DNA of 64,000 nt, taken from the NCBI RefSeq assembly GCF_900090325.1, contig NZ_FMHW01000002.1, forward strand, positions 1,240,001-1,304,000, read 5' to 3'. Both the position numbers and the translations under genes were made by a program. Under the pieces are notes generated by a model that saw only the letters and a program-made list of their open reading frames with translations, did not search any database and was not told the DNA's origin. This document shows, piece after piece, positions 1-64,000 of the stretch. The DNA comes from Micromonospora pallida. GTDB taxonomy: Bacteria; Actinomycetota; Actinomycetes; Mycobacteriales; Micromonosporaceae. Every line of letters begins with the position of its first letter. The first letter of the stretch is position 1.

Positions 1-3000
1 AAGCGGGGCGAGAAGATCGACCCCCGTTCCGCCGCGGTCGGCCGGTACGTCGACCGCGCCCGTGGCCGGCACGACGCGGCGCTCAAGAAGGTGGGCGCCA
101 GCAAGAAGCTCTACGACTACACGTACTCGTTCGACGGCTTCGCCGCCCGGCTGACGCAGTCGCAGGTGGCGCGGCTGCGGGCGATGCCCGACGTCGTCGC
201 CGTGACCGAGGACCGGAAGGTGTCGACCCAGACGTCGTCGACCCCGTCCTTCCTCGGCCTCGACGCGCGTTCCGATGGCCTGTGGCAGCAACTCCACGGC
301 CCGAAGAACGCCGGCGAGGGGCTCGTCATCGGCGTGATCGACTCCGGTATCTGGCCGGATAGCGCGAGCTTCGCCGACCCCGACCGCAGTGGCAAGAAGT
401 ACGGTCCGATCCCAGGGTTCCACGGCACGTGCGCGACGGGCACGGACGACTCCTGGAACGCGGACACGTGCAACGGCAAGCTCGTCGCGGCGCAGCACTT
501 CAACGCCGCGTGGGGCGGCGACCAGGGCCTCAAGGAGTTCCTGCCCTGGGAGTTCGCCTCCCCGCGTGACTACAACGGGCACGGCACCCACACGGCGTCG
601 ACGGCGGGTGGCAACCACGACGTGCCCGCGACCGGCCCGACCGTGGAGTTCGGGTCGATCAGCGGCATGGCGCCGCGCGCCCGGATCGCCGCCTACAAGG
701 CGCTCTGGTCGGCCCAGGACGGGTCCACCGCCAACGGCTACACCTCCGACCTGGTCGCCGCCGTCGACCGGGCGGTCGCCGACGGCGTCGACGTCATCAA
801 CTACTCCGTCTCCGGTACGAGCACGGACTTCCTCGATCCGGTGGAGGTGGCGTTCCTGGCCGCAGCCGAGGCGGGCGTGTTCGTCGCGGCGTCGGCCGGC
901 AACAGCGGCCCCACCGCGTCCACCGTGGCGCACCCGTCGCCCTGGGTGACGACGGTGGCTGCGGGCACGCACAACCGGGGCGCCCAGGGGGCGGTGACGC
1001 TCGGCAACGGCACCACCTACCGCGGGGTGTCACTGGCGGCCACGAAGGCGGGACCCGCGCCGCTGATCAACGCCACCGCCGCCGGACTGCCCGGCACCGA
1101 CCCGGTACGGGTGGCGCAGTGCCATGCCGCCAGGGACAACGGCGGTAAGGCCGTGCTCGACCCGGCGAAGGTGACCGGCAAGATCGTCGTCTGTGAGCGG
1201 GGGTTGACGCCGCGCCTCAACAAGAGCATCGCCGTCGCCGAGGCGGGCGGCGTCGGCATGGTCCTGACCAACGTCGACGAGAACGACAACTCGGTCAGCG
1301 CCGACCTGCACTCGGTGCCCACCGTGCACCTGACCGTCAAGGACCGCCAGGCGGTCAGGGACTACGCCGCCGGCGACGGCGCGACGGCCACCATCGAGCA
1401 GGCGGAGTTCACCGACGTCCCGGCGCCGTACGCCGCCGCGTTCTCCTCCCGCGGGCCGCTGAGCGCCGCCGGTGGCGACGTGCTGAAGCCCGACGTGACC
1501 GCGCCCGGGCAGGACATCCTGGCGGCGGTGGCGCCACCGGGCCACGGGGGGCGGGACTTCGACCTGTCCAGCGGCACCTCCATGTCCGCGCCCCACGTCG
1601 CCGGGCTGGCCGCGCTGCTGAAGCAGCAGTACCCCGACTGGTCGCCGATGGCCGTCAAGTCGGCCCTGATGACGACCGGCCGCGATGTCCTCGACGGGCC
1701 TGGCACGGACCCGTCGGTGACGTTCGCCCAGGGCGCCGGCCACGTCACCCCGAACAGCGCCACCGACCCCGGGCTCGTCTACGACAGCGACGTCAGTGAC
1801 TGGGTCGCCTTCCTCTGCGGCACCACCAAGGGCGTCGAGAAGGAGAACTGCGACGCGCTGGCCGAGAACGGCCACTCGTTCGACCCGAGTGACCTGAACA
1901 CCCCCTCGATCGCGGTCGGACGGCTGTCCGGCAGCCAGCGGGTGACCCGCGAGGTGACCAACGTCGGCCGCTCGAAGGCCACCTACACCGCCTCGGTCAG
2001 CGGGCTGAACGGCATCACCGCCAAGGTGACCCCGAGCAGCCTCACGCTGCGTCCCGGCGAGACGAAGTCGTTCACGGTGGAGTTCACGCGGACGAGCGCC
2101 GCCATGAACGCGTACCAGGGCGGTCAGCTCACCTGGACGGACCGACGCCACACGGTACGCGTCCCCGTCGTCGTACGACCGGTGCCCGAGCAGTGGGCGG
2201 CTTCCTACGGGAGCGCGGGCGGGCGGGACTCGGCCCAGTACATCGCCCTCGACCCCGCGGGGAAGCGGGTCTACGTGACCGGAGCCAGCGCCGGGTCCGC
2301 CCCGGGTGTGTTCAGCTTCACCATCGCCACTGTCGCCTACGACGCGGCCACCGGCGCCGAACTGTGGTCCAGGACCTACTCGGCCGGGTCGAACGACGAG
2401 CCGGCGGCCATCGCGGTGAGCCCCGACGGAAGCAAACTCTTCGTCACCGGCCTGAGCGCCGCTGATGACACCGGCACCGACGCCGTTACGATCGCGTACG
2501 ACACCGCCACCGGCCAACAGTCGTGGGTCGCGCGGCACACCGGGCCGGCCGCCGGAACGGACTGGAGCAACGCGCTCGCGACGAGCCCCGACGGCGAGCG
2601 CGTCTACATCACTGGCATGACCACGCTGGGCGAGGGCGGTAAGGACGACTACTTCACGATCGCGTACGACGCCGACACCGGCGAGCGCACGTGGCTCACC
2701 CACTACGACGGACCGGGTGAGGGCACCGACGACGCGAGGGTGATCGAGGTGACCCCGGACGGCTCCACGCTCTTCGTCAGCGGCCAGAGCCAGGGCAAGG
2801 CCGGCACCGGCCTGTCTGACTGGGGCACCGTCGCCTACGCCGCCGCCACCGGGGAGCAGCTCTGGACGGCCCGGCACGACGGCCCCGCGCACGGGATCGA
2901 CGTCCCCGCCGCCATGGCGGTCGCCGCCGACGGCAAGGCGCTCTTCATCACGGGCTCCAGCGCCGACCCCGACACCCAGACCGACCTGACCACGATCGCG

Positions 3001-3540
3001 TACGACACGTCCACCGGGAAGGAGCTCTGGGCGGACCGCTACGACGGGCCAGCGCACGGCAGCGACATCCCGCACGACATCACCGTCGCGAACGGCAGGG
3101 TGTACGTCACCGGCAACACCGAGGGCGAGGGCACGAGGTCGGACTTCACCACGATCGCGTACGACCCCGCCACGGGTCAGCGGTCGTGGGTCCAGCGCCG
3201 CGACGGGCAGGCGCATGGCGAGGACTACGCCTGGGACGTGGCCGTGACGCCGGACGGCAGCAAGGTGGTCATCACCGGCGAGAGCTCCGACGACGACACG
3301 AAGGGCAACGACTACGTGACGGTCGCCTACGACGCCGCGAGCGGCAACGAGGTCTGGACGGGACGCTACGACGGCCCGGTCGGTGCCGCCGACAGCGCCC
3401 GTGCGCTGGCCGTGGACGCGGCCGGCGGCGGGGTGCGGATCTTCGTGACCGGGACGACCGCGACGGGCGGGAGCCTGGAGTACGGTCTGGAGTTGGACTT
3501 CGGGACGGTGGCGTACTTCGAACCGTGGAAGCAGCCGTAA
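1..3540 (+). CDS. Secreted subtilisin-like (S8) serine protease with C-terminal propeller-like repeats (5' partial)
   Basis: The reading frame is open from base 1, so the start and signal peptide lie outside the window. The first ~80 codons resemble an inhibitor I9 propeptide. The peptidase S8 triad is visible: Asp in VIGVIDSGIW (340-342), His in NGHGTHTAS (580-582) and Ser in SGTSMSAPHVAG (1579-1581), with the oxyanion Asn in SAGNSGP. A PA domain is inserted between His and Ser (KIVVCERG, around 1180-1260), as in plant and actinobacterial subtilases. An fn3-like domain follows (around 1900-2190). The C-terminal ~440 codons hold about seven repeats of the type TIAYDxATGxxxW plus VTPDGSxVFVTG, resembling a beta-propeller. 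It is expected to be extracellular. Fusion of a subtilase to such a repeat region is less common. The family call is firm; the role of the repeats is inferred. Confidence 0.93.
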   Translation, partial: KRGEKIDPRSAAVGRYVDRARGRHDAALKKVGASKKLYDYTYSFDGFAARLTQSQVARLRAMPDVVAVTEDRKVSTQTSSTPSFLGLDARSDGLWQQLHGPKNAGEGLVIGVIDSGIWPDSASFADPDRSGKKYGPIPGFHGTCATGTDDSWNADTCNGKLVAAQHFNAAWGGDQGLKEFLPWEFASPRDYNGHGTHTASTAGGNHDVPATGPTVEFGSISGMAPRARIAAYKALWSAQDGSTANGYTSDLVAAVDRAVADGVDVINYSVSGTSTDFLDPVEVAFLAAAEAGVFVAASAGNSGPTASTVAHPSPWVTTVAAGTHNRGAQGAVTLGNGTTYRGVSLAATKAGPAPLINATAAGLPGTDPVRVAQCHAARDNGGKAVLDPAKVTGKIVVCERGLTPRLNKSIAVAEAGGVGMVLTNVDENDNSVSADLHSVPTVHLTVKDRQAVRDYAAGDGATATIEQAEFTDVPAPYAAAFSSRGPLSAAGGDVLKPDVTAPGQDILAAVAPPGHGGRDFDLSSGTSMSAPHVAGLAALLKQQYPDWSPMAVKSALMTTGRDVLDGPGTDPSVTFAQGAGHVTPNSATDPGLVYDSDVSDWVAFLCGTTKGVEKENCDALAENGHSFDPSDLNTPSIAVGRLSGSQRVTREVTNVGRSKATYTASVSGLNGITAKVTPSSLTLRPGETKSFTVEFTRTSAAMNAYQGGQLTWTDRRHTVRVPVVVRPVPEQWAASYGSAGGRDSAQYIALDPAGKRVYVTGASAGSAPGVFSFTIATVAYDAATGAELWSRTYSAGSNDEPAAIAVSPDGSKLFVTGLSAADDTGTDAVTIAYDTATGQQSWVARHTGPAAGTDWSNALATSPDGERVYITGMTTLGEGGKDDYFTIAYDADTGERTWLTHYDGPGEGTDDARVIEVTPDGSTLFVSGQSQGKAGTGLSDWGTVAYAAATGEQLWTARHDGPAHGIDVPAAMAVAADGKALFITGSSADPDTQTDLTTIAYDTSTGKELWADRYDGPAHGSDIPHDITVANGRVYVTGNTEGEGTRSDFTTIAYDPATGQRSWVQRRDGQAHGEDYAWDVAVTPDGSKVVITGESSDDDTKGNDYVTVAYDAASGNEVWTGRYDGPVGAADSARALAVDAAGGGVRIFVTGTTATGGSLEYGLELDFGTVAYFEPWKQP

Positions 3541-3549
3541 CTCTCAGCT

Positions 3550-3585
3550 GAAACGCGGCCGTCCCGAACGGGACGGCCGCGTTTC
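3550..3585. terminator. Bidirectional hairpin terminator
   Basis: A perfect 16-bp stem (GAAACGCGGCCGTCCC paired with its complement) encloses a GAAC tetraloop. It lies 10 nt after the protease stop and just beyond the convergent debranching-enzyme stop, so it can serve both genes. Confidence 0.85.
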
Positions 3586-3611
3586 GACGTGGCTCTGGTA
3601 GTAGCCGACGA

Positions 3612-5798
3612 TCATGATTCCGGCGCAAAGCGGAACGCCTCGGGGGAGGGGCATACGTGTCCCTCGGTGCCGCGGGCTTCCAGGTTCCACAGCTTGAGGA
3701 AGGCGTGCGTGTTGGTCAGCGTGATCCGGCCGATCTGTTCGGGGATGTCAGGGTCGATGGTGAGCTGGCCGTTGCGGGCGTCGAGGCCGAGCAGGGTGCG
3801 GTTGAAGAGTATGGGTGCCCCGGCGGCCCAGGCCTGTGGGCTGCAGGCGGTGGGGTAGGGCACGGGAGCGTTACTGTACGACCGGTCGTAGCCGGAGAAC
3901 GCCTCGGGCAGCCGGTAGTCGCTGAACGTGGCGGCTTCCAGCATCCCCAGGATGATTCGGTTGGCTTCTTCCCGGAAGCCGTAGCGGGCGAGTCCGTGGG
4001 CGATGATCGAGTTGTCGTGCGGCCAGACGGTACCCATGTGGTAGCCGATGGGGTTGTAGCCGCGTTCGGCGGCGGAGGTGGTCCGTACGCCCCAGCCGGA
4101 GAACATGTCCTCGGACATCAGTTGGCGGGCGATGACGGCGGCGCGGTCGGGGGGCACGATGCCGCTCCACAGCAGGTGGCCCATGTTGGAGGTCATCGAG
4201 TCGATCTGCTGTTTGTCGCCGTCCAGGCCGACGGCGTAGTAGCCGCCCCGATCGTTGATCCAGAAGTCCCGATTGAACCGGTCGCGTAGCTCGGCCGCCG
4301 CGGCACGCAGCCGCCGGGCGAGTTCCGGGTCCTGAAACGGGCCGTCGGCGAGCTCGGCCAGCCGGAGTTTCGCGTCGTAGGTGTAGCCCTGAATTTCGCA
4401 GGTCGCGATCGGCAGCACCGGGATCGACCCGTCGGCGAACTGGATTCCGTTCCACGAGTCGCGCCAGCATTGGTTGCCGAGTCCCTGTGGTGAGCGGGTG
4501 GCGTATTCGACGTAGCCGTCGCCGTCGAGGTCGCCGTACTCATCGATCCACCGCAGCGCCGCGTATGCGTTGTCGCGCAGCCTGTGGACGAATTCGTCTT
4601 CGCCGGTCCAGCGCCAGTATTCCGACAGCAGGATCAGCCAGAGTTGGGTGGCGTCGGCGGTCCCGTAGTAGGGGTTGTGCGGTTTGAGGCCGAGCTGGGT
4701 CAACTCGCCGCTGCGGATCTCGTGCAGGATCTTGCCCGGCTCCTCGTCGCGGAAGTCGTCGACCTTGTTGCCCTGCTCCGCGGCGAGCGACCACAAGGCC
4801 TCCCGCGGCAACCGTGGACCGCTGCCGACGAGCTGGTAGGCGGTGATCAACGTGTCCCGGCCGAACAGGGTGAGGAACCAGGGCGTGCCGGCAGCAGGGA
4901 AAATGCCGGGCTGGCGCAGGTGCTTTACCTCGATCTGTATGGCGAGTTGATCCATCGCTCCCTGTTCCCACGAGCGATGCAGCATCTCGTTGTCGCTGTA
5001 CATCTTGGGCAGGATGGCCCGCCATTGGGCGCGCCGGTCAATCGCGGCGCGACCGAAGACCTCGTCGAACGGTCGGGATGGTGGGCGCAACTCCTCCGGC
5101 CGCGCCTGCAGCGGCACGTGTATCTCGCACGCCCACTCCTGGCCCGGCTCCAAGCGAAGTTCCCACACCAGCGCGTCGCCGTCCACCCGACTGGCTGCCG
5201 GACGGGCCTCCACCACCGTGCGCGCCTCGAACGTGTCATTGCGATAGGCGAACACCAACCGTGAGCCGTCCGAAGCGTGTGCGCGGGTGATCTGCGCCGA
5301 CCGGTCCCGGACCGTCTCCTTGATCTCGAAGAGATCCGCGAAGTCGGTCCCCACCGTGAGTCGAAGCTCGATCGACACCGGCTCACCAGTGAAAATCTGC
5401 AACCCGATCCGTTCGTGCAGGCCCCCATCGACGAACCGCTGCCGGCGCACCCCGACGTGGTTCGCCGGCAGACCGGGCAGCTCCGGGTTGGTCAGGAAGA
5501 ACGCCGCTGCGGACGGCTCTTCCTGACCAGAGCGCAGCACCATCAGCGACGCCCCGTTGAGGGTCAACTCCCACCGGTCAACGAAGCGGGTGTCGTTGTG
5601 CACCAAGCCACCGATCGACCCGGCGGAGGCATTGCCGACCGCGTCGGAATACATGAACGTATGCGCCTGCAGTACCGCGACCGCGTCCGGCCCCAACTCG
5701 GGCGGGAGGCTGCGCACCAGCCGGGCGGGGATCTGATCTTCCGGCGTCAGATGCGGGGTGGGGTCCGCCGGGGTCGCTCGACGGCCGATGGTAGCCAC
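3612..5798 (-). CDS. Glycogen debranching N-terminal domain protein / amylo-alpha-1,6-glucosidase-like
   Basis: This 728-aa protein starts with GTG at 5798, preceded by a GGAGGTG ribosome-binding site with 5-nt spacing. Residues ~35-240 match the beta-sandwich domain of the 'glycogen debranching N-terminal' family (GGLVHNDTRFVDRWELTL). Residues ~280-700 form the (alpha/alpha)6-barrel glycosidase part, with conserved segments PWFLTLFGRDTLITAYQ, WRDSWNGIQFADG and GYHMGTVWPHDNSIIAHG. Members are annotated as amylo-alpha-1,6-glucosidases and are thought to act on branched alpha-glucans; the true substrate is rarely tested. No signal peptide is visible, so it is probably cytoplasmic. It is monocistronic, convergent with the protease and divergent from the GntR regulator. 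Confidence 0.88.
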   Translation of the reverse strand: MATIGRRATPADPTPHLTPEDQIPARLVRSLPPELGPDAVAVLQAHTFMYSDAVGNASAGSIGGLVHNDTRFVDRWELTLNGASLMVLRSGQEEPSAAAFFLTNPELPGLPANHVGVRRQRFVDGGLHERIGLQIFTGEPVSIELRLTVGTDFADLFEIKETVRDRSAQITRAHASDGSRLVFAYRNDTFEARTVVEARPAASRVDGDALVWELRLEPGQEWACEIHVPLQARPEELRPPSRPFDEVFGRAAIDRRAQWRAILPKMYSDNEMLHRSWEQGAMDQLAIQIEVKHLRQPGIFPAAGTPWFLTLFGRDTLITAYQLVGSGPRLPREALWSLAAEQGNKVDDFRDEEPGKILHEIRSGELTQLGLKPHNPYYGTADATQLWLILLSEYWRWTGEDEFVHRLRDNAYAALRWIDEYGDLDGDGYVEYATRSPQGLGNQCWRDSWNGIQFADGSIPVLPIATCEIQGYTYDAKLRLAELADGPFQDPELARRLRAAAAELRDRFNRDFWINDRGGYYAVGLDGDKQQIDSMTSNMGHLLWSGIVPPDRAAVIARQLMSEDMFSGWGVRTTSAAERGYNPIGYHMGTVWPHDNSIIAHGLARYGFREEANRIILGMLEAATFSDYRLPEAFSGYDRSYSNAPVPYPTACSPQAWAAGAPILFNRTLLGLDARNGQLTIDPDIPEQIGRITLTNTHAFLKLWNLEARGTEGHVCPSPEAFRFAPES

Positions 5799-5998
5799 GA
5801 CAACACCTCCGTTCGACGGAAACCCCGGAATGCCAACTCAGCCACCTGAGGCATCTGCATCCCCAGCACGCCGCCGGATAATCTCTCGAGGGACGATCAT
5901 GTTGCCCTGTGCGGCAGGTGCCGGGGTTGGGCCGTCGTCGCCCGTGCTGGCAGGGCCATCACAGCGGGTATGATGCATCGAGCTCAGGGGAGTTCGGG

Positions 5999-6016
5999 CA
6001 GTGGTCTAGAGAAAGT
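5999..6016. promoter_or_regulatory. dre-like half site before the GntR gene
   Basis: The sequence AGTGGTCTAGA (6000-6010) equals the first 11 bases of the known DasR-responsive palindrome AGTGGTCTAGACCACT; the other half is lost. It lies 15-26 nt before the ATG of the regulator. DasR controls N-acetylglucosamine use, and a chitobiose importer lies in this window, but the imperfect match means chance is possible. Confidence 0.2.
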
Positions 6017-6025
6017 TTGGGAGCT

Positions 6026-6721
6026 ATGTCGGCGGCGCAGAGGGCATCCGCTGGGGTCGCCGACAACGACGTCTCAAAGAAGGACGTGATCGTCCAGAGG
6101 CTTCGTGAGGAGATCGTGTCCGGGGCTATCGCGCCGGGGGAGAAGCTCTCAGAGGCGCGTCTCGCCGAGCGTTTCGGGGTCAGTCGGATGCCGGTGCGTG
6201 AGGCGTTCAAGGAGCTCGAGGGCGGCGGATTCGTCTCGATCGAGCGTCGCCGGGGTACTTTCGTCAAAAGCCTGAGCCGGCACGAGATCCTCGATCTCTT
6301 CGAGGTGCGCGAGGCGGTCGAGGGGATGGCCGCCCGGTTGTGCGCGCACCGCGCCAGCAACGAGTTCATCGCGCGGATCGACGAGGTGATGGCGTCGATG
6401 CAGGACTGCGTCGAGGCCGGCGACAGCGACGGCTACAGCGCCATGGACGCGCGGCTGCACGAACTCATTACCGAGGGCGCTGGTAATGAACGGTTGAGCG
6501 ATCATTACCGATTGCTGGTCCAGCATCTGAACCGCAGCCTGCTGTCGTCGATCGTGACCAGGCGAGAGGGGCGGATGCGGCGGTCGCTCGCGGAGCACCG
6601 CGCCCTGGTGTACGCCATCCGCGCGCGGGACGCCGATGCGGCGGAAGAGGCCATGCGGGCTCACGTGCAGCGCGGCCGCCTCGAACTCCAGGACGAGGTC
6701 ACGGCGAAGTTCGGTCGCTGA
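6026..6721 (+). CDS. GntR-family transcriptional regulator, FCD (FadR) subfamily
   Basis: This 231-aa protein has an N-terminal winged helix-turn-helix (VIVQRLREEIVSGAIAPG followed by SEARLAERFGVSRMPVREA, residues ~18-85). The C-terminal all-helical FCD ligand-binding domain spans residues ~95-220 (LFEVREAVEGMAARLCA, then HxxL and H residues that usually bind a metal or acid ligand). FCD regulators typically repress catabolic genes for organic acids and are relieved by a pathway acid. The ATG at 6026 is chosen because the residues then read as a normal N-terminus. A GGGAG lies only 2 nt before it, so the exact start is not certain. It precedes, in the same direction, the Bmp transporter and catabolic genes, so it is the obvious local regulator. 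Confidence 0.9.
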   Translation: MSAAQRASAGVADNDVSKKDVIVQRLREEIVSGAIAPGEKLSEARLAERFGVSRMPVREAFKELEGGGFVSIERRRGTFVKSLSRHEILDLFEVREAVEGMAARLCAHRASNEFIARIDEVMASMQDCVEAGDSDGYSAMDARLHELITEGAGNERLSDHYRLLVQHLNRSLLSSIVTRREGRMRRSLAEHRALVYAIRARDADAAEEAMRAHVQRGRLELQDEVTAKFGR

Positions 6722-7003
6722 CCGGTTCGCCGCCTTCCGCACCGGGCCCCGGCACGTGCCAGGAGGAGCCCGTCGCCGGACCTGAGTGGCGGCCCGACGG
6801 TGCCACCCGCACGCGAGCCCAGCCCAGCCCGGCACGCAGCCGCTGATCGCGCGCCCGGTTAGGGGCATGCGCGCAGTCTTTGCCGTCCTCGGCCGGTGAG
6901 GTCTGGCCAGCCGGGCTGGCCGTCGCTTCCACCGCTGTCTCTGCCGACGCCGAGTCGGCCCGGCCTGTGGCGGGGCATCTGGAGTTCAGGTCGGATCAAC
7001 CTC

Positions 7004-7087
7004 TTGACAACTGGTATGGCAGATGAGCAGTATCTGGTTCACGCAACTGCCATCCACCAGCCTGCCGGTCTGTATCTACCATACTAG
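7004..7087 (+). promoter_or_regulatory. Candidate promoter and operator region of the transporter operon
   Basis: A TTGACA hexamer (7004-7009) is followed at once by CTGGTATGGCAG (7011-7022). The same sequence recurs inverted as CTGCCATCCACCAG (7047-7060, two extra bases) and as TCTACCATACTAG (7075-7087). TGGTATGGCAG appears again at 19162-19172 before another gene of the island. The motif is therefore a candidate operator of the FCD regulator. The rest of the 430-nt gap (6722-7003, 7088-7151) shows nothing else recognisable. Confidence 0.5.
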
Positions 7088-7151
7088 TTTTCTTCACTGG
7101 TCCGTTTTGCCCCTGTGCTTGAGCGGGCAGCAGCCGACGAAAGGGCTTCGC

Positions 7152-8183
7152 ATGCGTACCAAGATCGCGATCGTGTCAGCCGTTACCGCGATACCTCTCG
7201 CCCTCTCGGCGTGCGGGTCCTCGGGCGACAGCGCGGCTGCCGACGGGACCAAGAGCATCGGCTTCATCTCCCAGGCCCCCCGCAACGACGGCGGGTTCAC
7301 CCAGTTCGGACTGGCCGGCGTGAACGCGGCGATCGAGGCCGACAAGAACCTCAAGCTGTCCTCCATCGTCGACAACGCCGCCAACTCCCAGGAGCAGATC
7401 CAGGGACTCGAGTCGCTGGCCACGAAGAACCAGATCGTGGTCGCGGACGGCGCCTCGTTCAACAAGGCCGTCGCGGTCGTGGCGCCGAAGTATCCGAAGG
7501 TGCGCTTCATCCTGGTGGCCGCCGACCTCGACGCCTACGCCGAGAACGTCACCTCGGTCACCGCCGCCGTCGGGTACAACGCCATCGTCGTCGGGGCCGT
7601 CGCCTCGGCCCATTCCCGGACCAAGAAGCTCGGGATGATCGCCGGCCTTGAGGTCCCCTCCACCACCGCCTGGTACCACGGCATGGTCCAGGGTGCCGCG
7701 CTGGAGAATCCGAACACCAAGGTCGTGGAGACCTACACCGGCGACTTCAACGATGTCGGCAAGGCCAAGCAGGCCGCCGAAGCCATGATCGCCAGTGGTG
7801 TCGACTCGATCCTCTCCGACCTCGACAGCGGCTCCCGGGGCGTCTACCAGGCCGCCGGCGGCGCCACCAGCCCTACCGACGTGTACGACGTCTTCGCCCT
7901 GCACTGCGACTCGAGTCCCCACATCATCGGCTCCGGCGTAGTGAGCTGGTCCGACATCCTGAAGAACGCGGTCGCCGACGCCGCTGCCGACACGCTGCCG
8001 GCTGGCGCCATCAGCTACGGCCTGGGTACCGGCGCGCTGCGGTTCGAGTTCTGTCCGGGCAAGGGGACGCCGGAGGAGAAGGCGCTCGTCGAGAAGATCA
8101 CCAAGGACATCACCGACGGCAAGATCGTCGCCGACAAGGGTGTTCTCCTTCCCAAGCCGGCCTACCACTTCGAGCAGCGTTAG
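7152..8183 (+). CDS. BMP-family ABC transporter substrate-binding lipoprotein
   Basis: This 343-aa lipoprotein starts at ATG 7152, with AAGGG 6 nt upstream. The signal peptide ends in the lipobox LSAC (Cys about residue 21). The mature part matches the Bmp/Med family (GFISQAPRNDGGFTQFG; VVADGASFNKAVAVVAPKYP; YNAIVVGAVASAHSRTKKLG). Bmp proteins bind purine nucleosides in characterised importers such as Bacillus NupN and PnrA, but actinobacterial members occur in varied catabolic clusters. It is the first gene of the operon and is followed 10 nt later by the ATPase. The ligand is unknown. The enzymes encoded downstream suggest a small organic, possibly cyclic, compound. Confidence 0.92.
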   Translation: MRTKIAIVSAVTAIPLALSACGSSGDSAAADGTKSIGFISQAPRNDGGFTQFGLAGVNAAIEADKNLKLSSIVDNAANSQEQIQGLESLATKNQIVVADGASFNKAVAVVAPKYPKVRFILVAADLDAYAENVTSVTAAVGYNAIVVGAVASAHSRTKKLGMIAGLEVPSTTAWYHGMVQGAALENPNTKVVETYTGDFNDVGKAKQAAEAMIASGVDSILSDLDSGSRGVYQAAGGATSPTDVYDVFALHCDSSPHIIGSGVVSWSDILKNAVADAAADTLPAGAISYGLGTGALRFEFCPGKGTPEEKALVEKITKDITDGKIVADKGVLLPKPAYHFEQR

Positions 8184-8193
8184 GCCGCCGTCG

Positions 8194-9765
8194 ATGACGA
8201 CTCGTCCCGATTCCGGCCCCGCCCTGCGCGGCACGGGCAACGGAGCTTCCGCTCTCCGGCTCACCGGAGTGACCAAGAGGTTCGGCTCCTTCGTCGCCAA
8301 CGACGCTGTCGACCTCGACATCGCCTGGGGTGAGATCCACGCCCTCCTCGGCGAGAACGGTGCGGGCAAGACGACGCTGATGCGGATCGTCACCGGCCTC
8401 TACACCCCGGATGAGGGTGACATCGAGCTCGACGGAGAGCCGGTGCGCTTCCGCAAGCCCGAGCACGCCCTGCGGGCCGGAATCGGGATGGTCCACCAGC
8501 ATTTCACCCTGGTGCCGACCCTGACCGAACTGGAGAACCTCGCCATCGCACCCGCCGCCGTTCCGTGGCGCAACGGTCTGACCGAGGCGCGCCACCGAGC
8601 ACAGGAGGTGGCTGCGGCAACCGGCCTGCGGATCTCGCCCGACCGGCTGGTCGCGGACGCGTCGGTGGGGGAGCGGCAGCGACTGGAGATCGTCAAGTTG
8701 CTCTGCCGCGGTGCCCGGATCCTGATCTTCGACGAGCCGAGCGCCGCGTTGAGCCCCGGCGAGTGGGACGAACTCGCCAACCTGATGCGGCGGCTCGCCG
8801 CCGCCGGCCACGCAGTCATCCTCATCTCGCACAAACTGTCGGAGGTCTTCAGCGTCGCGGACCGGTACACGGTGCTGCGGCGAGGCGCGGTGAGTGGTTC
8901 GGGAACCATCGCGGAGGCGACCCCCGACCACCTGGTGACCCTGATGGTCGGCGATCGAGTGGCCGACCGCCCGCCGCTTCCCGCCGGCACACCGGGTCCC
9001 GCCGTCCTCACCGTCCGCGGTCTCGACGTCGCTCGGGACGACAACCAGCCGGCCGGGCCGAAGGCGCTCCAGGGCATCGACCTCGAGGTGCGTCGAGGCG
9101 AGATCCTGGGGATCGCCGGGGTCGCCGGTAGCGGTCAGTCCGAACTCGTCGAGGTGCTCATGGGCATCCGGCCGGCGCTGTCCGGTGCCATCGAGATGGC
9201 GGGGCGGCCATTCACCCGTCGGTCGCCGCGCGAGTTCTTCCAAGCCGGCGGCGCGGTGATTCCGGAGGACCGCCACCACGCGGCGATCGTTCCCGGGATG
9301 ACCCTCTGGGAGAACATCACCCTGCGATCGCTGCGCTCCGCGCCGTTGAACAGGCAGGGGGTGCTCGACGTCCGGGCGGCGTCCGCCGAGGCGCGCCGGC
9401 TGATGGACGAGTTCGACGTACGCGCCGACAGTGAGAACCTGCCGATCGGGCGGCTCTCCGGCGGAAACCAGCAGAAGGCGGTCCTCGCCCGGGAACTGTC
9501 GGGGAATCCGGACCTGCTGATCGCCGCACAGCCCGTGCGCGGTCTCGACGTACGGGCGGCGGACTTCGTCTACCGGAGCCTCGTCGCGCACCGCGAACGC
9601 GGCGGTGCCGTGCTGCTGATCTCGATGGACCTCGACGAGGTCATCTCGATGTCCGACCGGATCGCGGTGCTCGCGCACGGGCGCATCCAGGGCGTCGTCG
9701 ACGCCGCGAAGGCCACCCGCGCCAGCCTCGGCGCCCTCATGACCTCGTCCGGAGAGGCTTTGTGA
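8194..9765 (+). CDS. ABC transporter ATPase with two nucleotide-binding domains (Bmp-type importer)
   Basis: This 523-aa protein has two fused ATPase domains. The first has Walker A GENGAGKTTL, a degenerate signature (VGERQRLEIVKLL) and Walker B ILIFDEPSAAL. The second has a degenerate P-loop (GVAGSGQSELVEV), a good signature (LSGGNQQKAVLARE) and an altered Walker B (LLIAAQPVRGLDVRA, where the usual D-E is replaced). This asymmetry is normal for the RbsA/YufO class. It starts at ATG 8194, 10 nt after the lipoprotein stop. Its 3' end overlaps the permease start (GTGA). It powers the importer made with the lipoprotein and the two permeases. Confidence 0.93.
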   Translation: MTTRPDSGPALRGTGNGASALRLTGVTKRFGSFVANDAVDLDIAWGEIHALLGENGAGKTTLMRIVTGLYTPDEGDIELDGEPVRFRKPEHALRAGIGMVHQHFTLVPTLTELENLAIAPAAVPWRNGLTEARHRAQEVAAATGLRISPDRLVADASVGERQRLEIVKLLCRGARILIFDEPSAALSPGEWDELANLMRRLAAAGHAVILISHKLSEVFSVADRYTVLRRGAVSGSGTIAEATPDHLVTLMVGDRVADRPPLPAGTPGPAVLTVRGLDVARDDNQPAGPKALQGIDLEVRRGEILGIAGVAGSGQSELVEVLMGIRPALSGAIEMAGRPFTRRSPREFFQAGGAVIPEDRHHAAIVPGMTLWENITLRSLRSAPLNRQGVLDVRAASAEARRLMDEFDVRADSENLPIGRLSGGNQQKAVLARELSGNPDLLIAAQPVRGLDVRAADFVYRSLVAHRERGGAVLLISMDLDEVISMSDRIAVLAHGRIQGVVDAAKATRASLGALMTSSGEAL

Positions 9766-10883
9766 TGCTGTCGAAAGACCTGATCATGCGGTTGCTTGTT
9801 CAGGTGGGAGTGGCCTTGGCGGCACTGGTCGTCGGCGCGCTCCTGCTGGTGGCGATCGGGGTGGCGCCGTCCGACGCCTTCCACGCCTTCTGGAGCGGCA
9901 CGTTCGGTACGCCGACCAACGCCGGTACGACCCTGACCCAGGCGGTGCCGCTGCTCCTGGTCGCGCTCGGGTGGATCCTGACGACCCGGGCCGGACGTCT
10001 GCATGTCGGCTTTCCCGGTCAGATCCTCGCCGGTGGATCCCTGGCCACGGCGGTCGGGCTGCAGTGCGGAAGCCTGCCCGGCCCGGTCGCGGTGGTGCTC
10101 ACCGCCATCGCCGGCATCCTCGGCGGGGCACTCTGGGCGGGCCTGACCGCCTGGTTGTGGGCCTCGCGCGGGGTACTCGAGATCGTGTCGTCGCTCCTGC
10201 TCAACCTGGTCGCGGTTCAGGCCGCGCACTGGTTGGTCCGGGGGCCGCTGCAGGGTTCCCTGGACGGTCAACCGCAGTCGGCGAACTTCCCGGCCGCCGC
10301 ACTGTGGCCGAGCGTCGAGTCGATCCCCGGCCGCACTCTGTCGTACGACGTACTGCTCCTCCCGGTGTGCGCGATCGCCGTGCTGCTGCTGCTGTCGCGT
10401 ACCGTGTTCGGCTTCCGCCTGCGGGTGGCCGGTGGCAACGCGGAGGCCGCCCGGTGGTCGGGCATCGATCCGGTCCGCGAAGGGGTCGCGGCCATTGTGA
10501 TCTCCGGTGGGTTCGCCGGTCTCGCGGGCGCCGCGCTGCTCTTCGCCGGTTCCGCGCCCTGGATGAGTGACGGATTCGAAGCCGGCGTCGGCTTCAACGG
10601 CATCGCGGTCGCCCTGCTGGCGCGCAACTCACCGATCGGGGTGGTCGTCACCGCCGTCGTGTTCTCCGCGCTGAACGTCGGTGGGACCGCCATGCAGGCC
10701 CAGTTGGACGTGCCGTCCTCGCTGGCCTCGGTGCTCCAGGGCGCCGTCATCGTGCTGGTGCTGGTGGCGGCCATCGTCCTGCAGCGCCGCGCGAGCGCGC
10801 CGGCCGCGACCAAACCTGCCCTCGCCCGTCGGAGGTCCGGCGTCGTCGCCGCCCGCACCGGGGCCCGGACCGAGGAGGCCTGA
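9762..10883 (+). CDS. ABC transporter permease (YufP-like, Bmp importer)
   Basis: This 373-aa inner-membrane protein has about nine hydrophobic helices and belongs to the BPD_transp_2 permease family. Visible family features are the N-terminal helix ALAALVVGALLLVAIGVAP, GRLHVGFPGQILAGG and GGFAGLAGAALLFAG. The start is GTG 9762, overlapping the ATPase stop by 4 nt; ATG 9765 is an equally possible start. It pairs with the next permease to form the heterodimeric channel. Confidence 0.9.
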   Translation: MMLSKDLIMRLLVQVGVALAALVVGALLLVAIGVAPSDAFHAFWSGTFGTPTNAGTTLTQAVPLLLVALGWILTTRAGRLHVGFPGQILAGGSLATAVGLQCGSLPGPVAVVLTAIAGILGGALWAGLTAWLWASRGVLEIVSSLLLNLVAVQAAHWLVRGPLQGSLDGQPQSANFPAAALWPSVESIPGRTLSYDVLLLPVCAIAVLLLLSRTVFGFRLRVAGGNAEAARWSGIDPVREGVAAIVISGGFAGLAGAALLFAGSAPWMSDGFEAGVGFNGIAVALLARNSPIGVVVTAVVFSALNVGGTAMQAQLDVPSSLASVLQGAVIVLVLVAAIVLQRRASAPAATKPALARRRSGVVAARTGARTEEA

Positions 10884-10884
10884 G

Positions 10885-11985
10885 ATGGGTATCTTCGACA
10901 TCGCCTTCCTCGTCGCGGCGATCACGATCGCCGCCCCGATCCTGCTTGCCGCCACCGGGGAACTCGTCTCCGAGCGGGCCGGCGTGATGAATGTCGGGCT
11001 CGAAGGTGTGCTGCTCGTCGGCGCCTTCGGCGGCTACCTCGTGATGGCCGGCACCGGGAACATCGCGGTCGGGTTCCTCGGCGGCATCGTTGGCGGTCTG
11101 CTGTTCGGGGCGCTGATGGGCGTGCTCGCGATCGAGGCCAAGGTCGACCAGATCGTTTCCGGCATCGCACTGGCCCTGCTCGGCTACGGCCTGACGACGT
11201 TCCTCAACGACGACCTCTTCAGCCAGCCACGTGCCTTCGACCCGCTGCCCCGAATCGCGATCCCGGTGCTCTCGGACGTGCCCGTCCTCGGGTCCGCCCT
11301 CTTCACCCAGGACGCCTTCATCTATGCCACGGCGGTCGTCGTCGTCCTCGTGGCCCTGGCGCTGACCCGGACGACCTGGGGCATCAACCTGAAGGCGACC
11401 GGTGAGAATCCGGTGTCCGTCGACGCCGCCGGCGTCAGCGTCCGCGGGCTGCGCTGGGCCGGCGTCCTCTTCTCGGGGGCCTGCGCCGGAGCGGCGGGCG
11501 CGTACATCTCCATCGGCGACGTGGGTGTCTTCCGTGAGGCCATGACCGGCGGGCGCGGCTATCTGGCGATCGCCGCCGTCCTGTTCGGCGGCTGGCGGCT
11601 GAGCGGGCTGGGCGTCGCCGTCGCGATCTTCGCGGTCACCGATGCCACCCAGTTGCGGCTGCAGGCCGTCGGCGACATCCCCCGTGAGGTATGGGTCGCC
11701 GCGGCCCTCCTCATCCTGGTCGCCCTCGGCACCGGGCGTGTCCGGCGTGCGGCGACCATCTTCCGCCTCGACCGGCGGCGGGCTGGTGCCGTCGAACTTG
11801 CCGGCGTGGCGGTGGTCGCGGTGCTGGTCGTGCTCTCAGTTGTCCGACCGGCCGTGACGTTGCCGGCGTCCCTGTGGCTCGCCATGCCGTACGTGCTGGC
11901 GCTCGTCGCCCTCGCCGTCGAGGGCAAACGGCGGCACAAGGCGCCGGAGGCGCTCGCCGTTCCCTATCTGCGAAGTGAGGTCTGA
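10885..11985 (+). CDS. ABC transporter permease (YufQ-like, Bmp importer)
   Basis: This 366-aa membrane protein starts at ATG 10885, just after the previous stop (TGA 10881-10883), with GAGGAGG 6 nt upstream. It is the second BPD_transp_2 permease (AATGELVSERAGVMNVGLEG near residue 25, typical of the YufQ side). A long hydrophobic C-terminus adds two to three extra helices (AGVAVVAVLVVLSVV; LPASLWLAMPYVLALVALAV), so it is longer than the usual ~300-310 aa. The extension could be a lineage feature. The four transporter genes together look complete. Confidence 0.9.
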   Translation: MGIFDIAFLVAAITIAAPILLAATGELVSERAGVMNVGLEGVLLVGAFGGYLVMAGTGNIAVGFLGGIVGGLLFGALMGVLAIEAKVDQIVSGIALALLGYGLTTFLNDDLFSQPRAFDPLPRIAIPVLSDVPVLGSALFTQDAFIYATAVVVVLVALALTRTTWGINLKATGENPVSVDAAGVSVRGLRWAGVLFSGACAGAAGAYISIGDVGVFREAMTGGRGYLAIAAVLFGGWRLSGLGVAVAIFAVTDATQLRLQAVGDIPREVWVAAALLILVALGTGRVRRAATIFRLDRRRAGAVELAGVAVVAVLVVLSVVRPAVTLPASLWLAMPYVLALVALAVEGKRRHKAPEALAVPYLRSEV

Positions 11986-11987
11986 CT

Positions 11988-12890
11988 TTGATCACCGACG
12001 TTCACACGCACTTCTGGACCCGGGAGCACCAGTGCTCTCCCTGGACGGACGGGCTGGGGCGGGTCTCGAAGACGCTGGCATCCGACGAGATCGACCTGGT
12101 CACGGTGGAGTCCTACCGCCGGGGCGTCGCGCCCGCCGAGCGTACGATCGTCTTCGGACTCCAGGCGCAGGCCTCCGGGATCATGGTCCCCAACGATGCC
12201 GTCGCCGCATTCGTACGAGAAGTCGGTGGTCAGACCGTCGGCTTCATGTCGGTCGACCCGACCCGCCACGACGCGGTCGACGAGGTGGAGCGCTGCCACG
12301 CGGAACTCGGGCTGGTCGGCATCAAGATGGGGCCGATCTACCAGGGAACCTCGCCGCTGCACCCCATGACGATGCGGGTCTTCAAGACCGCGGAGCGGCT
12401 CGGCCTGCCCGTGATGATCCACCAAGGCGCGATCTTCGCGAACGCCGGCCGGCTGCCCGACGCCAACCCGCTGCTGCTCGACGACGTGGCGTGCACCTTT
12501 CCCGACCTGCGGATCGTGGTCGCACACATGGGTCACCCGTGGATCTACGAAACCGTCGTCGTGATGCGTCGGCACCGCAACGTCTTTGCCGACACGTCCG
12601 CGATCGCGAGCCGTCCGACGGTGTTGGCGAACGCCTTCTCGGCCGCCAAGGAGTACGGCGTCCTCTCCAAGGTGCTCTTCGGTAGCGACTCTCCGATGGT
12701 GGCCGCGGCCAGCGCCACCACCGCCCTAGAACAGGTCGTCGCACGGATGCGACAGATCGCCCACACGCCCATCACTGACGAGGAACTACACGGAATCCTG
12801 CACCGCCCCTCGTTCGACCTGCTCGGCATCGAGGCGCCCGCAGTGCCCCCGCCGAGTCTGCCGGCCGAGCTGACCCGAACTGCCTGCTGA
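11988..12890 (+). CDS. Amidohydrolase-2 family metal-dependent hydrolase/decarboxylase
   Basis: This 300-aa protein starts with TTG at 11988, with AGTGAGG 8 nt upstream and only 2 nt after the permease stop. Metal-site motifs of the ACMSD-like amidohydrolase superfamily are present: VHTHFW at the N-terminus, MIHQG, VVAHMGHPW and the late Asp in FGSDSPM. Members decarboxylate or hydrolyse carboxylated aromatics and their ring-cleavage products. The location beside an importer and oxidising enzymes fits a catabolic step. The exact reaction cannot be read from sequence. Confidence 0.87.
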   Translation: MITDVHTHFWTREHQCSPWTDGLGRVSKTLASDEIDLVTVESYRRGVAPAERTIVFGLQAQASGIMVPNDAVAAFVREVGGQTVGFMSVDPTRHDAVDEVERCHAELGLVGIKMGPIYQGTSPLHPMTMRVFKTAERLGLPVMIHQGAIFANAGRLPDANPLLLDDVACTFPDLRIVVAHMGHPWIYETVVVMRRHRNVFADTSAIASRPTVLANAFSAAKEYGVLSKVLFGSDSPMVAAASATTALEQVVARMRQIAHTPITDEELHGILHRPSFDLLGIEAPAVPPPSLPAELTRTAC

Positions 12891-12909
12891 CCGTCCCCGG
12901 GAGACAACC

Positions 12910-13662
12910 ATGACGACGAACCAGCCCACGCATCCGTCGGTGTTCCTGGACGCCACGGCCGTGCTCGACGGCCCGCTTCCCGTCGAGATCTCGATGGAGC
13001 CGATCCTGCAAGGGGCGCCCTTCGCCTACGAGAGAGTTCTGTACGACGCCGCCGGCGTGTTCTTCGCCGTCTGGGCGTGCGACGCCGGTGTCTATCCCCG
13101 TGTCAAGGACAAGCGGGGCTCGTTCATGTACATCATTTCCGGCGAGGCCACCATTACGGACGAGGACGGTACCTCTCACGAGCTGACCGCCGGCAGCGTG
13201 ATCGTGTTGCCGTACGGCTGGGTCGGCGCCTGGGACATCCGCGAGACCATCCGGAAGGTCTACCTGCACACGACCCCGGTGCCGCCGTACCGCGCGGGCG
13301 TGCAGCCGTCCGCCTTCCTGACCGCGGCCGCCGTGATCGAAGCCGACCTGCCGGCCCCGGTGCGGACGGGAATGGCCGACTGGTCGCCGCCGACCGCGGA
13401 GACCGTCGTGTTCGACGGACCCGACGGCCGGTGCGCCGTCCAGGAGCGGGAACCCGGAGTGCGTCAGGGCGGGCTGGCCGGAACGGCGTCGTTCGTCTAC
13501 GTCGTCTCCGGCGAGGCCACCGTCACCGACGCGGACGGTACCTCTCACGAGCTGACCGCCGGCAGCGCGGTCGCGCTGCCGGACGGCTGGGCCGGCACCT
13601 GGGACATCCGCACCACGATCCGGACGGTGCACGTCGACGCCACACCGGTCGCCGACAAGTGA
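12910..13662 (+). CDS. Bicupin protein (two EutQ/DUF861-type cupin domains)
   Basis: This 250-aa protein consists of two homologous halves (residues ~1-123 and ~124-250), each ending in an EutQ-like cupin_3 motif: YIISGEATITDEDGTSHELT and YVVSGEATVTDADGTSHELT, then LPYGWVGAWDIR and LPDGWAGTWDIR. The His/Glu metal ligands of classical cupins are not obvious, so a metal role is uncertain. An ATG at 12910 has GGGAG 6 nt before it. A 35-bp stretch is identical in both halves, pointing to recent duplication or gene conversion. Relatives include ureidoglycine aminohydrolase-like proteins; the function here is unknown. Confidence 0.85.
   Translation: MTTNQPTHPSVFLDATAVLDGPLPVEISMEPILQGAPFAYERVLYDAAGVFFAVWACDAGVYPRVKDKRGSFMYIISGEATITDEDGTSHELTAGSVIVLPYGWVGAWDIRETIRKVYLHTTPVPPYRAGVQPSAFLTAAAVIEADLPAPVRTGMADWSPPTAETVVFDGPDGRCAVQEREPGVRQGGLAGTASFVYVVSGEATVTDADGTSHELTAGSAVALPDGWAGTWDIRTTIRTVHVDATPVADK
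13164..13567 (+). repeat. Pair of identical 35-bp direct repeats inside the bicupin gene
   Basis: Bases 13164-13198 and 13533-13567 are identical and lie 369 bp (123 codons) apart, one in each cupin half, encoding DGTSHELTAGS-type residues. Flanking sequence has diverged, so this patch may have been homogenised by gene conversion. Confidence 0.85.
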
Positions 13663-13679
13663 TCAGAACGGGAGAAACC

Positions 13680-14207
13680 TTGATCAACGACGACCCCTAC
13701 GCAGCCGTGACCCCTGCGCCGCCACTGCGGGTGTTCAGCGACGACCTCGTCGACGGCGCGGAGATGCCACTGACCTTCCGTGATCCGGACATCGGGGGCA
13801 CCAACAGCTCGCCCCACCTGGCCTGGGCGGACTTCCCGGCCGAGACCAAGAGCTTCGCGATCACCTGTTACGACCCGGACGCCCCCACCGGGGTCGGGTT
13901 CATGCACTGGGCCGTCGCCAACATCCCGGCAACGGTGACGGCCCTGCCTGTCGGTGCCGGCGCCCCCGACGGGCCGATGCCGGAGGGCTCCCTCACCCTC
14001 CCCAACGACCTGCGGATGCGCCAGTACATCGGTGCCAACCCGCCGCCGGGCTCGGGCCGCCACCGCTACGTCTTCCTCGTGCACGCGGTCGACGTCCCGG
14101 TACTCGAGATCGATCCCGACCTGACCCCGGTCGTCCTTGGCTTCAACCTGCACTTCCACACGCTGGCTCGGGGGAGCATGACCGTGTGGGTGGACTCGGC
14201 GGGGTGA
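13680..14207 (+). CDS. YbhB/YbcL-type phosphatidylethanolamine-binding protein (PEBP) family protein
   Basis: This 175-aa protein shows PEBP signatures: the DPDAPTG anion-site loop in FAITCYDPDAPTGVGFMHW, followed by AVANIP, and GSGRHRYVFLVHAVD. TTG 13680 is preferred because GGGAGAA lies 4 nt upstream. A GTG at 13659 overlapping the previous stop is an alternative. Bacterial PEBP proteins have no settled enzymatic function; ligand binding is the usual suggestion. It lies within the catabolic operon between the bicupin and the monooxygenase. Confidence 0.85.
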   Translation: MINDDPYAAVTPAPPLRVFSDDLVDGAEMPLTFRDPDIGGTNSSPHLAWADFPAETKSFAITCYDPDAPTGVGFMHWAVANIPATVTALPVGAGAPDGPMPEGSLTLPNDLRMRQYIGANPPPGSGRHRYVFLVHAVDVPVLEIDPDLTPVVLGFNLHFHTLARGSMTVWVDSAG

Positions 14208-14257
14208 CGGTGACATGGCCGTCGAGCAGCCATCTGTCCGTTCATGGAGGCACTGAG

Positions 14258-15433
14258 ATGACAGGAAGTTTCTCGGCCGGTTCCACCGGCCACCCCCGGT
14301 GTGCCGAGGTCGCGGGTGCCGGCTTCGCCGGCCTCACCGTGAGCATCGCGCTCGCTCGGCGCGGCTGGACCGTACGCCTGCACGAGCAGAACGACGAGGT
14401 GCGTGACTTCGGCGCCGGCATCCTCCTGTGGCGCAACGCCATGCTCGCTCTCGAGGTCATCGGGGTGGCCCCGGCGATCCGGGCGAACGGCGTGGCGCCC
14501 GCCACCTACGACACCAGCCTGAACGGCGAGCCGGTCTCCTCGGAACTGGCCGGGTACCCGTACTGGGCGATCACCCGCCCCAGGCTGCACGCGCTGCTGG
14601 TCGCGGCTGCCCGAGCGGCCGGGGTCGAGATCGTCACCGGCTCCCGGGCCGTCGGCGCCGACCCGGAGGGCGGCCTGCTGCTGGCCGACGGGACCCGGCT
14701 GGCGGCCGACCTGGTGATCGGTGCCGACGGAGCCGGCTCTGCGGTCCGTAACTCGCTGGGCGACCTCACCCAGGAGCGCAAGAAGTACCAGGACGGAGTC
14801 TGCCGGGTCCTCATCCCGCGGCCCGAGGAGTTCCAGGGGCCCGAGTGGGACCGGGTCATCGACTTCTGGACCCTGGAGCCGGACCCGATGCGCATCCTGT
14901 TCATCCCCACCGGGCCCGACAAGATCTACATGGGCATGATGGCGACGACCACCAACGAGCGCGCCTCACGGATCCCGATCGACGTCGAGGTCTGGTCGGA
15001 GCGCTTCCCGCATCTGGCCACGGCGGTGCGACTGGCCGGCCGGGCCGAGGGCGGCCGGCACGACACCTACCAGACCAACCGGGTCACCCCCTGGTCGATC
15101 GGCCAGGCGGTGCTGGTCGGCGACGCGGCGCACGCCATGTGTCCGGCGCTCGGCCAGGGCGCCAGCGTCGGCATCGTCAACGCGGTCGAACTCGCCCACA
15201 CCCTCGACCAGTACGACGACGTCGGCGAAGCGCTGACGGTGTGGGAGCAGCGGGAACGGTCGATGACCGACGCCGCCCAGGCCCGCAGCGCGTACATGGC
15301 CGAGACCCGCACGCTGGCAAAGGGCAGTGGCTTCACACCCGAGGTGATGGAAACCGCGAACTTCGTGCTCGCCGCGGCCACTCCCGAGAACGTGGCGAGC
15401 TACCCGGTCCCGGAGGCGAACCGGTCATGGTGA
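14258..15433 (+). CDS. FAD-dependent monooxygenase (aromatic hydroxylase type)
   Basis: This 391-aa class A flavoprotein monooxygenase has the dinucleotide-binding motif GAGFAGL near residue 21, the DG motif VIGADGAGSAVR and the GD motif LVGDAAHAMCPALGQGAS. ATG 14258 is chosen because TGGAGG lies 7 nt before it. Relatives such as salicylate and 6-hydroxynicotinate hydroxylases act on hydroxylated rings using NAD(P)H and oxygen. Its presence suggests that the island handles an aromatic or heteroaromatic compound. It overlaps the next gene by 7 nt, so co-translation is likely. Confidence 0.88.
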   Translation: MTGSFSAGSTGHPRCAEVAGAGFAGLTVSIALARRGWTVRLHEQNDEVRDFGAGILLWRNAMLALEVIGVAPAIRANGVAPATYDTSLNGEPVSSELAGYPYWAITRPRLHALLVAAARAAGVEIVTGSRAVGADPEGGLLLADGTRLAADLVIGADGAGSAVRNSLGDLTQERKKYQDGVCRVLIPRPEEFQGPEWDRVIDFWTLEPDPMRILFIPTGPDKIYMGMMATTTNERASRIPIDVEVWSERFPHLATAVRLAGRAEGGRHDTYQTNRVTPWSIGQAVLVGDAAHAMCPALGQGASVGIVNAVELAHTLDQYDDVGEALTVWEQRERSMTDAAQARSAYMAETRTLAKGSGFTPEVMETANFVLAAATPENVASYPVPEANRSW

Positions 15434-16338
15434 ACGGGCCGCAGAGCGTCACAGTCGGCGATGTCGAGATCACCCGGGTCCAGGAGTACACCGGCCCCAG
15501 CCCGGCCACCCCCGGCTTCCTGTTCCCCGACAGCGACCCGGGGTACTGGCGGGACAACGCCGACTGGCTGGACCCGGACTTCTTCGACGCCGGGCGGGGA
15601 CGGCTGCGGTCGGTGCTGCACACGTGGCTGATCCGCAGCCAGGGTGCGGTGATCCTGCTGGACACCGGCGCCGGCAACGGAAAGGAACGCCCGTACGCGC
15701 CGGTGTACGCCCACCACGACACCGCGTACCTGGCCAACCTCGCGGACGCCGGCGTACGCCCGGAGGACGTGGACATCGTCATCAACACCCACCTGCACGT
15801 CGACCACGTGGGGTGGAACACCCGCCTACAGGGCCGCGAGTGGGTGCCCACCTTCCCGAACGCGCGCTACCTCATCACCGAGGAGGACTTCGTGTTCTGG
15901 GATCCGGTGAAGCACCCGCGACCGCCCGCCGACGGCAACCAGAACGTGTTCGAGGACAGTGTCGTGCCGGTACACCGGGCCGGCCTGGTCGAGTTGTGGA
16001 GCGGCGAGTACCGGATCGACTCCGACCTGCTGCTGCAGGCCGCGCCCGGGCACACGCCCGGTTCCTCGGTGCTGCGCCTGCAGTCCAGGGGCGCTGGTGC
16101 GCTCTTCGTCGGCGACATCCTGCACTCACCCGTGCAGATCGCCGAACCCGACGTCAACAGTTGCTTCTGCGAGGACCCGGCGCTGGCCCGCGCCACCCGT
16201 CGCCGGCTGCTCGGCGAGGCCGCCGACCGCTCCCTGCTCGTCTTCCCGGCCCACTTCGGCGGGCACTCCGCCTGCCACGTCGCCGCCGCCGGTGACGCGT
16301 TCGTCATCCGTGACTGGGCCGACCTGGCCCGGATCTGA
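15427..16338 (+). CDS. MBL-fold metallo-hydrolase
   Basis: This 303-aa metallo-beta-lactamase-fold protein has the metal-binding motif NTHLHVDHVGWNT, then a His in PGHTPGS and a late His in FPAHFGGH. Proteins of this type (quorum-quenching lactonase and N-acyl hydrolase relatives) commonly hydrolyse lactones or esters. In this operon, lactone or thioester opening downstream of the monooxygenase is plausible but inferred. ATG 15427 overlaps the monooxygenase stop. Confidence 0.87.
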   Translation: MVNGPQSVTVGDVEITRVQEYTGPSPATPGFLFPDSDPGYWRDNADWLDPDFFDAGRGRLRSVLHTWLIRSQGAVILLDTGAGNGKERPYAPVYAHHDTAYLANLADAGVRPEDVDIVINTHLHVDHVGWNTRLQGREWVPTFPNARYLITEEDFVFWDPVKHPRPPADGNQNVFEDSVVPVHRAGLVELWSGEYRIDSDLLLQAAPGHTPGSSVLRLQSRGAGALFVGDILHSPVQIAEPDVNSCFCEDPALARATRRRLLGEAADRSLLVFPAHFGGHSACHVAAAGDAFVIRDWADLARI

Positions 16339-16366
16339 ACCACCGTACGGAAGGAATCCACCCACC

Positions 16367-16747
16367 GTGAACGAGGACCTGTACGAAGCCGGCATCGCGA
16401 TGCGCCGGCGGGTACTCGGCGACGCCCACGTCGACGCCTCGCTGGCCGCCGCCACCGACTTCTCCATCGACCTGCAGGAGTACGTGACGAAGTACTGCTG
16501 GGGGGACATCTGGAACCGCCCGGGGCTCAGCCTGGAGGAGCGCAGCCTGATCAACCTCGCCATGATCACCGCTCTGAACCGGGGACACGAGTTCAAGGCG
16601 CACGTGCGCGGTGCCCTGAACAACGGAGTCTCCCGGGAGAAGATCAAGGAGGTCCTCATGCAGACCGCCTTCTACTGCGGCGGGCCCGCCGCGTTGGAGA
16701 GCTTCCGCCTCGCCGCCGAGGTCTTCGCCACCGTGGACGCCGAGTGA
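16367..16747 (+). CDS. Carboxymuconolactone decarboxylase-like protein
   Basis: This 126-aa protein matches the PcaC/CMD family: EYVTKYCWGDIWNRPGLSLEER, NLAMITALNRGHEFKAHVRG and FYCGGPAALESFR. The GTG start at 16367 has AAGGA about 11 nt upstream, rather far. True PcaC decarboxylates 4-carboxymuconolactone in the protocatechuate branch. No other pca genes are beside it, so it may act on an analogous lactone. Its stop overlaps the next start (GTGA). Confidence 0.87.
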   Translation: MNEDLYEAGIAMRRRVLGDAHVDASLAAATDFSIDLQEYVTKYCWGDIWNRPGLSLEERSLINLAMITALNRGHEFKAHVRGALNNGVSREKIKEVLMQTAFYCGGPAALESFRLAAEVFATVDAE

Positions 16748-17631
16748 CCGGCGGGGGAATCCAGCACCTCGGGTTCGTCGGCCTCGGCAGGATGGGCTGG
16801 CCGATGGCCGCGCGACTGTACGACGCGGGCTACCAGCTCACCGTCGCCGACGCCGCGCCGGGGGTCGCCGAGGGGTTCGTCACCGACCATCCGTTGGCGG
16901 TCACTGCCCGTACGGTCGATGCCTACCGTGCCGTGGACGCCCTGATCCTGATGCTGCCGAACTCGGCGGTCGTCGAGTCGGTGCTCGAGGGCGACGGGGT
17001 CGCGGCGGCGCTGCGACCCGGCACGCTGGTCGTCGACATGAGCTCCTCCGAGCCGCTGCGGACCCGCGCGCTGGCCGAGCGGCTGGCCGCCCGGCGCCTG
17101 CGGATGCTCGACGCCCCCGTCTCCGGCGGGGTGCGCGGCGCGGTCGCCGGAACGCTGGCGGTCCTGGCCGGCGGGGAGGACGCCGATCTGGCCGAGGTAC
17201 GGCCGGTGCTGCAACGGTTGGCCCGTACCGTCATCCCGGTCGGCCCCGTCGGGTCCGGGCACACGGCGAAGGCGCTGAACAATCTGGTCTCGGCCACCAC
17301 CATCTCCGTGACGGTGGAGGCCCTACGGCTGGGGGAGCGGTTCGGCATCCCACCGGAGACGCTGACAGAGGTGCTCAACAGCTCCTCCGGACGTTCCAAC
17401 ACCAGTGAGAACAAGGTCGCGCAGTTCATGATCAGCGGCAGCTACGACTCGGGGTTCGCGCTGCACCTGATGGCCAAGGACGTCGGGATCGCCGTCGACC
17501 TGGCGCGCGAACTCGGCCAGCCCACCGAGGTCGCGGACGGTGTGGCCCGGCAGTGGCGGCGGATCGCCGGTGCGGTCACGCCGCAGGTCGACCACACCGC
17601 CATGTACGAGCTGATCGGCGGTGACCGGTGA
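16744..17631 (+). CDS. NAD(P)-dependent beta-hydroxyacid dehydrogenase (3-hydroxyisobutyrate dehydrogenase-like)
   Basis: This 295-aa protein has the N-terminal Rossmann motif GFVGLGRMGWPMA, the substrate loop DAPVSGGVRGA and the catalytic Lys region GHTAKALNNLVSATTI typical of HIBADH, GarR and tartronate-semialdehyde reductase. The C-terminal helical domain contains KDVGIAVDLARELG. It converts a 2- or 3-hydroxyacid to a semialdehyde or the reverse. The following aldehyde dehydrogenase could take the semialdehyde. It is joined to both neighbours by 4-nt overlaps. Confidence 0.9.
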   Translation: MTGGGIQHLGFVGLGRMGWPMAARLYDAGYQLTVADAAPGVAEGFVTDHPLAVTARTVDAYRAVDALILMLPNSAVVESVLEGDGVAAALRPGTLVVDMSSSEPLRTRALAERLAARRLRMLDAPVSGGVRGAVAGTLAVLAGGEDADLAEVRPVLQRLARTVIPVGPVGSGHTAKALNNLVSATTISVTVEALRLGERFGIPPETLTEVLNSSSGRSNTSENKVAQFMISGSYDSGFALHLMAKDVGIAVDLARELGQPTEVADGVARQWRRIAGAVTPQVDHTAMYELIGGDR

Positions 17632-19061
17632 ACGCCCCGTTGCTGCACTGGATCGACGGTGAGGCCGTCGCGCCCACCGCCGGGGAGTTCCGCTCCGGCA
17701 CGAATCCGGCGACCGGTGGCGTCGGGGCGCAGGTCGCCCAGGGCACGGCCGCCGATGTCGACCTCGCCGTGCGGGCGGCCCATACCGCGGCATCCGGGTG
17801 GCGTCGGATCGCGTCGCTGGAGCGCGGCCGGATCCTGGCGGCCATCGGTCGGCGGTTGCTCGTGGACCTCGACGCGCTGGCCGAGTTGGAGAGCCTCGAC
17901 ACCGGCAAGCCGCTCGCCCTCGCCGCAGCCGAGATCCGCGGCGCCGCGGAGTACTTCGAGTTCTACGCGGCCCTGGTGAACCTGCCGGCGGGCGACGTCC
18001 TCGACATCCGGCCCGACCTGCATGTCTACACCCTGCGCGAACCGTTCGGGGTGGTCGGGGTGATCACGCCGTGGAACCTGCCGCTCAACCAGGCAGCCCG
18101 GGCCTGCGCTCCGGCGCTCGCCGCCGGCAACACGATCGTCGCCAAGCCCGCCGAAAGCACCTCGCAGACCACCGTGGCGCTGGCCCGCATCGCCAGCGAG
18201 GAAGGACTACCCCCGGGGGTGCTCAACGTGGTCCTCGGCCGCGGCGCCGAGGTCGGGACCGCGATCGTGCAGCACCCGCTGGTGCGCAAGGTCGCCTTCA
18301 CCGGTTCGGTCCGCGTCGGGCAGGACATCGGCCGCATCGCGGCGGACCGTATCCTCCCGCTCACTCTCGAACTCGGCGGCAAGTCGGCCAACATCGTCTT
18401 CGCCGACGCCGACCTCGATTTCGCCGCGGCCGAGGCCGTCCGTGCCTTTATGACCAACGCGGGCCAGGTCTGCTCCTCCGGAACCCGGCTCCTGGTCGAG
18501 CGGTCGGTCCAGGAGCGGTTCACCGCTGCGGTGGTCGAGGCCACCCGGCGGTTGGCCCCTGGCCGGGACGTGGGTCCGATGATCACGCAGGGCCAGTACG
18601 ACACGGTACGGCGGTACTTCGCGATCGCCGCCGAGGAAGGCGCCCGGGTCGAACTCGGCGGCGGCGTGGTCACCGATCCCGAGCTGGACGGGGGCTTCTA
18701 CGTCCAGCCCACGATCTACTCGGACGTCGACAACGAGATGCGGATCGCCCGGGAGGAGATCTTCGGACCGGTCCTGGTGATCATCCCCTTCGACACCGAG
18801 CAGGAGGCCGTCGCACTCGCCAACGACTCGGATTTCGGCCTGGTCGGGGGAGTCTTCACCGAGGACGTCTCCCGTGCCTTCCGAGTGGCCGAATCGCTCG
18901 AAGCCGGGCAGGTCTACGTCAACTCGTGGTCGACCCAGTCGGTCCAGATGCCGTTCGGTGGGCACAAGCAGAGCGGCTACGGGCGGGAGAAGGGCATCGA
19001 GGCGCTGTACCACTACACGCACGTGAAGAGCATCAGCGTACGGCTGGCTCCCCGCCGCTGA
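17628..19061 (+). CDS. NAD(P)-dependent aldehyde dehydrogenase (first of two)
   Basis: This 477-aa ALDH has the catalytic Glu in LELGGKSANIVF, the nucleophilic Cys in NAGQVCSSGTR and the oxyanion Asn in VITPWNLPLNQ. The C-terminal IFGPVLVIIPF and MPFGGHKQSGYGREKG are standard. It probably oxidises the semialdehyde made by the preceding dehydrogenase. Start GTG 17628 overlaps the previous stop. It ends the first tightly linked block; a 133-nt gap with regulatory-looking sequence follows. Confidence 0.93.
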   Translation: MNAPLLHWIDGEAVAPTAGEFRSGTNPATGGVGAQVAQGTAADVDLAVRAAHTAASGWRRIASLERGRILAAIGRRLLVDLDALAELESLDTGKPLALAAAEIRGAAEYFEFYAALVNLPAGDVLDIRPDLHVYTLREPFGVVGVITPWNLPLNQAARACAPALAAGNTIVAKPAESTSQTTVALARIASEEGLPPGVLNVVLGRGAEVGTAIVQHPLVRKVAFTGSVRVGQDIGRIAADRILPLTLELGGKSANIVFADADLDFAAAEAVRAFMTNAGQVCSSGTRLLVERSVQERFTAAVVEATRRLAPGRDVGPMITQGQYDTVRRYFAIAAEEGARVELGGGVVTDPELDGGFYVQPTIYSDVDNEMRIAREEIFGPVLVIIPFDTEQEAVALANDSDFGLVGGVFTEDVSRAFRVAESLEAGQVYVNSWSTQSVQMPFGGHKQSGYGREKGIEALYHYTHVKSISVRLAPRR

Positions 19062-19102
19062 GGGCGGTACGCCCGCACAGCGCGGTGCCGCATACCGGGA
19101 TT

Positions 19103-19172
19103 GCTGGAATACCAGCATGGTCGACCGTTGGCCAAAGAGTTATGGCCACCACGATGTCTATTGGTATGGCAG
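19103..19172 (+). promoter_or_regulatory. Second candidate operator region of the island
   Basis: A perfect palindrome GCTGGAATACCAGC (19103-19116) and a copy of TGGTATGGCAG (19162-19172) lie in the gap between the two aldehyde dehydrogenases. The second copy ends 22 nt before the ATG. The motif matches the one upstream of the transporter, so the same FCD regulator may act here. No clear -35/-10 pair is visible. Confidence 0.45.
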
Positions 19173-19194
19173 GACTCTCTCAGGAGGTTGCACT

Positions 19195-20706
19195 ATGACG
19201 AGCGCGCTCCAGACCGCCTCGTCGGTCGAGGCCGACATCAGGCTCGCGGAGAAGATGTTCATCGGCGGCGAGTGGGTGGCGGCTACCAGCGGTCGGACCT
19301 TGCCGGTCTATGACCCCGCCGACGGCAGGGTGGTCGTCGAGGTGTCGGCCAGCGACGCGAGTGACGTCGACCGGGCGGTCGCGGCCGCCCGCGCCGCCTT
19401 CGCGCCAGGCGGCTCGTGGCGGTCGCTCACCCCCCAGGCCCGCGGCCGGCTGATCTGGCGGCTGGCCGACCTGATCGAGGAGAACGCCGAGCGGCTCGCC
19501 GCGCTCGACTCGATCGACAGCGGAAAGCCGATCAACGAGATGCGGTACTTCGACATTCCGTTCTCGGTGGACGTACTGCGCTACTACGCCGGCTGGACAA
19601 CGAAGATCACCGGCGAGACGATTCCGATCTCCTACCCGGCCAGCCACGGCGGGAGGTTCCACGCCTACACCCTCAAAGAGCCGGTGGGCGTGGTCGCTGC
19701 GATCGTACCGTGGAACCTGCCGCTGCTCATGGCCGTCAAGAAGCTCGCGCCCGCTCTCGCCACCGGGTGCACCATCGTGCTCAAGCCGGCCGAGCAGACC
19801 CCGATCTCCATCGCGCTGCTCGCGCAGCTCACGGTCGAGGCCGGTATCCCGGCCGGCGTGGTGAACTACGTGACCGGGTTCGGTGAGACCGCCGGCGCGG
19901 CCCTCGTCGAGCACCCCGGCGTGGACAAGGTGACCTTCACCGGCTCGGTACCCACCGGCAAGGCGATCGTGCGAGCCGCCACCGGCAACCTCAAGCGCGT
20001 CTCACTCGAACTGGGCGGAAAATCCCCCAACATCGTCTTCGACGACGCCGACCTTGACGCCGTGATCGCCGGAGCAGCCGCCGCGGCCTTCGCCACCCAG
20101 GGCGAGAGCTGCATCGCCGGCTCCCGCCTCTACGTGCAGCGCGGCGTCTTCGACGAGGTCGTCCAGCGGCTCGCGAAGCACGCGGCCTCGATCACGCTCG
20201 GTCGAGGTACCGACCCCGCCACGCAGATGGGGCCGTTGATCTCGGCCGAGCACCGCGACAAGGTCCTCGGGTACGTCGAGATCGGCGTGAGCGAGGGCGC
20301 CGAGGTGGTCACGGGCGGCCGCGCGCCGCAGGGCGAGTCCTACGCCGGCGGCTACTTCGTGGAGCCGACTGTCATCGTCAACGCCCGGCCGGATTCGCGG
20401 ATCATGCACGAGGAGATCTTCGGCCCGGTCGTCTCGGTCGTACCGTTCGACACCGAGGAGGAGGTGCTGGTACTGGCCAACAACACCCGCTTCGGCCTCG
20501 GCGCTGGCGTGTGGACGCGTGACGTCTCGCGGGCGCACCGGATGGCCGCCGCAATCGAGTCCGGTCAGGTGTGGGTCAACTGCTACCAGGCGGCCGACTC
20601 GGCGCTCCCGTTCGGTGGCACCAAGGAGTCCGGCTGGGGCCGGGAGACCTGCCGGGAGTCGCTGGAGGAGTACCTCGAGACCAAGACAGTCGTGGTGTCC
20701 CTGTGA
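19195..20706 (+). CDS. NAD(P)-dependent aldehyde dehydrogenase (second of two)
   Basis: This 503-aa ALDH starts at ATG 19195 behind AGGAGG (8-nt spacing). It has Glu in LELGGKSPNIVFDDADLD, Cys in TQGESCIAGSRLYV and Asn in VPWNLPLLMAVKK. It differs clearly from the upstream ALDH, so it is not a recent duplicate. It heads a two-gene unit with the GMC oxidoreductase, whose alcohol-to-aldehyde product it could oxidise to the acid. Confidence 0.93.
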   Translation: MTSALQTASSVEADIRLAEKMFIGGEWVAATSGRTLPVYDPADGRVVVEVSASDASDVDRAVAAARAAFAPGGSWRSLTPQARGRLIWRLADLIEENAERLAALDSIDSGKPINEMRYFDIPFSVDVLRYYAGWTTKITGETIPISYPASHGGRFHAYTLKEPVGVVAAIVPWNLPLLMAVKKLAPALATGCTIVLKPAEQTPISIALLAQLTVEAGIPAGVVNYVTGFGETAGAALVEHPGVDKVTFTGSVPTGKAIVRAATGNLKRVSLELGGKSPNIVFDDADLDAVIAGAAAAAFATQGESCIAGSRLYVQRGVFDEVVQRLAKHAASITLGRGTDPATQMGPLISAEHRDKVLGYVEIGVSEGAEVVTGGRAPQGESYAGGYFVEPTVIVNARPDSRIMHEEIFGPVVSVVPFDTEEEVLVLANNTRFGLGAGVWTRDVSRAHRMAAAIESGQVWVNCYQAADSALPFGGTKESGWGRETCRESLEEYLETKTVVVSL

Positions 20707-22232
20707 GCGACTCCCGCGTCGACTACGACTACATCGTGGTGGGAGCTGGGACGGCCGGGTGCGTTCTCGCCGCCCGGCTCAGCGAGGACCCGGCGGTCCG
20801 GGTGCTGCTGATCGAGGCGGGCCGGGCCGATCTCAGCGAACGGATCACGACGACGTCCACCTGGCCGGCGCTGCAGCGGACGGAGGTGGACTGGGCCTTC
20901 CGGACCGTCCGGCAGGTCGGCACCGGCAAGGTCCATGACATCCCGCGCGGACGTACCGTCGGCGGCACCGGCAGCATCAACGCGATGGCCTTCCTGCGCG
21001 GCGACCGTAGCGACTTCGACACCTGGGCGTACCTCGGCTGTACCGGATGGGACTACGCCTCCGTGCTGCCGTACTTCATGCGTTCCGAGACGTCCGCCCA
21101 CGGCGACCCGGCGTACCGGGGGCAGACCGGCCCGCTCCGTCCGGCACCGGCCGCGCAGCTACATCCGCTGTCTCGGGCCTACCTGGCCGCCGCGGCCCAG
21201 GCTGGCCACCCGGTCGTCGACGATCTGAACGGCGCCGAGCTGCGCGGCGCCAGCAGCCACGACCTGCTCATCGTTGACGGGCAGCGGCAGAGCACCGCGA
21301 CGGCGTACCTCGAACCGGCGCTCGGCCGGGCGAACCTCGGCCTGGTGACCGGAGCGTTCGTGGAGCGGGTGGTCATCGACGGTGACCGGTGCCTCGGTGT
21401 CGACGTGGTCGTCGACGGCGAGCGGCGCCACTACGCGGCGGAGATCGACACCATTCTCTGCGCGGGCGCCATCGGTACGCCCCACCTCCTGCTCACCTCG
21501 GGGGTCGGCCCCGCTCAGGCCCTGGAGCGCGTCGGCGTCAAGGTACTCCACGACCTGCCGGGCGTGGGGCAGAGCCTCCAGGACCACATTATTCTGGCCG
21601 GCCTCACCGTCGAGGCCGGCCGCCCGCTCCCGCCCGCCAGCGGAAATCTCGGCGAGACGACGCTCCTGCTGGACAGTGAGCCCGGGCGGGCGTCGATCGA
21701 CCTGCAGATCGTCTTCATCCATGTTCCCTTCACCAACCCCTGGCAGTCGGCGCCCGAGCATGGCTACACCTTCGGCATCGGGCACATGCGTCCCGCCAGC
21801 CGGGGCGTGCTGGAACTGGCCAGCCCCGACCCGGCGGTGCCGCCCCGCATCGACTTCCGTTATCTCGACGAACCCACCGACATCCGGGCCCTGGTGTCCG
21901 GTGTCCGGCACGCCCTGCAGCTCAGCGAGATGCCGGCCTTCGACGACTGGAGGGCGAAATCGCACCCGCTTCTGGCCGCCGATGACGCCACGATCACGGC
22001 GTTCGTCCGGGAGGCGGTGCAGTCCTACGGACATGCGGCCGGCTCGTGCCGGATGGGCGTGGACTCGCTTGCGGTTGTGGACCCGCAGCTCCGGGCGAAG
22101 GGGTTGTACGGACTGCGGATCGCCGACGCCTCGGTCATGCCGACCATCGTGTCGACCAACACCAACGCGGCGACGGTGATGATTGCCGAGAAGGCCGCGG
22201 ACCTTGCGCGGGGGATCACCGCCGCAGTCTGA
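20703..22232 (+). CDS. GMC-family FAD-dependent oxidoreductase (choline-dehydrogenase-like)
   Basis: This 509-aa flavoprotein has the N-terminal VVGAGTAGCVLAARLSEDP, the GMC signature RGRTVGGTGSINAM and the catalytic His in YGHAAGSCRMG, with TIVSTNTNAATVMIAEKAAD at the C-terminus. GMC enzymes oxidise primary or secondary alcohols. Start GTG 20703 overlaps the ALDH stop by 4 nt, indicating a coupled alcohol-to-acid oxidation pair. It is the last gene of the island, and a transposase remnant abuts its 3' end. Confidence 0.92.
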   Translation: MSDSRVDYDYIVVGAGTAGCVLAARLSEDPAVRVLLIEAGRADLSERITTTSTWPALQRTEVDWAFRTVRQVGTGKVHDIPRGRTVGGTGSINAMAFLRGDRSDFDTWAYLGCTGWDYASVLPYFMRSETSAHGDPAYRGQTGPLRPAPAAQLHPLSRAYLAAAAQAGHPVVDDLNGAELRGASSHDLLIVDGQRQSTATAYLEPALGRANLGLVTGAFVERVVIDGDRCLGVDVVVDGERRHYAAEIDTILCAGAIGTPHLLLTSGVGPAQALERVGVKVLHDLPGVGQSLQDHIILAGLTVEAGRPLPPASGNLGETTLLLDSEPGRASIDLQIVFIHVPFTNPWQSAPEHGYTFGIGHMRPASRGVLELASPDPAVPPRIDFRYLDEPTDIRALVSGVRHALQLSEMPAFDDWRAKSHPLLAADDATITAFVREAVQSYGHAAGSCRMGVDSLAVVDPQLRAKGLYGLRIADASVMPTIVSTNTNAATVMIAEKAADLARGITAAV

Positions 22233-22236
22233 CCCG

Positions 22237-22325
22237 AATCCCAGTTCCCGGGGCAGGTACTCCCACTGGATCGCGGTGCAGAGGACGAACAGGATCCCAC
22301 ACAACGCCTTGCGGTCATCCCTCAC
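22237..22325 (-). pseudogene. IS5-family (DUF4096) transposase remnant
   Basis: On the minus strand, ~30 codons from GTG 22325 read KALCGILFVLCTAIQWEYLP followed by RELGFGSD. This matches the start of the DUF4096 helix found in IS5-family transposases (usual pattern: ALxGILFVLxTGIxWxxLP, then xELG). The match stops where the GMC gene ends; the catalytic DDE part and inverted repeats are absent. It is a fossil of an insertion between the catabolic island and the XRE/SDR pair. Confidence 0.7.
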
Positions 22326-22327
22326 GT

Positions 22328-23221
22328 TCAGACAGAACGCTCCTCACGTCCCGAGGACACGCCCACCGTCATTACGTTAGGAGTAAGGCCACTGTGGGTT
22401 CCGATCACGGATAGGAGCTGTAGTTTCTCGTAGCTCTCACTGCCGGGAACGGCGGTGTAGACGAGAAGGCAGTGTGACTGATCGGGGTCGAGAAGTGTCT
22501 GGCAGGCAAGTTCGAGGGCGCCGAGCTCGGGGTGCATGAAGCGTTTGGTGCCGTTGTGGCGGACACCGACTTCGTGTTCGCTCCAGACGGTGCGGAATTC
22601 TTCGCTGCGGGCGAGCAGGAGGTGTTGCAGGTGAGCAGCCCATGAGTCAGGCCCGCGGAGGGTGACCGTTCTACGGAGTCCGGCGGCGAAGAAGCGGGAG
22701 TGCCGCGCGTGGTCGTCGGGGTGGTACAGGGCCCGGGTGGCCGGGTCGGTGAACCACCGGTAACCGATGCTGCGGGCTGGGCCGCGGTATCGGGTGAGGT
22801 CGCCGGTGAGAGCGACGCCGAGCGGGGTCTGCCGCAGTGTTTCGCCGAGCTCGGTGACGATTTCGGCGGGGGTGTCGGTGAGCCGGTCGAAGATGCGGAG
22901 CAGACCGGGACTGATGTGTCCGCTGGTCGCGCTTCTCGTGGGAGGGTTGTGCCCGGCGAGGCGGAACAGGTGGTCGCGTTCGTCGAGGGACAGATGTAGA
23001 CCCTGCGCGATCGAGGCGATCATCTGCTCGGAGGGGTGAGGTCCGCGCTCACGTTCGATCCGGCTGTAGTAGTCGGTGGAGATATGGCAGAGCGTGGCGA
23101 CTTCTTCGCGGCGCAAACCAGTGGTTCTGCGCCGCTGCCCGCGCGGGAGACCGACGTCTTCGGGCTGCAATGACTCTCGGCGGCGACGGAGGAACTCGGC
23201 GAGCCCGGCTCGATCGATCAT
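22328..23221 (-). CDS. XRE-family regulator with MmyB-like ligand-binding domain
   Basis: This 297-aa protein has an N-terminal helix-turn-helix (RTTGLRREEVATLCHISTDY, residues ~32-60) and a C-terminal MmyB/PAS-like domain (RWFTDPATRALYHPDDHARH; WAAHLQHLLLARSEEFRTVW; LGALELACQTLL). Such regulators bind fatty acids in known cases and often control a divergently encoded oxidoreductase. Here an SDR gene starts 214 nt away on the opposite strand, the typical arrangement. Confidence 0.92.
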   Translation of the reverse strand: MIDRAGLAEFLRRRRESLQPEDVGLPRGQRRRTTGLRREEVATLCHISTDYYSRIERERGPHPSEQMIASIAQGLHLSLDERDHLFRLAGHNPPTRSATSGHISPGLLRIFDRLTDTPAEIVTELGETLRQTPLGVALTGDLTRYRGPARSIGYRWFTDPATRALYHPDDHARHSRFFAAGLRRTVTLRGPDSWAAHLQHLLLARSEEFRTVWSEHEVGVRHNGTKRFMHPELGALELACQTLLDPDQSHCLLVYTAVPGSESYEKLQLLSVIGTHSGLTPNVMTVGVSSGREERSV

Positions 23222-23435
23222 GGCTGCTTCCTCCCTGGTTGCCGCTCTGCTGTTCTACCACTGGCGCCTGACCGCAGCCTCGGATTGTCGATCCCCCCTT
23301 CACGGTCGGCCCGGTCCGGGAAGCCTCGGATCGGTAGGCCGTGGTTGACCCGGTGGTGTCGGTGCAGCCTGGAGTCGCACCCACCTTCGCCGCGTACCAC
23401 CGTGGGATCGATCAAGAGAAACCAGGAGCAGCAGC

Positions 23436-24410
23436 ATGGCACGCACACAGCCGGACATCACCGTTCCCGACCTCTCCGGGAAACTCGCCGTCGTCACCGG
23501 CGCCAGCGACGGCGTCGGATTGGTCCTGGCCAGTCGCCTCGCCGCAGCCGGTGCGGAAGTCGTCATGCCCGTCCGCAACCGTCAGAAGGGCGAAGCGGCG
23601 GTCACGAAGATCAAGCGGCAGCACCCGAAATCCGCCGTGTCCCTGCGCGAGCTCGACCTGTCGTCGCTGGGCTCGGTCGCCGCGCTCGGTGCCACGCTGC
23701 GCAGCGAGAACCGTCCGATCCACATGCTTATCAACAACGCCGGCGTGATGACTCCACCAGACCGGCAGACCACCGAGGAAGGGTTCGAGCTCCAGTTCGG
23801 CAGCAACCACCTGGGTCACTTCGCTCTGGTCTCCCACCTGCTGCCCCTGTTGCGAGCGGGGCGCGCGCGGGTGACCTCGCAGATCAGTATCGCCGCGAAC
23901 GAGAACGCCATCAACTGGGACGACCTGAACTGGGAACGGTCCTACCACGGCCGCCGCGCGTACAGCCAGTCCAAGATCGCGTTCGGCCTGTTCGGGCTCG
24001 AGTTGGATCGACGTAGCCAGGCCGCCGGCTGGGGGATCAGCAGCAACATCTCCCACCCCGGAGTCGCCCCGACCAGTCTGTTGGCCGCGCGTCCCGAGAT
24101 GGGCCGGACAACGGACACCGCTGGCGTACGCATCATCCGCGCTCTCTCCCGCCGCGGCATCCTCCTCGGCACGGTCGAGACGGCGGCGCTTCCGGCCCTG
24201 CTCGCGGCTACCTCCCCGGACGCACGCGGCGCCCGCTTCTACGGTCCCAGCGGTCTCGGGCACCTTGCCGGGGCACCCGCCGAACAGCCCGTCTACTCCC
24301 GGCTGCGCAGCGAGGAGGACGCCCGACGTATCTGGCGGATCTCCGAGAAACTCACTCACACGTCCTTCCCGGACGAGCTTTCCAGGACGGCTCCGAGGGA
24401 CGGCAGATGA
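23436..24410 (+). CDS. Short-chain dehydrogenase/reductase
   Basis: This 324-aa classical/extended SDR has the cofactor motif TGASDGVGL (residues ~21-29), NNAGV, and YSQSK containing the catalytic Tyr and Lys. ATG 23436 follows AGGAG by 7 nt. It resembles oxidoreductases paired with MmyB regulators; the substrate is unknown. The catalytic Ser strand ([10 protein letters not shown]) is slightly unusual but keeps a Ser. Confidence 0.92.
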
Positions 24411-25008
24411 GCGACCGAGCCGGCCGGCGAGACGCGGATCGAGCGGTCTGGCTACGGCCGTCGCGCCGCGAGGCCCATGCCGCGCCCTCACCATCCGCTG
24501 CGGCGGCGGCCCGCCGCACTACGGGCGGGAGGACGCAGGGCAACGAGGACGGTCCTGTTACCTGTTAGGACCTCAGCAGGCCTGAGTCCGCGCAAACTTG
24601 TTCCGGGTCGCAGCGGGGCGGACTACGTGGCCGTGGCCTTGTGCTTGCCGTTTCCAACGACGAGCTCGAGATCCACCGGCAGCAGCCCAACGCTTCCGGA
24701 TTCCCATCGCCGAGCCGGCCCCGAGGCTGCGGAACCGCGACTTACAGCGGAGAACGGGGGGACCAGGTGACAGACAGACTCCCTCTGTTGAGCGCACGGC
24801 TGGCATTCGGCCTGGACGCGCAGCGCACCGACCGCAAGGCATCCGAGGACGCGGCGCCGGCGGCCCGGGGATCGAATTCTGGGCGGACCGCCGGCTACGG
24901 AGCCCAGGAGTTCGGCTCTCGCCGGCACCACTCGCTCATCACATCAATCTCGGGCACTGCCGAGCGGAAGTCCTGAAGACCCGACCACCGGTCCCTGGGG
25001 AGTTAGAC
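24411..25008. other. 598-nt gap between SDR and aminotransferase
   Basis: No recognisable gene fills this stretch. A bulged inverted repeat (GGA-C-CTCAG / CTGAGTCC, loop CAGGC) at 24568-24589 could be a weak terminator for the SDR gene. A short reading frame at 24767-24976 is listed separately. No clear promoter hexamers are seen for the aminotransferase. Confidence 0.5.
24767..24976 (+). CDS. Possible small protein before the aminotransferase
   Basis: A 69-codon frame begins with GTG 24767, with a G-rich stretch 5 nt upstream, and ends 32 nt before the aminotransferase. The peptide (VTDRLPLLSARLAFGLDAQR...) has no motif, signal peptide or membrane segment. It could be a leader peptide or a chance frame in GC-rich DNA; chance is more likely. 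Confidence 0.2.
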   Translation: MTDRLPLLSARLAFGLDAQRTDRKASEDAAPAARGSNSGRTAGYGAQEFGSRRHHSLITSISGTAERKS

Positions 25009-26289
25009 ATGACCAGTTCCACTTCAACGAGTTCCCTCTGGCGGGCCTGGACGCCGATCACCCAGCAGGCCGGCTCGCTGCGCATCGTCGAGGCGCGGGG
25101 CAACCGCGTCCGTGACGCGGAGGACAACTGGTACCTGGACGGCGTCTCCGGAGTTCTGAACGCGTCGTGCGGGCACGGACATCCACGGCTGATCGAAGCC
25201 GCGAATCAACAGCTCCAGAAACTCGTCCACTACGACCCCATGGTGTCGAGCCACGACCCTGCCGAGACGCTGGCGTCGCGGCTGGCCGCGATCCTGCCGG
25301 GCGAGCTGAACGAGACCTGCCTCGTCAACAGCGGCTCGGAGGCCACGGAGGCGGCCCTCAGGATCGCCCTCCAGTACTGGCACAACATCGGCGAGGGCCG
25401 CAATCGGGTCATCACCTTCGAGGCGGGTTACCACGGGACGACCCACCTGGCCCAGCAGCTCTCCGGGTTGCCGTTCACCGTCAGCGAATGGTCCGCGCCC
25501 TTCCCGATCGACCGCGTCGCCCTGCCGGCATCACCGCGCGCGTTGCGCACCGAAGAGGGCGCCGACACACTTATCGCACTGTTCGCCCAGGCGATCGAGG
25601 CCGGCCCGCCCGCCGCAGCGGTCATGGTCGAGCCGTTGCTGGGCCTCGGGGGCTGTGTCGTGCTGCCGAACGGATTCCTCGCCAGGCTCAGGCAACTGTG
25701 CGACCAGCACGGCACGTTGCTCATCCTCGACGAGGTCTTCTGCGGATTCGGCCGCACTGGCCGGATGTTCGGCTTCGAGCACGAAGGGATCACGCCCGAC
25801 ATCGTCACGATGAGCAAGGGAATCAGCGGCGGTTACCTTCCGCTGGCCGCGGTGACGGTCACCTCGCCGATCAAGGCGACGTTCACCCGGGAACCGATCG
25901 CCCGCGGCCTCCGTTACGGGCACACGACAGGCGGCCACGCCGTCGCGAGCGCTGTCGGGAACGCCGTGCTCGACGTCATGGCCGACGAGAAACTCGTCGA
26001 GAACTCGGCAACCCAGGGTGCTCTGCTGCTGGACGAACTGCGGAAGCTCGAATCGAGCCCGCTCGTCACCGATGTACGCGGGCTCGGACTGGTGATCGCC
26101 ATCGAGGCCGACAGCCCGGAGTCCGCCGCTGCCATCGGGAACGCGGCCGTCCGATCGGGAGTGATGGTACGCCACGAACGCGGCGTGATCCGGATAGCGC
26201 CCCCGCTGACGATCACCGCCGACGAGACCACGGAAATGATTCAGAAGATCAGCGATGCCGTCGACGTCGCCGCCACAGCGCACGCCTGA
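25009..26289 (+). CDS. Class III (aspartate aminotransferase-family) PLP-dependent aminotransferase
   Basis: This 426-aa enzyme has GSEATEAALRIALQY (PLP phosphate site), LILDEVFCGFGRTG (Asp contacting the pyridine N) and VTMSKGISGGYLPLAAV with the Schiff-base Lys. ATG 25009 is preceded by GGGGAG with 6-nt spacing. The family includes beta-alanine, GABA, ornithine and DAPA aminotransferases, and its amino donor cannot be decided from the sequence. It appears monocistronic. Confidence 0.92.
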   Translation: MTSSTSTSSLWRAWTPITQQAGSLRIVEARGNRVRDAEDNWYLDGVSGVLNASCGHGHPRLIEAANQQLQKLVHYDPMVSSHDPAETLASRLAAILPGELNETCLVNSGSEATEAALRIALQYWHNIGEGRNRVITFEAGYHGTTHLAQQLSGLPFTVSEWSAPFPIDRVALPASPRALRTEEGADTLIALFAQAIEAGPPAAAVMVEPLLGLGGCVVLPNGFLARLRQLCDQHGTLLILDEVFCGFGRTGRMFGFEHEGITPDIVTMSKGISGGYLPLAAVTVTSPIKATFTREPIARGLRYGHTTGGHAVASAVGNAVLDVMADEKLVENSATQGALLLDELRKLESSPLVTDVRGLGLVIAIEADSPESAAAIGNAAVRSGVMVRHERGVIRIAPPLTITADETTEMIQKISDAVDVAATAHA

Positions 26290-26374
26290 TCCGAACACCC
26301 GATACGGCGCGGAGCGATGCCGGAGAATGTGGCGTTCAGCGTAGTTCTTCGGCATCCGGACATCGAGCGCGGCC

Positions 26375-26815
26375 GTGTTTCTCGGTGCCGCCTTGGCGTT
26401 GGCCGCCCTCTTCTGGTCGTTCTACATCGACGTCGACGAGGCGGGGATGACTGTTCGGGCGCGTGGTGCCACGACGCGGCTGCCGTGGAGTTCGGTGGAG
26501 ATGTTGACGGTGGCGAAGAGGGGCGCCGACTGGAAAAATCCGGAGTTGGAGATCCGGGTGGCGCCCGGTGTGCGGATCAGGAGGCGCTTCGGCCGCGGGC
26601 ACGAGGGGCGGCGGGTGTACGAGCTGCTGTCGCTGGAGAGTTTCACTCTTCCGGCCGAGCAGGTGGTCGCCATCCTGGACAAACACAGTGGCGGCAAGGT
26701 CGACGCGCAGGACTACCTCAACTATCGGGCGGGCAAGCGAGCGGTCGCCCGGTGGTTGACCGAGCAGCAGCGCACCCGTGACCGGTCCGACGAAGGAAAC
26801 GGCGAGGCTCGGTGA
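26375..26815 (+). CDS. Hypothetical membrane-anchored protein (PH-domain-like), possibly 5'-truncated
   Basis: This 146-aa protein begins with one hydrophobic segment (LGAALALAALFWSFYI) followed by a soluble domain with a pattern like bacterial PH domains (GMTVRARGATTRLPWSSVEML; YELLSLESFTLPAEQVVAIL). The frame opens after a TAG at 26342 and the only start is GTG 26375, with no convincing ribosome-binding site. A lost N-terminal membrane segment is possible. Function unknown. Confidence 0.6.
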   Translation: MFLGAALALAALFWSFYIDVDEAGMTVRARGATTRLPWSSVEMLTVAKRGADWKNPELEIRVAPGVRIRRRFGRGHEGRRVYELLSLESFTLPAEQVVAILDKHSGGKVDAQDYLNYRAGKRAVARWLTEQQRTRDRSDEGNGEAR

Positions 26816-26975
26816 AGACGCGTAGCCGTCAGCGGAGGCGACCGAATCAACTGATCGACCAGCGATGTTCTTGTTGGCCGTCTGCGGTGGACAACTGGTG
26901 GGTCTGCCGTTGTGGTGGTGCCGGCCTACTCTTCTCTGTTGGATCGGTTGAGGAGTCGAGAGGAGGGCCGTTGAG

Positions 26976-27479
26976 ATGATTTCTGTGGACGCCTATCTGG
27001 ATGTCGTCCGGCAACGGTTGGTTGCCGACGGGTGTGCGGTGACGGAGGAAAGCGTCGGTTCGACGTCGGCCGTGGTCGGGTACCGGGCGCAGACTCGGGC
27101 GCTGACGAGGATGCACATCTTCACGGTCGCCGCACCGGCAGATCGGGTCGACGAGGCGGTGCTGCGAGAGTTCGTCGATGCGGTGGTGAACCTGGGGTTG
27201 GCACGCAAGGGTCAGTGGCGAGGCATGCAGTCCGGCGTCATCGTGCTGCCGGTTCTCGTGACGACGACGGCGGAGGCGGGTGCCACCGCCCTGACCCAGA
27301 AGGCCTACCGGCTGAATCTGGCCGGCTTCGCCGCGCTGGCTCAACCCGCCGTTGTGGACGTGACCGCCGGTAGGGTGTGGACCTTCCGCGGCACCCGGTT
27401 GTGGGGTTACGCCTACAACTCGCTGATCAAGAAGAAGTACGCGACGTACCTTCCGGAACCGTCCACGGCGCTGAACTGA
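26976..27479 (+). CDS. Hypothetical protein
   Basis: This 167-aa soluble protein starts at ATG 26976 behind AGGAGGG (8-nt spacing). It is a mixed alpha/beta sequence (MISVDAYLDVVRQRLVADG ... MHIFTVAAP ... VWTFRGTRLWGYAYNSLIKK) without a known motif, signal peptide or membrane segment. A strong hairpin follows the stop, so it looks monocistronic. The good start signal supports it as a real gene. Confidence 0.75.
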   Translation: MISVDAYLDVVRQRLVADGCAVTEESVGSTSAVVGYRAQTRALTRMHIFTVAAPADRVDEAVLREFVDAVVNLGLARKGQWRGMQSGVIVLPVLVTTTAEAGATALTQKAYRLNLAGFAALAQPAVVDVTAGRVWTFRGTRLWGYAYNSLIKKKYATYLPEPSTALN

Positions 27480-27495
27480 CACGTCGGTGCTGTCA

Positions 27496-27533
27496 TGCGC
27501 GCTGGTGGATCGGTTCTGCTCGACCAGCGCGCA
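27496..27533 (+). terminator. Hairpin terminator
   Basis: An 11-bp perfect inverted repeat (TGCGCGCTGGT / ACCAGCGCGCA) with a 16-nt loop lies 16 nt after the stop of the 167-aa hypothetical gene. A modest T-rich tail (GTTGTTC) follows. Confidence 0.6.
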
Positions 27534-27672
27534 GTTGTTCGTCCGGGGCGAAAGCTCCTATCCGCGCCGCCCTGAGACGGGGGAGAACGTCAAGTCTCAT
27601 CCGATCGGAGGGTGGCCTTACGTGGGTAACGGTGTGAAGCTGGCTCACCACGTTAGGTCAGGAGGCTGGATG

Positions 27673-27996
27673 ATGATCCGGAAGTTGGCCGCCACAATCA
27701 CCGCCGCCGCAGCATTTGCCCTCGCCTTGGTCGCGCCATCCGTACCCGCCGCTGCGGTTGGCTCTCTGTACGTTCCGCAAACCACGTCGCTGCTGGGCTG
27801 CCCGTACATCGGCCCATGCGCGGTGGTGTACACCGTGCCGGGCGGTACCTGGGTCACGGCGCTGTGCTGGACGGACGGATCATGGTCGAACGGCACGAAC
27901 CGCTGGTTCCAGGTCGTGGTCTACAGCGGCCGGGAAATCGTCGGCTACATCAACGCGAACCGAACCACCAACCAGCCGTCGCTGCCGCACTGCTGA
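27673..27996 (+). CDS. Small secreted SH3-like protein
   Basis: This 107-aa protein (start ATG 27673, 7 nt after GGAGG; ATG 27670 also possible) has a signal peptide of about 28 residues ending AVPAAA-V. The mature ~78 residues look like a bacterial SH3 fold: YTVPGGTWVTALCWTDGSW ... WFQVVVYSGREIVGYINAN. Four cysteines suggest two disulfides. Such actinobacterial proteins are exported and their role is unknown. Confidence 0.82.
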   Translation: MIRKLAATITAAAAFALALVAPSVPAAAVGSLYVPQTTSLLGCPYIGPCAVVYTVPGGTWVTALCWTDGSWSNGTNRWFQVVVYSGREIVGYINANRTTNQPSLPHC

Positions 27997-28130
27997 CTGA
28001 GTTGTCACGAATGCTGCTGCTGTCGGCAGAAGGGGTTTGCTATCACGGGCGAATCGCCTTGGTCGGGGAGGTGCTCATGCCGTACGTGGTCCGGGGCACC
28101 TCGGTCCGTCGACAGTTGGAGAGGTAGCTG

Positions 28131-28466
28131 ATGGGCACGCTGGTCGCGTACATCCTGGTCGTGGGTGGCACGTTGATGATCCTGCTCGGCGGATGGCTCG
28201 AGTGGCGCGGCGCCTTGCCGGACCGAGTGCACCGCGGCGGTGCCGGGCCTTCGGTCCGGCAGGTGAGCTTGCTGCTCGGCGCGACCGGCGCTGCTGCCCT
28301 CATCTCAGAACTACCGGTCGTGCTCGGGGCGAGCCCCGGCACGAAGCTGTTGCTGTGGCTGGCGTCCGTACCCTTTCTGGTCCTGGCTCTGGTGCTCTTC
28401 TTGCGGGTCGCATCGATCCAGCACCGGCCGAGCGATGATGCACCTGGTCGTCTCCGGTCGCGTTGA
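28131..28466 (+). CDS. Small membrane protein
   Basis: This 111-aa protein has three predicted membrane helices (VAYILVVGGTLMILLGGWL; VSLLLGATGAAALI; LLLWLASVPFLVLALVLFL). ATG 28131 follows GGAGAGG by 6 nt. A hairpin terminator begins 6 nt after the stop. No function can be assigned. Confidence 0.75.
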   Translation: MGTLVAYILVVGGTLMILLGGWLEWRGALPDRVHRGGAGPSVRQVSLLLGATGAAALISELPVVLGASPGTKLLLWLASVPFLVLALVLFLRVASIQHRPSDDAPGRLRSR

Positions 28467-28472
28467 CCTACC

Positions 28473-28501
28473 GGATCCGCCAACTTCCATCTGGCGGATC
28501 C
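28473..28501 (+). terminator. Hairpin terminator
   Basis: A perfect 10-bp inverted repeat GGATCCGCCA / TGGCGGATCC with a 9-nt loop directly follows the small membrane protein gene. The next gene starts only 15 nt later, so that gene must use another promoter or be leaderless. Confidence 0.65.
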
Positions 28502-28516
28502 TGACACGATGATCAG

Positions 28517-29659
28517 ATGCTCTTCGCTCCTCGCCTGGTGTCGTCCTTCCGTGTGCCGGCGAACGCTCCTCGCGTACCCGATACCCCTCGCACCGTGGAC
28601 ACGCCCGCCGTCCAGCGGTGGCCGCATCGCCGGCTCGTCGTGATCCGCCGGGACGACGAGCTGTTGGCGTACGACCTTGACCGGCTCCGTGCTGGTGACG
28701 ATGGTCCCGCGGCCCGGTTTCCCGCGCCGTGGCCGCGCGGGGTGGGCGGGGCCGATGCGGTGAGCCCGACCCTCGACCTGGCGGTCTTCAGCGGTCAGCA
28801 CGCGCTGTACGCGATCGACGCAACCGGTGCGCTGCGCTGGAAGGTGCTGCACGCGTGCTGGAACTCCTGCTTGTCCTTCCACGACTCCTACGAGGAGTAC
28901 GCAGGCAGCAAGGAACACCGCTATTCCGATTCGGGCTCCTGCTGGGTCAGCGCGGACGGCTCGACGGTGTGGGCGCACGTGTGTACCCCGCTGCCGGATG
29001 ACGTCGAGTCGGAGTTCGACGAGGAGTGGCTCGTGCTCGACGCCGTCGACGGCCGGGTTCTGGGACGGGCTTCGACGGACACCGGGGCCGCCGGCTCTCA
29101 CCACGTTCCGCACCCTGACCCTGGTCAGATGGGCCTGAGAGTCGGCGAGGGCCAGGACGGTGCGCCGTTGCGGTGGGGTCGGTGGGACGGCACTCGACTC
29201 ACTGTCGCCCGCATCGGTGACGACGACCGTTGCCTCGTCGATGTCAGCCCGTGCGGTACGCGGTTCCTCACGATCGCTCACTGGGGGATGCAGCCGGCAA
29301 TCCATCGTCTGCCCGACGGCGCGGTGACGCACGAGGTCGCCGCTCACCGGCTTGCGCCGCATCTCCAGGCGTGGGCAGATACCGAGGAGGAGCCCTTCTG
29401 GGGCTACCAGTGCGGCTTCGTCGACGACCGCACGGTAGTCGCGAGCACCATAGAGAGACATGGCCACCCGCGGCATTGGCTGATCGACACGGCGCGGGGA
29501 GAGGTGTTCGGTCAGGTCGAGTACCCGATGCCCGTAACGGAGGACCCGATGGCGCTGGGCGACGGCACCTGGCTCACCTGCGGCGAGGACCCCTTCCAGA
29601 TGATGCTGTGGAGTCTTCCCGCCGGGGAGGACTCTGTTTCGTCCCACGAGACGGCGTGA
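28517..29659 (+). CDS. Hypothetical protein with PQQ/propeller-like repeats
   Basis: This 380-aa protein has repeated blade-like segments: DELLAYDLDRL, HALYAIDATGALRW, SADGSTVWAHV, WLVLDAVDGRVLGRAST and HWLIDTARGEVFGQVE. They suggest a beta-propeller of the quinoprotein-like type. It has no signal peptide and is probably cytoplasmic. The start is uncertain because ATG 28517 has no ribosome-binding site and sits just after a terminator hairpin. Its last 86 nt overlap the opposite-strand gene ending at 29574. Confidence 0.75.
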   Translation: MLFAPRLVSSFRVPANAPRVPDTPRTVDTPAVQRWPHRRLVVIRRDDELLAYDLDRLRAGDDGPAARFPAPWPRGVGGADAVSPTLDLAVFSGQHALYAIDATGALRWKVLHACWNSCLSFHDSYEEYAGSKEHRYSDSGSCWVSADGSTVWAHVCTPLPDDVESEFDEEWLVLDAVDGRVLGRASTDTGAAGSHHVPHPDPGQMGLRVGEGQDGAPLRWGRWDGTRLTVARIGDDDRCLVDVSPCGTRFLTIAHWGMQPAIHRLPDGAVTHEVAAHRLAPHLQAWADTEEEPFWGYQCGFVDDRTVVASTIERHGHPRHWLIDTARGEVFGQVEYPMPVTEDPMALGDGTWLTCGEDPFQMMLWSLPAGEDSVSSHETA

Positions 29660-29903
29660 CCGGCGGCCATACGCCGAACCGCAGTAGGTGTCGGGCGTCG
29701 ACGTCGATGAGCACCCAGCCTTCGCAGACCAGGTCGTCGAACCAGAAGTCGTCCCGGTAGTCGCCGAGTTGGGCGAGCCAGCGAAGTGTGATGTCAGGCC
29801 CGCCAGCGAAGTGGTAGTCGAGCCCGTGGCCGGCGCCACCGCCTTGCGCGTACCGCTCGGATCGTCCGTTTCGGACGATTACGTAGTTCGCCCGGCTGCC
29901 CAT
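29574..29903 (-). CDS. Hypothetical protein, probably C-terminally truncated
   Basis: This 109-aa product starts MGSRANYVIVRNGRSERYA and continues HWxG-like/aromatic-rich (WLAQLGDYRDDFWFDDLVCEGWVLIDVD), a pattern I associate with uncharacterised actinobacterial proteins beginning MGSRAN. After residue ~77 (RFGVWPP) the sequence turns into low-complexity residues that are simply the antisense of the neighbouring gene's 3' end. The original 3' half appears to have been lost. A functional product is doubtful. Confidence 0.55.
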   Translation of the reverse strand: MGSRANYVIVRNGRSERYAQGGGAGHGLDYHFAGGPDITLRWLAQLGDYRDDFWFDDLVCEGWVLIDVDARHLLRFGVWPPVTPSRGTKQSPPRREDSTASSGRGPRRR

Positions 29904-30043
29904 GGCCGCTGATGGTAGGGGCCGCAGGATCGCTCCGAGCGGGGTGGCCCGATTGAGGGGCGCCTCGATGGGCTCGTTCGACTGCCCTGGCGACGTCGAC
30001 TGGCCTGGGGCGGTAGCTTGAACACGACCGGGGGAGGACGGCA

Positions 30044-30388
30044 GTGGATGGTCGTAGCGGCGACGCCGTCAATGAGGCCGTCCTCGTGTTCGACGGTCCT
30101 GCGGTCCTGGAATGGGGCATGAACTCCTCCTTGGCGATCACTCACCCGGTAGGTGTAGAGGTCGTAGATAGGAAGGGCTGGAACGTACGGCTCCGCGACG
30201 GTCAGCCCGATCCGGAGGCGTGGCAGCTTCTGCTCGATCTGGGTGGTCCGTACGATTTGCGGTTCCCGGAGGGGAGTGTGTTCGAGGTCGACGTCGCGGG
30301 CGTGGCAGACGGTCCGTGGCATGCGGTAATCCAATGGCAGGATGACGATGCGGCTATCCCTGACCGACGGCCGTATAGACCCGCGTAA
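30044..30388 (+). CDS. Hypothetical protein
   Basis: This 114-aa acidic soluble protein starts with GTG 30044, with GGGGGAGGA 5 nt upstream. It has no recognised domain (VLVFDGPAVLEWGMNSSL ... YDLRFPEGSVFEVDVAGVAD). It lies divergent from the truncated MGSRAN gene. The strong ribosome-binding site supports expression. Confidence 0.6.
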   Translation: MDGRSGDAVNEAVLVFDGPAVLEWGMNSSLAITHPVGVEVVDRKGWNVRLRDGQPDPEAWQLLLDLGGPYDLRFPEGSVFEVDVAGVADGPWHAVIQWQDDDAAIPDRRPYRPA

Positions 30389-30413
30389 CCCGCCGCTCTG
30401 GCATGATCAGGAT

Positions 30414-30572
30414 GTGCCCGATCGCGAGTGCGCCGACAGTAGTTCGTCGCCGGAGCCGCCTGCGCCGACGACGCGCAGCGACGAACTGCTGACGCTGCTC
30501 GTGCTGCTGGTAGCCTCGGCCGTCCTGCTTGTGTTGTGTCTCGGTTGTGCTGCCTTCTGGCTGTACAACTAG
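30414..30572 (+). CDS. Small single-pass membrane protein
   Basis: A 52-aa frame (GTG 30414; an in-frame ATG at 30342 would give 76 aa and overlap the upstream gene) encodes a Ser/Pro/Thr-rich head followed by one long hydrophobic helix (LLTLLVLLVASAVLLVL) and the tail WLYN. The composition is typical of a tail-anchored small membrane protein. No function is known. Confidence 0.5.
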   Translation: MPDRECADSSSSPEPPAPTTRSDELLTLLVLLVASAVLLVLCLGCAAFWLYN

Positions 30573-30642
30573 CCAAGGTCCGGCAGGAGCAATCCATCGG
30601 GTCGTCGCTCTGGCTGACCTTGCGGGACTAGGCTTCGCGGGC

Positions 30643-32010
30643 ATGACCGGGGCCGCCATGTCGATGTTCGCCGCGCTGTTGGACCGCTCGGTGGCCCGCA
30701 TCGGGGAACTGGCGGCCGATGGCCGCCAGTTCGACCGGCAGGCTGTCGCCGCGATCGCGGACGTCTGGGACAACAACACCTTCCCGCTGTTCGAGACGGC
30801 GCTCGGTTGCCCGGCGTGGTTGCGTGAGCGGCGCGCGAGGGCTGCGCTGGTATGGATGGCAGACCTGGGACCGTCCCGTCGGGCATGGATGATCGAGCAG
30901 GCTGCGGTCGCCGGACACCGGTTGGAGCCTCTGCTGCCCCCGCTTGTCCACGGGGGTGCGCACTACCGCGACTACCGGGGGCAGGTTCAGCCCGGCACTG
31001 CGCCGCTGACCGCGGCGGCCGTGGAGAGCGTCGCGAAGGACTACGACCTGGCCCGCGCGCAGGTCCGCGTCGTGCAGGTGGAACGCGCCGGGCACAAACT
31101 CGGCGGCTACGTCGCCGTCGCGGCTCCGCGCCGCTACGTCATGCCGGGCGGGCACGGGGACGCGGTCGTGCAACTGACCCTCAGCGACGTTCAGGACGTG
31201 CGGTTCGACAGCGGTGACGAGTTCGGCGCCACCCTGGCCGCTGATACCGCCGGAGTCGAGATCCGTGTCGGTGCGCAGGGTCGCCTTCTCGCTGCCTCGG
31301 CCTCCATCGGGTTCGATGACCCGTCGTGGCACCTGTCGCACGCTGGCCAGTCGGCGGACGCGTACACCCCGCGCGGCCACTCCACCAGGCGTAACCCTCG
31401 CCAGTCCAAGCGGCCACTGGTGCAGGGCGGCGCGTTGGAGGCCGCCGTGGTGCTCCGCCAGGCGATGCTCGAGATGCGGACGGTGCGCTACGCGATGCGT
31501 GTCGGCCGGGTTCCGCTGCGGGAGCTGTGCGATGCCTTCGCCGGTGCCGGCACCGATGTGCTCACCGCCGCCGGGCAGCGCGGGGCGGAGCGCGACCAGT
31601 TGTTCCGGCGGTTGGCCGAGCAGTGGATCGCCGGGAATCCCAGCCTGGCCCGTGGGGTCGCCGATTGGTTTCCAGATGACCACTGGACCCGAGCGGTGAT
31701 TCCGTCCGGCTCACCCCAGCCCCCGGTGGCCGACATGCCAGGGCAAGCCCAGCTCACGTTGGCCGACTACACCGCCACCCACACCCAGTACGGCGTGGTA
31801 CGTGACGCCTCGGCGGTGGTCAACCTCGCTGTCCCCGACGGTGGCGATACGTGGGGACTACGGGCGATGAGATTTCCCCGCCCCGTACGTCTGTCACTGC
31901 GTACCGCCGCGCTCATCGCCCCTCACACCGTCTCGCACACCGCCGAGGCGTCGCTGTCCCTCGGCGCCGACGCGTTCACCGTCACCAGCCGCGAGCCCGA
32001 CGACGGTTAG
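30643..32010 (+). CDS. Hypothetical protein
   Basis: This 455-aa soluble protein has no motif I recognise. The N-terminal ~100 residues are helical (FAALLDRSVARIGELAADG; RAALVWMADLGPSRRAWM). The middle contains a beta-rich segment, and a helical C-terminal part includes DAFAGAGTDVLTAAGQRGAE. The start is unclear: ATG 30643 or 30658, both without a good ribosome-binding site. It ends a run of small orphan genes (26-32 kb). Confidence 0.65.
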   Translation: MTGAAMSMFAALLDRSVARIGELAADGRQFDRQAVAAIADVWDNNTFPLFETALGCPAWLRERRARAALVWMADLGPSRRAWMIEQAAVAGHRLEPLLPPLVHGGAHYRDYRGQVQPGTAPLTAAAVESVAKDYDLARAQVRVVQVERAGHKLGGYVAVAAPRRYVMPGGHGDAVVQLTLSDVQDVRFDSGDEFGATLAADTAGVEIRVGAQGRLLAASASIGFDDPSWHLSHAGQSADAYTPRGHSTRRNPRQSKRPLVQGGALEAAVVLRQAMLEMRTVRYAMRVGRVPLRELCDAFAGAGTDVLTAAGQRGAERDQLFRRLAEQWIAGNPSLARGVADWFPDDHWTRAVIPSGSPQPPVADMPGQAQLTLADYTATHTQYGVVRDASAVVNLAVPDGGDTWGLRAMRFPRPVRLSLRTAALIAPHTVSHTAEASLSLGADAFTVTSREPDDG

Positions 32011-32224
32011 TGAATGCCTGGTTGAACCTGATGCCGTACGTCAGGTCGCGCCGAGAACAGTTGCCACCCACTGACAGCCACCGAACGCGCAGAAGTCACG
32101 TGCACCTTCTAAGGGAAAATGTGGGCGCGCTCTCTCTCGCCGCAGGGGTGGTGAGCCTCGGCGTCGGGCTGCTGGCCGCCTGAACCTTCGAGGGTGCCGA
32201 GCAACTGAAGCAGGAACCGGCGGC

Positions 32225-32833
32225 CTACTCGGGGCGGGACAGGCGCCGGGTGAGCCGCCATCCGGCGTAGGCGAGGGCGGCGAGGGCCACGGCGGCGAGC
32301 AGGTACCACTGGAAGCGGTGCAGGTCCGCCACGACGGCGCGAATGTGGTCCCCGGCGACATACCCGGCGGTCGCCCACACGGCCACCCAGGCGGCGGCGC
32401 CGAGGGCGTTGTAGGCGACGAAGCGTCGCCAGGGCATGCCGGTGGCGCCGGCGATGAGCCCGTTGAACTGCCGCAGGCCCTCGACGAACCGGGCGACCGC
32501 GACGAGTTTCGGCCCGTGCCGGCTCATCACCGTCTCCAGGCGGGCGAACCGGTCTGGCGTCAGGCGTACGTAGCGGCCGTGCCGAAGGATGAGCCGCCGC
32601 CCGCCGGTGCGGCCGATCAGGTAGCCGATGCTGTCCCCGATCACCGCGGCCAGGAACGCGGTCACCGCGACTCCGACGATGGCCAGGTGGCCGTGCGCTG
32701 CGTATCCGGCACCGAGGATGATCGCTGTCTCCCCGGGCGCGGGCACGCCGAAGCTTTCCACTCCGACGAGCAGGGCGAGGCCCAGGTAGCCGTAGTGGGC
32801 GACCAGGCTGGTGGGGAAACCCGCCGCGGTCAC
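32225..32833 (-). CDS. DedA-family membrane protein
   Basis: This 202-aa protein starts with GTG 32833 with GGAG 7 nt upstream. DedA/SNARE-associated signatures are present: GVPAPGETAIILGAGYAA, GDSIGYLIGRTGGR, FVEGLRQFNGLIAGATGMPW and a helix GAAAWVAVWATAGYVAGDH. DedA proteins act as lipid carriers or scramblases, for example undecaprenyl phosphate recycling by some members. The start overlaps (GTGA) a short upstream frame. Confidence 0.9.
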   Translation of the reverse strand: MTAAGFPTSLVAHYGYLGLALLVGVESFGVPAPGETAIILGAGYAAHGHLAIVGVAVTAFLAAVIGDSIGYLIGRTGGRRLILRHGRYVRLTPDRFARLETVMSRHGPKLVAVARFVEGLRQFNGLIAGATGMPWRRFVAYNALGAAAWVAVWATAGYVAGDHIRAVVADLHRFQWYLLAAVALAALAYAGWRLTRRLSRPE

Positions 32834-33012
32834 CGGGGCGCTCCGGCCGTGAAGCCGGCCAACGCCAGGATGCCGGGCAGCGTCGGGTAGCGGCGGGGCT
32901 CGGGTACGAGCGACACGAACGGCTGGTTCCCCGCCACCGCGAGCAGCATGCCGACCGGCGCCGCGCACATCGCCACTGCCGTACCCGGGCAAGGGCGAAA
33001 CCGGACATACAT
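32830..33012 (-). CDS. Possible small ORF coupled to dedA
   Basis: A 60-codon frame on the minus strand ends with a TGA overlapping the DedA GTG by 4 nt, the arrangement seen for translationally coupled genes. The peptide is hydrophobic in its middle (VGMLLAVAGNQPFVSLV) without motifs. It may be a leader or a fragment of an older gene. Confidence 0.3.
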   Translation of the reverse strand: MYVRFRPCPGTAVAMCAAPVGMLLAVAGNQPFVSLVPEPRRYPTLPGILALAGFTAGAPR

Positions 33013-33078
33013 CTGCTATCCGGCACAACGGGTCGGACGTATTGCTCGCCGGCCCTCTGCTCCGGCGACGCCGGCTGA

Positions 33079-33984
33079 CTACTTGAGTTGGCCGGCGGTC
33101 AGACCCGACTGGACGTGGCGCTGGAAGGCCACGTACACCAGCAGCACCGGCACCACGGCGATGCTGAGGCCGGCGAAGAGCTGCGCGTAGTCGCCCGCGT
33201 AGCCCTGGCTGACCGACAGCGCGGCCAGGCCCTGGGCCAGCATCCACTTCGAGTCGTCGCCCTGCAACAGCACCTGCGGCAGCAGGAACTGGTTCCAGTG
33301 GCTCAGGAAGTTGAAGATGGCGACGCTGATCATCCCCGGGCGGGCCATCGGCAGCATCACCCGGAAGAACAACCGGAAGTGGCCGCAGCCGTCGACCAGC
33401 GCCGCCTCCGCCACCGACGTCGGCAGGGTGCGGAAGAACGCGGTGAGGAAGAAGACCGTGAACGGCAGCGAGTACGCGGCGTAGACCAGGACCAGCCCCG
33501 TCCAGGTGCCGAACAGCCCGGCGTTCTTCACAACGAAGAACAGCGGCACCAGGGCCAGGAAGACCGGGAACATCAGGCCGCCGACGAACAGGTAGTACGC
33601 GAGCTGACGGCCCCGGAACTCGTACCGGGCGAAGACGTACGCGGCGGTGGCACCCATCAGCATGGTGAGGGCGACCGAGCCGGTGACGACGATCGCGCTG
33701 TTGAGGAAGTACTGGCCGATGTGCGCGGTGGTCCACGCCCGGACCCAGTTGTCGAGACGCAGCTCGCCGGGCAGGCCCCACGGGTCCGCCAGGATCTCCG
33801 CGTTGCTCTTGAACGAGCTGAGGAACATCCACAGCAGCGGGAGCACGGTCAGCGCGCCCCAGAGCGCCAGGAAGCCGTGCGAGAGGACGTTCACCACGCC
33901 CAGGTCGCGGCGTACCGCCCGGTCGGCCCCGGCGGCCCGGCCCCGGCCGGCGGCGACGTCGGTGGTCTTGTCGAGGGTGGTCAC
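33079..33984 (-). CDS. ngcG: Carbohydrate ABC transporter permease, NgcG-like (MalG type)
   Basis: This 301-aa protein has six membrane helices and the EAA loop in AEAALVDGCGHFRLFFRVML, followed by PMARPG. GTG 33984 overlaps the upstream permease stop by 4 nt. With the two genes upstream it forms a CUT1-type importer. The gene symbol follows from the NgcE-like binding protein of the same operon. No ATPase gene is present, as expected, because MsiK-type shared ATPases serve these systems in actinomycetes. Confidence 0.87.
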   Translation of the reverse strand: MTTLDKTTDVAAGRGRAAGADRAVRRDLGVVNVLSHGFLALWGALTVLPLLWMFLSSFKSNAEILADPWGLPGELRLDNWVRAWTTAHIGQYFLNSAIVVTGSVALTMLMGATAAYVFARYEFRGRQLAYYLFVGGLMFPVFLALVPLFFVVKNAGLFGTWTGLVLVYAAYSLPFTVFFLTAFFRTLPTSVAEAALVDGCGHFRLFFRVMLPMARPGMISVAIFNFLSHWNQFLLPQVLLQGDDSKWMLAQGLAALSVSQGYAGDYAQLFAGLSIAVVPVLLVYVAFQRHVQSGLTAGQLK

Positions 33985-34889
33985 GACAGTTCGATCCGTT
34001 CCCGTCGGCTGACCCGCAGCGCCAGCACGGCCACCGACAGGGTCAGGAAGAACATCACCACACCGATCGCCGAGGCGTACCCGAACTTGGTCTCGCTGCC
34101 GAATGCGGTGTCGTACAGCCGCACGCCGATGACGTCGGAGGAGAAGTTGGGGCCGCCGTTGGTCATCAGCTGCACCAGGATGAAGCCGTCCAGCGCGGCG
34201 ATGGCCAGGTAGATCCAGGCAACCTGCACGGTGTCCCACAGCAGCGGGATGGTGATCCGGCGCAGCGTCGTCCAGCGGGACGCGCCGTCGAGCAGCACCG
34301 CCTCGTAGATCTCCCGTGGGATCGCCGACATGGCGGCGCCGAAGAGCACCACGTAGAACCCGACGTTGGCCCAGATCATCACCGCCAGCACGCACCAGAA
34401 CGCGGTACGCGGGTCGCCGAGCCAGGGCGGCGCGGGCAGCCCGACCGCGCGCAGGATGCCGTTGAGCAGCCCGGCGTTGGGCTGGTAGACCTCCTTCCAC
34501 AGCGCCGCGATGATCACCACCGAGAGCACCTGTGGGAAGAAGTAGACGGTGCGGTAGAGCGCGCTGCCGCGTACCCCGGTGACTCCGGCCCGACCCCGGC
34601 GCCCGCCCATGCTGAGCATGGTGGCGAAGAACAGGCCGAGCCCGATGGTCAGCACCGGCACCAGGGCGAGCAGGATCGCGTTGTTCTTCAACGCGTTCCA
34701 GACGTAGTCGTCGTGCCACAGGGCCCGGAAGTTGGCCAGGCCCACCGGGTTGGCCTCGGCCGAGTAGCCCAGCCAGTCGGTGGTGGAGATCTGGAACGCC
34801 TGTAGGTACGGCGAGACGACGAAGACGACGTACAGCAGCAGCGGCGGCACCAGGAAGGTGACGATCAGCGGGTACTTGCCGTGTTTCAT
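33981..34889 (-). CDS. ngcF: Carbohydrate ABC transporter permease, NgcF-like (MalF type)
   Basis: This 302-aa inner-membrane protein starts with ATG at 34889, GGAGAG about 9 nt upstream. The EAA loop appears as YEAVLLDGASRWTTLRRITI, then PLL. It matches sugar permeases of the MalF/UgpA type (LALVPVLTIGLGLFFATML; TNGGPNFSSDVIGVRLYD). It lies 55 nt behind the binding-protein gene and overlaps the second permease. Confidence 0.87.
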   Translation of the reverse strand: MKHGKYPLIVTFLVPPLLLYVVFVVSPYLQAFQISTTDWLGYSAEANPVGLANFRALWHDDYVWNALKNNAILLALVPVLTIGLGLFFATMLSMGGRRGRAGVTGVRGSALYRTVYFFPQVLSVVIIAALWKEVYQPNAGLLNGILRAVGLPAPPWLGDPRTAFWCVLAVMIWANVGFYVVLFGAAMSAIPREIYEAVLLDGASRWTTLRRITIPLLWDTVQVAWIYLAIAALDGFILVQLMTNGGPNFSSDVIGVRLYDTAFGSETKFGYASAIGVVMFFLTLSVAVLALRVSRRERIELS

Positions 34890-34944
34890 GGTGCCTACTC
34901 TCCGGCGGCGGCCGGGCGGGGCAGCGCCCCGCCCGGCCGGGGTG

Positions 34945-36360
34945 TCACGCCGCGCGCTTGTACTTCGTGATCGAGCTGTCCTGGGCGATCGAGTCGGCGC
35001 CCTTCTGGCACAGGTCCAGGAACTCCGCCGGGCCGATCCGGCCGCTGAAGAACTCGCCGCACGCGGCGTCGACCAGGTTGCGCTCCAGCTTGCGGTAGTA
35101 GTTGTTGTAGACCCAGTTGAAGCCGTTGGCCCCGGAGGCATCCAGCGCCTTGACCACGGTGGTGAGACCGAACGGCAGCTCCACGCCCTCGGTGGCCCCG
35201 GCCACCACGGTCAGGCTGGAGACCTTCTTCGTGAAGTCCTGGGCGCCCTTCTTCGACAGCATGGTCCGGAAGTAGTCCAGGCCGCCCGCGACGTTCTTCG
35301 CCTTGGCCGGCACCATGAACGGCTCGCCGGCGGTGCCGCGGATCGCCTCGAAGGGCAGCTTGTCGCCGCCGCCGAGGCTCGGCGTCGGCGCCACGGTCAT
35401 GTTGAACCCGGGCGGGGTGACGGACTTCTGCTCGCTCTCCAGCCAGGAGCCGCAGGAGATGAACGCGGCCTTGCCCTGGCACCACGCGGTTTGCGACTGC
35501 ACGTGGTCCAGCCCCGGCGAGCCGTCGAGGATGTACTTGTCCTTGACGATCTGGTGCCAGGCGTCGGCGGCGGCCTTCATCGCGTCGGACTTCCAGGCGT
35601 TGGGCTCCAGGTTGTCGATCGCCGTGGCCACGGAGGGGCCGCCGAACTTGATCGCCGTGGAGATCACCGGCCAGCTCATGTAGCGGGGGTGCTTGCCCGC
35701 GTACGTCCAGGGGGCGATGCCCGCGGCCTTGATCTTCTTGCACAGGGCGATGTGGTCGTCCCAGGTCTTCGCGTACTCCCAGCCACGGTCGGCGAAGAGC
35801 TTGGTGGAGTGCCAGATGCCGTAGACGGTGTAGGTGTAGTTCATCACGAGGAACTTGCCGTCGTACGAGCCGACCTCCACCGCGCCCGGCAGCAGCGTCT
35901 CCTGGACGGTCTTGCCGGGGATGTCGAGGCTCGGTGCCGAGAGCAGTTCGCCGAGGTCGGCGAGGGCGTTCTGGGAGACCAGGCCGTTGAAGTCGATCTG
36001 GCCGGCGCCGGAGTTGTTGACCACGTCCGGTGGGGTGCCGTCGACGAAGCGCGGCTGGAGGGTCTTGCTGATCTCCTGGGTGGCCGAGTGCTTGATCGTC
36101 GCCTTGGGGTACCGCTCGGTGTACATGGCCTCGTGGGCCTTGGCGTAGTCCTCGCCGAACCCACCGTTGAAGATCACGACCTCCAGCGGGGCGTCCTCCT
36201 TCACGCCCAGCGGGTTCTGCTCGCTCTTGGTGCCCTTGTACACCTCGGTGCTGCCCTTGTCGCCACCGCCGGAGGTGGCGCAGCCGGCGAGCAGGCCGGC
36301 GGCAGGGGTGGCCAGCAGGCCGGCGGCGGCGCTGCGCCGCAGGATGTCACGCCTGTTCAT
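34945..36360 (-). CDS. ngcE: N-acetylglucosamine/diacetylchitobiose-binding lipoprotein, NgcE-like
   Basis: This 471-aa extracellular solute-binding protein starts MNRRDILRRSAAAGLLATPA, a twin-arginine signal, and has a lipobox LLAGC. That combination is characteristic of actinobacterial NgcE. Internal segments (NSGAGQIDFNGLVSQNAL; VMNYTYTVYGIWHSTKLF) fit family 1 binding proteins. It would capture GlcNAc or chitobiose from chitin breakdown. It is first in the ngcEFG-like operon; an AT-rich patch lies upstream. Substrate assignment is by family resemblance. Confidence 0.85.
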   Translation of the reverse strand: MNRRDILRRSAAAGLLATPAAGLLAGCATSGGGDKGSTEVYKGTKSEQNPLGVKEDAPLEVVIFNGGFGEDYAKAHEAMYTERYPKATIKHSATQEISKTLQPRFVDGTPPDVVNNSGAGQIDFNGLVSQNALADLGELLSAPSLDIPGKTVQETLLPGAVEVGSYDGKFLVMNYTYTVYGIWHSTKLFADRGWEYAKTWDDHIALCKKIKAAGIAPWTYAGKHPRYMSWPVISTAIKFGGPSVATAIDNLEPNAWKSDAMKAAADAWHQIVKDKYILDGSPGLDHVQSQTAWCQGKAAFISCGSWLESEQKSVTPPGFNMTVAPTPSLGGGDKLPFEAIRGTAGEPFMVPAKAKNVAGGLDYFRTMLSKKGAQDFTKKVSSLTVVAGATEGVELPFGLTTVVKALDASGANGFNWVYNNYYRKLERNLVDAACGEFFSGRIGPAEFLDLCQKGADSIAQDSSITKYKRAA

Positions 36361-36445
36361 GCTCTCTCCTCGAATCGGTTCGGGCAGCCGAGGGACTTCG
36401 GGGGACGACGGCCACCGCGCGATGGGCGGGGCGGCCTGTCGTTAG

Positions 36446-36480
36446 TCTTCATTTCGTCGAATATTGCTGAAGAATTTCTA
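36446..36480 (-). promoter_or_regulatory. AT-rich candidate control region of the ngc-like operon
   Basis: Within the 363-nt gap between ngcE and the methyltransferase, bases 36446-36480 are strikingly AT-rich for this DNA. They contain an inverted repeat TCTTCA (36446-36451) and TGAAGA (36468-36473), about 90 nt before the ngcE start. This is a likely operator/promoter site for a sugar repressor. The rest of the gap shows nothing clear. Confidence 0.35.
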
Positions 36481-36723
36481 CGGCAGGACCGCGCCGACTT
36501 CAAGACCTACGGCCCCGGCGTTGCTCCTTTGTGCCTGGTTTGGTTACGGATTGTTAGCTGCCGTGGACGGCGAATGGCGTCGGCACGGTGCGATCGGCCG
36601 GTTCCCTGCCGTCACGCCGGCAGGTGCGCGCGCCATCGCGGCGATCACGCCGGGCGACGCCGGATGATGCGAGGCTGGAGGCGATCGCCGTCGCCGGAGG
36701 CGGCGTGCGCAGTGGAGGATGCG

Positions 36724-37515
36724 ATGGCCGAGCCAGCGACCGGGGCCTCGTCGGGCAGCGCGCAGGCGCACGGCCGGCGCGCCAACCGGCGTAGTTACCA
36801 CGACGGCGCGCTGGTCGACGGGTACGTCGACGACCCGTACCACCGAGTCCGCCGGGCGGTCGCGGCCCGGCTGATGGTCGACGACATCCTCGGGGGAGGG
36901 CCGGTACTGGAGTTGGGCTGCGGCCCGTGCAGCATGGTCGACCCGGCGGAGCTGCCCGTGCCGCTCGTGGTGGCGGACATGGCCGAGGCCGCGCTGGGTG
37001 CGGCCCGTCGGGCCACCGCGGGTCGGGCGCTGCCGGTCTGTCTGGACGCCACCCGCGGCCTGCCGTTTCGCGCCGGCAGTTTCGCCGGGCTGCTGACCGG
37101 TGAGCTGATCGAGCACGTCTACGACCCGGTGGCGCTGCTGCGGGAGTGCCACCGGGTCCTCGCCCCGGGTGGGCTGCTGGTGCTCACCACTCCGAACCTG
37201 GCGACCGTCCAGGACCGGCTGGCGTTCCTCGCCGGCCGCGCGCCCCGCCAGGTGGATCCGCTGCACCCGTACCTCTGGTTGCACATCCGGCCGTTCACCG
37301 CGTCGCTGCTGCGGCGGGCGCTGCGCCGGGCCGGGTTCGCGCCGTTGGCGCTGCGTTCCAACCACGTCGGGTGGCGGCTGCCCGGCGGGCGCTGGGTCAC
37401 CTCCCGACTGCTTGCCCGGATCGCACCGGCGCTCGGCGGGTCGCTGATCTGCGCCGCCCGGCGACTGGGCGATCCACCGTCGCCTCAGGACGCGGTGCCC
37501 CGAAACAACACGTGA
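36724..37515 (+). CDS. Class I SAM-dependent methyltransferase
   Basis: This 263-aa protein starts at ATG 36724 behind GGAGG (5-nt spacing). The SAM motif I is VLELGCGPCSMVD (~residues 60-72), an acidic residue follows in VVADMAEAAL, and motif IV/V regions GELIEHVYDPVALLRECHRV and APGGLLVLTTPN are clear. The substrate is unknown. Only 55 nt separate it from the three-gene unit downstream, so it could be part of the same transcript. Confidence 0.9.
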   Translation: MAEPATGASSGSAQAHGRRANRRSYHDGALVDGYVDDPYHRVRRAVAARLMVDDILGGGPVLELGCGPCSMVDPAELPVPLVVADMAEAALGAARRATAGRALPVCLDATRGLPFRAGSFAGLLTGELIEHVYDPVALLRECHRVLAPGGLLVLTTPNLATVQDRLAFLAGRAPRQVDPLHPYLWLHIRPFTASLLRRALRRAGFAPLALRSNHVGWRLPGGRWVTSRLLARIAPALGGSLICAARRLGDPPSPQDAVPRNNT

Positions 37516-37570
37516 TCGTCAGGTTGACAAAGAGCTATCATGGAGGTTCCGTCGTCGACCGGGGGATCTC

Positions 37571-38572
37571 ATGGCCGGCCTCTTCACCTGGGTCGTCAAG
37601 AATCTCGACGCGTTCATCGGGCTGCTCCTGGCCTTGGTCGTCGCGATCCTCGGGCTCAACAACGGCGTCAGCCAGGACGTGGTGAACAGCGCCATCCTGC
37701 TCATCCTCGGTGTGCTCGCCCAGGCGCTGCTGCGCGACCGGCTGCGCCGGGAGACCGCCGATCGCGAGGTACGGCAGGTGGTCCGGGACACCCGCGACCG
37801 GCTCGCCGAACTGGTACCGCAGATGCAGGAGATCATCGGCCCGGAGGGGGCGCTGATCCGGGCCCGGGAGACGATCGACAGCGTCTCCATGGTCCGCGTC
37901 CTGCACGGCAGCGAGGTCGGGCAGGCCCTGGCCGAGGCCCGCCGGCACACCGACCGGTGGAACTTCAAGGGCGGCACCGGCACCTACACCCGGGCGGTCA
38001 CCCTGCCCGAGTGCCTGGAGCACGCCCGTCGGCGTAACGCCACCCTGCACTTCGCCATCGAGATCATCGACCCGACCGACGAGGAGGTCTGCGAGCGGTA
38101 CGCTCGGTTCCGGCGCAGCCTCGCCCCCGACGAGCCAGGCGAGCGGTGGACCGTCGACCGCACCCGCAAGGAGTCCTACGCGACCGTGCTGGCCGCCTGC
38201 TGGCACCGGCAGCGCTCCGGGCTGCTCACCATCGACGTCTGGGTCTCCGCGCAGATGACCACCTTCCGCTACGACCTCTCCTCGAGCTGCGTCATCATCA
38301 CCCAGGAGAACCCGCAGACCCCGGCGCTGAGAATCGACCGCAAGGAGCTCTACTACAACCGCTACAACATCGAGTTGCAGTACAGCCGTGAGCAGAGCCG
38401 GCGGGTGCCGATCGAGGCTGCTGCGCAAGTCAGACTCGACGACGAGCCGTCCGTGGAGCAGGTCCGCCGGCTGCTCACCGTGCTCGGACTGCCACTGCCC
38501 CGGTCCTTCGGCGACCGCGAGGTCGCCGACATCGTGAGCCGGGCCATCCAGGCGAGGAACCCGTACGCATGA
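37571..38572 (+). CDS. Two-TM membrane protein with large cytoplasmic domain, function unknown
   Basis: This 333-aa protein starts at ATG 37571 with GGGGGA 4 nt upstream. Two membrane helices (FIGLLLALVVAILGL; NSAILLILGVLAQALL) are followed by a charged coiled-coil-like stretch (RDRLRRETADREVRQVVRDT). A ~230-residue alpha/beta domain follows, with no motif I can name (MVRVLHGSEVGQALAEARRH; YATVLAACWHRQRSGLLTI). The topology suggests a membrane-tethered sensor or effector. Its stop overlaps the next start by 4 nt. Confidence 0.8.
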   Translation: MAGLFTWVVKNLDAFIGLLLALVVAILGLNNGVSQDVVNSAILLILGVLAQALLRDRLRRETADREVRQVVRDTRDRLAELVPQMQEIIGPEGALIRARETIDSVSMVRVLHGSEVGQALAEARRHTDRWNFKGGTGTYTRAVTLPECLEHARRRNATLHFAIEIIDPTDEEVCERYARFRRSLAPDEPGERWTVDRTRKESYATVLAACWHRQRSGLLTIDVWVSAQMTTFRYDLSSSCVIITQENPQTPALRIDRKELYYNRYNIELQYSREQSRRVPIEAAAQVRLDDEPSVEQVRRLLTVLGLPLPRSFGDREVADIVSRAIQARNPYA

Positions 38573-39222
38573 TGAGCTACGCCGACCTCGAACGCGAGAT
38601 CGATCGGGCCACCCGGTCGGAGCGGCTCCGCGACTGGGTGCTGGGCGTCCTCGACGACGTCGCCGAGGTGCGGCGGTCGTTGCTGGCCGTACGGCATCCG
38701 CTCGGCTTCACCTGCCTGCCGGTGAACCGCACCGGCCCCGACGGGATCTGCGTGCACGCCTGGCCAGCCGAGCCACCGGCCGTCCAGCCGACCACGTCCA
38801 CCGTGCACTCGCACAGCTGGGACCTGCTCAGTCACGTGCTGCACGGGCGGATCCGCAACGAGCTGATCGAGGTGACCGAGGCTCCCGCCGACCCCGCCTG
38901 GCGGGTGTACGAGGTGCACAGCCGGGACGACGTCGACGAGATGGTGGCCACCGACCGGCTGGTGACGGCGACGACTGCCACCGTGGAGACGCACTCCGCC
39001 GGCAACTCGTACGCGCTGCGCGCCGGTGGCTTCCACACCTCCGAGGTGGACGCGGGGCAACCGGCGGTGACCGTGGTGCTCGGCCGGGCCGCGCCCGGCT
39101 CGTGCGACCTCAGCCTCGGCGCGGTGGACGGGCGCAGCCACCGGATAAGCCGGGACCGCTGCGACGTGGCGGAGACCGCGCGGATGGCGCGGGAGATCGC
39201 TCGACTGGTGGCACGGGGCTGA
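38569..39222 (+). CDS. Cupin-like protein, function unknown
   Basis: This 217-aa protein starts at ATG 38569 (overlapping the previous stop) or ATG 38572. A segment HSHSWDLLSHVLHGRIRNEL and a later ETHSAGNSYALRAGGFHTSE give spaced histidines that could form a cupin metal site similar to cysteine-dioxygenase-like folds; this is inferred by pattern only. It is translationally coupled to the 2-TM protein and 14 nt before the IMPase gene. Confidence 0.75.
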   Translation: MMSYADLEREIDRATRSERLRDWVLGVLDDVAEVRRSLLAVRHPLGFTCLPVNRTGPDGICVHAWPAEPPAVQPTTSTVHSHSWDLLSHVLHGRIRNELIEVTEAPADPAWRVYEVHSRDDVDEMVATDRLVTATTATVETHSAGNSYALRAGGFHTSEVDAGQPAVTVVLGRAAPGSCDLSLGAVDGRSHRISRDRCDVAETARMAREIARLVARG

Positions 39223-39236
39223 GGGCTGGAGGAGAC

Positions 39237-40139
39237 ATGGACGTGGAGCCGAGCGGGCGCGGATCGGACCTGCGTGACGCGCACCGGTTCGCGGTGGAGG
39301 CCGCCCGGGACGCCGGGCGGCTGTTGCGCCGGGGCACCCGTGGCGAGCTGCACGCCCGGGCCAAGAACGACTCCGGGGACCTGGTCACCGACCTGGACCT
39401 GGCCGCCGAACGGCTGATCGTCGACCGGATCCGGGCCCGCTGGCCGGAACACGGCGTGATCGCCGAGGAAGGCGGCGAGTACGCCACCGACGACTCCTGG
39501 ACGTGGCTGGTGGACCCGCTGGACGGCACCAACAACGTGGCGATCGGGCTGCCCGCGTACGTGGTCGGGATCGCGCTCTGCGACCGGGGCTCGCCGGTGC
39601 TCGGGGTGGTGCACGACCCGGTTGCCGGTCGTACCTGGTCGGCCGTCCGTGGCCAGGGCGCTTTCGTGCACGTGGACGGCCCGGCCGGCCAGCCGCTGCG
39701 CACACCGCACCGGCCGGTGCCGGCCGCGCCGGTGCTGGCCTGGACACAGGGACACGAGGTACGCCGGGACGACAGCACCGCCCGCGCCCTCAAGGTGGTG
39801 CTCGACTCCACCGCCCGGCGCGTGTTGCAACTGTGGGCGCCGCTGCTGTCCTGGGTGATGTTGGCCCGGGGCGACATCGACGGCATCGTCGGCTACCGCC
39901 CGGAGGCGGTCGACCTGCCGGCCGGGATGCTGCTGGCTGTCGAGGCCGGCATGGTGGTCCGGGCCCTCGACGGTGGCTGCTTCGACGACCGGTACGGGTG
40001 CCCGGCTGACCGGCGCAGCTTCGTCGCCGGACCGCCGGAGACGATCGACCGGCTGGTCAAGCTGGTGACCGCGGCACAGTGGATCGAGCCGCAGGTCCGC
40101 CGCCTCACGCCGATCAGCCTGACCAGCGTCGGCTGGTGA
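39237..40139 (+). CDS. Inositol monophosphatase-family phosphatase
   Basis: This 300-aa protein starts at ATG 39237 behind GGAGG (4-nt spacing). The Li+-sensitive phosphatase motifs are DLVTDLDLAAE, AEEGGE and WLVDPLDGTNNVAIGLP. The late metal-site segment, usually WDxAAG, reads EAVDLPAGM here and keeps the Asp. Substrates in the family include inositol phosphates, histidinol phosphate, fructose bisphosphate and 3'-phosphoadenosine phosphate. Coupling with a membrane protein and a cupin is not the setting of a housekeeping suhB or hisN. Confidence 0.9.
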   Translation: MDVEPSGRGSDLRDAHRFAVEAARDAGRLLRRGTRGELHARAKNDSGDLVTDLDLAAERLIVDRIRARWPEHGVIAEEGGEYATDDSWTWLVDPLDGTNNVAIGLPAYVVGIALCDRGSPVLGVVHDPVAGRTWSAVRGQGAFVHVDGPAGQPLRTPHRPVPAAPVLAWTQGHEVRRDDSTARALKVVLDSTARRVLQLWAPLLSWVMLARGDIDGIVGYRPEAVDLPAGMLLAVEAGMVVRALDGGCFDDRYGCPADRRSFVAGPPETIDRLVKLVTAAQWIEPQVRRLTPISLTSVGW

Positions 40140-40177
40140 ACGGCGACAGCGGACGGTGGCCCTGGGACGCTGGCCGG

Positions 40178-41410
40178 TCAGCCTGACGGAGCGACCAGCA
40201 GGGCGGTGACGCTGGCGGTGGTGGCCAGGGCGGCGAGGACGGCGCTGGTGGCCACGAACCGGCCCAGCGGGACCGCGACCCCGGCGGCCCGGCAGCGCTC
40301 GTACCAGATCAGCGTGGCCAGCGACGCCCACGGGGTGGCGAGCGGGCCGACGTTGGTGCCCACCAGCAGGGCCAGCAACTGGGTGTGGTGGTCAGCGGCG
40401 ATGACCGCCTCCCCGGCCACGTACGCGGGCAGGTTGTTGACCACGTTGGCGAAGAACGCGCCGACGGCGCCGGCCCGCAGTACGCCCTCCGTACCCGGGT
40501 CGCTGCCGATCAACGTGCCCATCACGGTGTCCAGCCCGTGGCGGCCGATGGTCTGCACCACCAGGAACAGCCCGGTGACGAAGACCAGCAGCCGCCAGGG
40601 GACCAGTTGGAGTCTCAGGCTGCCCCGGGCGCGGACCGCGAACCCGGCGACCAGGATCGCGGCGGCCACCCCGGAAGCGAGCCCGATCTCGACCTCGGCG
40701 AGGACCCCGGCGACGAACAGCAGGCAGGCCACGAGCGCGGTGCGGTAGAGCACGGGGTCGGGCGGCACGTGTGGTGGCGGTGGCACGAACGAGTCGGCGC
40801 CGGCCCGCGCCGGCCGCCAGTACCACCACCAGAGCAGCAGCATGGTGATCGCGATCGCGACCAGTTGCGGCCACCACATCCGGGCCGCCCACGCCACCGG
40901 GGCCAGGCCGATCCGGTCGCTGGCCAGGATGTTGGTCAGGTTGGACACGGGCAGCAGCAGGCTCGCCGTGTTGGCCAGCCAGACCGTGGTCATCGCCAGC
41001 GGGATCGGCGGCACGCCGAGCTTGCGGGCCAGGGCGATCATCACCGGGGTGAGCAGGACGGCGGTGGTGTCCAGGTTGAGCGCGATCGTGGTCACCGAGG
41101 CGAACCCCACGCAGAGCCAGAACAGCGCGCCGAAGTTGCCCCGCGCAGTGATCGCCACCCGGGCGGCGAGCGCGTCGAAGACCCCGGCCACCGCGGTCAG
41201 TTCGGCCAGCACCACCACGGTGCCGAGGAAGATCAGGATCGGCAGGATCCGGCGTACGGTGGCCTCGGCGTCCGCGCGGGGGAGGAGCCCGGTGAGGACG
41301 CAGAGGACACCGCCTGCGAAAAGCGCGATCGCGATCCAGTCCAGTACGTGCAGCCGGCCCCAGCGGGATCGGTCCGGTGCGGCCGACGGTGGCTCGCCGC
41401 TGGTCTCCAC
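40178..41410 (-). CDS. ArsB/NhaD-type ion permease
   Basis: This 410-aa membrane protein (GTG 41410; GAGGA about 10-12 nt upstream) has about eleven helices. Family signatures are NLDTTAVLLTPVMIALARKL and FFANVVNNLPAYVAGEAV, repeated in both halves as in the ion transporter superfamily (arsenite/antimonite, Na+/H+, citrate). No ars genes are nearby, so arsenite specificity is not implied. It is divergent from the TIR-NACHT gene, with an 87-nt spacer. Confidence 0.88.
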   Translation of the reverse strand: METSGEPPSAAPDRSRWGRLHVLDWIAIALFAGGVLCVLTGLLPRADAEATVRRILPILIFLGTVVVLAELTAVAGVFDALAARVAITARGNFGALFWLCVGFASVTTIALNLDTTAVLLTPVMIALARKLGVPPIPLAMTTVWLANTASLLLPVSNLTNILASDRIGLAPVAWAARMWWPQLVAIAITMLLLWWWYWRPARAGADSFVPPPPHVPPDPVLYRTALVACLLFVAGVLAEVEIGLASGVAAAILVAGFAVRARGSLRLQLVPWRLLVFVTGLFLVVQTIGRHGLDTVMGTLIGSDPGTEGVLRAGAVGAFFANVVNNLPAYVAGEAVIAADHHTQLLALLVGTNVGPLATPWASLATLIWYERCRAAGVAVPLGRFVATSAVLAALATTASVTALLVAPSG

Positions 41411-41497
41411 AAGGCAGGATCCTCGCACACCGCTGCTCCCCCGAGTGGCCCCGACGCGACGGGGCGGGCGACCGCGTATGGTGGCGACGGATTGACG

Positions 41498-44400
41498 GTG
41501 GGTGGCCATAATGGCGAGGTGGCTGTAGGCGCGCAACCGACCCGGTCCGACCGCCCGATCGACTTCTTCGTCAGCTACTCGCCCGCCGACGAGCGCTGGG
41601 CGACGTGGCTGGCGTGGGAGTTCGAGGCCGCCGGCTACCGCACCATGCTCCAGGCGTGGGACTTCGTGGCCGGCACCAACTTCATCGACTTCATGGACCG
41701 AGGGGTCCGGGAGGCCGCCGTCGTGGTGGCCGTCCTGTCGGAACGCTACCTGCACTCCACGTACGGGAAGCTCGAGTGGCAGGCCGCGCTGCGCGCCGAC
41801 CCGGATGGCACCGGCAACAAGCTGGTCACCGTCCGGGTGGAGGACTGCCCGATCGACGGCCTGCTCGCCACCATCACGTACGTCGACCTGGTCGGGGTCA
41901 CCGACCCCGACCAGGCGCGTTCCCGGGTGCTGGACCGGATCCGGGAGGCGCTCGACGGCCGCGCCAAACCCGTCCGGCAACCTGCCTTCCCGCACCATCC
42001 CGCCGACCCGGCCGGGGTGCTCTCCACGCCCGTGGGCGGCCCGCCCGCCCCGCGCCGGGCCCGCCGTACGCCGATCAACCCGCCACCGTTCCCGCCCGCC
42101 TCGGCGGCCGTGCCGACCGCGCGGACGGCGCTGACCGTGCTCCAGGTGGCCGGACCGCGGTTCGGTCGGGGTGTGATCGAGCCCGGTGCCCCGGTCACTC
42201 CCGGAGAGCTCCAGGAACACCTGATGGGTGACCTCACCCTGCTGATGAACGATGGGGTTCCCCGACCTGACCTGCTGGTGGTGGCGGGCAACCTGACCGA
42301 GTCCGGCAGCCCCCGCGAGTTCTCCGACGCGTTGAGTTTCCTCACCGGGCTGCGGGTGCTGCTCGGGTTGGAGCCGCACCGTCTGGTCGTGGTGCCCGGC
42401 CCGCGCGACGTGACCATGGCCGCGAGTCGCGCGTACTTCGCCACCTGCGAGGCGGACGACGTCGACCCGCAGCCGCCGTACTGGCCGAAGTGGCGGCACT
42501 ACGCGCGGCTCTTCGACGACCTCTACCAGGGTCTCGAGGACCGGATCTTCGACAGCGAGCAACCCTGGACGCTGTTCCCGGTGCCGGACCTGCGCCTGGT
42601 GGTGGCCGGGCTGAACTCCACCATCGCCGTCACGCACCGCGAGGAGGACCGGTACGGCTTCCTCGGCGAGGCCCAGTCCACCTGGTTCGCCCAGCGGCTG
42701 CGCCACTACCAGCAGTCCGGCTGGCTCCGGCTGGGCGCGATGGCGCACGTCCCCGGCCCGCGCACCCCGTACGCCGACGAGGTGGCGGTCCTGGACGGGG
42801 TGACGCTGCGCGACCGGGGATCGTTCAACCGCCTGCTCGGGCCGATGCTCAACCTGCTGCTCTCCGACGCCGCGCCGACCGGCGCCCGGGTCGATCCGGT
42901 GGTACCGCTGGCCACCGCGTCCCGCGACGGCCGGGCGCAGGTGCTCCGGCTCGCCGCCGACGGGATGACCCGCTGGGTGCTCGGCCGCGACGACCGGCAC
43001 GACGTGGGCGAGCCGACGGCGGTGAGCTGGCCGCGGGCGAAGGCGACGTTCGGAGCCGCCGGGCCGGCCCAGGTGCCCGACCCTCGGCTGCCCACGGCCG
43101 TCGAGGGGCCCATCCAGGATGCGCCGGTCACCACACCGGCGGTGGTCCCGGCGGCGCCGCTGGACCGACTGCTCGACCGACTGGCCGAGGTCTGCGAGGC
43201 GCGCCACGACCGGGTGCTGGTCCGTCGGGTGGCGGCCGAGCCGCCGCACCTGTTCGTCACCTACCGGGCCGACGGGGTGGTCCGGCAGCAGCGGGTCGGG
43301 GCGTACGTCGGCACCCCGACCGCAACGGACCTCGACCACTTCGCCCGGCGGGTGCACGCCACCGACCCGGACATCCCGTCCGAGCTGGTCTACGACGGCG
43401 ACCGGGTCCCGCGCGGGCTGGCCGAGGAGGCCCAGCGGCGTGGCGTACGGGTGCTGCACCTGACCGAGTTCCAGGGGCTGCTCGACCTGCGCGAGTACGT
43501 CGCCGCGCAGACCGCCCGGCTGCAGGCCGACCGGCTCTACCCGCCCGGCCAGTATGTGCCGCAGCGCTATCGCCACCTGGTCGGCGCCGACCAGCAGGTC
43601 CGCGAGGATGTGGTGGACGAACTGCTCGAGCTGGTCTCCGCGCCGGACGGCCGGTTCGTGCTGGTGCTCGGTGACTTCGGCCGGGGCAAGACGTTCGCGT
43701 TGCGCGAGGTGGCCCGCCGGCTGCCGACCGCCGCCCCCGACCTGATCCCGATCCTGGTGGAGCTGCGTGCGCTGGACAAGGCACACTCGGTCGACGGTCT
43801 GGTCGCCGCGCACCTGGCCAACCACGGCGAGCAGGTGATCGACCTGAAGGCGTTCCGCTACATGCTCCGCCAGGGGCGGATCGTGCTGCTCTTCGACGGC
43901 TTCGACGAGTTGGTGGCCCGGGTCACCTACGACCGGGCGGCGGACCACCTGGAGACGTTGCTCCAGGCGGCCGAGGGCAACGCCAAGATCGTGGTGAGCA
44001 GCCGCACCCAGCACTTCAAGACCAACTCGCAGGTGCTCACCGCGCTCGGCGAGCGGGTCGGCATGCTGCCGCACCGGCGGGTGCTGGCCGTCGAGGACTT
44101 CACCTCCGGGCAGATCGAGGCCTTCCTGCGGCACCGTTACGGTGGGGACGAGCGGGCCGCCCGGGAGCGGATGGACCTGCTCGGCGGGGTGAAGGACCTG
44201 CTCGGCCTCTCCCGCAACCCGCGCATGCTCGGCTTCATCGCCAACCTCGACGAGGGACGGCTGACCGCCGTGGCCGGTGCGGGCGGCACGTTCAGCGCGG
44301 CCGCGCTCTACCGGGAGATCCTGGAGTCCTGGCTGGACTTCGAGGAGCGGCGTACCCAGGGCGTGCCGGGTGTGCCGGTCAGCCTGCGCCGTCCCGAGCT

Positions 44401-47308
44401 GTGGCACGCGGTGAGCCGGTTGGCGTTCCAGCTCTGGGAGAGCGGGGAGTCGTACCTGCGCCTGGCCGAACTGGCCGAGACCGCCGGGCAGCTCGCCGGG
44501 CTGGCCGAGTCCCGGCTCTCCGGACCGCAGGCGACGCACGCGGTGGGTGCGGGCAGCCTGCTGGTGCGTACCGACGACGGTCTGTTCGGGTTCATCCACA
44601 CCTCCGTGATGGAGTGGCTGGTCGCCGCAGGGATCGCCGCCCAGCTCAACCAGGGCGAGGACCCCTCGGCCCTGGCGACACGCCCGCTGTCGACGCTGGC
44701 CGTGGAGTTCCTCGGCGACCTCGCCGACTCGGCCCGCTGCACCGCCTGGACGTCCCGAGTGCTCGGCGACGAGACGGCCGGCGAGACGGTGCGGGCCAAC
44801 GCCTTGCGGCTCAGCGCCCGACTGCGGCTGCCGGACCGGGCCGACCTGCGTGGCGCGGTGCTGCGCGGTGAGGACCTGTCCCACCGGGAGCTGGCCGAGG
44901 CGGATCTGACCGGCGCGGACCTGACCGACACCCGCCTGGTCGCCACCAACCTGACCGGGGCCCGGCTGGCTCACGCCCGGCTACGCGGCGCCCGCCTGGA
45001 CCAGACCCGCCTCGCCGGGGCCGACCTGCGCGCAGCCGAACTGGCCGGGGCTCGACTGTTCCGGGCCGATCTGCGCAACGCGCGAGTCGCCGGCAGCAGT
45101 TGGCGCCGGGCCGCGCTGATCGACGTGAACGCCGACGCGGCACTGCTGCGCGCGCCGGAGCTGCGCGGCGCGGTGGTCGCCCCGGGCCGTCCGGTGACAC
45201 CGGGCCTGGCCCCGCCCGCCGTCGGCGTCTCGTACGGCTTCGAGGTGGGCCGACTGCCGGTGCCGGCGGCGTACAGCCCGGACGGCACGGTGCTCGCCGT
45301 GGGCAGCGACGACGGGGGTGTGCTGATCTGCGACACGGCCAGCGGCCTGCCGGTGCGGACCCTGCAGGGTCACCGGGGGCGGGTGTACGCGGTCCGCTTC
45401 GACGCCGCCTCGCACCACCTGGTCACCGGCGCGGCCGACCTCACCGTACGGCTGTGGGACGCCGATCACGGCGACGTGCGGCACGTGATCGAGGATGTCT
45501 TCGCCGGCTGGGTGTGGCCGCTGCTCACCGACGGCGCGCGGGGCCGGCTGGTGGTGGGCGACGCGGCCGGCGTGGTCCGGCTCTACGACACCCGCACCGC
45601 CCGGCTGCGCCAGGAATGGCCCGGGCACGCCGCGCCCATCTGGGGCACCTCGTTCAGCCCGGACGGCCGGCGGGTCGTGGTCGTGGACAGCGCCGGCGTG
45701 GTCCGTGGCTGGGACATCGCCTCGGGCAGTCTCGCCTTCGAGGTGCGGGAGCCGGAGGTGGTCTACCGGGTGGTGCACACCCCGGACGGCCGCTCGCTGG
45801 TCGCCGTCGGCCAGCACGGCCGGGTGTGGATCCGCCGGGCCACCGACGGGGAACTGCTGCGCCAGCCGCGCGGCCACGAGGCCGACGTGTACGCCCTCGA
45901 CGTGCACCCCGACGGCGGGTTGATGGCCACCGGCGACACACATGGCGCGCTGCGACTGTGGAACGTGGAAACCGGCCGCCCGGTCCGGGCGCTGGGCCGG
46001 CAGCGTGGCGCGATCTACAGCGTTCGGTTCAACGCCGACGGCACCATGCTCGCCACGGCCGCCAGCGACGGGGCGATCCAGCTCTGGGACACCGCCGACG
46101 GCCAGCTCCGGCACGAGCTGACCCGGCACCGCGGCTCGGTCTGGCCGGTGGTCTGGCGGCCGGACCAGGTCCAGGTGGCGACCAGCAGCAACGACGGCAC
46201 CACCCGGCTCTGGGACGTGCGGTCCGGGCAGCTTCAGCACACCCTGCGCGGACACGGGCGGCGGGTCACCTCGCTGTCCTTCCGGGAGGACGGCGAGGTG
46301 CTGGCCGCGTGCGGCAACGACGGCGTGGTGCGGCTGTGGGAACCGCGCACCGGGCGGCTGGTCCGGCAGCTCGCCAGTCCGGCCGACCGGCTGCTCTCCG
46401 CGGTGTTCTGCCCGGGCGATCCGCTGGTCGCCGCACCGAGCGGCGACGGCGGGGTACACCTGTGGAACACCGACACCGGGGTCGACGAACGCGAGCTGAA
46501 CGTGGACACCGACCATGTCTGGGCGGCCGCGTTCAGCCCGGACGGCGACGCGCTGGCCACCGCAAACGACGACGACACGGTCCGCCTGTGGTACCGGCGT
46601 ACCGGCCGGCACTTCGCCACCCTCACCCCGCACCGGGGCCGGGTCCGGGCGGTGGCGTTCAGCCCGGACGGCGAGGTCATCGCCACCGGCTGCGACGACC
46701 AGCTCGTCCGGCTCTGGGACGCCGCTACCGCGACCTGTCGCCGCACCCTGGAGCAGCACACCGACCGGGTGTACGCGGTGTGCTTCAACAGCGAGGGGAC
46801 GCTGCTCGCCAGCGCCAGCAACGACGGCACCGCCGTGGTGTGGGACGCGCTCACCGGCGAGCGGCGTACGGTGCTCACCGAGCACACCGGCCGGCTCTGG
46901 TCCTGCGCGTTCAGCCCGAACGGCGCGCTGCTCGCCACCGCCGGGGACGACCTGATCATCCGGCTGTGGGATCCGGGCACTGGCCGGCTGCACGGCACCC
47001 TGGCCGCGCACACCCGGCGGGTATGGTCCGTGGCGTTCAGCCCGGACAGCAGCACGCTCGCCAGCGCCGGTGACGACGGCACCGTCCGGCTGTGGGACGT
47101 AGCGGACCCGGAGCACGCGCAGCTGCGCGCCACCCTGATCGGCCTGCCGGAGGGCTGGGCTGCGGTCAGCCCGGACGGACGGTACAAGCTGGACGGCGAT
47201 CCGGGCGGTCAGTTCTGGCACGTCATCGGCACCTGCCGGTTCGAGGTGGGGGAGTTGGACCCGTACCTTACGCAGGTGCGCCGGTTGTCGGTGGACGCCC
47301 CGTTCTGA
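41498..47308 (+). CDS. TIR - dead metallophosphoesterase - NACHT - pentapeptide - WD40 giant protein
   Basis: About 1,936 aa. Residues ~20-150 form a TIR domain (DFFVSYSPADERWATWLAWE; candidate catalytic Glu93 in GKLEWQAAL). Residues ~210-475 look like a calcineurin-type phosphoesterase whose metal motifs are altered: VAGPRFG for SDLHFG, AGNLTESG for GDLTESG, VPGPRD for PGNHD. Residues ~550-670 form an unassigned alpha/beta domain, possibly nuclease-like, without clear active-site residues. A NACHT NTPase follows (Walker A LGDFGRGKTFA near 724, Walker B IVLLFDGFDEL). Pentapeptide repeats span ~1110-1225. About fifteen 42-residue WD40 repeats (~1245-1890) suggest two propellers. The architecture fits a STAND-type immune sensor with a TIR NADase effector. 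The start is uncertain (GTG 41498 or 41519; no clear ribosome-binding site). Confidence 0.9.
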   Translation: MGGHNGEVAVGAQPTRSDRPIDFFVSYSPADERWATWLAWEFEAAGYRTMLQAWDFVAGTNFIDFMDRGVREAAVVVAVLSERYLHSTYGKLEWQAALRADPDGTGNKLVTVRVEDCPIDGLLATITYVDLVGVTDPDQARSRVLDRIREALDGRAKPVRQPAFPHHPADPAGVLSTPVGGPPAPRRARRTPINPPPFPPASAAVPTARTALTVLQVAGPRFGRGVIEPGAPVTPGELQEHLMGDLTLLMNDGVPRPDLLVVAGNLTESGSPREFSDALSFLTGLRVLLGLEPHRLVVVPGPRDVTMAASRAYFATCEADDVDPQPPYWPKWRHYARLFDDLYQGLEDRIFDSEQPWTLFPVPDLRLVVAGLNSTIAVTHREEDRYGFLGEAQSTWFAQRLRHYQQSGWLRLGAMAHVPGPRTPYADEVAVLDGVTLRDRGSFNRLLGPMLNLLLSDAAPTGARVDPVVPLATASRDGRAQVLRLAADGMTRWVLGRDDRHDVGEPTAVSWPRAKATFGAAGPAQVPDPRLPTAVEGPIQDAPVTTPAVVPAAPLDRLLDRLAEVCEARHDRVLVRRVAAEPPHLFVTYRADGVVRQQRVGAYVGTPTATDLDHFARRVHATDPDIPSELVYDGDRVPRGLAEEAQRRGVRVLHLTEFQGLLDLREYVAAQTARLQADRLYPPGQYVPQRYRHLVGADQQVREDVVDELLELVSAPDGRFVLVLGDFGRGKTFALREVARRLPTAAPDLIPILVELRALDKAHSVDGLVAAHLANHGEQVIDLKAFRYMLRQGRIVLLFDGFDELVARVTYDRAADHLETLLQAAEGNAKIVVSSRTQHFKTNSQVLTALGERVGMLPHRRVLAVEDFTSGQIEAFLRHRYGGDERAARERMDLLGGVKDLLGLSRNPRMLGFIANLDEGRLTAVAGAGGTFSAAALYREILESWLDFEERRTQGVPGVPVSLRRPELWHAVSRLAFQLWESGESYLRLAELAETAGQLAGLAESRLSGPQATHAVGAGSLLVRTDDGLFGFIHTSVMEWLVAAGIAAQLNQGEDPSALATRPLSTLAVEFLGDLADSARCTAWTSRVLGDETAGETVRANALRLSARLRLPDRADLRGAVLRGEDLSHRELAEADLTGADLTDTRLVATNLTGARLAHARLRGARLDQTRLAGADLRAAELAGARLFRADLRNARVAGSSWRRAALIDVNADAALLRAPELRGAVVAPGRPVTPGLAPPAVGVSYGFEVGRLPVPAAYSPDGTVLAVGSDDGGVLICDTASGLPVRTLQGHRGRVYAVRFDAASHHLVTGAADLTVRLWDADHGDVRHVIEDVFAGWVWPLLTDGARGRLVVGDAAGVVRLYDTRTARLRQEWPGHAAPIWGTSFSPDGRRVVVVDSAGVVRGWDIASGSLAFEVREPEVVYRVVHTPDGRSLVAVGQHGRVWIRRATDGELLRQPRGHEADVYALDVHPDGGLMATGDTHGALRLWNVETGRPVRALGRQRGAIYSVRFNADGTMLATAASDGAIQLWDTADGQLRHELTRHRGSVWPVVWRPDQVQVATSSNDGTTRLWDVRSGQLQHTLRGHGRRVTSLSFREDGEVLAACGNDGVVRLWEPRTGRLVRQLASPADRLLSAVFCPGDPLVAAPSGDGGVHLWNTDTGVDERELNVDTDHVWAAAFSPDGDALATANDDDTVRLWYRRTGRHFATLTPHRGRVRAVAFSPDGEVIATGCDDQLVRLWDAATATCRRTLEQHTDRVYAVCFNSEGTLLASASNDGTAVVWDALTGERRTVLTEHTGRLWSCAFSPNGALLATAGDDLIIRLWDPGTGRLHGTLAAHTRRVWSVAFSPDSSTLASAGDDGTVRLWDVADPEHAQLRATLIGLPEGWAAVSPDGRYKLDGDPGGQFWHVIGTCRFEVGELDPYLTQVRRLSVDAPF

Positions 47309-47344
47309 CGCGGGCCCGCCAGGCGATACGGTCCGAATTTGGTC

Positions 47345-47374
47345 TTGGCGTGGCTGACGGCGGGGCGCTATGCT
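47345..47374 (+). promoter_or_regulatory. Candidate promoter of the MoxR/vWA operon
   Basis: TTGGCG (47345-47350) and TATGCT (47369-47374) are separated by 18 nt and lie about 60 nt before the first gene of the MoxR/vWA module. This suggests the module has its own promoter rather than relying on read-through from the TIR-NACHT gene. Confidence 0.35.
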
Positions 47375-47432
47375 CCGCCGCGATGAATCCTTTTCTCAGA
47401 TTGGGGGTCCCGTTCGCGCAAGGTGAGTGCTG

Positions 47433-48848
47433 ATGCGCTCCCCGGCCGCGAATGCGGATACCCGCCTTTCCCTCTGGCGGCGCGTACGCGAGTACGCCGT
47501 GCCGCCCTCGATGATCGAAGCCGCGACCGTTCGTCGTCGCGTCGGTGACTGGGCCGGCGCGTGTGCCGCCGCTCGCGTCGACGTCGATCTGGATCTGCGT
47601 ACCGTGGCTCGCTGCCACGGCCGGGACATGGCCGCCCGGTTGCGGGCTGATCTCCGGCACCTCGCGCCGGACCTGCTGCGCTGGCACATGCCGAGGATCG
47701 CGCCTGACGGGCTGCTGCGTCCGGGCCTGACCGTCTCGCTGGCCCGGTACGGCCCGGCGGACCACCACGGTGCCGAGCCGGTGCACCTCGTCGTCCGGAC
47801 GGCACCGGGCTGGGCGGATGCGGGTCAGCGGATCAGTCTGGCACTGTGGGCCGGATCCCGTGACGAAGCCGACTGTCCTCATCCGCAGGCGCGTCCCGAT
47901 CGTCGGTTCCGCCTCGACCTGCACCGTCACCTGTGGGACGCGCGGCGGGCCGGGGAGCTGCGGAGCCGGTCGGGCGCACCGGAGTTGGCCGTCGACAACG
48001 CTGCCGCGATGCGCCCTGATCCATCATGGGACGCGTTGCGGGACCGGGGTTACGCGGTGCACCGGTGGGCGGCCGAAGCGGCGGTGCTGCTCCAGGCCGA
48101 GGGCCGGGCCAGCGGTGCCGTGGTGGTGCGGATCGGGCCTCGACGCCGTCTGGTCCTGGACGTCACCCCGGCGGGCCCGGATCTACGGTCGTCGCCTGCG
48201 CCGAGGATCGCCGGGGCGTCGCGGGCTGGTGGCGTCGTCGGGCTGCCGGTGCTGCCCGACGCGGCGACCTGGATGACGCCTGACCTGGAGCTGCTGCGCC
48301 ACGGGCTGATCGAGGTCGACCGGCTCCACCCGCTGGTGGCCGGTGCGCTGGCGCCCGGTCAGCCGGCCGCCCCAGCATGCCCGGACCCGGACCAGGGCCA
48401 GGACCCGGGGGCAACGCCAGGTCTCGTGCCCTGTCGGGGGGACTGGCACCGCATCGGTCTGGTGGACGGGGTACTCCAACCCCTGGACCACGACCCGGCG
48501 GAGATCCGCCGGGAGGAACTGCTGGCCGCGCTGACCGGCACCCCGCTGCCCTGCCTGCGGGCGGTCGACGAGGCGCACCGCCGGCCGGAGTGCCTTCCCG
48601 ACGTCCGCGCCCGCCTGGACCACGGGGACACCGCCGGCGCGCTGGCCGCTGTCGAGGCCCTGCTCGGACCCGACGCGCTCCTGCGTAGCGGGGAGTTGCG
48701 GGAGGAACTGGAAACCGCCGCGTCGCGGCGGATCACGTACGGGCTGTTCCGGTCCGGGCTGATCGAGCAGGGACCTCCTCCCCGCTCCCAGGACTGGCAG
48801 AGCAAGCGCGGCAACCGCTCCCACCCACGTCACACGATCGCCCGCTGA
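47433..48848 (+). CDS. Unrecognised protein of MoxR/vWA module
   Basis: This 471-aa soluble protein starts at ATG 47433, preceded by AGGTGAG with 5-nt spacing. I see no signal peptide, membrane helix or known motif. The N-terminal part is Arg/Ala-rich and helical (MIEAATVRRRVGDWAGACAA; VARCHGRDMAARLRADLRHL) and the middle is beta-rich (VRIGPRRRLVLDVTPAGPDL). The C-terminus is basic. It precedes the MoxR ATPase by 66 nt in the same direction and probably works with it. Such leading ORFs accompany MoxR-DUF2201 pairs in actinomycetes (my recollection, not checked). Confidence 0.75.
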   Translation: MRSPAANADTRLSLWRRVREYAVPPSMIEAATVRRRVGDWAGACAAARVDVDLDLRTVARCHGRDMAARLRADLRHLAPDLLRWHMPRIAPDGLLRPGLTVSLARYGPADHHGAEPVHLVVRTAPGWADAGQRISLALWAGSRDEADCPHPQARPDRRFRLDLHRHLWDARRAGELRSRSGAPELAVDNAAAMRPDPSWDALRDRGYAVHRWAAEAAVLLQAEGRASGAVVVRIGPRRRLVLDVTPAGPDLRSSPAPRIAGASRAGGVVGLPVLPDAATWMTPDLELLRHGLIEVDRLHPLVAGALAPGQPAAPACPDPDQGQDPGATPGLVPCRGDWHRIGLVDGVLQPLDHDPAEIRREELLAALTGTPLPCLRAVDEAHRRPECLPDVRARLDHGDTAGALAAVEALLGPDALLRSGELREELETAASRRITYGLFRSGLIEQGPPPRSQDWQSKRGNRSHPRHTIAR

Positions 48849-48914
48849 CCAGCGGGATCTCCTTCCCTCGCCCGGCTTCGGGCCGGCCCGTCACGACCGC
48901 ATAGGTGATCTCAG

Positions 48915-50207
48915 ATGCTTTCCACCCGTACCTCGATCGACACCGCTTCCGCCCGGCAGCTCGACACCGCCCCCGCGCCGCAACCCGACACCGCTCCCGC
49001 GCCGCAGCTCGAGGTAGCCGCCGAGCTGCTCGCGCTGCTGTCCGACACCACCACCGAGACCCGTTCCGATCCGCAGCTGGAGGCGCTGACCCTGACCGTG
49101 GCGGCGGATCTGCCGGTGCTGCTGTGGGGCGAGCCGGGAATCGGCAAGACCGCCGCGCTGACCCAGCTCGCCGCGTCCCTGGACCTGCCGCTCACGACGG
49201 TGATCGCCAGCGTCCACGAGCCGTCCGACTTCTCGGGGCTGCCGGTCGTCGGCGACGACCCGGCGACCCAGGGCGTTCCGATGGCGCCGCCGGACTGGGC
49301 CGTGCGCCTGGTACGCGCCGGTCGCGGACTGCTGTTCCTGGACGAACTGTCCACCGCTCCGCCGGCCGTGCAGGCCGCTCTGCTCCGTCTCGTGCTCGAG
49401 CGGCGGATCGGCAGTCTGCGGTTGCCGGCCGGGGTTCGTATCGTGGCCGCCGCCAATCCACGATCGTCGGCGGCCGACGGCTGGGAGCTGAGCCCGCCGC
49501 TGGCCAACCGCTTCGTCCACCTTCAGTGGACCCACGACCAGGAGGTCGTCGTACGGGGTCTGCACGGGACCTGGCCCCGGGCCACGCTGCCCCGGCTCGA
49601 CCCCGAGCGGCTGCCGGATGCCGTCGCCTTCGCCCGCCGCGCGGTGTGCGGGCTCCTGTCGGCCCGCCCGGGGCTCGTGCACCGGCTGCCCACCGGTGAG
49701 GCTGGTCGCGGTGGGCCGTGGCCGTCGCCCCGCAGCTGGGAGATGACCCTGCGGCTGATCGCCTTCGCCACCGCGGCCGACACCTCCCGGGAGGTCCTGT
49801 CGATGCTGGTCAGAGGCACCGTGGGCGACGGTCCCGGACTGGAACTGCTGGCCAGCCTGGACCGGATGGACCTCCCCGACCCCGAGGTGCTGCTCGCCGA
49901 CCCGGCCACCGCCGTCCTGCCCGAGCGCGGTGACCTACGCCAGGCCGTCCTGGACGCCGTGGTGGAGGCGGTACGCCGGCGTCCGGAGCGGTCCCGCTGG
50001 GAGGCGGCCTGGACAGTGCTGGTCCGGGCGCTGGAGACCGGCGCCCCGGACCTGGTGGTCGTGCCCGCATCCACCCTTGCCCGGCTGCGGCAGGAGGACT
50101 GGGTCGTGCCCGCGTCGATCGACCGGCTCGCCGGAGCGGTGTCGCTGTCCCGCCGGGCCGACCAGACGGCGGCCCGGGTCGCGGCGGTCGCGGGGACCGG
50201 ACGATGA
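48915..50207 (+). CDS. MoxR-type AAA+ ATPase
   Basis: This 430-aa protein has Walker A LLWGEPGIGKTAAL (~residues 69-82), Walker B GLLFLDELSTAPPAVQAALL, sensor 1 in VRIVAAANPRS and an Arg-rich LANRF motif. A Pro/Ala-rich N-terminal tail (repeats of DTAPAPQP) precedes the ATPase core. MoxR ATPases act as chaperone-like remodelers with vWA partners. The stop overlaps the start of the vWA/HExxH gene by 4 nt (ATGA), indicating stoichiometric co-production. Confidence 0.9.
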   Translation: MLSTRTSIDTASARQLDTAPAPQPDTAPAPQLEVAAELLALLSDTTTETRSDPQLEALTLTVAADLPVLLWGEPGIGKTAALTQLAASLDLPLTTVIASVHEPSDFSGLPVVGDDPATQGVPMAPPDWAVRLVRAGRGLLFLDELSTAPPAVQAALLRLVLERRIGSLRLPAGVRIVAAANPRSSAADGWELSPPLANRFVHLQWTHDQEVVVRGLHGTWPRATLPRLDPERLPDAVAFARRAVCGLLSARPGLVHRLPTGEAGRGGPWPSPRSWEMTLRLIAFATAADTSREVLSMLVRGTVGDGPGLELLASLDRMDLPDPEVLLADPATAVLPERGDLRQAVLDAVVEAVRRRPERSRWEAAWTVLVRALETGAPDLVVVPASTLARLRQEDWVVPASIDRLAGAVSLSRRADQTAARVAAVAGTGR

Positions 50208-51454
50208 CCCTCGACCACGCCGGGACGCTGGACCGGGACAAACTCTTCGCCGCCCGGCTGCACGCCGCCCGGGTCCGGCCCTACCTGGCGACGGCGCTGT
50301 TCGCCCTGCACGTGGTGGAGTCGCGGCGGGTGCCGACGATGGCGGTGGACCCGCACTGGCGGTGCTACGTCTCGCCCGCGTTCGTGGAGCTGACCCCCGT
50401 GGAGGAACTCGCCGGAGTGTGGGTACACGAGGTGTCGCACCTGCTCCGTGACCATCACGGGCGCAGCGACCGGGTCGCGCGGGAGCGCGGGCTGACGGGG
50501 CCGGGGGAGCGGCTGCGGATGAACATCGCCGCGGACTGCGAGATCAACGACGACGTCTTCGGCGACGGGCTGGCCCGTCCCGAAGGCGCCGTCGAGCCCG
50601 GCTCCCTGCTGCTGCCCGAGGGACAGCTGATGGAGGACTATCTGCGGCAGTTCCGACTCGGACCGCGTAGCCAGCACCTGGCCTGGCTGGACTGCGGCAG
50701 CGGCGCCGACGGGTGGCAGCGGGAGTGGGACCTCGGACCGGACGGCGGCCACGCCCTCAGCCGCCAGGAACTGGATGCGGTGCGGTTCCGGGTGGCCGAG
50801 GGCATCACCGGCCAGCCGGGAAACGTCCCCCAGGGCTGGCGGCGGTGGGCGGAACAGGCGTTCCACCCACCGCAGCCGTGGCGCGAACTCCTGGGAGCGG
50901 CGGTGCGCTCGGCGGTCTCCGCGCCCGGTGTCGGCGAGGACTACACCTACGGCCGGCCGGCGCGGCGCTCCGCCGGCGTACCGGGCGTCGTCCTGCCGGC
51001 GCTGCGGCGCAGGCCCCCACGGGTCTGCGTCATCATCGACACCTCCGGCTCGGTCAGCGACGCCGAACTCGGCAGCGCCCTGCTCGAGGTCGCCGCGATC
51101 TCCCGGGCCGTGGGCGGCCGCCGCGACCTGGTCACCGTGCTGCCGTGCGACGCGGCAGCCCAGGTCGTACGCCCGCTGTGCCGCGCCGAGGACATCCCGC
51201 TGGTCGGTGGCGGGGGTACGGACCTGCGCGCCGGTTTCGCCCGGGCGCTGCGCGACAGACCAGGCCCGGACGTCCTCGTCGTGCTGACCGACGGGCAGAC
51301 ACCCTGGCCGACCGCACGACCGTCCGCTCGGACCGTGGTGGGACTGTTTCCCCGAGCCAGCCGATGGGACGAGGACGACCCCGACTACGTGCCGGACTCA
51401 CCGCCCGGGTGGGCACGCGTGGTCACCATCGGATCCGCTCCCACCGCTCGGTGA
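50204..51454 (+). CDS. DUF2201-like protein: HExxH metallopeptidase-like domain plus vWA-like domain
   Basis: This 416-aa protein has a zincin-type motif HEVSH (residues 75-79, in VWVHEVSHLLRDH) followed by NIAADCEINDD. A C-terminal vWA-like domain begins VCVIIDTSGSVSD with a MIDAS-type DxSxS, then GGGGTDLRAGF and VLTDGQTPW. This matches the DUF2201 pattern of predicted metallopeptidases. MoxR-vWA partners of this type occur in predicted NTP-dependent conflict systems. It is the last gene before a strong terminator. Confidence 0.88.
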   Translation: MTLDHAGTLDRDKLFAARLHAARVRPYLATALFALHVVESRRVPTMAVDPHWRCYVSPAFVELTPVEELAGVWVHEVSHLLRDHHGRSDRVARERGLTGPGERLRMNIAADCEINDDVFGDGLARPEGAVEPGSLLLPEGQLMEDYLRQFRLGPRSQHLAWLDCGSGADGWQREWDLGPDGGHALSRQELDAVRFRVAEGITGQPGNVPQGWRRWAEQAFHPPQPWRELLGAAVRSAVSAPGVGEDYTYGRPARRSAGVPGVVLPALRRRPPRVCVIIDTSGSVSDAELGSALLEVAAISRAVGGRRDLVTVLPCDAAAQVVRPLCRAEDIPLVGGGGTDLRAGFARALRDRPGPDVLVVLTDGQTPWPTARPSARTVVGLFPRASRWDEDDPDYVPDSPPGWARVVTIGSAPTAR

Positions 51455-51522
51455 GCCCGAGCCCGCGTCGGCAACCCGGCGGTGAACCCCTCGAAGGACG
51501 CGGGAGATGACCGGACGACAGT

Positions 51523-51562
51523 CCGCTGGCCGGCACCCGAAGTCTCGAGTGCCGGCCAGCGG
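51523..51562. terminator. Strong convergent terminator hairpin
   Basis: A perfect 14-bp inverted repeat (CCGCTGGCCGGCAC / GTGCCGGCCAGCGG) has a 12-nt loop that can itself pair CGA/TCG. It lies between the vWA gene (plus) and the LPxTG-type gene (minus) and can stop both. Confidence 0.75.
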
Positions 51563-51637
51563 CAGATCCCCGTCATGGCGACGGCTGACCCGGCCCTGCC
51601 GGGGCAGAACCCTGGCGTACGGATGAACCGGCTCAGG

Positions 51638-52258
51638 TCATGTGACGAAGCGACGACGCCGTTGCGCGAGGAGCAGTACGAGGCCGATCACCATGAGGCT
51701 GCCGCCCCCCGCAACGAGCTTGCCGAGCGTCGGACCGGAGATTCCCGCGCCGGTCGCCGGCAGGCCCGGGCTGGCTGTCCCGCCTGTCGCCGGGCAGGTC
51801 TGCGCCAGGTCGAATGTTCCGTCGGTGCCGGTGATCACCGCCGTGGCGTTGGTGAGGGCGAACGGATTCACCAGCTCGCCGGTCGAGGACAGGCCGGCTG
51901 GCGTCCTGATCCACGCCCTGTCGCCGACAATCGCGCGGTCAGCGGCGGGCGTGGTCGTGATGGTCTCCGTGACGGGGCCACCCTCCGTGGCGAACTCGAT
52001 GGTCAGCGAGGTGAAGGTGCCCTGCTGCTTCGCAGCCGGCAGGGCGAAGACCCAGACGTCCTCGGCCTGGAAGGGGCCACCACCGAGGTTCGGGTCGCAC
52101 GCATGAGTGCCGAACGCCGCCGCCGTCGTGCCGGTGTCCGCCGGATCGATGTTGATCGTCGTGCCACCCCCAGCCATCGCTGGTGCGGCAGACCCAAGGC
52201 TGATCACGGCGGCCAGCGCGGCGGCCCCCGCAAGGCGGGTGAATGATGGTTTGGTCAA
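51638..52258 (-). CDS. LPxTG-type cell-wall-anchored secreted protein
   Basis: This 206-aa protein (TTG 52258, G-rich ribosome-binding site about 6-11 nt upstream) has a signal peptide ending APAMA-GG. A beta-rich domain follows, then the sorting motif LPATG, a hydrophobic helix (LVAGGGSLMVIGLVLLLA) and a basic tail QRRRRF. This is a sortase substrate layout. No sortase gene is nearby, so a housekeeping sortase would attach it. The function of the exposed domain is unknown. Confidence 0.85.
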   Translation of the reverse strand: MTKPSFTRLAGAAALAAVISLGSAAPAMAGGGTTINIDPADTGTTAAAFGTHACDPNLGGGPFQAEDVWVFALPAAKQQGTFTSLTIEFATEGGPVTETITTTPAADRAIVGDRAWIRTPAGLSSTGELVNPFALTNATAVITGTDGTFDLAQTCPATGGTASPGLPATGAGISGPTLGKLVAGGGSLMVIGLVLLLAQRRRRFVT

Positions 52259-52846
52259 CTAAATCCCCCCAGATGGCGCATTTCTCCTAATGGCTCGTGA
52301 AACGGGGCGCGACCCAAAGCCAGACAACCACGGATAGCGCCTGCTGATTGCCAGAATTCAGCTCTTCCCTCGAGGGTCAGAGGGCCGTGATAAGCCATCT
52401 GCCAGCTGCGACTCAGGCTTCGCTGCATCGACGGCAACGTCCTGACCAGCGTCTTTCGTTCGGTGACCTCTTTGAGCCAGAGCAATCCGGCGAGGACCCC
52501 GAGAGCGCCGAGCCCGACGCCGGGAAGATTCAGCCGACGAAGCGGCGCGTGGTCCTCGGCGATACGGCACCACTCGCTCGTCGGCCGCCGATCACCTTGA
52601 CCGGGCCGTGTCTGAATCTTCCCCGCGATGCCATCGTCGATTCCTCCCGAACACCGTCGACAGGAGCCCTTCCTGGAGCGCAGTGACCCGGCATGCAGTC
52701 AGTCACGGCCGGACGGCTGCTGGTCGAGCGTAGAGACGCAGTCCCGCCGACCGACAGGTACCAACTGACTCCGGTTACGCTTCGAGGCTCAATGGGCGGT
52801 GTGGCCGAGCGTTTCGGTGGCCTGCCGAAGCCTCATCATGGCTCGG
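52259..52846. other. 588-nt gap without a confident gene
   Basis: The minus strand stays open from about 52690 to 52255 and encodes a plausible membrane-like segment (GVGLGALGVLAGLLWLKE), but no ATG, GTG or TTG precedes it after the upstream stop, the first being TTG 52485. It could be a decayed gene end. No tRNA, repeat or clear promoter is visible. Confidence 0.45.
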
Positions 52847-53473
52847 TCAGGCCTTCTCGAAGGTGATGCCCCGCTGGCCGACCGACACCTGCTTCTCCAC
52901 CACGGCGCCGTCCGCCTTGGTGTACCAGCAGAGGAACGGCGTCGTGCCGAAGGGGAACACCGCCTGGTCGGGCATCTCGGCGTCGCACATCGCGGTGCCC
53001 AGCCGGGCGTCGTTGTTGACTGCTTCGCTGTTCCACAGCCAGCCCACGTTTATCCGGGACAGCACGCCGACCGAGGCGATGGCTGACCAGGTTACGTACT
53101 GGTCGGCGATCGACGCGGTCACGTCCATCGGCACCGCGAGGTCGTCGAACTTCACCGTGCACTTCGCCTGCACGTTGCCGGTGATGAACTTCTTGTCGCA
53201 CGTCACAGACGTGTGCGCGGGCGAGCCGGCCTGGTTCAGTACCTGTTGTTGCAGTTCACGCATGATCTTCGCGTGCGCTGTACCAGGAGTGCCGTAGTCC
53301 GTGGGCGTGGCGGGGCCGTCGGCGGTGTACGGGTGGGCGCTCGATACCAGCCGCCCGGGTCGGGGCGGCGCGGCTGGCGACGAGGAAGGCGCGGTTGCAG
53401 TCGTATCGGGACCAGAGCAGGCGGCGAGGGCAAGTAGCAGCAGCGGTCCGAGGCCCGTACGGGAAAGGCGCAT
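52847..53473 (-). CDS. DUF4333-like lipoprotein
   Basis: This 208-aa protein has a short signal peptide with the lipobox LAAC (Cys about residue 19) and a Pro/Ser-rich linker. The C-terminal part contains HTSVTCDKKFITGNVQAKCT, which resembles the DUF4333 pattern with paired cysteines (SVxCPxx ... GxxxxC). It is exported and lipid-anchored, role unknown. It lies just past the downstream edge of the biosynthetic cluster. Confidence 0.75.
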   Translation of the reverse strand: MRLSRTGLGPLLLLALAACSGPDTTATAPSSSPAAPPRPGRLVSSAHPYTADGPATPTDYGTPGTAHAKIMRELQQQVLNQAGSPAHTSVTCDKKFITGNVQAKCTVKFDDLAVPMDVTASIADQYVTWSAIASVGVLSRINVGWLWNSEAVNNDARLGTAMCDAEMPDQAVFPFGTTPFLCWYTKADGAVVEKQVSVGQRGITFEKA

Positions 53474-53533
53474 GTGGTCAGGATATCGACGAACGCCACC
53501 ATGACCGGCAGGGCCAGTCGTACCGGGCGCGGA

Positions 53534-54733
53534 CTACGGATACGCCGAACCTGGCATGGAGAGGTCGTACGGCAGGCCCACGTAGTTCTCGGCCAGGCTG
53601 GTCGCGGCGGCGAGCGACGACACGGTGTAGCGAAGCTGGGCCAGTTGCAGGCGGTGCTCGAACGGGTCGCCGTCGGGGGACCGGTGCAGCATCGAGGTCA
53701 TCCACCAGGAGAAGTGCTCGGCCCGCCAGACCCGGTGCAGGCGACGGTCGCTGTAGCCGTCCAGCAGTTCGGTGGACCGCCCCGACAGGAAGGGGACCAG
53801 TGCCCGGGAGAGGTCCAGCGCGTCGGCGATGGCGAGGTTCATGCCCTTCGCTCCGGTCGGCGGCACGATGTGGGCGGCGTCGCCGGCGAGCAGCAACCGG
53901 CCGTACCGCATCGGCTCGGTCACCACGCTGCGGACGGACGTCAGTCCCTTCTCCAGCACCGGCCCGGACCGCAGGTCGAACCCGTCGACGGCGAGCCGGA
54001 CGGCCAACTCGTCCCAGATCCGGTCGTCCGGCCAGTCCGTGATCCGTTCGTCGGCCGGCACCTGTAGGTAGAGCCGGGTGATCTCCGGCGAGCGCATGCT
54101 GTGCAACGCGAACCCGCGATCCGAGTACGCGTAGATCAGCTCGTGGTGCGACGGCGGCGTCCGGGCGAGGATGCCCAGCCAGGCGAACGGGTACTCCCGC
54201 CGGTAGGTTCGCAGGGCGTCGGGCGGGAACGCGGTGCGGCTGACCCCGTGGAAGCCGTCGCAGCCGGCGACGACGTCGCAGACGAGGGCGCGGGCGGTGC
54301 CGTCGGCGTCGGTGAAGGTGATCCGGGGCCGGTCGCCGGCGGGATCGTGCACCGACACCTCGTCGACGTCGAACATGATCGGTGCGCCGGCCGTCTCGCG
54401 GGCGTCGATCAGGTCCTTGACCACCTCCTGTTGCCCGTACACGGTGATGGCCCTGCCGGTGAGGTCGGTCAGCGCGATGCGGTGGTCGGCCCGGTCGAAG
54501 CGTAACGACAGGCCGTGGTGCGGCATCCCCTCCCGATCCAACCGACCGCCCAGTCCCACCGCCCGCAGCAGCTTCACGGTGGAATGTTCGAGTACGCCGG
54601 CCCGCACCCGCTGCCGTACGTGCTCGCGGCTGCGGCGTTCCAGCACCACCGTGTCTATGCCCGCACGGTGCAGCAGGTGGGCCAGCATGAGTCCGGCCGG
54701 TCCGGCGCCGATGATGCCGACCTGGGTTCTCAC
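53534..54733 (-). CDS. pobA: 4-hydroxybenzoate 3-monooxygenase (PobA-like)
   Basis: This 399-aa flavoprotein hydroxylates 4-hydroxybenzoate to protocatechuate in characterised relatives. Visible motifs are GIIGAGPAGLMLAHLLHRAG, RVRAGVLEHSTVKLL, GQQEVVKDLIDAR, AGCDGFHGVSR and GDAAHIVPPTGAKGMNLA, all typical of PobA, and the length is standard. It overlaps the glycosyltransferase stop by 4 nt, so it belongs to the biosynthetic operon. It may hydroxylate a free or bound aromatic unit there; that role is inferred. Confidence 0.9.
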   Translation of the reverse strand: MRTQVGIIGAGPAGLMLAHLLHRAGIDTVVLERRSREHVRQRVRAGVLEHSTVKLLRAVGLGGRLDREGMPHHGLSLRFDRADHRIALTDLTGRAITVYGQQEVVKDLIDARETAGAPIMFDVDEVSVHDPAGDRPRITFTDADGTARALVCDVVAGCDGFHGVSRTAFPPDALRTYRREYPFAWLGILARTPPSHHELIYAYSDRGFALHSMRSPEITRLYLQVPADERITDWPDDRIWDELAVRLAVDGFDLRSGPVLEKGLTSVRSVVTEPMRYGRLLLAGDAAHIVPPTGAKGMNLAIADALDLSRALVPFLSGRSTELLDGYSDRRLHRVWRAEHFSWWMTSMLHRSPDGDPFEHRLQLAQLRYTVSSLAAATSLAENYVGLPYDLSMPGSAYP

Positions 54734-55914
54734 GCGGTCACCTCCGCTCGGGACCGGCAGCGCCGTTCGAGGGCGTCCGCCGCGGTCCGCGCGCCGCCCG
54801 CGCCGCGCACCGACTCCCGCATCCGGGCGAGCTGCCGCCGGTAGCCGCCGGCCCGGGCCACCCGCTCCACGGCGGCCCGGAGGGCGGCCGGTGTCGTGGC
54901 GGCGCGGTCCAGGTGGACCCCCAGGCCCAGGTCGACCACTCGCTCCGCGGTCACCGCCTGCTCCGGCGTCTGCGGGATCACCACCAGCGGTACGCCCTGC
55001 TGTAGCGCCTCCATGGTGCTGCCCATCCCGCCGTGCGTGACGAATGCGGCGGCCTCGGCCAGCAACGCGACCTGCGGGGCGTGCCGCAGCACGGTCAGGT
55101 GGTCCGGCGCCGGTGGCACTTCCCGGCCCCCGGTGGACAGCACCACCCGCCAGTCGCCGCCGTCGAACGCCGTGGCGCAGATCGGCAGCAGCTCCGGCCA
55201 GTCGTTGAAGACCGTGCCGAGCGACACGTACACCAGGTCGCCGGCGGGGTCCGCGACGCGTGGCGGGTCGGCGGTCACCGTCGGGCCGACGAACGTGTAC
55301 CGGTCGTCGAAGGTGTCCGCCGCCGGATGGAACTCACGGGTGGTGAAGACGACCGTGACGGGTTCGGCGTGGAAGAACAGGGCGGGCAGGGGCAACCGCG
55401 GGGTCCCGTACCGGTCGGCGAGCCGGCCCAGGTCGCCGTCGAACACCTCCATGGCCGCCGGGATCCGTGGAATGGTCCGCGCCTGCGGCCCGGTGAGGAA
55501 GGAGAAGCGCTCGTTCGACGCGTACGTGGTGCAGAGCATCGCCGCCGGCAGGCCGGCAACCTCGGCCACCAGCCGCCCCCACACGCACAGCTGGTCGTAG
55601 ACGACCACCGTGTCGGGGCCGAGATCCCGTACCCCGTCGAGCACCCCGGGCAGCACCTCGACCGCGGCGGCGGCCAACCGGGCCGGAATCAACGCGAGGG
55701 TGACCAGCGGGTCGGTGTCGGCCGGGAGGCGCGGATCCGGCGGCGGCGACGGGATCTCCCGGAACTCCGCGCCGGTGCCGACCATCGCGTCCCGGAACTG
55801 CGCGGTCAGCCAGTAGGTCACCCGGTGACCCCGGGCCACCAACTCCCGCGCCACCGGCAGCGTCGGGTTGACGTGCCCGTGCATCGGAGCGATCAGGAAA
55901 GCCAGGTGCGTCAA
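54730..55914 (-). CDS. MGT-family glycosyltransferase
   Basis: This 394-aa GT1-fold enzyme resembles macrolide-type UDP-sugar glycosyltransferases. It begins [20 protein letters not shown] and has the C-terminal nucleotide-sugar site: [20 protein letters not shown], then PQTPEQ. It overlaps the NRPS stop and the pobA start by 4 nt each. It probably glycosylates the cluster product or inactivates it for self-protection. Confidence 0.9.
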
Positions 55915-58900
55915 CGGATCTTCCCCTTGTCAGCGGTGGCCAGTTCGACCAGCGCGGCCAACCGCGCCAGGGTGGGTTCGGCGAGGAACTCGGTCAGGCT
56001 GACCGGCACGCCGAACCGGTCGCGGACCTGCCCGACGATCACGGCCGCCGCCAACGAGTCGCCACCCAGGGCGAAGAAGTCGTCGTCCGGTGCCGGGCGG
56101 GCCGCCAGCAGCGGACCGACGATCTCGTCCGCCAGCACCGCGCCGACCCCCGCCGGACCGTCGTACGACGGGTCGGGTCGGCGGGCGGCGACCGACGGCG
56201 GCGGCGGAGCGGGCAGCCGGGACCGGTCCACCTTGCCGGTCGCGGTCAACGGCATCTCGTCGAGGTGGACCACCTGGTCGGGCAGCATGTAGTAGGGCAG
56301 CAGCCGGCCGGCGGCGGCCCGCAGTTCGGTGAGTCCCGGGACCGCTGGGCCGGTGAGGTAGCCGACCAGCGTCGGTGCCCCGGTGTCGTGCGGCCCGAGT
56401 TCGACCACCGCGCCCGTCACCCCCGGCACCGCGCACAGCGCCGACTCGACCTCGCCCAACTCCACCCGGAACCCGCGGATCTTCACCTGCCGGTCGAGCC
56501 GGCCGAGGAACTCGAGGTGGCCGTCGTCGGTCCAGCGGGCCAGGTCCCCGGTGCGGTACATCCGGCTGCCCGGCGCCCCGAACGGGTCCGGGACGAACCG
56601 CTCGGCGGTGAGCGGGTGGCGGCCGAGGTATCCCCACGCCAGCCCCGGGCCGGCGACACACAACTCTCCGGGCTGCCCCGGGGCGACCAGCCGCAGCTCC
56701 GGATCCAGTACGTAGGCGCGGTGGTTCGGCATCGGCCGGCCGATCGGGGGCACCCGCCCGTGCGCGGGCCGCCGGCACCGCATGAGCGTGACCGCCACTG
56801 TCGTCTCGGTCGGGCCGTACCCGTTCCAGAACTCGCGGTGCGGACGCTGCCAGGCGTCCACCAACGCCCCGGCGGGTGGCTCGCCGCCCACCGACACCAG
56901 ACGCAAGTCGGGAAGCTGGTCCGGGTCGAGCGACGGCATCAGCGCCGGGGGGAGTTCGGCGACCGTGACCTGCCGGTCGGTCAGCAACCGTTGCAGCCGC
57001 TGCGCCGACAGCCGGTCGTCGTCGTCGGCGAGGACCACGGTGGCGCCCGCGGTCAACGGGGCGAACAGGTCGAACACCGACACGTCGAAGCTCAGCGCGG
57101 CGTGGGCGAGCACCCGGTCGCCGGGCCGGATCCGGTACGCGGCGTTGACGTGGGTGACGAAGTCGACCACGGCACCGTGCGGTACCACGACCCCCTTGGG
57201 CGCCCCCGTGCTTCCCGAGGTGTAGAGGACGTACGCCGCATCGGCCGGCTCGGCGGCGACCGCGCCGATCCCGGACGTGGTGGACAGCGGGCGGCTCGGG
57301 TCGAGGGTGAGCAGCGGCGCGGGGCTGGCGGACAACCGGCCGGCCAGCGCGGTGCTGGCCACCCCGGCCGCGATCCGGGCGTCGGTCAGCATGAACCTGA
57401 CCCGCTCGGCCGGCAGCGCCGGGTCGACGGGCAGGTACGCCGCGCCGCTGGCGAGGATCCCGAGTACCGCCGTCACCATCGACGGGCCGCGCGGCAGGCA
57501 GAGCGCCACGATGCCGCCGGGCCGTACGCCGAGGGCGGCCAGCGAGCGGGCGACCTCCCCGGCGGCGTGCCAGAGTTCGGCGTAGCTGGTCGGCTGACCG
57601 TGGAAGTCAACGGCGGTCGCGTCGGGACAGCGGCGCGCGTTCGCCGCGATCAGGTCCACGATGGTGCCCGGCGGGGTATCGGCACTGCCGCCGTCACCCC
57701 AGCGCAGCACCGCGGTGATCTGGTCCGGCCGTACCGGCCCGAGGTCTGGTGCCGCGTCGTGTTTACTTCCGCTGTGCGGGCCGGTGAGCAGCGCAGCGCG
57801 GTCCCACCGGCCGTCCGAGCGCCGGGGTAGTCGCTCGACAGCGGTCACCACCGCCGGCGCCAGCGTGGGTGGCAGAACCTGTCGCAGCAGCCGCGACACC
57901 GCCGCCGGGTCGGGGCCGGGTCGTTCGACGGGTTCGAACCAGCCGCGCGGCTGGCCGGTGTCATCGGTGAGCACCAGTGCGGCGGCGATCCCGGGCAGGT
58001 CGCCCAACGCCTGGCCGGCCAGGGTCGCCTCGGCCCCGTCCCGGTCGTTGCCCAGCAGCTCCAGCGTGCCGTCGGCCCGGACCCGGACCCGGTCGCCGGT
58101 GCGTGATCCACCGTCGAGCCAGAGGTACCCGGGTGCCCCGTCGGGCACTGGCTGTCCGGTCGCGTCCCGCAGGCGGACGCGAACTCCCGGGAGCGGTCGT
58201 CCGATCGGCACTCCCCGGGCACCGGTCGAGGCCCGGCCAGCGTAGGACGCGTCCGGTGCCGGAGTTGCCGGGGCGGCGTGTTCCTCGTCCAGCCGCGTGG
58301 CGGACACGATGCCCGCCTCGGGCGTCGGGGCGTAGACCAGGTGCGCGTGTCTGGCCCGTTCGGCCAGCGCGGTACGCAGGTGGGCTGACGGCGGTTCGCC
58401 CACCACGACTGCGCCCCCGCCACGCCAGCCGTCCGCGATCAGGTCCAGCCAGTGGCCCGGCGTGCCGATCGTCGTCGCCGGTCCGGTGGGCTCGACCGGA
58501 CCGAGGAGGACACAGCCACCGACGGTGAGCGGGGCGAGCAGCGACCACGCCGGCGCCCAGGGCAGGGGCAACCGGCAGGCGACCTCCGCGCCGGGCGCCA
58601 GCACCAGTTCGTCCGCGACGGCGGCGGCCGCCGTCGAGATCACCGGCCGGCCGACCGGCACGCGTACGTCGTCCCGGTCACCGACGGGGGCCCACCATCC
58701 GGTCATCCCCGGCGTGGCGGTGTCGACCCCGCGTTCCTGACCAGGCGGGGGTGCTTCGGTACCGGGTTCCTGACCAGGCGGGGGCGCTTCGGTGCCGCGC
58801 TGTGGGCCGGAGCCGGACGGCGTGACGACGCCGTTCGCCACCAGCAGTCGGGCACCGCTGGCCCGCAGTCGTGTCTCGTCCCAGGTCGCCGGGTCGGCTA

Positions 58901-60563
58901 TCCAGCAGGCGCCGTGCACGTGCAGCACCGCGAGCACCGCCACCACGAGGTCCACCGACGGGTGGCCCAGAATCGCCACGGTGGTGCCGGGTTCGGTGTC
59001 GCCGGTGTCGGTGTCGATGTCCTTCGCGAGGCGGGTGTACCGGCGGACCAGTTCCGCGTAGTCACACACCCCGTCCGGCGCGCGGACGGCGACGGCTGAC
59101 GGCCACCGGTCGGCAGCCCGTCGTACGGCGGACAGCACGTCCGGCGGATCCCGGTGCGGCGTACCGGCGGCGTTGCCCACCTGCCGGCCGGAGCCGTCCT
59201 CCGCTGTCCCGGGCAGCCGCACCGCGCCGAGTGGCGCATCCAGGTCCGCGGCGAGCAGCGCGGTCAACCGCTGGTACCGCCGTAGCGTGGCGCTCATCGC
59301 GTCGTCGTCGAAGCGGTTCGCGTCGTAGTCCAGTCGGGTCCACACGTCGTCCCCGTGCAGCGTCACCGAGACGGCCAGCGGCACGCTGGTGTGTTCGACC
59401 GCCCGGAGCAGCGTCACCTGGACATCGCCCTCGGCTGCCGCACCCGTCCCGGCGCCACCGGTGACCCGGCCCCAGAAGCCCTGGAAGGCGAGGACGCTCT
59501 CGAAGAGGGCGTCCCCGCGCCGCATCCCCGACTGTGCCTGCACCAGTGGATGCGGGCTGTGTTCGTGCCGGCTCAGCTCGCTCAGGCCCTGCTGCACCTC
59601 GGTGAGCCAGCGACCGACCGGCATGTCCCACCGGACGGCCAGCCGCAGCGGCAGCGTGTTGGCGTACATGCCGACCCGGGTGTCCATCGCCGGCAGGGAA
59701 GCGCCCCGCCCGGCCAGGGTGACACCGAACGTGATGTCGTCCCGGCCGCCGTACCGCGCCAGCAGCAACGCCCAGGCCGCGTGCGCCAGGGTGGCGGGCA
59801 GGATGCCGCGCTGCCGCAACCTCAGCAGGCGTTCGGACAACTCCGGGTCGGACCAGGTCGACTCTTGCCGGCGGTCGTCGACGCCGGCCTCCGGTGGAGT
59901 GAACCGGCCGTGCCGGTCCACCCCGAGCGGGGTGGGGACGCGCAGGTCGCGGAGTCGGGAACGCCAGTACCCGACCGACTCGTCGCCGGGGCGCCCGGCC
60001 AGCCACCGGACGTACTGGCCGAACGGGGGCGCTTCGGGCAGCCGGGCCGGCCGGCCGGACACCGCCGCGCGCAGCCGCTCGGCCAGTTCGCCGGAGAGGA
60101 GGGCCTCGCTCCAGCCGTCGAGGATCAGGTGGTGGTCGGTGACGGCGACGAGCAGCCGGTCCTCGCCGGTACGCAGAGCCGCCACCCGCAGCAGCGGTGG
60201 GACGGTGAGATCGAAGCCGGCGGCCCGGTGTGCGGCCAGTATCCGGTCGAGGCGCGCCTCCACCGTGGCGGTGTCCGCCCCGCGCAGGTCCTCGGCCTGC
60301 CACGGCAGCGGGACGTCCGCCCACACCACCTGGACGGGGCGGCTGACGTCCTGCCACACGAAGCCGGTACGCAGGGCGGTGTGCCGCCGCAGCGATGCCT
60401 CGAACGCGGTGCGCAGCATGGTGGCCGTGACCGGGCCGGTCACCTGGTAGACGTGCTGCTGAAGGTGCTGACCGGCGTGTGGGGCCGCGAGGGCGTGGAA
60501 CAGCATCGTCTGCTGGAGCGGGGTGAGCGGGTAGATGTCCTCGATCGCGGGTCCGCCGGTCAC
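55911..60563 (-). CDS. NRPS: C - degenerate A - A - PCP
   Basis: This 1,550-aa synthetase starts with a condensation domain ([14 protein letters not shown]; catalytic HHLILDGWS near residue 143). Residues ~475-925 are a decayed adenylation domain: it keeps A1/A2-like and A7-like segments ([11 protein letters not shown]), but the A3 TSGSTG loop is replaced by a Pro/Glu-rich repeat and the A10 Lys is replaced (SDGRWDR). A second, complete A domain follows (~955-1440): [29 protein letters not shown] and [11 protein letters not shown]. The PCP Ser lies in [12 protein letters not shown] (~1499). By eye the pocket reads D-V-F-E-V-V-G-V-A, matching no code I know. No thioesterase. Confidence 0.93.
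58734..58799 (-). repeat. Tandem 33-bp repeat in the degenerate A domain
   Basis: Two adjacent 33-bp units (58734-58766 and 58767-58799) differ at only a few bases and encode an 11-residue unit [12 protein letters not shown]. They sit where the A3 nucleotide-binding loop would be, so the repeat replaces catalytic sequence with a flexible linker. Confidence 0.85.
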
Positions 60564-60588
60564 CGCGTCGCCCTCCGGCTGCCGGGGG

Positions 60589-62547
60589 TCACGACGGCTG
60601 GTCGTCGCGGCGTGGACCCGAGGCGGCCGCCAGCCGGGCCATCATCCGATCGAGTTGATCCTGGGACAGACCGGAGTCGGGGAAGTCGCTGGCTCGGTGG
60701 CCCCCGACGTCGGTCGCGGCCGGGTCGGTCGACTCGGTTTTGCTGACACCGGCCTGGTCGGAGCCGTCGTCCGGTGTCGTTGGCGTCTGCGCCGCCGGCA
60801 GCCGTGCCGCCCGGGCCAGCTCGGCGACGGTCTGGTGGAGGAACACGTCGCTGGGCAGGATCTCCAGGCCGGCCTCGGCGGCGAGGCCGACCAGGCGCAG
60901 GCTGGCCACCGAGTCACCGCCGAGCGCGAAGAAGCTGGTGGTCCGGTCCACCGACGGGTGGCCGAGGACGCGGCCGAAGACGTCGGCGAGCACCTCCTCG
61001 ACCTGGTCCAGCGGTGGTAGCCCGATCCGGGACTGCGCGATCGGTGGCACCGGCTGTGGGGTATCCGATGCCGGCCGCTCGTCCGCCGGCAGCCCGGCAC
61101 CCAGGCCCGCCGCCGAGCCGCTGGTCGCCACCGCCAGGTCGGCCGCGTCCAGATCGGCTCCGTCCAGATCGGCTCCGGCTGTGGCGACGCCGGACGGGTC
61201 AGCCACCGGGAGCGCGGTGACCGGGGTGCGCGGGTCGGCGAGCGCGGCGGACAGGATCCGGCGGAGCTGGCGGGGTAGCCCGCGGGCGGTCCGGTCGGCC
61301 AGCAGACCTCGCCGCCACTCGACCACCACCTGCAACCCGCCGTCGGGGCGCTCGTTGAAGGTCAGGAACAGGTCGTACTTGGCGGTTCCGTTGCTGAACT
61401 CGGTGCCCTCGGACAGGAACGCCGGCTGCCCGGCCGGTGCCGGCGGCGGTACGGGGACCATGTTGATCCCCACCTGGAACAGCGCGGTCACGCCCAGGGT
61501 GCGGCTCCGGGCGACCGCGCCGACGATCCGTTCGAACGGGGTGTCCTCGTGGGCCAGGGCATCCTGGACGGTACGCCGGGCCCGGGCCAGCAGCTCGCCG
61601 AAGGACGGATCGCCGGACACGTCCATCCGCAGGACCAGCATGTTGACGAACAGCCCGACCACCCGGCGCAGCTCGGCGGTAGGCCGGCCGAGCACCGGCG
61701 TGCCGACCGGCAGATCCGTGCCGCCGGTGTGCTGGTTCAGCAGGACCGCGTACCCCGCGAGGAGCACCGCGAACAGCGTGGTGGCCTGCGTACGGGCGAC
61801 CGCCCGCAGGTCGTGGACGAAGGCGGCGTCCCAGTCCTCGGCGTACCACCCGCCGCTGTCGAGCGCCTCGGTCGGGCGGCGTCGCCCGGGCGCCAGCTCC
61901 ACGGTCGGCAGGTCCGCGAGCTGCGCCCGCCACCACTCGAGCGCCTCGGCCGCCTTGGCCTGCTCCTGCTTCTTCTGCTGCCACACCGCGTAGTCCAGGT
62001 ACTGGATACGCAGCGGCGGCAGGCCCGGATCGGTGCCCTCGGCGGCGTGGGCGTACAGCGCGGCGAGGTCCTCGGTCAGCACACCGATCGAGGTCGCGTC
62101 GGCGACGATGTGGTGCACCACCAGGATCATCACCTGCGTGTTCCCCGGCAGGTGGATCAGCCGGACCCGCAGCAGCGGGCCGGTAGCCAGGTCGAACAGG
62201 GCGGCGGCGTCCCGCTGGCGTAGCTCGGCCAGCCGGTCGCGGGCCTGCTCCCCGGTCAGGTCGCGCAGGTCGCTCACCGAGAGGTCCACCTCGCCGGCCT
62301 GCGCGGCGATGGCCTGATGCAGTGCCCCGTCCCGCTGGTGGAACGTGGTACGCAACGCCTCGTGCCGGTCCACCAGCGCGGTCAGCGCGGCCCGCAGCGG
62401 ATCGGGGCGCAGCGTCCCCGCCGGACGGAGCTCGACGTTGAGGTTGTTCAACGGCCGACCCGGATAGATCTGCTCGAGGAACCACAGCTGCCGCTGGGCC
62501 GACGAGGCGGGGAACAGCGGCGCGTCGGCCGACTCCGGCCCGGTCAT
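60589..62547 (-). CDS. NRPS: C - PCP protein without an adenylation domain
   Basis: This 652-aa protein has a condensation domain ([19 protein letters not shown]; active-site HHIVADATS near residue 146) and a PCP with the Ser in [15 protein letters not shown] (~544). The C motif keeps both His and Asp but has Ala where Gly is usual. A ~75-residue tail ends with an amphipathic stretch [15 protein letters not shown], resembling a docking element. With no A domain, the PCP must be charged in trans, perhaps by the next protein. The stop is 25 nt before the next start. Confidence 0.92.
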
Positions 62548-62873
62548 GCCCGGCCCCTCGGCACCACTTCGATCTCCGGCTCGTCCGGCTCGGCCACGGT
62601 CCGGGCCGTCTCCACCGCCGCGGCCAGCCCCGCGACCGTCGGTGCCTCGTACAGCGCCCGCATCGGCAGCTTCACCTCCCAGACCTCGCCGAGCCGCCAG
62701 ACGAGCTGGACCGCGACGAGGGAATTGCCGCCGAGTTCGAAGAAGTCGTCGTCGACGCCGATGTCCGGTACGGAGAGCATCTCCGACAGCATGGCGCAGA
62801 GCGCCACCTCGACCTCGCCCGTCGGCGCCCGGTACGGGCCCAGGCCCTCACGCCCCGAGTGGTGGTTCGGCAC
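62544..62873 (-). CDS. Carrier protein (PCP/ACP), probably the frameshifted end of the PKS
   Basis: A 109-codon frame carries a full carrier domain with the phosphopantetheine Ser in DDFFELGGNSLVAVQLVW. Its only start near the 5' end is GTG 62873, with no ribosome-binding site, and the preceding residues PYRAPTGEVEV are typical inter-domain linker sequence of a PKS. It is therefore better read as the C-terminal ACP of the upstream PKS, separated by a 1-nt shift. It overlaps the C-PCP start by 4 nt. Confidence 0.8.
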   Translation of the reverse strand: MPNHHSGREGLGPYRAPTGEVEVALCAMLSEMLSVPDIGVDDDFFELGGNSLVAVQLVWRLGEVWEVKLPMRALYEAPTVAGLAAAVETARTVAEPDEPEIEVVPRGRA

Positions 62874-64000
62874 CGCGGCCGGGGGAGCACGGCGACCGTG
62901 GCGCTCGCCCGTCGCCGGACGTCCCGGCGGATCTCGTCGACGCCGAGCACCCCGACCGCCACCTGCGGTCCGAGATCGGCGGCGACCAACCGGCGCAGCG
63001 CCTCGGCCCCGTCGGCCGGCCGGATGCCGACCTCGCCGGTCGGGCCGGTCACCGCCGCCGCCGGGGCTGGAGCAGCGGCCGTGGCCTGCGGGGCGGTAGC
63101 CGGGGCCGGCGGGGCGGCAGTCGGCGCGGTGGCCACGGCCAGCGGGTCGTCCGCCACCCGGCGCAGGGTGAAGTCGGTGATCGCGACCACCTCCCGGCCG
63201 GCGGCGTCGGCGATACTGAAGTCCGCGCGCAGGATCTCCCGCTCGGCGTCACCACCCCGGTGCCGCAGGTGGCTGGTGATCCGTTCGGGCAACGGCCCGT
63301 GTACGACGACCCGCCCGTAGCCCAGCGGCAGGTACCGCTGGTCGGCCGGTACGCCGTACCCGGCGCCGAACGCGGTCGCCTCGTCGAGCATGGCCGGGTG
63401 CAGGGCCAGCACACCGATCTCGGCGGCGACCATCGGGCGCGCGGCCAGCTCGGCCAGCTCCTCGCCGTCCCCCGCGTACGCGGCGCGCAGGCTGCTCCAG
63501 TGCGGACCGAAGGCGAGCATCCCGCCGCCGGTGGGCATCTCGGCGTGCTGCCGGGGCGCGCAGCGGGCCCGTACCGTGGTGGCGTCCACGGTCGACGGCG
63601 CCTCGTCGGCGGCCCGGCGGACGGTCGCGCGGGCACATGGGCGTACGCCGGCGGTGGTGCTGCCGGTGACCGTCGCCGTACGGCTGCCGTCCTCTGCCGG
63701 GGCGGACAGGGCGACCTCCACCCGCACCTCGGTCCCGTCCGGGACCGTCAGCGGCGCCTGGAACAGGACGTCCCGCAACTCGACCGGACCGGTGCCCCCG
63801 TCGGTGGCGGCGACGAAGGCCGCGCGGATCAGCTCCAGCGCCGCCGTGCCGGGCAGCACCGGTTCGCCGAGGACGCGGTGCTCGTCGAGCACCCAGTGGG
63901 TGTCCGGACCGAGCGTCCCCCGCAGGACGACCTGTCCGGTGGCGAACCGGGTCAGCTCGGTCAGCCAGGGGTGGCCGTGGTAGGGAACCGGCAGGTCGGG
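62672..64000 (-). CDS. Type I PKS fragment with dehydratase domain (partial; frameshifted near 62881)
   Basis: The frame is open from the right edge (64000) and encodes a double-hotdog dehydratase: LDEHRVLGEPVLPGTAALEL (catalytic His, HxxxGxxxxP) and ALHPAMLDEATAFG (catalytic Asp motif). An Ala/Pro linker and VAVGVLGVDEIRRDVRRR follow. Past about 62881 the frame yields out-of-frame carrier-domain sequence until the stop at 62672. Adding one C to the C5 run would join this ORF to the ACP ending at 62544. KS and AT domains are expected outside the window. Confidence 0.85.
   Translation of the reverse strand, partial: PDLPVPYHGHPWLTELTRFATGQVVLRGTLGPDTHWVLDEHRVLGEPVLPGTAALELIRAAFVAATDGGTGPVELRDVLFQAPLTVPDGTEVRVEVALSAPAEDGSRTATVTGSTTAGVRPCARATVRRAADEAPSTVDATTVRARCAPRQHAEMPTGGGMLAFGPHWSSLRAAYAGDGEELAELAARPMVAAEIGVLALHPAMLDEATAFGAGYGVPADQRYLPLGYGRVVVHGPLPERITSHLRHRGGDAEREILRADFSIADAAGREVVAITDFTLRRVADDPLAVATAPTAAPPAPATAPQATAAAPAPAAAVTGPTGEVGIRPADGAEALRRLVAADLGPQVAVGVLGVDEIRRDVRRRASATVAVLPRPRCRTTTRGVRAWARTGRRRARSRWRSAPCCRRCSPYRTSASTTTSSNSAAIPSSRSSSSGGSARSGR

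Follow-up and report, generated by a model that had tools for sequence, protein, structure and literature searches.

In a TIR-NACHT-WD40 protein of Micromonospora pallida the phosphoesterase domain (MPE) that lies between the TIR and NACHT parts has lost every residue of its known metal site and is kept under purifying selection. The near family is alike in this loss, and relatives that keep the whole site provide the contrast; the proposal of an earlier note on this DNA that the phosphoesterase has become a pseudoenzyme is thus supported, and on stronger grounds than the note itself offered. We favour, at about even chances, an explanation in which an MPE-NACHT receptor gained an N-terminal TIR effector, its MPE then losing the site on more than one occasion within the family and staying as a non-catalytic coupling module.

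The gene lies in the window, the 64,000-nucleotide stretch of DNA that was analysed, and its features are collected in Table 1. The earlier note had listed TIR, phosphoesterase, NACHT, pentapeptide and WD40 parts in its product and all of these were found, but the note had overlooked the NACHT-associated inactive restriction endonuclease (NA-iREase3), which scores above the cut-off of its family and was placed at the same position by a second scan. The architecture had also been thought to look unusual, a view that finds no support in a near family of 121 proteins. As judged from sequence, the TIR part belongs to the TIR fold family and has the catalytic Glu93, both of which are expected of a TIR NADase effector. 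The NACHT part exceeds its Pfam cut-off and contains both Walker A (residues 725-732) and Walker B (residues 797-805), in keeping with a NACHT/STAND NTPase; the Walker A residues K731 and T732 and the Walker B residues D800 and E804 are identical in 121/121 proteins. In one relative (L149, genome G111) the TIR has, by eye, Gln in place of the catalytic Glu, and its MPE keeps two of the eight metal and catalytic positions considered below. PADLOC produced weak matches to the TIR part only, the best being to bSEFIR (E 3.9e-07). A three-domain structural model of TIR, MPE and iREase had a pTM of 0.51 and no fixed packing visible. Very long antisense open frames run opposite the gene on the minus strand (window 40178-44974 and 44981-47221). 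Leaving aside the permease, which sits at their low end, these frames resemble by-products of a high G+C content.

Table 1. Features of the receptor gene and its divergent neighbour, in window coordinates.
Feature	Position	Strand	Evidence or remark
CitMHS/ArsB-type permease, divergent neighbour	40181..41410	-	PF03600 E 1.1e-30, PF02040 E 6.9e-20; start codon approximate
Whole gene, 1936 aa	41498..47308	+	GTG start; start codon inferred
TIR domain, residues 18-150	41549..41947	+	TIR_2 E 2e-33
Glu93 of TIR	41774-41776	+	E in 119/121 homologues, gapped in 2
Pseudo-phosphoesterase (MPE) domain, residues about 208-500	42119..42997	+	
MPE motif I slots, Asp to G219, His to R221	42152..42160	+	
MPE motif II slot, Asp to N265	42290..42292	+	
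MPE motif III slots, Asn-His to P302-R303	42401..42406	+	
MPE motif IV, ligand His to A416; next His, H417, kept	42743..42748	+	
MPE motif V, HxH to A458-A459-P460	42869..42877	+	
NA-iREase3, residues 556-664	43163..43489	+	PF22739, 125 bits against a cut-off of 27
NACHT NTPase, residues about 719-879	43652..44134	+	PF05729 E 5.8e-10, 39.7 bits against a cut-off of 26.7
Pentapeptide repeats, residues about 1114-1222	44837..45163	+	PF00805 E 1.3e-17; NF047416 at 1114-1222
WD40 repeats (about two propellers), residues about 1300-1868	45395..47101	+	PF00400, 12 stretches

The loss of the metal site is complete. With an alignment to four relatives that keep the whole site as the reference, the eight metal and catalytic positions are occupied in the M. 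pallida protein by G219, R221, N265, P302, R303, A416, A458 and P460, so none of the residues that make up the two-metal site of an active metallophosphoesterase (D, H/Q, D, N, H, H, HxH) is present (0/8). Alignment with homologues that keep the ligands revealed substitutions in the aligned slots, and intact ligands elsewhere did not turn up. The sequence AHVPGP, read previously as a late HxH motif, corresponds instead to the HHPP motif, whose first His we take to be a metal ligand on the basis of the ligand numbering of Rv0805 and of alignments with Rv0805; the second His, H417, is His in 119/121 proteins and at 79/79 loci. Among the 121 proteins (the M. pallida protein included), the Asp of motif I is replaced by Gly and its His by Arg in 120, the remaining row being uncovered at this point. 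The Asp of motif II persists in 85 and is replaced by Asn in 36, while motif III keeps its Asn in two proteins and its His in 55. Taking the eight positions together, 11 of the 121 proteins keep none, 78 keep one and 32 keep two, and the corresponding figures for the 79 loci are 20, 48 and 11. All 228 domains that we collected, which came from seeds near the M. pallida protein and from NA-iREase3 surveys and whose shares are not population estimates, keep none in 31 cases, one in 131, two in 48, three in 13, five in one and all eight in four. Recent decay in this strain alone is ruled out by the fact that the loss is common to the near family. Some of the dead homologues, P0015 for example, are labelled 'cyclic AMP phosphodiesterase CpdA', and such labels are a warning against inferring activity from names.

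The calcineurin-like fold described in the earlier note was recovered. The predicted structure of the MPE clearly matches the phosphoesterases Rv0805 and SMPDL3A, with further matches to VPS29 (2a22) and GAP50 (3tgh); the top match, 9a6c_B, is an integrative model and was disregarded. Kinship with the calcineurin-like phosphoesterase superfamily is also seen at the level of sequence: the M. pallida domain matches DS9_1 at E 3.6e-11, the DS-9A phosphoesterase (NF053862) being its nearest named family, and close relatives match PF00149 over its cut-off. All matches to the DS-9A model, this one included, lie far under the curated cut-off of 420 bits. A plain sequence search against solved structures yielded nothing significant (best E 0.16), and a profile search gave weak matches, with Rv0805 at E 0.002-0.007. 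When the MPE alignment was used in a phylum-wide search, 124/396 genomes had matches; besides the M. pallida protein itself these were weak (best E 1.6e-7), and most were about 50 residues long, lay in short frames and were uninformative on NACHT proteins. An origin as a plasmid or phage gene is unsupported, with no match in the phage collection and one in the plasmid collection, to an 11.85 Mb Nonomuraea record.

The MPE is under purifying selection. In comparisons of the M. pallida gene with 15 Micromonospora orthologues the median dN/dS was 0.111 for the MPE, 0.084 for TIR and 0.088 for NACHT; it was 0.211 for the iREase, 0.183 for both the pentapeptides and the WD40 part, and 0.207 and 0.286 for two linkers. 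The closeness of the MPE value to those of TIR and NACHT indicates that the dead domain is held by selection almost as firmly as the catalytic parts.

In other proteins the MPE-iREase-NACHT core is found with its MPE intact and joined to different N-terminal parts. All eight positions are kept in L141 (MPE-iREase-NACHT, with no TIR match) and in L142-L144, which have a TIR, if Gln is counted as allowed at the first His. L141, L142 and L144 match the DS-9 model at E 2e-29 to 4e-27 and the DS-8 model at E 9e-10 to 3e-14, and L141 and L142 match Metallophos at E 8e-12 and 1e-10, respectively. A separate kind of protein from three Micromonospora genomes (L189-L191) keeps 8/8 with the standard His, and L189 matches DS-9 at E 5e-48. 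The frames of L189, L190 and L191, of 812-821 aa, combine TPRs with an intact DS-9-like phosphoesterase and have no Pfam match N-terminal of the TPRs. When the MPE of L144 served as seed, a search yielded 559 proteins among 8000 scored candidates. Among the 120 matches listed, 111 keep all eight positions, eight keep six or seven and one keeps five, shares that stem from an intact seed and are not population estimates. We divided the 120 by presence or absence of a TIR, the 'trypsin' class being defined by a crude motif. Of the 108 TIR-less proteins among the matches listed, 102 keep 8/8 and the others six or seven; the 12 that bear a TIR, 11 of them assigned to Frankia, keep eight in nine cases, seven in two and five in one.

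In a careful 62-row tree based on the iREase and NACHT columns alone, the M. pallida protein falls in a clade of 36 rows (support 100/100) that is wholly dead, and a separate clade of 10 rows (100/98) combines four intact and six dead domains. Parsimony with regain allowed needs three changes in the mixed clade. If regain is assumed not to occur, we read from this unrooted tree no fewer than three losses when supported branches alone are counted, and about five when the best tree is followed. The remnants differ among the dead clades, with HxH surviving in L145-L147 and the Asp residues of motifs I and II in L177, L178 and L182, as separate decays would leave them. A wider, quick tree of 94 rows (five near-copies dropped, 34 rows from the 108 non-TIR proteins plus L141, and four of the 12 TIR proteins used) has intact TIR-less proteins at several places around the TIR clades. 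An independent-pairs test on this tree, with L156 outside its counts, yielded two to four pairs, of which the differing ones go the expected way, too few for significance. The clade-placement tree was likewise a quick one, and L173 and L181, which have long branches, were left out of all three trees.

The part ahead of MPE-iREase-NACHT varies. It is a TIR in most rows, a trypsin-like peptidase in L192 (E 3e-10), where the MPE keeps 5/8, an XRE HTH in both L186 and L187, and a SAV_2336 N-terminal domain in one L188 gene (406 bits; cut-off 200); nothing was recognised before the MPE in L141 and in the other L188 gene. With no TIR in the chain, 2/8 positions are kept in the MPEs of L186, of L187 and of both L188 genes, which tells against any strict rule by which the MPE becomes dispensable through a TIR alone. 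Equally, TIR and intact MPE stand together in L142-L144 and in nine of the 12 TIR proteins among the 120 matches listed, so a TIR does not force the loss. A further clade consists of TIR-iREase-NACHT proteins without an MPE, an indication that coupling can work without it; L150 and L152 are not such cases, since both parts are present in them, in a different frame or on either side of a masked stretch. In L186 and L187, from two Micromonospora genomes, an HTH-MPE-iREase-NACHT-WD40 protein that sits inside the M. pallida clade is found about 1.6 kb from a TIR-MPE protein without NACHT, with other genes between them. The MPE of the separate TIR-MPE protein keeps 2/8 in L186 and none in L187, and the two frames are open save for a masked stretch in L187, with a dN/dS of 0.33 over 408 codons. 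This split pair is a lead to, and not proof of, an adaptor role for the MPE.

The closest tested system is DS-8, an antiphage protein in which mutations in the metallophosphatase or in NACHT abolish defence, according to the DefensePredictor study (PMC13092281). DS-8 (NF053861) and the M. pallida protein both have a metallophosphatase and NACHT in one chain and both are structural kin of SMPDL3A. DS-8 requires its metallophosphatase residues, whereas the M. pallida protein keeps 0/8 and has TIR, NA-iREase3, pentapeptide and WD40 parts in addition. The latter has no match to the DS-8 model at E <= 0.01, and its intact relatives score 36.9 to 51.8 bits, under the model's cut-off of 790 bits. DS-9A, from the same source, is a two-gene system with a HAD phosphatase and a required active site, unlike the single-chain protein studied here. 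Passages in PMC7159879 and in PMC8195603 count TIR and calcineurin-type domains among the effectors of STAND-containing conflict systems, and treat inactive enzyme modules as a theme of actinobacterial conflict systems; the arrangement found here, a dead phosphoesterase flanked by TIR and NACHT, is not mentioned in those passages, and the word 'permease' occurs 0 times in PMC7159879. Among the papers listed by searches of literature open without subscription, none dealt with a dead phosphoesterase in a NACHT protein.

The order of the parts, taken with the DS-8 result, points to the usual STAND scheme of sensor repeats, NACHT switch and N-terminal effector. On this reading the protein is a single-chain STAND (NACHT) receptor, presumably with an immune purpose, in which the WD40 and pentapeptide parts would sense a trigger and NACHT would bind or hydrolyse NTP and oligomerise. 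Oligomerisation would bring the TIR domains together, and NAD+ would then be consumed or a signal made. The ancestral effector would have been the MPE, as in DS-8, a step that depends on the root of a tree that is unrooted. With TIR placed in front, catalysis by the MPE would no longer have been needed and the domain would have been retained as a non-catalytic coupling and packing module between TIR and iREase-NACHT, much as VPS29 serves as a scaffold in retromer, a likeness in working mode only, with no membership claimed. The title of Collins et al. (2005) names a phosphoesterase fold as a protein-interaction scaffold. The DNA polymerase B subunits are another scaffold with this fold. The suggestion in the earlier note that the MPE may gate the TIR effector is compatible with our comparative data.

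We consider it unlikely that the dead MPE is instead a putative ligand receptor whose altered pocket binds a nucleotide, for example a TIR product or one made by phage, and gates TIR or NACHT. The pocket region is conserved despite the lost ligands (G223, G264, P300, G301, D304, H380 and H417 are each present in at least 96% of 223 dead rows) and the nearest folds are nucleotide phosphodiesterases; however, the third slot of motif I is occupied in Streptomyces by R, D, A, G, N, C, S or V, which is not how a fixed binding residue behaves. Continued enzyme activity through another metal site or metal-free chemistry seems very improbable given that the slots of the known site are lost. Residues C317, H334, Q355, W396 and F397 of P0001 are nearly fixed in the 223 dead rows, the four intact ones having other residues there, and H334 in particular is new, being found in 97% of the dead rows and replaced by F, F, C and S in the intact ones. 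This signature may reflect a new function or plain ancestry, the dead rows being mostly close kin of the M. pallida protein. That one clade manages without an MPE could be taken to mean that the domain is a roleless relic kept by chance, but we find this scarcely credible when its dN/dS is below those of the iREase, WD40 and linkers and when seven residues (P327, K331, F351, W357, N373, Q393 and R411) are invariant across the 223 dead and four intact rows.

The neighbouring permease has to be considered in this context too. It is beside the gene in 76/79 homologue loci, the contigs of the other three starting at or near the gene, and also beside L185 and L193-L196, while a 30-37% identical permease is directly downstream in L153, L154, L155, L167, L172 and L176. 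The total for the fused, dead-MPE group is 87/87 testable loci in two arrangements, with the window not counted. The clade tree includes L019, L022, L041, L044, L050, L075, L080, L185, the six operon-type loci and the M. pallida gene, and the remaining permease loci were assigned to the clade by close similarity. The permease is absent from the XRE-type members L186 and L187. It was found at 0/31 loci of outside relatives, 13 of these loci having less than 1.2 kb on one side and the 18 with more likewise giving none. Of 151 Micromonospora genomes, 44 have any MPE match and 38 have an orthologue (at least 86% identity); in 38/38 of the latter the permease (at least 84%) is alongside, as judged from coordinates, and is truncated in G788. 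A near-identical permease (at least 84%) is found in 4/113 genomes without the orthologue, some permease match in 110/151, and permeases of 60-71% identity in many of the orthologue-less genomes. Next to the permease of one of the four, L197, lies a 27-codon match to the C-terminal end of the receptor (E 4.7e-06), the kind of trace expected of a deletion; L198-L200 have no receptor remnant there. In G788 (contig C3, 1829496-1830941) the matches to receptor and permease are each truncated on the side where the two genes face each other, the permease match beginning at residue 196 and the MPE match at residue 53, a pattern that a single deletion across the shared promoter would produce.

The two gene orders and two permease types suggest a functional tie between permease and receptor, although clade inheritance could explain much. 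The tie could mean that the two form one unit for transport or stress control and not for phage defence, the receptor guarding the permease or reading its substrate. We regard this as distinctly unlikely: the constant adjacency in two arrangements, the difference between orthologue-bearing and other Micromonospora genomes, and the lack of plasmid or phage copies save for the one Nonomuraea record speak for it, but co-inheritance of neighbours within clades gives the same pattern, the XRE-type members do without the permease, related permeases live receptor-free in view of their presence in 110/151 genomes, and the Pfam names leave the substrate unfixed. A combined scheme is possible, if doubtful: the TIR-pseudoMPE-NACHT-WD40 protein and the permease would make up a receptor-transporter module in which the former guards the latter or reads its flux, with the dead MPE as a homotypic adaptor joining TIR to the NACHT core, even across two proteins.

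With DS-8, an active phosphoesterase attached to NACHT became a tested part of defence, and the present family offers a natural series of an intact MPE alone, an intact MPE behind TIR, a dead MPE behind TIR and no MPE. The series makes it possible to test whether bacterial NLR-like receptors swap effectors by addition at the front with the old one kept as a scaffold, and whether a membrane permease is part of such a receptor system. Three genes follow downstream on the plus strand (window 47427-51454), the first encoding a 473-aa protein without a Pfam or NCBIfam match and the others a MoxR-like AAA ATPase (48915-50207) and a DUF2201 metallopeptidase/VWA-like protein (50204-51454). A MoxR-vWA ternary system that includes these genes was ruled out, with conserved linkage in 0/115 loci. 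A gene of the inositol monophosphatase family (window 39102-40139, plus strand; PF00459 E 4e-43) is near the receptor gene in 65/115 loci.
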